Part shown: piece by piece, positions 1 through 24,354 of the stretch
How the letters are laid out: each line of letters opens with the position of its first letter
Position numbering within the stretch: the stretch's first letter is position 1
Source of the DNA: a virus
Virus record (IMG/VR): IMGVR_UViG_3300046691_000374
Location: 1-24,354 of that record
Length of the DNA: 24,354 nucleotides
Direction: 5' to 3' (one strand)
Program-made: the position numbers and the translations under genes
The notes under the pieces: generated by a model
Databases searched by the model: none
Seen by the model: the letters and a program-made list of their open reading frames with translations, nothing else
Told to the model about the DNA's origin: nothing

Positions 1-391
1 CTTGGCTATCGTTGATAGCGAGCAGGTTAACGACATTCTCAAGCACCACCCAGCGAGGTTGTGTCTCTTTGAGGATTCGTATGACTTCCCAGAATAGGCC
101 GCTGCGTTGGCCTCGCAGGCCTCGGGTTTCTTTGTTGCTGGGTCTGGCGCCGGCAAGGCTGATGTCTTGGCAGGGAAATCCGCCGGTGATGACGTCGACG
201 GGACGGAGGTTGTGTGCGCCGCAGTGGCGGACGTCTTCGAACTGGACGGCGTGTGGAAATCGATCGGCAAGGACAGCCCGGTTGATGGGGTTGAGTTCCA
301 CTTGCCAGGCGGTGCGGTAGCCTGCGTTTTCGAATCCGACATCAAAACCTCCTATGCCTGCGAACAGGCTTCCAATGGTGGGCTGGGGCAT
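1..391 (-). CDS. C5-cytosine DNA methyltransferase, N-terminal part (runs off the window)
   Basis: 130 codons read from ATG at 391 to the window edge without a stop. They carry the ordered motifs of C5-cytosine methyltransferases: motif I SLFAGIGGFDVGF at residues 8-20, where SAM binds; motif IV GGFPCQDIS at 70-78, with catalytic Cys74 in PCQ; and motif VI ENV at 118-120. The enzyme would methylate cytosine in a specific DNA sequence. The target-recognition domain lies outside the window, so specificity cannot be judged. The gene overlaps the upstream com-like gene by 40 bp in another frame, the arrangement of com and mom in phage Mu. This suggests a late-expressed enzyme that protects phage DNA from host restriction. 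No strong Shine-Dalgarno precedes the ATG, which sits in a small GCA-GAAA-TGC hairpin; this fits translation that needs an activator. The family is certain from the motifs; the regulation is inferred. Confidence 0.93.
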   Translation of the reverse strand, partial: MPQPTIGSLFAGIGGFDVGFENAGYRTAWQVELNPINRAVLADRFPHAVQFEDVRHCGAHNLRPVDVITGGFPCQDISLAGARPSNKETRGLRGQRSGLFWEVIRILKETQPRWVVLENVVNLLAINDSQ

Positions 392-552
392 TTCTGCGCT
401 TCTATGGGCAGATGCTCAGGGCATTCGGATAGGAGGCTCGGGGCCTTCAGGTGATTGAGTGTCCGGCAGCGCGGGCACTTGATTTGTAGTTCGATGAAGC
501 CGCGGACGGCGGCGAGTTTGCGGTGGCATTCGCCACAGCGGATTTCCTGCAT
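352..552 (-). CDS. com: Com-like zinc-finger translational regulator
   Basis: 66 residues. The first 35 match the Mu Com zinc-ribbon family (Zn_ribbon_Com): Cys6 and Cys9 in IRCGECHRKL, then Cys26 and Cys29 in IKCPRC. In phage Mu, Com binds the mom mRNA and opens a structure that hides the mom start. Here the following gene is a cytosine methyltransferase instead of mom, and its start lies inside this gene, so Com probably controls that methylase. ATG at 552 is chosen because AAGGGG lies 7 bases upstream; an in-frame start at 579 would add nine residues that are not family-like. The C-terminal 30 residues beyond the zinc ribbon are proline- and cysteine-rich and probably variable. Confidence 0.85.
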   Translation of the reverse strand: MQEIRCGECHRKLAAVRGFIELQIKCPRCRTLNHLKAPSLLSECPEHLPIEAQKCPSPPLEACSQA

Positions 553-663
553 GGTTACGCCCCTTGCGTTGTCTCCCATCTCTGATCGAGCAAGACCACT
601 GCGTAAGCCCCTTCAGCCACGCAGTAGCCACTGTTGCGCGTTATGTTCGTGCCCAGATACTCA

Positions 664-1608
664 TCACCATTGGATTGTTACCTGGCCATCTGCGCCATTA
701 GGCGCCGCGCTGCCACCACGTCCACCGCCACCATGTCCCGGAGTCAGGGGTTTGCGGTTGTCATTCCACGTCGGCCCGGACTCTCCACCGCCGCCAGCGC
801 CCCCGAGAAAACCTTTGTTGTTGGCAGCGCCAATAGCGTGGCCGGCAAGTCCTATGCAGTGGTTCTCATCACCACCAAAACCTTTCCCCCCGTGTGGTGC
901 ATTGCCATCGATCAAGCCGCCAGACCCACCCGTAGCTACTACGGCGGTGCCAAATGAGGAGGCACCGCCGTCGGCGCCCTTATCACCATCCACCAATGCA
1001 CCTACACCGCCTGCACCCACCGTGATCGTCACCGAGGTGGTGCCGCGCAGGTCAAAAAGCTTTCTGGCTACTCCTCCACCAGATCCACCAGAGGGCCCCG
1101 GAATTGATGTAAATCGAGCGCCGCCACCACCACCTCCAATGACAACCACCCATGCATTGGTTACGCCTGTGGGTACGTCCCAGGTGTATACCCCCGGCAC
1201 GCTGTAGACCATCCGGCCACGGAACGGGAACATGGCTGCGAGCGTTTCCGGCGTCACCATTGCGCGGTTGTCGGTGCCCGCTCTGACCATGATTTGAGTC
1301 GCAATCCGCGCGATACCCGGCACACGCTCTGTCGCTTGAACCACCTTAGCGCCGATCGCTTGAAAGACTCTGAGCGCATTCATCGGCTTGTTGGTATCAG
1401 AGCCTTTCTCTGCTTCACGCTGGCTGGCAAATGGAATGCCGGTGCCGTCGATGAACGTGTCGATTTTTTTCTTGAGCCAACCTGTCCGGTTCGCCAGTTG
1501 TTTGGCCGGTAGGTTAGTAATGCCTTCTGGCCCACCCAGTACCGGGTCGGACGTTTCGAGTTGGTAGACGCCAGGCATCCAGTCGGGGGATTCGGGTAGA
1601 TCGGCCAT
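664..1608 (-). CDS. Short tail fibre with glycine-rich C-terminal domain
   Basis: 314 residues, starting in a TAATG overlap with the stop of gpI, so translation is coupled. Residues 1-120 have the usual start of Pseudomonas tail-fibre proteins (PGVYQLETSDPVLGGPEG, then LANRTGWLKKKID). From about 133 (MVYSVPGVYTWDVPTGV) to the end the protein is a glycine-rich domain with runs such as GGGGGG at 158-163 and many GG pairs, ending in DGQVTIQW. This domain type occurs at receptor-binding tips of phage fibres, so it probably sets host range. The fibre is short compared with P2 gpH, and no separate tail-fibre assembly gene follows; the com-like gene is next, after about 110 bp. The structural role is confident; the adhesin role of the tip is inferred from domain type. 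Confidence 0.85.
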   Translation of the reverse strand: MADLPESPDWMPGVYQLETSDPVLGGPEGITNLPAKQLANRTGWLKKKIDTFIDGTGIPFASQREAEKGSDTNKPMNALRVFQAIGAKVVQATERVPGIARIATQIMVRAGTDNRAMVTPETLAAMFPFRGRMVYSVPGVYTWDVPTGVTNAWVVVIGGGGGGARFTSIPGPSGGSGGGVARKLFDLRGTTSVTITVGAGGVGALVDGDKGADGGASSFGTAVVATGGSGGLIDGNAPHGGKGFGGDENHCIGLAGHAIGAANNKGFLGGAGGGGESGPTWNDNRKPLTPGHGGGGRGGSAAPNGADGQVTIQW

Positions 1609-2153
1609 TAGCTGCTCCCATGGTTGTATTGGCCGTCGTAGCGCGCGACTGCGTTGTAGCGAATGGCAACTGACTGATAGTCGAGTGATACCAGGCGGCA
1701 GCGTGCCGGGGCGACGGAAAGTAGAAGGCGGCGCAGTAGCACCGCCTGATCGTTGGTGATGACACGTTTTAGAACGACCCGGTACAGCGGCCAGGTGGAA
1801 GGCTCGGTGCTCGATTGAGCGTGTATCCCTTCCATGAGGGTGACCTCGCCAAAGCCCAGCAAACGGATGACCTCACGGATGGCCCACGGCGTGCCCTTGA
1901 AACGATGCAGTTCGGCGGCGTTTTTGATTAAGTTGCGTTTGGCTTCTTCGGAATCGGCCAGCTCCCAGGCCGCTTCGTCGAGGAGCGAGAATTGATCGGC
2001 CAACGCCGGTAGTAGCGAGGGTTTCACCAGGTCAATCAGGTACACCAGCATCACGTTGAGATCGAGGTCGGCTAATGCCTGGTCGAGCAGCTCACAGAGC
2101 AGCGAAAAACGCTGATCACCGGCCAGCGCGGGTGGCAGTGGCTGATCAGCCAT
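1608..2153 (-). CDS. I: P2 gpI-like baseplate/tail protein
   Basis: 181 residues in the position and with the features of the P2 I family (tail_P2_I). It begins MADQPLPPALAGDQRF. A central stretch around residues 75-95 (LHRFKGTPWAIREVIRLLGFG) is the typical family signature. In P2, gpI is part of the baseplate wedge together with J and W and links the baseplate to the fibre. ATG at 2153 is preferred over the in-frame ATG at 2168 because MADQ is the usual family start and GGGGTGG lies just upstream. It overlaps the end of J by 8 bp and its TAA overlaps the fibre ATG. Confidence 0.9.
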   Translation of the reverse strand: MADQPLPPALAGDQRFSLLCELLDQALADLDLNVMLVYLIDLVKPSLLPALADQFSLLDEAAWELADSEEAKRNLIKNAAELHRFKGTPWAIREVIRLLGFGEVTLMEGIHAQSSTEPSTWPLYRVVLKRVITNDQAVLLRRLLLSVAPARCRLVSLDYQSVAIRYNAVARYDGQYNHGSS

Positions 2154-3267
2154 AAGCCACCCCGGCATCGATCAATTGAATGGATGAGCAGTTCGCCCAT
2201 TCATTGCTTTGCAACTCGCGCACGCCTGACGGCAAATTCAGATTGGCGCGGTACACACCAGTGACTTGAAGCAAAGCGGTTAGTTGTTCCGGTACCAAGT
2301 CGCGCCCGAGACCGGCCCGAGATTCGACTGCATAAGCGTGTGCGGCGGCTTGCGCAGCTGCCATGGCGGCGCTGCGGTCTGCGTTGGCGTAGAACGTGAT
2401 GTTTGCCTTGATCTGATAGCCGATCTCGGTCGGCGAAAACGCATTGACCGTGTCGCACAATGGACGGAGTTTTTCGCCGCTGACCTGATCTTTTATGCGT
2501 TGCAGCAGATCGTCCGTTGGCAAGCCGGTGGTCGTCAGCGGGTATAGCGCGACGTGGCCGTCCGGCTGACCTTCATCTGGGCCATGCACGGCGACGTCGA
2601 TGATGGATTGGTGCACGGCCAGCGTGTGGTAGCGATAGGCGGCACGGCTGCCGGCGTTGCTGAAGGCTTCGGGGGCCAGGATGATTCGCTCGCGGTAGCG
2701 GTCATCGTCTTCATCCGCGACCCCATCGGCCGTGGCCATTGTGTTGCTGGCTGTCAGGCCTGGTGAAGGTGAGCTGCTCAGTGCGCTGATCTGGCCAATG
2801 GTCCAGCCATTACCTTGTTCGCCGGCGGTCAGGCATGTCGCGGTGGCGGTCACTTGTGTTTGGCCGACGGCTATCACTACGTCCAGATCCGTGATGAAGG
2901 TCAGCTTTGCATCCTGGGTGCTGACCCGCGTGCCGATCGGGATAAGTAGTGGCTGTGTCACCGCCGTGGGCATACTGAAACGCAAGGTGCAACGGGCGGC
3001 CTGTGCCAGCAATCGGGGCGTTGCGACCAGTTCGCCGAGGTAGTCGAGGATCGGGCCGCGGGCGAATCGCACCAGGAGTTGTTCGCCGGCATTCTGAATG
3101 CCCATCTGCAACCGGGATACCGCGTAGGCGATTTGGTCGATGTACAGCCGTTCGATCTGGGCCGGGTACAAGGTTTTGCCCGACTTCTGTTCGTAGCGGG
3201 CAATCAGTTGTGCTTCTAACGCGGCCGGGTCAATTTTGATGAATTCGGGTTTAGGCAGCTCGCGCAT
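2146..3267 (-). CDS. J: Baseplate assembly protein J (P2 gpJ-like)
   Basis: 373 residues with clear Baseplate_J character. It has the conserved segment ATADGVADEDDDRYRERIILAP at about residues 178-200, followed by SNAGSRAAYRYHTLAV, and later the VYRANLNLPSG region near the C-terminus. Baseplate J forms the wedge of the contractile tail. The start overlaps the end of W by 17 bp and the gene lies in the W-J-I order of P2, so it belongs to the late tail operon. It is somewhat longer than P2 J (about 300 residues), a common variation in Mu- and P2-like phages. Nothing looks broken. Confidence 0.95.
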   Translation of the reverse strand: MRELPKPEFIKIDPAALEAQLIARYEQKSGKTLYPAQIERLYIDQIAYAVSRLQMGIQNAGEQLLVRFARGPILDYLGELVATPRLLAQAARCTLRFSMPTAVTQPLLIPIGTRVSTQDAKLTFITDLDVVIAVGQTQVTATATCLTAGEQGNGWTIGQISALSSSPSPGLTASNTMATADGVADEDDDRYRERIILAPEAFSNAGSRAAYRYHTLAVHQSIIDVAVHGPDEGQPDGHVALYPLTTTGLPTDDLLQRIKDQVSGEKLRPLCDTVNAFSPTEIGYQIKANITFYANADRSAAMAAAQAAAHAYAVESRAGLGRDLVPEQLTALLQVTGVYRANLNLPSGVRELQSNEWANCSSIQLIDAGVAYG

Positions 3268-3628
3268 ACGGCACCTCGGTCATCTGGGACACTTCGCCGG
3301 CAACACGCCAATGCACCTGCACGATGATCTGCGCCGCGTTTATCTGGATTTTCACCCGGGCCACTGAGACGCGGGGTTCCCAGTGGCGAGTCGCGTCGAC
3401 GGCTTCGCGCACCAGGTGTGGCGTGACGCGGTTGGTGGGCCAGTCGAGGTACAGGTGCAGGTCGCTGCCAAATGTTGGGCGATGGGGATCGCTGCCCTTG
3501 GGCGTGCTCAGGATGATGCGGATGGATTGATCGATATCGCGCAGGCCCTCGACGACCTCGCCGGAAGTACCGAGTGCGGGCTGCCAGTGGGCGGCTGTAA
3601 TGCTGGTGTGGGGGATGGGCGTCGTCAT
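3251..3628 (-). CDS. W: Baseplate protein W (P2 gpW / T4 gp25-like)
   Basis: 125 residues. The motif DIDQSIRIILSTPKGSDPHR at about 32-51 is the signature of the GPW/gp25 family, whose members are wedge proteins touching the sheath. Position before J supports this. It is the first gene after the motif at 3660-3679 and probably opens a transcription unit. No good Shine-Dalgarno precedes the ATG at 3628. Instead a three-codon frame (ATG GGC GCA TGA) ends in an ATGA overlap with the start, which may couple initiation. In P2, V and W are neighbours; here a foreign gene on the other strand separates them. Confidence 0.93.
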   Translation of the reverse strand: MTTPIPHTSITAAHWQPALGTSGEVVEGLRDIDQSIRIILSTPKGSDPHRPTFGSDLHLYLDWPTNRVTPHLVREAVDATRHWEPRVSVARVKIQINAAQIIVQVHWRVAGEVSQMTEVPYARAA

Positions 3629-3659
3629 GCGCCCATGGTGCGGAGGTTAAGCGGTTGCC

Positions 3660-3679
3660 GCTTTTAATCAGGTTTAAAG
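3660..3679 (-). promoter_or_regulatory. Putative late promoter/activator motif, copy 1
   Basis: Plus strand gcttttaatcaggtttaaag. It differs at one base from the copy at 23173-23192 and at two from the copy at 10441-10460. It contains an interrupted dyad (TTTAA, six bases, TTAAA on the minus strand). It lies 32 bp upstream of the W start and directly after the inserted gene of island A. A role as late promoter element or activator site is inferred from repetition and position; no clear -10 element was recognised. Confidence 0.6.
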
Positions 3680-3737
3680 ATGCTGGTCGCGCCGCCGATG
3701 AGGGTGTATCTCGAAAATATCGATAGGAATCGCTTCA

Positions 3738-4520
3738 GTGTTTGGTATCTCAAAAAAAACGGTACTGCAGTTAGTAAAAGAATTCTGGGCTCCCTTTTTT
3801 GTATCTAGCGCATGGACTATCTACGTCGCTCTGGGACCCAAGGTGGAGGTCAAAGATGTCATTTCGAACTTCGGGTCATCGTTCTTTTTGGCCAGCTGGA
3901 TGACCGGACAGGTTTTCAGGGTTCGTAAACAGGTAGGAATGGAGGCAAGCCTTGAGCACCTACAGATCCGTCTAGGGCGAATGATCGACGAACTGAACGA
4001 TAAAGCATTGTGGACGATCAACCATATAACTGGGGGGGACAGCTATTGTCATGCTCAACCAGTCATACCTGCTTTTTCCTCTCTCCCAATTGAATGGGAG
4101 GTGCAAAACTGTGGCAGCTTCCCGATGTATGAGGTGATGGTCAGGATCACTGATCTGGACTTCAAGGCGAAATCGTCATACTTCTTTTTTCCCGGCACAA
4201 CGGAATTTGAAACTAGCTTAGGGGAAATACCCTGTGATTCAACGCGGAGCTTCACTTGGGGCCTATTAGGACGTGAAGCTTCTCGAAGCTTCACCATCAC
4301 CTTCGACTCACGAAACGGCAGAGTCATTCAGGATGTTCGATTCAAACGAATCAACGGAGAAATTGAACTCGCCTACAGGATTACAAGATACGGAGAAGTG
4401 CTGAATGTTCTGGAGGAGGACATTCCCATGAGTTTTCGCGATGAACATGGGGAATTCGACTGGAGCGAGCCGGTGTTCAATGAGAATGATGGTTCGAGTT
4501 ACCAGTCGTATCGCTCATAG
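3738..4520 (+). CDS. Membrane-anchored protein of unknown function, inserted between V and W
   Basis: 260 residues on the strand opposite to the tail operon. GTG at 3738 is supported by AGGAA 8 bases upstream. Residues 15-33 (FWAPFFVSSAWTIYVALG) and about 42-60 (SNFGSSFFLASWMTGQVF) are probable membrane segments. A charged, probably helical stretch (68-95) follows, then a TGGDSYCHAQP motif near residue 98 and a soluble domain with many beta-prone segments. I do not recognise the family. It separates V and W, which adjoin in P2, reads against late transcription and ends 44 bp inside V. Its codon use looks more AT-rich than that of the phage genes. These are the marks of a moron, perhaps expressed from the prophage; a role in superinfection exclusion or defence is a guess. 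Confidence 0.8.
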   Translation: MFGISKKTVLQLVKEFWAPFFVSSAWTIYVALGPKVEVKDVISNFGSSFFLASWMTGQVFRVRKQVGMEASLEHLQIRLGRMIDELNDKALWTINHITGGDSYCHAQPVIPAFSSLPIEWEVQNCGSFPMYEVMVRITDLDFKAKSSYFFFPGTTEFETSLGEIPCDSTRSFTWGLLGREASRSFTITFDSRNGRVIQDVRFKRINGEIELAYRITRYGEVLNVLEEDIPMSFRDEHGEFDWSEPVFNENDGSSYQSYRS

Positions 4521-5010
4521 CCCCGGTAGCGTGAATATCGCCGTTCACTTGCAGGTCACCATTCAACGTGACCTGCGGGATGTCCAGCGTTGCTGAAGGC
4601 GCTTTTATCACCACCGGCTCACTCGCCTCAACCGTGATATTCCGCCCGCACTTCACCAGCAATGCCCCTACGCAGTCCAGCGTCATCACCCCGGCCGCAC
4701 GGTCGTAGGTCGAAACCGTCCCATCACTGAACCGCACATAGTCTGTGTCCTCATCTACGACTGGTGGCGGTTCGGCGGTTGAGTAGATACCGCCCAGGTA
4801 CACACCACCCACACCATCAGCATCAAGCAGCACAGCGACTTGCTCACCCAGTTCGGGCATCAACGGTCGGCGTTGTGTGCCTTGGGTATTGCGCTGGGGG
4901 ATGTTGAGCCAGTAGGTCTGGATACCGTCGCGGTCATCCAGGCGTACGCGGATGCGGCAAGTGAGATAGTCCACGGCGCTGACTTCGCCGTATTCAAGTT
5001 CAACACCCAT
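4477..5010 (-). CDS. V: Baseplate spike protein V (P2 gpV-like)
   Basis: 177 residues. The N-terminal half is an OB-fold of the Phage_base_V family (YGEVSAVDYLTCRIRVRL near the start, then PELGEQVAVLLDADG at about 52-66). The C-terminal part (about 120-165) is a repetitive beta-helix-like run. The last residues, SNHHSH, contain a histidine pair of HxH type that in P2 gpV binds iron at the needle tip; this is established for P2 and inferred here. GAGAG precedes the ATG. The final 44 bp overlap the convergent gene of island A. Confidence 0.95.
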   Translation of the reverse strand: MGVELEYGEVSAVDYLTCRIRVRLDDRDGIQTYWLNIPQRNTQGTQRRPLMPELGEQVAVLLDADGVGGVYLGGIYSTAEPPPVVDEDTDYVRFSDGTVSTYDRAAGVMTLDCVGALLVKCGRNITVEASEPVVIKAPSATLDIPQVTLNGDLQVNGDIHATGAMSDTTGNSNHHSH

Positions 5011-5028
5011 CTGTTTGGCTCTCTGTTG

Positions 5029-6060
5029 TCAGGGCGCGGATACGCGGCTGACTGATTGGCTTACGGTGTAGCCGGTGCGGGTCATGCGGTGTTGTGAGGA
5101 CGTGATGAGGTAGTGGCCACCAAGTTTCCCTGCTGCGACCAGGGTGACGACGTTGCCGCTGACCAGGTTGGGCCGGCCCATGGCTGACCAGTTGCCGGTG
5201 GTGCGTTCGCGGTTGGCTTTGGCCAGTTCGGCTTCGGCTTTTGCTTTGGATTCTTCGGTCGAGGCGCTGCGCTTTCGGCTTTTTTGGGTGTCGCCGCTGG
5301 TGGTGGTTTTGCTGACGCTGCTGGGTACCGCGACGGTTTGGTTGTTTTCGATTTTGTAGGCCACCAGTGTTTTTGTGGCGGGGTCTTTGTGTTTGACCTC
5401 GACGGCTTGGGGCACGCTTTTGATCTGGTCGCGTAGGTTCACATTGCTTAGGTCTTGAAGTACCAGCGTTGCCACTGGCGCCGCTTTGGCTAATGCGCTG
5501 ATGGCATGGAAAACCATGCGATGGCCCGTGACTTTGAAGGCGTAGTCGTACTCGGCCGCCAGGTTGCGCAGGAAGGTCAGGTCGGAATCTTGCTGGGTTA
5601 GCCGGTCGAGTGGGATGGGTTGGATGGTTCCGATCAGTTCCAGGCCCTGGCGTGCGGCGATCTGTTGGGCGATGGTCTGTAGCGTGGTGTTTTCATAGGC
5701 GTGGTGTGAGGGTGTGCGCAGCGCCGCTTTGATGCCGGTGGCCAGGCCATGGATGGTGATGGTCGAGGGTGGGCCGTTGAGTTCGACTTCATCGATTTCG
5801 AAACGGCCAAGGGCGCGCAGTGGCTGACCTTCCCAGCCCATGGATAAGGTGAGGCTGTCGCCATGGCCTGGGTACCACTGATCACGCCATTTGCCTTCGG
5901 TGTCTTCCAGTTCGACGGCCAGGCTGTCGGCTTGACCGGTGAGATAGTCGTCATAGGACACCGAGTGCAAATGCTGGCTGATGTTACGGGTGATGTTGTG
6001 CTGTTGATAGGTCAGCACGAAGCGTGCTTGCGGTACCTGAGCGGGGATTATCGCATCCAT
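5029..6060 (-). CDS. D: Late control protein D (P2 gpD-like tail hub)
   Basis: 343 residues of the Phage_GPD family, homologous to T4 gp27 (tail hub between tube and spike). It starts MDAIIPAQVPQARFVLTYQQ. Family landmarks are LTGQADSLAVELEDTEGKW (about 41-59), GRFEIDEVELNGPP (about 82-95) and LTQQDSDLTFLRNLAAEYDY (about 152-171). ATG at 6060 is taken because the longer frame back to 6219 runs through the reading frame of X and is not family-like. It overlaps X by 13 bp. A charged stretch (SRKRSASTEESKAKAEAELA) about 265-285 precedes the last domain. Confidence 0.94.
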   Translation of the reverse strand: MDAIIPAQVPQARFVLTYQQHNITRNISQHLHSVSYDDYLTGQADSLAVELEDTEGKWRDQWYPGHGDSLTLSMGWEGQPLRALGRFEIDEVELNGPPSTITIHGLATGIKAALRTPSHHAYENTTLQTIAQQIAARQGLELIGTIQPIPLDRLTQQDSDLTFLRNLAAEYDYAFKVTGHRMVFHAISALAKAAPVATLVLQDLSNVNLRDQIKSVPQAVEVKHKDPATKTLVAYKIENNQTVAVPSSVSKTTTSGDTQKSRKRSASTEESKAKAEAELAKANRERTTGNWSAMGRPNLVSGNVVTLVAAGKLGGHYLITSSQHRMTRTGYTVSQSVSRVSAP

Positions 6061-6254
6061 GGAGGCAGGTCCTGGGCGGAGGTCACGGGTTCGAGGATGG
6101 GGATGGCCAGGGTCAGGCCCGACGGCAAGATGGCGGTGATCGGCACATGAGGGTTGGCTTGAACGATCGGTAAATAGCGATGAGCATCGCCGTAGTAGCG
6201 CCAGGCCAACTGATCCCACCGTTCGCCTTCGGTGGTGACATGAGTGATAAACAT
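6048..6254 (-). CDS. X: Tail protein X (P2 gpX-like, LysM-type)
   Basis: 68 residues with the LysM-like fold of Phage_tail_X: GERWDQLAWRYYGDAHRYLP at about 10-29, then IVQANPHV and a final proline-rich ILPSGLTLAIP. It is a small baseplate protein needed for tail completion in P2. Its ATG overlaps the TAA stop of U (TAATG), and its end overlaps the start of D by 13 bp, so U-X-D are translated as a coupled block. The length is normal for the family. Confidence 0.95.
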   Translation of the reverse strand: MFITHVTTEGERWDQLAWRYYGDAHRYLPIVQANPHVPITAILPSGLTLAIPILEPVTSAQDLPPWMR

Positions 6255-7135
6255 TAGGCCTTCCTCGTCAAGACTTGGCCTGCCAAGCCCGCCAGCCGGG
6301 TACGGGCGCTGTGCAGTGTGGTGAGTGCCTGGTCGAGCGACTCGTGAGATGCGGTGAACCGGTCGATGATGTTGCCCAGGTCGACCGGATTGAGGGCTGA
6401 TCGAGCGCCCATCACACTGCCCAATACGCGTTCACCTAATTGCGACAGGTCGGCGCCGTCTTCAAGTAACCCGGCGGCTGACGTCAGCCCTTGCAGCGGT
6501 GCTATGGCCCGGGCCGTGACGCCTAACAATTGCGGAACTTGGCCAAGGACCATCGAGGCGTTGCCGCTCTTGACTGCCTGATACACATTCTGGCCAGCCT
6601 TGAGGAGGTTGCCGGCTGTTTTTGCGTGACCGATCACCGCTTGGACGGTACTGGGCGTGGGCATCAGGCGCGAGATCAGACCGGGCTTACCGGCGGCGGC
6701 TGCCGATGTGCCGTTCACGGCAGAATCGAGCAAACCCGGTCGGGCGACTTTGCGCGTAAACGCCCCGGTGTATTCCTTAAGGCTCAGATGCACCGTGGCC
6801 GCCTTGATCTGGCCCACGGCGGTTGCACGACGGATGGCATTGGACATTTGGGTGATGACGTAGGCCCCCAGGTACTCACCGCTGCCCATCACAAACGCTA
6901 GCGGTTGATGCTGACTTTTGGCCTGGCGCAGCGCACGCAAGCGCTCTTCTGGTTTGCCCAGCACCGGGTGCAGTTCGATGGTCAGGGTGCATTCATCGAG
7001 CCCTTCACCGATCCATTCCAGCAAGGGCTTGCCCTGGATACGTGCGTGCTCTGCCCAGTCGGCCGAGCCGCTTTGTTCCATGCCGCTGATGCCGCCGGCC
7101 ACGGTGAATTCGATATCGCCCAAGATGGCAAACAT
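6254..7135 (-). CDS. U: Tail protein U (P2 gpU-like) with long C-terminal extension
   Basis: 293 residues starting MFAILGDIEFTVAGG, in a one-base TGATG overlap with the stop of the tape-measure gene. The frame is open 26 codons further upstream, but those codons lie inside the tape-measure gene and are not used in this call. Residues 1-125 are the GpU domain (HARIQGKPLLEWIGEGLDEC at about 30-49, MGSGEYLGAYVIT at about 81-93, HLSLKEYTG at about 114-122). P2 gpU is about 160 residues and terminates the tail tube. The remaining 170 residues, rich in Ala, Gly and Leu with predicted helices, are an extension seen in related phages; its function is unknown. Confidence 0.93.
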   Translation of the reverse strand: MFAILGDIEFTVAGGISGMEQSGSADWAEHARIQGKPLLEWIGEGLDECTLTIELHPVLGKPEERLRALRQAKSQHQPLAFVMGSGEYLGAYVITQMSNAIRRATAVGQIKAATVHLSLKEYTGAFTRKVARPGLLDSAVNGTSAAAAGKPGLISRLMPTPSTVQAVIGHAKTAGNLLKAGQNVYQAVKSGNASMVLGQVPQLLGVTARAIAPLQGLTSAAGLLEDGADLSQLGERVLGSVMGARSALNPVDLGNIIDRFTASHESLDQALTTLHSARTRLAGLAGQVLTRKA

Positions 7136-9723
7136 CAGACGCCCCCCTGATGGGATGGGCCATAGCTGCGGCGGCGCTGGTCGTGGATGTAGCGCTCCAT
7201 CATGCGCATCCATTCGGTGTAGCTGGCCTGCAACCCTTGATTGATTGGGCCCATGTCCGCGCTAGCAGGTACGTTGATTTGAGGTGAGAAATGGAAATTC
7301 ACTTGGCCCGCCGCACTAGGGCCTGCACTTGGGGATGTACCCCGAGCGCCGCCCATCATGCTTGCCTTGGAGACCTCTGCCGGGTTTGGCGGGGCAAGGT
7401 CGACGCTTGATTGCGCGGCCATGTCGAGTGCGGCCTTGTGTACCAGACCTGAATGAGCACGGATGCCAATAGCGGCACCTTCGCTAATGTTGGCGCCGTA
7501 GCCGATGAACACACGGCTGGGTGACTGTATGCCGAGTGTTTCGGTAAACCAGCCTTTAACGGACGACCCGATGCCCACGACGCTGTCTTTGAGGGCCCCG
7601 GCCATGTTGCTGATGCCATTGACCAGCCCCGTGATCAGCATGCCGCCGAACTCGGTGAATTTGCCCGGCAGTTCGACACCGAAGTAGCTCATCACGCCGG
7701 CAAAGGCTCGGTAGACCAAGCCCAGCGGCGAGAAGTTAGCCAACAACCCGACGATGCCGGACAGACCACCGCTGAAGCCGGTTTTGACCTCGTCCCACAG
7801 GCCGGTGAAGAAGGTCTTGATCGGTGTCCAGTAGCGGTAAATCAGGTATGCGCCCAGCGCGATACCGGTGATCAACAGGCCGATGGGGTTCATCATCAAG
7901 GCCCTGCCGAGCCAGAGGATGGCTTGCCCGGCGAGCTTCAACCCGAACAGCAAGGTACCGCCCAGAATCTTGCCCAGGAACAGGCCACCGCGAGCGATCA
8001 TCATCAGCGGTGCGCCCAAGGCGGTGGTCAGGCCGCGCAAGAACAACCCGCCGTACCTGGCCACCGTGCGCATACCCCGACCGACACGGCTTAAGCCGGT
8101 AATCAGTGGCGTGAACTTGCCCATCTGCCACATCCCCTGCAGCAGCGTCCATTTGGCGGAGAGTGTGGTGATGGTGCGGGTCATGGCGACAAAGGGAGAC
8201 ATCACCAGGTTGGCCCCATAAGCAACGCCGATGAAGGCCATTTTGCCCAGTAACAGACCGCCCACCAGGCCCACTACACCCCTGATGAGTTCAGGGTTTT
8301 GCTGTGCCCATGCCGAGAACGACCGCATGAGCGGGACCACTGCACGGCTGACATCGACAATCGCGGGGAGCAGCGCGTTGCCGACCGAGATGCCGATGTC
8401 TGTCAGGTTGTTGCGCAGCTCTTTGAGTTGCTCCTTGGAACTGCCCATGCGTTTAGCCCAGTCCTGATCCAGCACACCTTTATCCGCGGCGTCTTTGCTG
8501 CCTTGCTTGATGCCGCTCAGGTCTTTTTGGTTGGCCAATGCGGGGCGGACAAATGACAAGACTTGTTGGTCGGCAAACAACGCGCCGAGTTTGTAGGCTT
8601 CATCCAACCGAGCCAGAGCGATGTGTCGTTCTTGCTCGTCCTTAATGTCCAGCGCCTTGCCGTACTCGGCGGCTGCGGCCGGTGCTTTTGTGCCGAGGTG
8701 TGCGGTGAGAATTTTGATCATCGACTCTGCCGGCGAAAACCCTTCGCTGACCAGGTTCTTCATGCTGCCTTTTAGATCGATGCCGGCCTTTTCAAATGAC
8801 TTGAGCGTCTCGGGCGCAGTGATCTTCGAGAGGAAGTTTTTGAAGTTGTTGGCGGCCTCGTCATTGCTACCGGCACCACGGCGGGCAATCTGTAACGAGG
8901 CACCAATTTCCGCCACGGCGCGTTCCCCGGTAATGCCTAAGGCAGCAAACTGGGGTGTTAACTGCGGCAGCCATTTGGCCATATCGGCGAGTTCGAACTG
9001 GCCGCTTTTGCCCGCGAACGCGAGCATGTTCATGGACCGCTCGAGGCCGGCGGCGCCAATGCCCAGGTTGTCGTTGAGCGAGATGGCCACTGAGCCCAGA
9101 TCATTCATGCTAGCGCGGGTGGCGGTGGCTGTTTTGGCCATGACGGGTGCGTAGGCGGCCAGCTCTTTTGCGCTGGCAATACCGCCCGCGATCAATATGG
9201 CGGTGCCATTGGCAACGTCGGTTTGCGTCTGGTTCCACCGCAGCGCCGCTTTGCGCATCACCTGGCTGAGGTCGGCTTCTTGCGCCAGGTCGAAGCCGCC
9301 GGTAATGGCGATGTCGCGGGTCTGGTCCTGGAAGTCGACGGCTGTTTTCATCGACTGAAAAATCGGCGCACCCAGCGCCGCGCCGGTGCCGGCCACTTCC
9401 ATCGCCTGACCACGCAGTTCACCACGTCTGGTTTTCAGGGTTTCACCGCGAGCGATGCTGGCGGTGAGGCGGTCTTGTTTGATTTTGAGCTGATCAAGGG
9501 TGCTGCCCACCGCCTCGTATTGCCGGCGCAGACGCTCGACCCCCGTGCCGCCACGTGCCAACGACGCCGACAGTTCGCTGCCAATGTGCTGCTGTTTGGC
9601 CGTGAGGCCATCGATGGCGCGACCCAATTGCTGCACGGTCGATTTAGCCGAACCGAATGCCACGCTCAAGCTGCCAGAGACAACTGCTCCAATTTTTAAC
9701 CCGACGAGGACTTCGTTAGCCAT
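7135..9723 (-). CDS. Tail tape-measure protein
   Basis: 862 residues, the longest gene of the window. It begins MANEVLVGLKIGAVVSGSLS, followed by a long coiled-coil-like region (30-110) and the conserved PhageMin_Tail core (about 120-430) with ELADMAKWLPQLTPQFAALG. Hydrophobic segments follow at roughly 480-510 and 560-635 (LLFGLKLAGQAILWLGRAL, then MNPIGLLITGIALGAYLIYR). They may insert into the host membrane during DNA entry. A C-terminal domain with ETLGIQSPSRVFIGYG follows, also typical of tape measures. Its length sets the tail length. It follows the chaperone pair, as in most tailed phages, but a small gene on the other strand lies in between. Confidence 0.96.
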   Translation of the reverse strand: MANEVLVGLKIGAVVSGSLSVAFGSAKSTVQQLGRAIDGLTAKQQHIGSELSASLARGGTGVERLRRQYEAVGSTLDQLKIKQDRLTASIARGETLKTRRGELRGQAMEVAGTGAALGAPIFQSMKTAVDFQDQTRDIAITGGFDLAQEADLSQVMRKAALRWNQTQTDVANGTAILIAGGIASAKELAAYAPVMAKTATATRASMNDLGSVAISLNDNLGIGAAGLERSMNMLAFAGKSGQFELADMAKWLPQLTPQFAALGITGERAVAEIGASLQIARRGAGSNDEAANNFKNFLSKITAPETLKSFEKAGIDLKGSMKNLVSEGFSPAESMIKILTAHLGTKAPAAAAEYGKALDIKDEQERHIALARLDEAYKLGALFADQQVLSFVRPALANQKDLSGIKQGSKDAADKGVLDQDWAKRMGSSKEQLKELRNNLTDIGISVGNALLPAIVDVSRAVVPLMRSFSAWAQQNPELIRGVVGLVGGLLLGKMAFIGVAYGANLVMSPFVAMTRTITTLSAKWTLLQGMWQMGKFTPLITGLSRVGRGMRTVARYGGLFLRGLTTALGAPLMMIARGGLFLGKILGGTLLFGLKLAGQAILWLGRALMMNPIGLLITGIALGAYLIYRYWTPIKTFFTGLWDEVKTGFSGGLSGIVGLLANFSPLGLVYRAFAGVMSYFGVELPGKFTEFGGMLITGLVNGISNMAGALKDSVVGIGSSVKGWFTETLGIQSPSRVFIGYGANISEGAAIGIRAHSGLVHKAALDMAAQSSVDLAPPNPAEVSKASMMGGARGTSPSAGPSAAGQVNFHFSPQINVPASADMGPINQGLQASYTEWMRMMERYIHDQRRRSYGPSHQGGV

Positions 9724-9741
9724 AGTTGCTACGCTTTGGGC

Positions 9742-10002
9742 ATGTTTGAAAAAGCCGCTTCACGCACCGCCAAGATTCTCTATGCACTGGTCATCGGCGC
9801 CGGTGTGATCTGGCTTGCCTGGCTGTGCCTGGTGCACTTGCCGGTGTGGGCAGCGGCGCTGGTATTTTGTTTGGCGCTGCCACTGCTGGCCCTGGCGGCC
9901 GCCCCTATTGCTGCGGGCGGCGCGTTGCTGGCGGGGCTTGTGGTTGGCTTGGTGACGGTGGTCAGCTACTCGATTGCTCGGCGAGTTCGATCCGGCGGTT
10001 AA
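9742..10002 (+). CDS. Small hydrophobic membrane protein, antisense to the tail operon
   Basis: 86 residues from ATG 9742 (an in-frame TTG lies at 9736). After a basic start (MFEKAASRTAK) almost the whole chain is hydrophobic: about 13-30 (YALVIGAGVIWLAWLCLV), 34-55, and 57-76 (GGALLAGLVVGLVTVVSYS), ending in a basic ARRVRSGG tail. This gives two or three membrane helices in a coherent topology. The ORF fills the gap between the chaperone pair and the tape measure, starts 19 bp from the divergent tape-measure ATG, and ends 41 bp inside the second chaperone frame. No clear Shine-Dalgarno is visible. It may be a moron of the superinfection-exclusion kind, or chance; the coherent hydrophobicity favours a real gene. 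Confidence 0.5.
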   Translation: MFEKAASRTAKILYALVIGAGVIWLAWLCLVHLPVWAAALVFCLALPLLALAAAPIAAGGALLAGLVVGLVTVVSYSIARRVRSGG

Positions 10003-10156
10003 TCTCGCGTCTACACACCTCTACCCAGCGCCAGTAATCCACCATGTCTAGCCGTTCGATTTCAGACGGCTGCATTCGCAGTACCAGTAGCAGTGCTTCG
10101 TCCCAGGACTGCAGCAATGGCTCTGCCGGCTGCCATTTCCCGCAACACCTCGGTGG
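9962..10156 (-). CDS. Second tail-chaperone frame (E'-like), probably made by frameshift
   Basis: The +1 (equivalently -2) frame relative to the chaperone is open from just after a TAG at 10157-10159 to a TGA at 9962: 64 codons with protein-like content (SWDEALLLVLRMQPSEIERL, then WRWVEVCRREINRR). The 3' part resembles the small GpE-type extensions that follow tail chaperones. It overlaps the chaperone by 95 bp and has no start with a good Shine-Dalgarno; ATG at 10075 is possible but poorly preceded. In Mu the two chaperone frames are joined by a -2 frameshift, and this geometry fits. The slip site was not identified; GCGGGAAATGG at 10133-10143 lies in the allowed interval. Confidence 0.6.
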   Translation of the reverse strand, partial: PPRCCGKWQPAEPLLQSWDEALLLVLRMQPSEIERLDMVDYWRWVEVCRREINRRIELAEQSSS

Positions 10157-10376
10157 CTAACGACGAGTCGGCAATGTCGAACTCGCCGAGGTCTTCGAGG
10201 GTGATGCCCAGCATCTTGGCCACGAGCATGTCTTCCATGGCACCTTCGTCTTTGGTCACCGCCTGCGCGGCGCTGATGTCTTTGCGTTTGAGGCGCGTGA
10301 TGGGCAGGGTTTTAAGGGTGTCGCCGCTGGCGCTTTTGAAGGGGAATTTGAGGGTGAAGCTGAGTGCGTCGGTCAT
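10062..10376 (-). CDS. Tail assembly chaperone (Mu gp41 / TAC_7-like)
   Basis: 104 residues matching Phage_TAC_7-type chaperones: LSFTLKFPFKSASGDTLKTL near the start, then PITRLKRKDISAAQAVTK at about 26-43 and a helical end. Such proteins coat the tape measure before the tube polymerises. GGGAG precedes the ATG. It is the first gene after the motif at 10441-10460 and probably opens the promoter-distal tail operon. In a P2-type order it would directly follow the tube gene FII, but 7 kb of accessory DNA lies between them. Confidence 0.88.
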   Translation of the reverse strand: MTDALSFTLKFPFKSASGDTLKTLPITRLKRKDISAAQAVTKDEGAMEDMLVAKMLGITLEDLGEFDIADSSLATEVLREMAAGRAIAAVLGRSTATGTANAAV

Positions 10377-10440
10377 TGTGGGTGCTCCCGGTGGGGTTGC
10401 TCTTTGAGAGCCCTGATGATGTCGACTGTGGCAGGCACTG

Positions 10441-10460
10441 GCTTTTAATCGGGTTTAAGG
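10441..10460 (-). promoter_or_regulatory. Putative late promoter/activator motif, copy 2
   Basis: Plus strand gcttttaatcgggtttaagg, identical to the copy at 23173-23192 except at one base near the end. It lies 64 bp upstream of the tail chaperone start and at the left boundary of island B. The same TTTAA-N6-TTAAA dyad is present on the minus strand. Promoter or activator function is inferred. Confidence 0.6.
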
Positions 10461-10533
10461 AGAGGATTTCGCGGCTCGATCAAGGATAGTTATCGGGCAG
10501 CAATCACTCCACAGAATGGACAAGGTGTTGTAG

Positions 10534-10728
10534 ATGGAAGTCGAAGTCACAATCGAGCATGAAGGAACCCCGTACACCGCTACTTACCTGGTGGTGGGAG
10601 ATGAGTTGATCGTGTACCTACCTAATGGGGAGCCACGGGCTACCGTGCTGCGAGGCCTGAACCCAGAAAGCGCGGCGCGCCAACACTTACGGTCCTACAT
10701 CCGTAGCGTTACCCAACATAAACAGTAA
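10534..10728 (+). CDS. Small protein of unknown function (64 residues)
   Basis: It starts at ATG 10534 with AAGGTG about 7 bases upstream. The sequence begins MEVEVTIEHEGTPYTATYLV and is mostly beta-prone for 40 residues (VVGDELIVYLPNGEPRATVL), then ends in a helical basic tail (SAARQHLRSYIRSV). No signal peptide or membrane segment. It is the first gene of island B and reads away from the tail chaperone. A hairpin at 10772-10795 follows and may end its transcript. I do not recognise the family, but start context and composition look like a real gene. Confidence 0.6.
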   Translation: MEVEVTIEHEGTPYTATYLVVGDELIVYLPNGEPRATVLRGLNPESAARQHLRSYIRSVTQHKQ

Positions 10729-10771
10729 GGAAGTAAAGCGTCGCGGTCGCGACCTTTGAATGCTTCTAAAT

Positions 10772-10795
10772 AGTGAGGGCGCAAGCGCCCTCGCT
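10772..10795. terminator. GC-rich hairpin between two convergent genes
   Basis: A perfect inverted repeat GAGGGCGC/GCGCCCTC (10775-10792) around AA, extendable by three further pairs. There is no T-run on either side, so it may be a weak bidirectional terminator for the small plus-strand gene and the DUF6124-type gene that ends at 10809. Confidence 0.5.
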
Positions 10796-10808
10796 ACCCG
10801 CCTGGCGA

Positions 10809-11177
10809 CTACCCAAGCTTGTGGTTGTCCAGTACTCGATTGACCGCTAACTCACCCAACATTATGACCCGTTGCAGCACCAGCATCGTTTGGCGTCGTG
10901 GGTTGTCCGTCAAGTCGACGAGATCGTTGACCATGGCGCTGGCTGATGCCAACGATTCGCAGGCCTCGACGAGCAACGTTTCGTCATCCACCGCTGCGTC
11001 GATGGTGAAAATGGTGCTGGGCCTGTGGGGCGGTATCTGCGTTTTCGACGCCCCGGGGTCGAGGTAGAAGCTGAGTGCGCGGTCGGCCGCCTCTTTCATT
11101 TTCTTGGGGTCAAGATCAATAAAGGCGTCGTAGGGTAGCGGACCGGTATTTGGGGGATTAGGTGTAACTTTGAACAT
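10809..11177 (-). CDS. DUF6124-type protein
   Basis: 122 residues starting MFKVTPNPPNTGPLPYDAFI, the usual beginning of the DUF6124 proteins that are common in Pseudomonas. The middle (KMKEAADRALSFYLDPG at about 27-43) and the helical C-terminal part (TLLVEACESLASASAMVNDL at about 64-83, then VIMLGELAVNRVLDNH) also fit. GAGAGAAAG precedes the ATG. The function is unknown. These genes are often found as small stand-alone units in Pseudomonas genomes. Here a 200-bp structured leader lies upstream, including an apparent terminator, so expression may be controlled after transcription starts. Confidence 0.85.
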   Translation of the reverse strand: MFKVTPNPPNTGPLPYDAFIDLDPKKMKEAADRALSFYLDPGASKTQIPPHRPSTIFTIDAAVDDETLLVEACESLASASAMVNDLVDLTDNPRRQTMLVLQRVIMLGELAVNRVLDNHKLG

Positions 11178-11213
11178 AGTTGCTTTCTCTCATAGTGAGG
11201 CGGCAACCATCTC

Positions 11214-11401
11214 GCTACTAAACAAGAGGGTGGCAGCTGTGCGCGAGTTAGTAGACCGGATAAGCAACAAAAAACCGGCGCGCCCTAGGGCGCCAAGCGC
11301 ACAGCCACCATGAAGACCAGGCGAATGCCTGTCTGGATGATACTTGTGCAACCGTTATCGCTTAATCCGGGCTACTAAACCCGACCACTGATGGGCAGTG
11401 G
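11214..11401 (-). ncRNA. Structured leader RNA candidate upstream of the DUF6124-type gene
   Basis: Several complementary segments occur in this stretch. TTAGTAGACCGGATAAGC (11248-11265) can pair with 11360-11378 with few defects. GGTGG and CTGTGCGC (11229-11244) pair with 11297-11309 around a 3-base bulge. GCTACTAAAC occurs twice (11214-11223 and 11371-11380), and both copies can pair with the same partner at 11247-11254. Local hairpins sit at 11317-11336 and 11385-11401. The first two long pairings interlock, so they form a pseudoknot or exclude each other. The minus strand is preferred because the central hairpin is followed by six T on that strand. No ORF with protein-like content was seen here. 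Function is unknown; attenuation of the next gene is a hypothesis. Confidence 0.5.
11269..11294 (-). terminator. Intrinsic terminator inside the leader
   Basis: On the minus strand a strong GC hairpin (perfect palindrome GCGCCCTAGGGCGC at 11280-11293) is followed after CCGG by six T (11269-11274). It lies about 92 bp upstream of the DUF6124-type start, where a terminator only makes sense as the end of a small RNA or as an attenuator. Confidence 0.6.
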
Positions 11402-11747
11402 TAGGGAAACAATAGAGGCCAGGGGCAAGGCGCACAAGCCGGCGGATTCTGGCTTAACCGTAGGCAACGGCGCAAGGTCTTGTAGCCTTCGGGAAGTAAC
11501 ACCGAGTGTCTTTAAACACGCACGTTAAACGCATGAGCGCTTTAAAAAACCGAGGAAGCGTCTGACATTTTTCCCGAGGGCGCGACCTTACCCGCTGACC
11601 GCTTTTAATCCTGCCGGACTCGCGTGGCGACGTAGTGTTTTTGAAGAGGTTTTGGTAGGCGGATGCCGGATTGGTCACCGGCTGATGGGGACGACGCTGA
11701 TCGCTACGGCGCTCTCTTTCAATGGAGCCGTGCGGGGGTGAAAAAAG
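11402..11747. other. Intergenic stretch without a supported gene
   Basis: No ORF with a good start and protein-like composition was found on either strand. A minus-strand frame of 141 codons covers 11454-11879, but it is rich in Arg, Pro and Ser, has no Shine-Dalgarno and runs through an inverted repeat, so it looks spurious. GCTTTTAATC at 11600-11609 repeats only half of the late motif. If the leader RNA below 11401 starts further upstream, its promoter would lie here; none was recognised. Confidence 0.5.
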
Positions 11748-11831
11748 ATGGTAACTGTACGCCGGCAATGGGACCGAATAGGAGCTTTGCAATACCGGTT
11801 TGCCCGAGGGCACCCGGCGTACAGTTACCAT
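11748..11831. repeat. Perfect 18-bp inverted repeat with 48-bp spacer
   Basis: ATGGTAACTGTACGCCGG at 11748-11765 is exactly complementary in reverse to 11814-11831. The spacer contains smaller partly complementary pieces (ATACCGG, CCCGAGGGC). No ORF explains it. It could fold as a long RNA stem, be a paired protein-binding site, or be the trace of a small mobile element. Confidence 0.7.
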
Positions 11832-11883
11832 TAAAATCAGACATGGAGCTGCCTGTCCCGTCAAAAGAAGCACATACAACCTA

Positions 11884-12099
11884 ATGTGCTACGGGCTGCT
11901 CCGCCCGGTCACTGCGAATGGTGACGGGAGACAATTTACCGACGGCGACTTGGTGCGTCTGCCGGTCGATTCGGTTGTGTTTGTAGGTAATGGCGTTGGA
12001 TTTTGTAGCTTCTCAGCTTTACAGGATCCTGAGTGGCCGCTTTCAAAGTTCGACGTCCTGCCCCTTGTACAGTCTGCGGAAATGCTGAATAGTGTCTAA
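11884..12099 (+). CDS. Doubtful small ORF ahead of a strong terminator
   Basis: 71 residues from ATG 11884, the frame being open back to a TTG at 11800. Its second half (DGDLVRLPVDSVVFVGNGVG, then LQDPEWPLSKFDVLPLVQSA) looks like a folded protein, and a strong intrinsic terminator starts 2 bp after the stop, so a plus-strand transcript ends here. No Shine-Dalgarno is visible. It may be a small gene, the 3' end of a decayed gene, or part of an RNA. I do not recognise the family. Confidence 0.3.
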   Translation: MCYGLLRPVTANGDGRQFTDGDLVRLPVDSVVFVGNGVGFCSFSALQDPEWPLSKFDVLPLVQSAEMLNSV

Positions 12100-12101
12100 T
12101 C

Positions 12102-12126
12102 GCCCTCATAAGGAGGGCTTTTTTTT
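12102..12126 (+). terminator. Strong intrinsic terminator
   Basis: GCCCTC-ATAAG-GAGGGC followed directly by eight T (12119-12126): a textbook rho-independent terminator on the plus strand. It separates the upstream region from the regulator gene at 12196. Confidence 0.85.
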
Positions 12127-12145
12127 GGATTCCATGACTTCATTA

Positions 12146-12164
12146 TGACTCCGTTTTGGAGTCA
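12146..12164. promoter_or_regulatory. Candidate operator in front of the regulator gene
   Basis: Perfect inverted repeat TGACTCC-GTTTT-GGAGTCA, 31 bp upstream of the ATG of the RHH-containing protein at 12196, between that gene and a terminator. FitA-like RHH proteins usually repress their own promoter through such repeats, so autoregulation is a reasonable inference. A clear -35/-10 pair was not recognised. Confidence 0.45.
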
Positions 12165-12195
12165 CTCATGCGGCAGCGCAAATTAGGAGCTTGTA

Positions 12196-13077
12196 ATGGC
12201 GAGAATCAACATCCGCGATTTACCGGACCATATCCACAAAGCTATTAGTGACTCTGCTGACAAAAACAATCGGTCGACCGAGGGAGAAGTTCGCTCAATT
12301 TTACAGAGCTATGTGTCGGGCTTAGAGGACAAGCCCGCGCCCATCGAAACCCTTCGCCAGAACTGGCAACGAGGCGTGGGGCAGCGCCTGGATCAGCTGT
12401 TTGGTTTCGTGCGCAGAGATCAGGTTTTTCGTCTTAGCGAGCCTCAAAGCATCGTGGGGATCGCTCGAATTATTGGGGAAGAAACGCCTGCACACCTGTT
12501 GGATTGCCTGGAAGGCATTGCGTCACCGTCTTTTGATCTGCTGGATCGTGTTGCGGCGTGGTCTGGCGGGTCTTACAACTGGTTGGTCAGTGGGATGGGG
12601 ACGGTTTTTCCAGTTGAAAATATTGGCAGCAGTTACCAAGATTTTTTCCTGTATGACCGGCAAAGCAAGGACGTTACCTTCAGCATGTTGCGCATCTGCG
12701 GCGGTCGCTCTGACGGGATGCTGTTGTGCATTCGGCACGACGGCGCCAAGCAGACCTATGCCAGTGGCTATATTTACGAGCACTTCATGCTGAAGGCAGG
12801 AATGGGTTCGGGCGGAAGTGGCAATCTCAACCGGTTCATTCGCTTTCTGAAAACGCACTGCGGCAACCGCGTTCTGAAAGCCTATAACTATGAAGAAACT
12901 GAGCTGAATACGGAGCAAGGTACCCATCATCCTCTGTTTTACTTACGCTCGGCTGACAGTGCTGATTGGTTGAGGAAGCTGTTTGATGGGGAAGATCCAG
13001 CCAACTGGTTGGCTGGAAACTCGCCGTTGTGGCGGGACATGAGTGAGTTGCCGTTTGGCAATGGTGAGGCTGAGTGA
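12196..13077 (+). CDS. Two-domain DNA-binding regulator: RHH (FitA-like) plus repressor-like region
   Basis: 293 residues; AGGAG lies 7 bases before ATG 12196. Residues 1-42 (MARINIRDLPDHIHKAISDS, then STEGEVRSILQSYV) are a ribbon-helix-helix of the FitA antitoxin type. Residues about 60-135 look like a helix-turn-helix module of phage repressor type: IVGIARIIGEETPAHLLDCL followed by PSFDLLDRVAAWSG and NWLVSG, in which a five-helix HTH is plausible. The rest (140-293) has no recognised domain. No toxin gene follows; the next gene is convergent. It may be a regulator of the island or of the prophage. The RHH is confident, the second HTH is tentative, and the targets are unknown. An inverted repeat lies just upstream. 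Confidence 0.8.
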   Translation: MARINIRDLPDHIHKAISDSADKNNRSTEGEVRSILQSYVSGLEDKPAPIETLRQNWQRGVGQRLDQLFGFVRRDQVFRLSEPQSIVGIARIIGEETPAHLLDCLEGIASPSFDLLDRVAAWSGGSYNWLVSGMGTVFPVENIGSSYQDFFLYDRQSKDVTFSMLRICGGRSDGMLLCIRHDGAKQTYASGYIYEHFMLKAGMGSGGSGNLNRFIRFLKTHCGNRVLKAYNYEETELNTEQGTHHPLFYLRSADSADWLRKLFDGEDPANWLAGNSPLWRDMSELPFGNGEAE

Positions 13078-13097
13078 GATCAGAATGTTTTGAGCCC

Positions 13098-13132
13098 GCT
13101 CTTATGCATCGCGCTGGGCGGTGCATAAGAGC
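13098..13132. terminator. Bidirectional hairpin between convergent genes
   Basis: GCTCTTATGCA (13098-13108) and TGCATAAGAGC (13122-13132) are perfectly complementary and the stem extends inward by about four pairs. It lies in the 66-bp gap between the regulator (plus) and the HEPN/zinc-ribbon gene (minus), so it probably stops transcription from both sides, although no T-run is present. Confidence 0.65.
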
Positions 13133-13143
13133 CAAACCATAGA

Positions 13144-14121
13144 TCAGTCATTCCCATACTCCGGTTCATACTCCATTTCTCGTTCGCTGTCCTCCGAGTA
13201 ATCGTCGGCAAGGCCTGCCTCGTGCAATGCAGCCTCCCCCTCAAGATGTAGGAGGCATGTAGGGCAGTAGAACTCCATTGGTGAGAAGAACTGGGTAACG
13301 GTCTCGTAGCCTGTACTGAAGTCTTGATCAGTCACTTCCTCATCTGCTCGATCACCGCCGAGGAAGGCTGTGCAGGCGCACGCAGGGCAGATTTGCTCCC
13401 AGTGATTGTCCAAGTAATAACGGAAATTTTCGAGGTATGAAAAGCTGTTGAAGCTTTTTGAGGCAGTCTGAAGCGCCTCTCTTTGCTTCTTGTTGTGAAC
13501 TTCAAAAAACGTTGCTTTCGCATCGGCAATTCTCTGTCGCGCCGCTTGTGCCTTAATGTCACGAAGGTGTCGCAGCAGTTCTATAGGAACTCGAGACTCG
13601 GGGCCTACCCAGGCTTCCAGATCCAACGCCATCGAGGTCAAGATAAGCTGCGCGGCGCTCCAGAATTCGCCTTCCCAAACCTCTAACAGCATTCCGGAAA
13701 ATGCTGCATGACCTGAATGAAGTTCGGCATTCCGGCGTGCCGATATGCGCTTACAGGCCTCGGAATTGGGTGTGCCGAAATTCGGAACTGTATGCTTAAG
13801 TCGGGCGAAAACAACGTTTGCATCAACCGTTTTCACTGCGGTGTTGGTATTGAACCCGCACGCTTCAAGAAGACTGTTTGGGTTGACGGAATCGACGACA
13901 AGGCAGGGATGGATTTTTGCGAGTGAAGCTTTGGCTAGCAGCTCCAAAGCCAAGGCGGCCCACATCTGGAAAACCTCATGATCCGCGCTGTCTTTGGCCT
14001 TCAAGGCACGATGCGCAAAAACCCGCGACTTCGCAAATAGTCCGTCTGCAGACAGCGCAACAGGGTCGTGCTTACCTAGCGCCGATTTCGAGTGTTTGTC
14101 CATCTTTTCCATGTCGTTCAT
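13144..14121 (-). CDS. HEPN-like protein with C-terminal zinc ribbon (possible RNase)
   Basis: 325 residues, last gene of a minus-strand operon. A helical N-terminal region (about 45-70, HEVFQMWAALALELLAKASL) leads to RRNAELHSG, where Arg130 and His135 form the R-N-x3-H arrangement (R-x4-H) used by HEPN RNases as active site. A second pair of cysteine knuckles (CPAC at 245-248 and CPTC at 286-289) would bind zinc, and the end is very acidic (SEDSEREMEYEPEYGND). ATG 14121 is chosen because GGAG, which lies over the stop of the previous gene, is 5 bases upstream; a GTG at 14127 overlaps that stop as GTGA. Translation is therefore coupled to the oxygenase. The HEPN call rests on motif and helical context only. 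I do not recognise the protein as a known toxin or Abi family. Confidence 0.75.
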   Translation of the reverse strand: MNDMEKMDKHSKSALGKHDPVALSADGLFAKSRVFAHRALKAKDSADHEVFQMWAALALELLAKASLAKIHPCLVVDSVNPNSLLEACGFNTNTAVKTVDANVVFARLKHTVPNFGTPNSEACKRISARRNAELHSGHAAFSGMLLEVWEGEFWSAAQLILTSMALDLEAWVGPESRVPIELLRHLRDIKAQAARQRIADAKATFFEVHNKKQREALQTASKSFNSFSYLENFRYYLDNHWEQICPACACTAFLGGDRADEEVTDQDFSTGYETVTQFFSPMEFYCPTCLLHLEGEAALHEAGLADDYSEDSEREMEYEPEYGND

Positions 14122-14123
14122 CG

Positions 14124-14786
14124 TCACTCCATTACAGTTGTGCGAAGAAGATAACGGGCAGTGTCCCGCTCAGCATTCGCACGCCGATGCAAACATCGCC
14201 AGTTGTCGATTACAGCGATTAGTCCAGGCGCCCATGCAATTTGGTCCGAGACCGAAGCTCCTTCGTCCTCTACCTCTTCCTGCAGGCGCTGCGCGGTTGA
14301 ATCCAGAGGCGACATACAGCCCGGATCATATCGGTAGTACGACTGTAGCTGACTTGTGACTGTGGCGTAGAAACTGTGGGCGCCATTGCACACCCTGAAA
14401 TTTGCTTGCCGCGCCGCCTCGCTATTCAGCGCAAGGCTTTGACGGGCATCCCAGATGATGGTGGCTGCCGTGTTTGCCGAAGCTTGTGCGCAGGCTAGGA
14501 CCAAATAACGGGGAGGAACTGGCCAGTGCGCACCATCGGTGTGCCACGGAAACGACCCTGTACCATAAAGCGCACTTAGGGATCTCGGCTTCGCCGCGTT
14601 GGCACCAGTGGGTCGAAGATGATCTACAAGATCGCCTCCCTTGCGGCTAGCCTGAGGCGATCCCAGCTGCCGTGCTATACCAGCAACCAGATGCTGAAGG
14701 GTATCCATTGTTGAACCTTGGGCGATGAGCACAGCCCAGCCGTTTGCGATCAACTTTTCTTCCACACACTCCAGCTGGTCGTGCAT
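14124..14786 (-). CDS. TauD-like 2-oxoglutarate/Fe(II) dioxygenase
   Basis: 220 residues from ATG 14786, preceded by AAGGA; in-frame starts at 14810 (ATG) and 14816 (GTG) lack a Shine-Dalgarno. The facial triad is visible: PWHTDG with His82 and Asp84, and the distal His200 in DNWRCLHRR, followed by the arginine-containing end ARYLLRTTV that binds 2-oxoglutarate in TauD/TfdA enzymes. These enzymes hydroxylate small molecules or modify macromolecules; the substrate here is unknown. The stop overlaps the start of the next HEPN-like gene, and the HEPN-like gene upstream ends 96 bp before, so the three genes form one operon. A dioxygenase placed between two putative RNases is unusual. It might make a modified nucleotide or protein, but that is speculation. 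Confidence 0.85.
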   Translation of the reverse strand: MHDQLECVEEKLIANGWAVLIAQGSTMDTLQHLVAGIARQLGSPQASRKGGDLVDHLRPTGANAAKPRSLSALYGTGSFPWHTDGAHWPVPPRYLVLACAQASANTAATIIWDARQSLALNSEAARQANFRVCNGAHSFYATVTSQLQSYYRYDPGCMSPLDSTAQRLQEEVEDEGASVSDQIAWAPGLIAVIDNWRCLHRRANAERDTARYLLRTTVME

Positions 14787-14882
14787 TTGTTGATTTCCTT
14801 GGGGCTCCATTGACACTGATTAATTGCGATAGCTGGTCCATGCCAATGCAAACATCTAGTCGAGTGTAGAAGCTGTGATCGG

Positions 14883-15641
14883 CTACGCTGGATTCATTTT
14901 CAGTGGATTTCGCTTAGATAGCTCTTGGCACGCAAAGTAGAAAAGCGCAAGGCTGCTCGACTCTTCAGTAGAGTTAGGAGACATCCAGGATACATGGGCC
15001 TTGAACGCTGAGATCAGGCACAAAAAATCGATTGCAGCGATGGACTTGTAGAAATTAATCGGCTTCCCATAGTCTTCGTCGGCGTATGCGCCGTGAAGAA
15101 TTCCGTGCCGGTTTGTCATATCTGGATGTGGATATTTTTCTGATCCAATGTACATATTCCCTTCAGTAAAATCCGAAAAGGAATCCATCATCGAGACTAG
15201 TTCACCTACGGCCCCTTTACTGTTCTGAATGGCATCCTGCTTGCAGTCATCAGCAAGAGCCTTAAACCCGGGCCGAATGTGCCCGAAGGTCACCCCTCGA
15301 TCAGCCGCAATCCTTTTGGCTGCACCCTCGAGCACCGGCATCAGCCCAGCTACAGCAACATGATCAAGCCCCATGAAGTGCGCTTGAACGGCCTCGGAGA
15401 TGATTACCTTGTAGTCCTGAACGAATGGAGTGATTGGGTATCGTTCGGTGACCATGGCCGCTAAATTTACTGGGGAGTACGCTCGCGCTAGTACAACTTC
15501 CAGATCATCTTGAGTGAATAATTCGCCTTTTTCATGAATGTCGGCGCACACAGAACTCAAAAAACCCATGGTGATATAAGGCGGTATGAACCACCCAACA
15601 CCACCCAGCGTCGATCGGTAATGCTCTAAAGTCCCTTGCAT
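14883..15641 (-). CDS. HEPN-like protein (R-x4-H), first gene of the operon
   Basis: 252 residues. The C-terminal half has the layout common to HEPN proteins of defence loci: LMPVLEGAAKRIAADRG at about 100-116, then NRHGILHGAY with Arg178 and His183 (R-x4-H), followed by a hydrophobic helix (NFYKSIAAIDFLCLISAF). The N-terminal half is helical with no recognised domain. ATG 15641 is preferred because GAGG lies 6 bases upstream; the frame is open to a GTG at 15686. No membrane segment is evident. It is divergent from the HNH gene, with 195 bp between the starts. RNase activity is inferred from the motif; the role as toxin or sensor is unknown. Confidence 0.78.
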   Translation of the reverse strand: MQGTLEHYRSTLGGVGWFIPPYITMGFLSSVCADIHEKGELFTQDDLEVVLARAYSPVNLAAMVTERYPITPFVQDYKVIISEAVQAHFMGLDHVAVAGLMPVLEGAAKRIAADRGVTFGHIRPGFKALADDCKQDAIQNSKGAVGELVSMMDSFSDFTEGNMYIGSEKYPHPDMTNRHGILHGAYADEDYGKPINFYKSIAAIDFLCLISAFKAHVSWMSPNSTEESSSLALFYFACQELSKRNPLKMNPA

Positions 15642-15836
15642 ATCCATCCTCACATTATTGATCAAGAGAAGCGTTTTGCGATTCACTCGTCGGATTCGCT
15701 TGCTGCCGGTTAGGACTGGCGAAGTAAGGCCAGAAGCTCGCGTCCGAAGACGTCAGCATAGAAAGATCAGAAATCCCGCCGCTGGGTCCTCGTATATCTG
15801 ATAAAAGTTTGCGACCGAACACTATCAGGAAACCTC

Positions 15837-16562
15837 ATGGCGTTTTTAGTAAAAACCGCAACCCTCATAGCCTATCGCTCGGGGTACATCTGCAATAACC
15901 CTACGTGCAATGTCCTAACGATTGGACCTGCAATCTCTGATCCGCTACTCCGAACTAAGAAAGGAGAGGCCGCTCACATCGTGGGAGAAAAACTTGGTGC
16001 AGCGCGCTACGAGGCTATTGGCAAAGCGCAGATTGAAAGCGCAGAAAATGGACTCTGGCTTTGCGTTGCGTGCCACACGTTGATCGATAAGAATAATGGT
16101 GTGGACTATGAGAAGGAAATGCTTCTCGAATGGAAGCGTGACCACGAAGAGCAGATGTCGGTGCTACTCAGAACACACCGCAGCCCGCTCCCATTGGTGC
16201 GGCGGTTCAGTGCGAATATGAAGGTGGCGCAAGACATGGTCGATACGCTCTCCCACCGTGGCGTCATGTTTCAGTCGCACTTTATGGAGGACCCGACGGC
16301 GGTCATCGAATCCATTAGTCAAATCAGACTCAGGCTGCAGCGATGCTTGCGGCAGATAGATCTAGATAAAAAACTCCGGGAAATATGTAGTGATTTGATC
16401 AGTTCATGCCGTGTGGTCATGAACGAAAACACGCAAGATGCCACAGGCCTTAACTCCTATGTAGATGTACTGAGGATACGTTCTGGCAGGTCTCTGTATA
16501 GATTGCAAAATGAGTACGGTTGCGATGTCAGGGGCCCCATCACTTCAATCGTACGTCCATAA
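15837..16562 (+). CDS. HNH endonuclease with unknown helical C-terminal domain
   Basis: 241 residues; AGGAAA precedes ATG 15837. The N-terminal 105 residues form a zinc-containing HNH nuclease: Cys19 and Cys24 in GYICNNPTC, His47 in EAAHIVGEKLGAARYE, Asn71 in SAENGLWLC, Cys76 and Cys79 with His80 in CVACHTLID, and YEKEMLLEWKRDHEE at 91-105. This layout resembles the HNH domains fused to sensor domains in CBASS effectors (Cap5 type). The C-terminal 130 residues are helical and contain no SAVED domain that I can recognise. The enzyme probably cuts DNA when activated; what activates it is unknown. It is followed by the DUF2441-like gene 74 bp downstream, and the two may be one operon. Confidence 0.87.
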   Translation: MAFLVKTATLIAYRSGYICNNPTCNVLTIGPAISDPLLRTKKGEAAHIVGEKLGAARYEAIGKAQIESAENGLWLCVACHTLIDKNNGVDYEKEMLLEWKRDHEEQMSVLLRTHRSPLPLVRRFSANMKVAQDMVDTLSHRGVMFQSHFMEDPTAVIESISQIRLRLQRCLRQIDLDKKLREICSDLISSCRVVMNENTQDATGLNSYVDVLRIRSGRSLYRLQNEYGCDVRGPITSIVRP

Positions 16563-16636
16563 AAGCAAGCCTGGCTCGCGGGTTGTGGGCCAGTGGTTCA
16601 CAGCTCCCAACAACACTCCAACAAAAGAGAGATAGC

Positions 16637-17344
16637 ATGACCATTTTCATCAAAACTATGCCCCGTGAACGTTACCGCGCTGGTCTGGTTCACAATACGA
16701 ACACCTACAATTATTCAAAATCTGCAGGTATCGAAAACCGGGCTGATAGCACTCTTTTCGATTTGCTCATCGACATTTCAAAAACGACAGATACTGGATT
16801 TGGACTTCTGGTCGCCTTTGCAATAAACGCCTTTAATGAACGCTTATCCTCGCAGATAACTGATGCCATCGAAAAAGGTGAGTCCGTAGATTTGCTCCTC
16901 ACCGAGGAGTTCAAAGCATCAGGCCGTCTGGTCGACGCCAGCCAGCTACATACCGTTATAAATCTCGCCTTACGTGCAGATCTCGGCGGTCCGACAAACA
17001 CTATCGCTTGCCGTTTTTGGGAGCACCTTTATGAGAAAGTTCGCGCTGAAGAATTTTCTGATCGGCCAAAACGGCTGAAGTCATTTTTTGTATTCAAAGA
17101 CGAAGAGACTGCTGCCTGGTACAAGGAAGCCCACAAGCAGGGAGAGGTGACTTGCCAAGTTAAGGTCACTGAGTGTCGCGTCGCCTTCGAGGCAGACATG
17201 ACGATTTTGGATGATGTAAACGAAACCAAGAACTACGCGCAGGCAAGACCTGAGATCTGCCGCTACTGGCGGCAAGAAAGGAACGAAACACCACGAATTG
17301 AGGTGCTTATCCAAGGAAAATTCAAGGTACTTGGAAGCCTTTGA
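16637..17344 (+). CDS. DUF2441-like protein of unknown function
   Basis: 235 residues from ATG 16637 (GAGAGA upstream); the frame is open further left, but that part overlaps the HNH gene and is not protein-like. The C-terminal half resembles DUF2441 proteins as I remember them: RFWEHLYEKVRAEEF, DRPKRLKSFFVFKDEETAAW at about 148-167, a VKVTECRVAFEADMTILDD strand-rich segment, and YWRQERNETPRIEVLIQGKF near the end. Proteins of this kind have been proposed to have an ADP-ribosyltransferase-like fold; I cannot confirm that here. No signal peptide or membrane segment. It follows the HNH gene and may be its partner. Confident as a gene, tentative as to family. Confidence 0.75.
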   Translation: MTIFIKTMPRERYRAGLVHNTNTYNYSKSAGIENRADSTLFDLLIDISKTTDTGFGLLVAFAINAFNERLSSQITDAIEKGESVDLLLTEEFKASGRLVDASQLHTVINLALRADLGGPTNTIACRFWEHLYEKVRAEEFSDRPKRLKSFFVFKDEETAAWYKEAHKQGEVTCQVKVTECRVAFEADMTILDDVNETKNYAQARPEICRYWRQERNETPRIEVLIQGKFKVLGSL

Positions 17345-17380
17345 CTGGTATGAAGTACGTCATAGGGTACCTCGTAACTA

Positions 17381-17436
17381 TTCCTGATTCCTGATTCCTG
17401 ATTCCTGATTCCTGATTCCTGATTCCTGATTCTTGA
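17381..17436. repeat. Tandem heptamer repeat (TTCCTGA)n
   Basis: Seven perfect copies of TTCCTGA and one with a single change (TTCTTGA), followed by a (GGTGCT)-like run to 17455. It lies in the gap between two convergent genes, at the right edge of island B. Repeats of 7 bp can expand and shrink by slippage; there is no coding frame here, so a phase-variation role is unlikely. Confidence 0.95.
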
Positions 17437-17455
17437 TCCTGGTGCTGGTGCTGGT

Positions 17456-17527
17456 GAAGCCTGCGATCTTTCGATTTTTAGCGATTTCAGTTCCGCTAAG
17501 CATCAAGATCAAATAATCGCAGGCTTC
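17456..17527. repeat. Long palindrome GAAGCCTGCGAT ... ATCGCAGGCTTC
   Basis: A perfect 12-bp inverted repeat (17456-17467 and 17516-17527) with a spacer that can pair further (CTTT, GATC). This type of palindrome is common between genes in fluorescent pseudomonads as far as I recall. It may act as terminator for the two convergent genes. Confidence 0.7.
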
Positions 17528-17567
17528 GGCCATGATCGACTTTACGATTCATGTCGGCCGACCAACT

Positions 17568-17592
17568 GCCCTCGCGAGCAGGCTCGCTCCCA
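17568..17592. repeat. Pseudomonas REP element
   Basis: GCCCTCGCGAGCAGGCTCGC then TCCCA, in reverse TGGGAGCGAGCCTGCTCGCG: the usual short REP palindrome of fluorescent pseudomonads (stem CGCGAGC/GCTCGCT). It lies 26 bp after the stop of the tube gene. REPs are chromosomal, not phage, sequences, so its presence here suggests island B came from host DNA. Confidence 0.8.
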
Positions 17593-17617
17593 TGGATTAT
17601 GTATTTCGCCGAAGTCC

Positions 17618-18142
17618 TTACGCCTGCCCGATGTTCTTTCGATACTTAGCCAACTGATCCTCACCACCCACGCGAAAAATATTCGCCAAATAATCCAACA
17701 ACACCACCTCATCCCCATTGATCATCTGCCGCACATACGTGGCCGAAAACGGTGTCTCGTACTTGGTCGGGTCGCGTGGTTTGTGCGTACCCAACTGGTA
17801 CTCCTTCCCGGTAATGGTCATGGTCGTCACCAGCGGAATCTCGTTCACCAGCCCTCCATTGTTGAACACCTGAACGTTAGACCGACACTGCAGTTGCACG
17901 CTCTTGAACGGCGTCACCAGCTTTCTGGCCGCCTCAAAGTACAGGCTGTTCCAAGTGATTTTCCCCTCCAACTTGTCGATCCCATCCGGTAGCTCAATCA
18001 GCCCGACCATACCTAACCCCTGAAAGTCGCTCATCACGGTCTTGATGGTGCCCAGGTCTATCTCTTCACACTTGCCAAAGAAGCTACTGCCATCCAGATA
18101 AACGTTGGCGTTGGAAATGCGATGCGCGCTAAAGCCTGCCAT
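17618..18142 (-). CDS. FII: Major tail tube protein (P2 FII-like)
   Basis: 174 residues of the Phage_tube family. It starts MAGFSAHRISNANVYLDGSS, and FFGKCEEIDLGTIKTVMSDF (about 20-39) and GLIELPDGIDKLEGKITWNS (about 47-66) are family features. It builds the inner tube of the contractile tail. The ATG directly follows the TAA of the sheath gene, so the two are coupled. It is the last gene of the right-hand late block: the next 7 kb are island B. Confidence 0.95.
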   Translation of the reverse strand: MAGFSAHRISNANVYLDGSSFFGKCEEIDLGTIKTVMSDFQGLGMVGLIELPDGIDKLEGKITWNSLYFEAARKLVTPFKSVQLQCRSNVQVFNNGGLVNEIPLVTTMTITGKEYQLGTHKPRDPTKYETPFSATYVRQMINGDEVVLLDYLANIFRVGGEDQLAKYRKNIGQA

Positions 18143-19567
18143 TTATGCGGCCCCCAGGTTGACCAGGTAATCCCCGGTGATTTCGGTTTCAAAGGTGCCG
18201 CGTTCAAACGGCAGCGGCACGGTGAGTTTGTAGTTGAACAGTGCGTGGCCCTGTTCCAGTTCGGTTTGTGGGTTGCGGGCCGGGTCGTACCAGCATTCAC
18301 CGCCGAGTAAGGCGCCGTCGCCGATGAGTTTGCGCAGGAACAGGTTGACGCTTTCGGTGATGCTGGTGATGAGCGAGGTGGTAATGGGCTGGTCGACAAA
18401 TTGCAGTGCGCTGTAGCGGATGGATTCGTCGACGACGTCTTTGGTGCGGCGCACGTTTTCGAAGTTGCGCATGTGGGTGACGCTGGGCCAGGCCGCGGTG
18501 CGGTTGCCCCATAAGCGCAGGCCGGTGCCGTAGGCATTGAAGACGGTGGTGATGCCGTTTTCGTTGAGCAGGTTGACCTCGCTGGTGGCGTCGTCGATGC
18601 GTGCGGTGAGTGGTCGTTCCAGGCCGATGACACCCAGCAGGGGTTGGTTGGAGCTGCTCCACCAGTAGCCGTGGTCGTTGTCGATTTTGGCGCGCAGGCC
18701 GGCGGCGCGGATCGACAAGGGTTGCAGGCGCTCGCCGTTGGTGGCGGCGTCGTACACCTTCACATGTGGATAGCACAGGCGGACCCGGTCGCTGCTGGTG
18801 TTGAAGTTGATGGCACCGGACGGCCCACGCCCAGCCAGCACTTGTTGCACGGTGGCGCCGATGGGGGCATCGACGTAGGCCACGCCCCCGACCTGGCCGG
18901 CCGAGATGGCCAGGTCGGCCGTGACTGCCTTCAAGGTACTGAAACCTGGTGCGATGAAGATTTTTGGGAAAAAACCCAGCTGGTTGTAGCTGTCTTGAAA
19001 GGCCTTCAAACCGGTGCGCCGCCCCGCGAGGGTGATGCCGCCGATGATGTCGGCCGGGGTGACTTGGCTGGGGTCGGCGTGGGTGTAGTCGGCCTTAGTC
19101 TGGCCGTTGGCGGCGATGCTGCCGGTGGCCAGGCGCTTGATTTGGCCGGTGAGCATGTTGACGGTGTAGTCGGTGCCTAGCCCATGGGTAACCGACCCGT
19201 CGGCGGACTTTAGTTGCAGAGTTTGCAGCGCGCCGTGTGCCAGCTGTAGCAGGTCGTTGTCGGCGAACTGTTGGGGTTGGTCGGTGACCTTGGCGTTGTG
19301 GATCGCCGGGTCAAGCACGTTGACCACCAGTACGGTACCGGCGCCGAAGTCGTAGATGCCTTGCAGCGCTTCGGGGATGCTGAAGCCGCTTTGGTGCGCG
19401 CCGAACTGGGCGGCGTGGGTGTCGTTCAGGCACAGGGTGAGCTCATTGACGGGCCCGACCGGCGCGGTGCCGACCAAGGCGATGACCGCCGATTTGACTA
19501 CGCGAACAGGCCGCGGGCCGCGCTCGACTTCGGTGGTTTCTATGCCGTGTAGATAGTTGGCTGGCAT
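18143..19567 (-). CDS. Tail sheath protein
   Basis: 474 residues of the contractile sheath family (Phage_sheath_1). It starts MPANYLHGIETTEVERGPRP, a usual beginning. The C-terminal third has FENVRRTKDVVDESIRYSAL (about 370-390) and ends in GTFETEITGDYLVNLGAA. The protein polymerises around the tube and contracts during infection. The gene follows the small 77-residue gene by 6 bp and precedes FII without a gap. Confidence 0.96.
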   Translation of the reverse strand: MPANYLHGIETTEVERGPRPVRVVKSAVIALVGTAPVGPVNELTLCLNDTHAAQFGAHQSGFSIPEALQGIYDFGAGTVLVVNVLDPAIHNAKVTDQPQQFADNDLLQLAHGALQTLQLKSADGSVTHGLGTDYTVNMLTGQIKRLATGSIAANGQTKADYTHADPSQVTPADIIGGITLAGRRTGLKAFQDSYNQLGFFPKIFIAPGFSTLKAVTADLAISAGQVGGVAYVDAPIGATVQQVLAGRGPSGAINFNTSSDRVRLCYPHVKVYDAATNGERLQPLSIRAAGLRAKIDNDHGYWWSSSNQPLLGVIGLERPLTARIDDATSEVNLLNENGITTVFNAYGTGLRLWGNRTAAWPSVTHMRNFENVRRTKDVVDESIRYSALQFVDQPITTSLITSITESVNLFLRKLIGDGALLGGECWYDPARNPQTELEQGHALFNYKLTVPLPFERGTFETEITGDYLVNLGAA

Positions 19568-19573
19568 GGGCGT

Positions 19574-19807
19574 TTATTCCTTCTCTGGTTTTAGAGACGC
19601 GACAGCGGTTTTGTTGGCCGGCTTTGTGTGGGCCGGTAGCGGTGTCAGGTGTTTGAGCGCTAGCAGCACGACGGTGTATTCGTGATCGGCCGGCAGCGCG
19701 ACGGGCTTGTTTGGCAGTAGCTGGACGTCGAGTGGCTCGGCGGTATCGCCCACGTTCAAGGAGGCGGCACTTTGGGGGCCGGTGTAGCGATAACGGGTCA
19801 GGTTCAT
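19574..19807 (-). CDS. Small protein at the DUF2635 position
   Basis: 77 residues, ATGA overlap with the stop of the gp37-like gene. Mu-like phages carry a small gene of the DUF2635 type just before the sheath, and this gene has that position and size, but its sequence (MNLTRYRYTGPQSAASLNVG and DHEYTVVLLALKHLTPLP) is too different for a firm assignment. No membrane segment. Structural or assembly role inferred from position only. Confidence 0.75.
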   Translation of the reverse strand: MNLTRYRYTGPQSAASLNVGDTAEPLDVQLLPNKPVALPADHEYTVVLLALKHLTPLPAHTKPANKTAVASLKPEKE

Positions 19808-20292
19808 GGGTGTTCCTCGAATGCAGCGTGTTTAAGCAGCGGCCCGTGGTCCGGGGCCATAAATTGCAGTTGCGTGGTGCGGGTGGCGAAGTCCTGGGCG
19901 TACTGCCACACGCCGTTTTGGTGGCCGATGAACTGCTCGGACAGAGGGCGGCACGGCTGGTCGGCGTTTGGCGGATACCACCCCGTGAGGCAGGCGCGGA
20001 TGCGGTCGAGGTAGCTGATTACGCCAGCGGTGCCGTTGAGCTGACGAAAGATCAGCGTGAGGCGCAGCACCACGTTGCGGGCTTGAAAGGTCGCATCGGT
20101 GCTCTCCGAGACGCCAAAGGTGGACTTGCCGTAGGCCAGCAAGACGGCACCGCGTGGGTGGTTGAGGCGGTACTGCAGCGGGTTCTCGGGGAACAGCTCG
20201 ACCATCAGTTCGTGGCCGACGTCGTGCTGCAGTTTTGCGAGCACCGCGTCCATCAGTTGCTCGGTTTGGGTTTTAGGGATCACCTGGGTCAT
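19804..20292 (-). CDS. Mu gp37-like head-tail protein
   Basis: 162 residues from ATG 20292, which overlaps the TGA of the upstream gene (TGATG); five more codons are open upstream. Gp37 family (Mu-like) features are TEQLMDAVLAKL near the start, LNHPRGAVLLAYGKSTFG in the middle and RNVVLRLTLIFRQLNGTAG. It lies between the gp36-like and sheath genes as in Mu. Probably acts at the head-tail joint. Confidence 0.85.
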   Translation of the reverse strand: MTQVIPKTQTEQLMDAVLAKLQHDVGHELMVELFPENPLQYRLNHPRGAVLLAYGKSTFGVSESTDATFQARNVVLRLTLIFRQLNGTAGVISYLDRIRACLTGWYPPNADQPCRPLSEQFIGHQNGVWQYAQDFATRTTQLQFMAPDHGPLLKHAAFEEHP

Positions 20293-20723
20293 CAGTAGCG
20301 TTCCCACTCTTGGGCGCTGAATTGTTGAGGGCGTGAGCGCACGCGGATCTCGCCCGGTTCCGGCGCAGCGTGGCCGGTGGGCAGGCCTAAAGTGACAACG
20401 CCGTCGCGGATGTTTTCCAGCAGTTCGAGGGTGTCTTTGCGGCTGTCTTTTACGGCGTCGGGCAATGCGCCTTCGGGGCGGCGCTGGTACAGCCAGTGCC
20501 GCGCCAGGTAGACCACGGCATCACGCAACATGGTGGGCACCGGGTCGAGTGGCAGGTGGTAGCGCCCGCGCAGGTAGCCGTCGATCAGTTCTTGGGCGTG
20601 GCGCACGCCGTCGTCGATGACGCTTTCGTTGGGCTGCGTGGCGGCCGGGTCGTCGTTGGAGAGCTGAATGAGCGTCATCTGCGGGATGGCGTGGCCGAGG
20701 TCGGCGCGGGTGCAATAGCGCAT
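20292..20723 (-). CDS. Mu gp36-like protein (DUF1320)
   Basis: 143 residues. The start MRYCTRADLGHAIPQMTLIQ and the region VIDDGVRHAQELIDGYLRGR at about 38-57, then DAVVYLARHWLYQRR, are DUF1320 hallmarks. This Mu gp36-type protein probably belongs to the head-tail connector. It starts 3 bp after the capsid stop and ends in a one-base overlap with the gp37-like gene. Confidence 0.92.
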   Translation of the reverse strand: MRYCTRADLGHAIPQMTLIQLSNDDPAATQPNESVIDDGVRHAQELIDGYLRGRYHLPLDPVPTMLRDAVVYLARHWLYQRRPEGALPDAVKDSRKDTLELLENIRDGVVTLGLPTGHAAPEPGEIRVRSRPQQFSAQEWERY

Positions 20724-20726
20724 GGG

Positions 20727-21707
20727 TCAACCCGCCTTCAGCTCGACCAGGGCTTCGGGGAACAAGCACATGGCCAACGGGTTGGCCTGGGCTTCGAGGT
20801 CCCAGCCTTTGCCCATCTTGCGCGGCTCGGCCTTGCTGTAGAACGGCTGGCCCAGGGTGTTGACGGTTTCGTTGTAGTTGGCCGGGGCGTTGAACAGGCG
20901 GAACACGCCGCGGGCCATGGGAAAGACCTGGGCGATGTCGGCCGGAATGAAGCGCTGGCCGCTGACGGTGACGTCGTATTCGATGAATTCGATGCCGCCG
21001 AAGGTGAAGCCGGTGCGCAGGTCGCCGCCGAGGCGGTCTTGGGCTTCCTGGTAGTTGGCGAACGCGGCTTTGACCTTTTCGTGATCGATGAATGCGTCGA
21101 ACCAGTCCGGGCCACAGAAGGCGCGGAAGCCGGTGACCATGACACCGCCGAGTTTAGATTCGGCGTGGCGTTTGGCGTCTAGACAGGCCTTGCGCACATT
21201 GGTGTCGGGGTTGCTGAGCAGCACGGTGACCTTCTTCTGTTTGACGTCGAATTCGTCAAACAGGTCGAACATGGTCTCGCCGTCGGCGTCGAGCAATTTG
21301 CCGCGCAAGGCGCCGACACGCTGAAACTCACGGGTGGCTTCGATGCTGTTTTTGAGGTCTTGCAGGTGGTCGTTGATGACGGTGGCGATGGGCGTGGTGG
21401 CGCTCTCTTGGCCGAAGGCGGCGATGCCTTGCAACTGGCTGGGCAGCAGCGGTCGGTTGATGGGTAGGTGCAGGGTTTCGAAGGTGCGGCGTTTGCGTTT
21501 GTTGCTCTTGAGCGGGGCCGGGTCGTCGTTGCGCGAGGTGTTGGGCACGAGCACCAGACGGCCTTCGCGCTCATCGATGATGACGGTGGTGCTGGTGACG
21601 CCTTTTTCGTCGAATAGCCCCATGGCGCCGACCTTGCCGGGCATGACCGGAAGTTTGTTCACGGCAGCGGTGAGGTTGGCGACGCTGAACAGGTCTTGCA
21701 GGTTCAT
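20727..21707 (-). CDS. Major capsid protein (lambda gpE-like)
   Basis: 326 residues, AGGAG before ATG 21707. It matches the Phage_cap_E family: FETLHLPINRPLLPSQLQGI at about 75-94, RKACLDAKRHAESKLGG at about 178-194, FRAFCGPDWFDAFIDHEKVK at about 199-218, and FRLFNAPANYNETVNTLGQP towards the end. It forms the HK97-fold shell. Mu itself has a different capsid gene (T), so the phage has exchanged this part. The decoration protein gene lies 13 bp upstream. Confidence 0.95.
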   Translation of the reverse strand: MNLQDLFSVANLTAAVNKLPVMPGKVGAMGLFDEKGVTSTTVIIDEREGRLVLVPNTSRNDDPAPLKSNKRKRRTFETLHLPINRPLLPSQLQGIAAFGQESATTPIATVINDHLQDLKNSIEATREFQRVGALRGKLLDADGETMFDLFDEFDVKQKKVTVLLSNPDTNVRKACLDAKRHAESKLGGVMVTGFRAFCGPDWFDAFIDHEKVKAAFANYQEAQDRLGGDLRTGFTFGGIEFIEYDVTVSGQRFIPADIAQVFPMARGVFRLFNAPANYNETVNTLGQPFYSKAEPRKMGKGWDLEAQANPLAMCLFPEALVELKAG

Positions 21708-21720
21708 GGTGGGCTCCTGA

Positions 21721-22089
21721 TTAGAGGGTGGCGCGGACGACGATGCCCAAGGTGTTGAGTTCGTCGAGGGCGGTGGTTTTTTGGGCCTCGGTGATGCCGG
21801 CGGGCCACGAAAGTTCGGCCAGGGCCAAGACGGCGCCGCGGGCGATGACGATGCCGGGCTGGTCGCCTGCGGTGGCGTCGATGGGTTCGGCCAGTACGGC
21901 GGCGGCTTTCTTGGCGGCGCCGGTGCCTGCTGGATCGAGCTGTTGGTATTTGCCGGCGACTTTGGCCAGCACTTGCCCTAGCGGGTAGTCGGTGCCGGCC
22001 AGCAGCGTGGCCTTGGATCGGGTCCAGCCGGGGCTGACTTCGACCAGCAGCAAGTCGCCGAGGTCTTTGGGTTGGGTGAAGGTGGCCAT
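21721..22089 (-). CDS. Head decoration protein (lambda gpD-like)
   Basis: 122 residues; AGGAAA precedes the ATG. The sequence (DLGDLLLVEVSPGWTRSKAT near the start, then GQVLAKVAGKYQQLDPAGTG and AVLAEPIDATAGDQPGIVIA) fits the HDPD family, whose trimers stabilise the capsid. It lies between the protease/scaffold gene and the capsid gene, as in lambda (Nu3-D-E). Confidence 0.92.
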   Translation of the reverse strand: MATFTQPKDLGDLLLVEVSPGWTRSKATLLAGTDYPLGQVLAKVAGKYQQLDPAGTGAAKKAAAVLAEPIDATAGDQPGIVIARGAVLALAELSWPAGITEAQKTTALDELNTLGIVVRATL

Positions 22090-22097
22090 GGGGTTTC

Positions 22098-22493
22098 CTA
22101 TCGTTGGGCGCGGGCTTCGGCGTCGGCGAGTAAGGGGTTGGTGGCTGGTTTGGTGGTGTCGTCAGCGCGGGATTTGGTGGCGACTTCGGCGAAGCTGATG
22201 CTGCCGGTTAGGTCGTTGAAGATGGCTTTGAGGCCTTCGCTCAAGGGTTGGCGGGCGTCGTCTTCGCCGAACTCCAACGGCGATTGACTGGACTCGGCGT
22301 AGTCCAGTGCAGCGATGACTGCTGGTGCGTGAACGGGCTTCATGCCTGCCGCCACCAGCTTCTCGGCGTAGTCGACGCCGGCGGTGTGGATGGCGGTTTG
22401 CGCGGCCATGCGGGCGGTCTTGTCGCGTTGGGCGATGTCGGCCTTCAGGCGTTTGTTTTCTGCCTCCAGGGCGGCGGTGTCTTGCTCGGGCAT
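22098..22493 (-). CDS. Nested in-frame scaffold protein candidate (Mu Z-like)
   Basis: An internal ATG at 22493, in the protease frame and preceded by AGGT at 8 bases, begins MPEQDTAALEAENKRLKADI and would yield the 131-residue coiled-coil tail alone. Mu and lambda make their scaffold from such an internal start (I/Z, C/Nu3). Support here is position, a coiled coil and a fair ribosome site; the internal start itself is inferred. Confidence 0.4.
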   Translation of the reverse strand: MPEQDTAALEAENKRLKADIAQRDKTARMAAQTAIHTAGVDYAEKLVAAGMKPVHAPAVIAALDYAESSQSPLEFGEDDARQPLSEGLKAIFNDLTGSISFAEVATKSRADDTTKPATNPLLADAEARAQR

Positions 22494-23117
22494 GTGGGTG
22501 ACCTGTGGGGTTTGGGTGGGTTCTGAGAAGGCGGCTTGCAGGGGCTGTTCTGGCTGGCGGGCGGTTTCGGCGAGGCTGTCGATGGCCCACGACGGCGCGA
22601 CCTGGTCGGCGGTGTCTTTGTTGAACTGGCCGATGAGCCATTCGCGGAAGCGGCGCCAGAGGTCGGCGCTGAGGTAGTGGCCGTGGTCGCTGAATTCGAT
22701 GACGCCTTGTTCGTCGTCGGCCAGTTCGATGGGGCGTAGGCCTTTCACTGATGGCGGCTGGGCGCCGAGGAAGCCGACGTGGCGCAGGTAGTAGACGCCG
22801 GGCACGGGGTTGTTGGCGGCGTCTGGGTGGTAGAAGGAGGCGGAGATTTTTTTGTAGCTGCCTTTGGCGATTTGCTCGGCGAAGGTGGCGTCGACTTGTT
22901 GGGGCTCGGCGATTAGGCCTTGGGGGGCGGACGACAGGGATTTGATCCAGCCGGCGGCTGGGGCGTCGTGCTGAGGGTGGCCGATGACCATGGGGGCTTC
23001 GTGGAGCGATGGGTTGTAGGCGGCGACGGTGGCGGTTAGGTCGGATTCGGTGAAGTTGAAGCTGGTGCCGCACATGGCGGTGTGGGTGCCGGGTTTGAAG
23101 ATGTGGAGGGGTTTCAT
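22098..23117 (-). CDS. Mu I-like prohead protease
   Basis: 339 residues from ATG 23117; a GTG at 23132 is also possible and neither has a strong Shine-Dalgarno. The start MKPLHIFKPGTHTAMCG, the GHPQHDAPAAGWIKSL segment (about 46-61) and the YYLRHVGFLGAQPPSVKGL segment (about 107-125) are typical of the Mu-like prophage I protein, which cleaves head proteins during maturation. The C-terminal third is a coiled coil (AALEAENKRLKADIAQRDK) that is probably the scaffold. It is the first gene after the motif at 23173-23192. In Mu-like phages terminase, portal and F come before; they would lie beyond the right edge. Confidence 0.92.
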   Translation of the reverse strand: MKPLHIFKPGTHTAMCGTSFNFTESDLTATVAAYNPSLHEAPMVIGHPQHDAPAAGWIKSLSSAPQGLIAEPQQVDATFAEQIAKGSYKKISASFYHPDAANNPVPGVYYLRHVGFLGAQPPSVKGLRPIELADDEQGVIEFSDHGHYLSADLWRRFREWLIGQFNKDTADQVAPSWAIDSLAETARQPEQPLQAAFSEPTQTPQVTHMPEQDTAALEAENKRLKADIAQRDKTARMAAQTAIHTAGVDYAEKLVAAGMKPVHAPAVIAALDYAESSQSPLEFGEDDARQPLSEGLKAIFNDLTGSISFAEVATKSRADDTTKPATNPLLADAEARAQR

Positions 23118-23172
23118 GGTTGAGCGCTGCACTGGAGGAATGTGCAGAGCTTGGGCTTGAAGGTGGCTTGGG

Positions 23173-23192
23173 GCTTTTAATCGGGTTTAAAG
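23173..23192 (-). promoter_or_regulatory. Putative late promoter/activator motif, copy 3
   Basis: Plus strand gcttttaatcgggtttaaag, the best form of the three-copy motif. It lies 55 bp upstream of the protease start at the boundary between the phage genes and island C. See the copies at 3660 and 10441. Function is inferred. Confidence 0.6.
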
Positions 23193-23718
23193 GGGGTGGG
23201 TGGAAGTGTCAGGCGAGATTCGCGGCGGGTGTGATGGTTTTGATGAGCGAGATGAGATGGGAAGTGATGACGAGGAGAGCCAGTGCTGCGCAATGCGGCA
23301 GGCTGGCTTTATAAAGCTTTTACGCCGCGTTGTTCGCTCAACCGTGAGCCGACACGCAGGGGACCGTTGCTTGTGCCTTCTCAGACGACTGTGTGAAGCC
23401 TTCGGGTTTGGTCTTGGCCTGAGCTATAGCTAACGGGGGTGAGCCATAGGTTTCAGTGGTGGAAACTGGCCGATTATCGACCCAGATCGGACCGTGATGG
23501 AGGGCACGAGTCGGCCAGGAGCTGCCGGTGTACATGGTGATGGCAAATGGGAGGCGTCACCGATGCTGCTTTCGAATTTAAAAGGCAGCAGGGTTTGCCG
23601 TCTCCCGTGTCGTGTTTCTCTCTGGGCGATGTTGCGTTTGCCGCGACCACCACTAAGCTAGACAAGGACTTACAAGACGACAAGGAACGTTATACGACAC
23701 GCCATCGCGACAAGAACC
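23193..23718. other. Intergenic stretch without a supported gene
   Basis: Frames of 65 to 77 codons are open on both strands, for example 23547-23780 plus and 23338-23535 minus. None has a good ribosome site, they overlap each other, and their translations look random. A minus-strand hydrophobic frame at about 23216-23320 (ALALLVITSHLISLIKTI) lacks a start. No RNA gene was recognised. Confidence 0.5.
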
Positions 23719-23735
23719 GCGACATGCCATGTCGC
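23719..23735. promoter_or_regulatory. Palindrome upstream of the lipoprotein gene
   Basis: GCGACATG-C-CATGTCGC, perfect 8-bp arms around one base, 41 bp upstream of ATG 23777, followed by an AT-rich TAATAATAGTTATG that could hold a -10 element. A repressor or activator site is likely by position; the regulator is unknown. Confidence 0.4.
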
Positions 23736-23776
23736 CTAATAATAGTTATGTGTCACCAATATAAACTGAGGCAACA

Positions 23777-24112
23777 ATGAAAATTTCAATTTTTTATCTA
23801 TTCCAGGTCGCTATTCTCGTCGGCCTCATGTCCGGCTGTACGTCTCAATTTGGAAATCCGCGCATACAACACTCAACCAATACTTCAGTCTCTCAGGAAA
23901 TTCAGCCAAACATCACTTCACAGCAGTATGTTATTCAACTCTACGGCGAGCCATCTTGGAAGTCTGTCGGGGAGGACAGAAAAGATATCTGGGGTTGGCA
24001 GTTTGCTGAGAGAAGTGGCGGTAAGCAGCACGGCAAACTTTTGAAAATTTACTTCACGCAAAATTCCCTCGTCGAGAGCTTTGAACTCATTACTGACGAA
24101 ATGAGTTATTAG
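23777..24112 (+). CDS. Small lipoprotein, BamE/SmpA-like
   Basis: 111 residues; GAGG lies 6 bases before the ATG. The N-terminal hydrophobic segment ends in the lipobox LMSGC (Cys21), so the mature protein is a lipoprotein with Thr and Ser after the cysteine (outer-membrane sorting expected). The segment YVIQLYGEPSWKSVGEDRKD followed by IWGWQF resembles the BamE/SmpA-like fold, in which a G-x-P motif follows a helix; DUF-type relatives exist and the assignment is tentative. It reads against the phage genes and has a different, AT-richer codon use. Possibly an accessory gene that changes the surface of a lysogen; function unknown. Confidence 0.8.
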   Translation: MKISIFYLFQVAILVGLMSGCTSQFGNPRIQHSTNTSVSQEIQPNITSQQYVIQLYGEPSWKSVGEDRKDIWGWQFAERSGGKQHGKLLKIYFTQNSLVESFELITDEMSY

Positions 24113-24354
24113 TTTTGGTCTTGTCGTATTCAGCCACCCCAGAAATATTTAAGTGCCACATAACAGCATATATGGATTCTCCCCGCCAGCGGTGAGTAAT
24201 ACTCTTAAAACCCTGTCGTCAGTGCGGTTGCATTCATATATCCGGCCTGTAGTGGGCGCTACCGCCCTGGCCGCTCTGTTATTCGCGCAACGGGGGCCAA
24301 GCGCACATGGCCGAAGGCAGGTAGCTTCCGACGGTGAACGACCGCAAAGGGTCG
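24113..24354. other. Right edge, no gene recognised
   Basis: 242 bp after the lipoprotein stop. No ORF with a start and ribosome site was found, and no clear terminator follows the lipoprotein gene. The phage genes expected upstream of the protease are not reached within this window. Confidence 0.5.

Follow-up and report, generated by a model that had tools for sequence, protein, structure and literature searches.

Probable C4 antisense RNA units before DUF6124 and other small genes in Pseudomonas and a virus fragment

What does the structured leader before a DUF6124 gene in a phage fragment do, and does it act on that gene? The window, by which we mean the whole stretch of DNA analysed (24,354 nucleotides; positions 1 to 24,354 of IMG/VR virus record IMGVR_UViG_3300046691_000374), is a virus fragment with phage tail genes on the minus strand, and the locus is part of a cargo stretch that has the tail tube gene (17618-18142) on one side and the tail assembly chaperone gene (10062-10376) on the other. 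An initial annotation had placed interlocking stems and a terminator at 11214-11401 before a DUF6124-type gene, and had suggested a regulatory RNA or attenuator that switches between folds. The gene assignment is sound, as the minus-strand gene at 10809..11177 (122 aa) matches PF19619 with 65 bits against a cut-off of 27. As for the leader, we consider it very likely that it is a C4 antisense unit silencing DUF6124, its putative regulated gene. Other genes of the cargo stretch (12196-17344) encode a FitA-like RHH protein (12196-13077), a TauD-like protein (14124-14816) and an HNH_2 protein (15837-16562), along with three genes without a Pfam match; this region is possibly a defence or lysogenic-conversion region.

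The comparison with Rfam that had been recommended revealed two families on the same strand, which were already in Rfam and had gone unrecognised in the initial annotation. The C4 antisense RNA (RF01695) matches over its full model, 1-87, at 11226-11315 on the minus strand (69.1 bits, gathering score 45, E 8.7e-12), and c4-a1b1 (RF03163) matches upstream at 11364-11415 on the minus strand (52.8 bits, gathering score 46.7, E 6.5e-11). The closing stem P1 and helices P2 and P3 of the covariance model are present, the a1/b1 element precedes them, and the a2 and b2 targets follow, b2 at the ribosome-binding site; in the window these targets are weak but in place. The locus is a member of the C4 family in all respects that could be tested, and it is not an immI operon proper.

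On the minus strand, the order of elements is promoter-like site, a1, b1, C4, a2, b2 and the ATG at 11177. The promoter-like site, TTGTGC-17-TATTGT at 11409..11437, was picked out by eye, and a consensus promoter scan returned nothing there at its threshold; a comparable pair with 15-18 nt spacing occurs in 91 of the 112 distinct units among the matches listed. The a1/b1 element (11360..11415) consists of a hairpin followed by a1 (TTAGTAG, 11372-11378) and b1 (TAAGC, 11360-11364, assigned by eye). Within C4 (11226..11315), covariation marks the single-stranded segment a' (CTACTAA, 11248..11254) as the partner of both a1 and a2, and the P3 loop, or b' (TTTTTTGTTGCTTAT, 11260..11274), contains a run of six T. 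The mature C4 likely spans 11229-11309, ends that we take from the C4 RNA of phage P1; its first bases, GGT at 11309-11307, are the same as at the C4 5' end in phage P1. The a2 target (TTAGTAG, 11215..11221) stands immediately behind C4 and is assigned from the repeat match, covariation and its position, which resembles that in phage P1. The b2 target (AAGCAAC, 11179..11185) lies between a purine-rich Shine-Dalgarno-like stretch (11186-11191) and the ATG, and is the complement of GTTGCTT in the P3 loop.

This anatomy accounts for much of what had been noticed in the leader. The 10-base direct repeat GCTACTAAAC is present at 11214-11223 and 11371-11380 with 100% identity and holds a2 and a1, so that the single partner for which its copies were said to compete is a' of C4. 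The two interlocking stems are likewise real, with 11248-11261/11365-11378 (14 nt, 93% complementary) crossing 11231-11244/11297-11310 (14 nt, 86%). For the uncut transcript, predicted energies are -94.7 kcal/mol with a1/b1 paired to C4 and -93.8 kcal/mol with the C4 fold enforced; since these two exclusive folds are nearly equal, the stems are plausible alternatives, in keeping with the proposed switch, and from the C4 5' end onward C4 is predicted to fold alone. The span of 11214-11401 encloses all the elements for which it was drawn but leaves out b2 at the start codon and the promoter-like site.

Within the window itself, pairing energies argue less clearly for the gene as target. The P3 loop matches its own ribosome-binding region over 7 nt with -9.5 kcal/mol, a weak match compared with the -11.8 kcal/mol obtained for phage P1. 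When duplex energies are crudely summed for each of the 622 starts of ORFs of at least 60 aa in the window, the DUF6124 start comes only 30th, which also counts against the assignment, but no other start in the window has a2 and b2 both in place.

Genomes and viral contigs supplied at least 134 relatives of the DUF6124 protein for comparison. Among the matches listed, a C4 lay directly before the gene in all 133 relatives with upstream sequence, as called by a stem finder without a false-positive control of its own, and Rfam found a C4 in 19 of 19 sources tried, 17 of which came from this set of relatives. Duplicates and a locus with only 9 nt upstream (L122) were left out, and L072, whose P3 lies outside the pattern used, is not among the 112 distinct units, while Rfam does find its C4. 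In these 112 units among the matches listed, the six-base core of a' takes seven forms; the exact complement of a unit's own core is present behind its C4 (a2) in 111 units and before it (a1) in 111, and the forms of other units are almost never present around a given C4. One locus, L126, breaks this rule and counts against it. Pairing of the P3 loop with its own leader averages -13.3 kcal/mol, compared with a mean of -7.9 (sd 0.19, lowest -8.6) over 2000 permutations, and the longest matches fall mostly at -20 to -5 of the ATG. The loop also fits its own upstream element (-10.7 kcal/mol versus -9.0 permuted, lowest permuted -9.5). In an alignment of 38 sequences, made up of 37 of the 102 distinct C4s listed plus a second C4-like element of the window (C4L, below), 12 of 27 stem pairs have changed on both sides and 97.9% of cells are paired, and this covariation exceeds all 500 shuffles and all slid controls. 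At the level of sequence comparison, pairing of a' with a2 and of the P3 loop with the ribosome-binding site is strongly supported. The initial annotation had named a lack of conservation or covariation upstream of other DUF6124 genes as the outcome that would speak against it; that outcome was not obtained, since the leader is conserved before these genes and its stems covary.

The phage C4 represses by blocking translation of icd, which is followed by Rho-dependent termination. In phages P1 and P7, C4 is reportedly an antisense repressor (Citron and Schuster 1990). By analogy, one promoter in the window would yield a single transcript carrying a1/b1, C4, a2/b2 and DUF6124. The C4 part, as the Rfam match and covariation show, folds independently and would probably be excised by RNase P at the GG motif, as in phage P1. 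In the free C4, a' would then pair with the adjacent a2 and the P3 loop with the ribosome-binding site, which, as in P1 and P7, would block DUF6124 translation. As long as the transcript is uncut, the upstream a1/b1 can pair with C4 and thereby rival the C4 fold, which is the switch first suspected; this competition probably tunes how C4 is released or how active it is. Since the pairing code differs from unit to unit, each of the many units in a Pseudomonas genome would mostly regulate itself, and an incomer bearing the same code would presumably be silenced as well. The known mode of the C4 family, according to the available text of PMC5320573 and the P1 record, is antisense pairing with the ribosome-binding site.

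The DUF6124 protein is modelled as two long helices, 65-89 and 92-118, which are confidently predicted, while the rest is weak (pLDDT 73.6, pTM 0.45). A PDB fold search with this model gave a best E of 0.23 and only generic helical matches, and thus no function. In an alignment made without L057 (stop codons) and L113 (near L110), the N-terminus MFKVTPNP is almost invariant, with M1, F2, K3, T5, P6, N7 and P8 in 58 of 58 sequences and far more variation in the residues that follow. In type I toxin-antitoxin modules, the toxin is as a rule a short membrane peptide. It is possible, though in our view improbable, that the unit is such a module, with a toxic DUF6124 and C4 as its antitoxin RNA: small proteins under antisense control occur here in many dispersed copies, and Icd of phage P1, which occupies the same position, inhibits cell division according to the available text of PMC8198154 and a note in the P1 record. 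However, DUF6124, at 122 aa and predicted to form a helical hairpin, is no such peptide, and C4 and its target appear to share one transcript instead of having separate promoters.

Whether the C4-DUF6124 unit belongs to a wider arrangement can be judged from Pseudomonas chromosomes. Within the genus, 54 of the 59 genomes examined have at least one C4 match, 53 of them over the cut-off; copies per genome range from 0 to 54, with a median of 17. A search of 185 genomes of the class yielded DUF6124 in a single one, the Pseudomonas genome at the centre of the search. Five genomes picked for holding DUF6124 (G001-G005) contain 131 C4s and 107 DUF6124 matches, which form 81 C4-DUF6124 pairs. The 26 of 107 matches without a C4 directly upstream count against a strict association. 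Among the 20 of these 26 that were looked at, some are second genes behind a C4-led one, some belong to a leaderless variant, and some have apparently lost their C4. At L193 and L187, a DUF6124 gene lacks C4 and has an a1-like element shortly before its ribosome-binding site, as might be left by a deletion of C4.

All but one of the 50 remaining C4s lead into a recognisable small gene, the exception being L170, which leads into none; one of these 49 genes has an early stop (L184) and another is seemingly in two frames (L166). Grouped by sequence, 30 of the 49 genes form an unnamed superfamily with three groups; the others are DUF3077 genes (7 directly behind C4 and 4 behind a leader ORF of 31-38 aa), six genes of a Bro-N type and two of a further group, which again follow a leader ORF. 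Pfam searches with eight members returned Bro-N for one (41.2 bits) and DUF3077 for two (103.2 and 42.3 bits), and the other five of these C4-led members had no match over the cut-off. Profile comparison aligned the three unnamed groups with one another, making them one superfamily, and found no relation between DUF6124 and the other C4-led families. Of these 50 non-DUF6124 C4s, 38 were parsed, and 36 of the 38 have a matching a2 and a1. At six loci (L141, L142, L144, L155, L143 and L148), a short ORF of 31-72 aa stands ahead of the DUF3077 (or other) gene, like icd before ant in phage P1. The ORF at L166 starts with MVKITPNPP, the DUF6124 N-terminal motif, and runs into Bro-N-like sequence, apparently in two frames, and is a possible chimera.

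Most sampled chromosomal units sit among ordinary genes. Among 20 flanking proteins scanned at 14 loci, 17 have a Pfam match, mostly to metabolic, transport, regulatory and surface genes, together with two defence-type genes (Mrr-like and AbiJ/Abi_C) and one PAAR gene; these matches include no phage structural family. One site is variable: near selB, a C4 unit follows beyond tRNA-Sec in 5 of the 16 Pseudomonas genomes compared (L354-L369). A prophage or tailocin region of Pseudomonas fluorescens Q8r1-96 (EU982300, L353) contains a C4-DUF6124 unit next to prtR and a colicin M-like gene.

On many Pseudomonas chromosomes there appear to be dozens of C4 units, and most have a pairing code of their own. 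The comparison of paired DUF6124 units covered G004 and G005, where the own leader is the best target of 22 of 28 and 19 of 23 C4s, respectively. Among non-DUF6124 units the same holds for 8 of 10 in G001, 18 of 18 in G003 and only 5 of 11 in G002, the last of which counts against private codes. Seen from the leader, the own C4 is less often the best partner (15/28 in G004, 17/23 in G005, 5/10 in G001, 6/11 in G002 and 13/18 in G003).

A second C4-like element, C4L, lies at 11744..11835 on the minus strand and has six T after its closing stem and no gene of its own; its 44.0 bits place it 1 bit under the RF01695 gathering score. Among the matches listed, 17 of 134 loci have it again ahead of their main C4, mostly 540-700 nt upstream, and its loop GCATTGCAAAGCTCC is conserved in the closer loci, or most of them, unlike the C4 loop. 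Its best-scoring start in the window is its own complement, a trivial hit that was discarded. The a2/b2 target pattern of C4L occurs in 106 viral stretches, which as a set look unspecific, and in 0 of 149 Pseudomonas genomes. An element without its own gene would suit a view in which C4 is chiefly a trans-acting small RNA against other phages or host genes, its place beside DUF6124 being a by-product of shared history; so would the 21 expressed C4-like small RNAs of A. baumannii, whose targets are given as unknown in the available text of PMC5320573. We regard this view as quite unlikely, because pairing with the own leader covaries and that leader is the best target in most units, and because C4s without DUF6124 also lead into a small gene in 49 of 50 cases.

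DUF6124 genes that are 95-98% identical in DNA to that of the window carry C4s only 66-69% identical and with other codes, and among 239 unit pairs whose proteins are 85% identical or more, the a' core differs in 103 and the P3 loop in 207. Near-identical genes with different leaders imply that leaders and reading frames are exchanged, or that leaders diverge much faster than the gene. We put forward a tentative model, which may well prove too broad, wherein the C4-coded cassettes of Pseudomonas genomes form a large set that diversifies itself. Each cassette would keep a small protein (DUF6124, DUF3077, the unnamed superfamily or the Bro-N antirepressor type) locked under a private code, and recombination between leaders and reading frames would place near-identical proteins under different codes. 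The code would serve as an identity tag, such that a resident C4 silences an arriving prophage or cassette whose tag matches and an unmatched one is expressed, amounting to a chromosome-wide antisense immunity or competition system grown from phage immunity.

The attenuator half of the first proposal did not survive, and the regulatory half did, as an RNA regulator of the DUF6124 gene backed by Rfam, conservation and covariation. A cis-acting attenuator or riboswitch would alternate between two folds and stop transcription at a terminator hairpin before DUF6124. The GC hairpin (11275-11296) and T6 run (11269-11274) described on the minus strand, 92 nt before the ATG, do exist, a terminator scan lists them first as terminator-like, and the two exclusive folds of nearly equal predicted energy would fit as well. 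However, the hairpin is helix P2/P3 of C4 and the T run sits in the P3 loop, so that the supposed terminator consists of two C4 helices plus an anti-Shine-Dalgarno loop, and this loop is complementary to its own ribosome-binding region across the family. Among the 112 distinct units in the matches listed, T6 at this loop occurs in one, that of the window, T5 in 7, and a looser count of 5 T in 8 bases gives 38; no conserved intrinsic terminator precedes the gene in this set. Because the T run belongs to the P3 loop and lacks conservation, we rejected this reading as very improbable.

That the inverted repeats act as DNA, as a mobile-element end or recombination site, is hardly credible, for all that the copies are dispersed, present or absent beyond tRNA-Sec, and combined with different leaders on near-identical genes, since the covariation is that expected of paired RNA, G-U pairs among them, and the loop is complementary to sequence around the start codon.

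Reading the leader as a C4 antisense unit points to a likely regulator for two common families of unexplained function, DUF6124 and DUF3077, and sets them in a context that can be tested. It also points to a likely target for chromosomal C4 RNAs, for which the Acinetobacter work reported none. Should the codes prove as private as their pairing implies, many genomes of Pseudomonas would be natural collections of orthogonal antisense switches, tens in each, which bears on RNA evolution, prophage immunity and synthetic biology. In searches that mostly did not reach subscription journals, we found no paper on DUF6124 and, in the text available, no unit-by-unit link of C4 to DUF6124 or to other small genes; the available part of a DUF3077 paper (PMC9630843) is not on C4.

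Compared with known systems, the unit most resembles immI (c4-icd-ant) of P1 and P7, with which it shares the order a1, b1, C4, a2, b2 and start codon, DUF6124 standing in place of icd. As in phage P1, a2 lies a few nt behind C4 and b2 at the ribosome-binding site, and in some Pseudomonas units the main gene is preceded by a short leader ORF, like icd before ant. The distance from the C4 end to the ATG is 50 nt in phage P1, whose annotated record gives a C4 of 77 nt, and 45-62 nt (median 55) in the 112 Pseudomonas units among the matches listed. In the window, C4 is followed by DUF6124 only, with no antirepressor gene ant, and Pseudomonas units differ from immI in numbering dozens per genome, the sampled chromosomal ones among ordinary genes. 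Full-model matches above the gathering scores join the unit to RF01695 and RF03163 (Weinberg et al. 2010, PMC2864571), whose available text names Proteobacteria and phages but makes no link to DUF6124. Type I toxin-antitoxin systems are similar in that an antisense RNA blocks translation of a small protein (putatively so here), with many paralogues and private pairing, but here antisense and target appear to lie on one transcript. The Group 1 C4-like small RNAs of A. baumannii, of which the available text of PMC5320573 describes 21 as chromosomal, with variable loops and apparently cut from longer transcripts at GGW, form a comparably large chromosomal set; their targets are unknown, whereas here the likely target is the next gene, with the code matched unit by unit. 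Taken together, the unit-by-unit link of C4 to DUF6124 and other small genes, apparently new as far as these searches reached, adds to the C4 repressor of P1 and P7 and the multicopy C4-like small RNAs of A. baumannii, which were already known.
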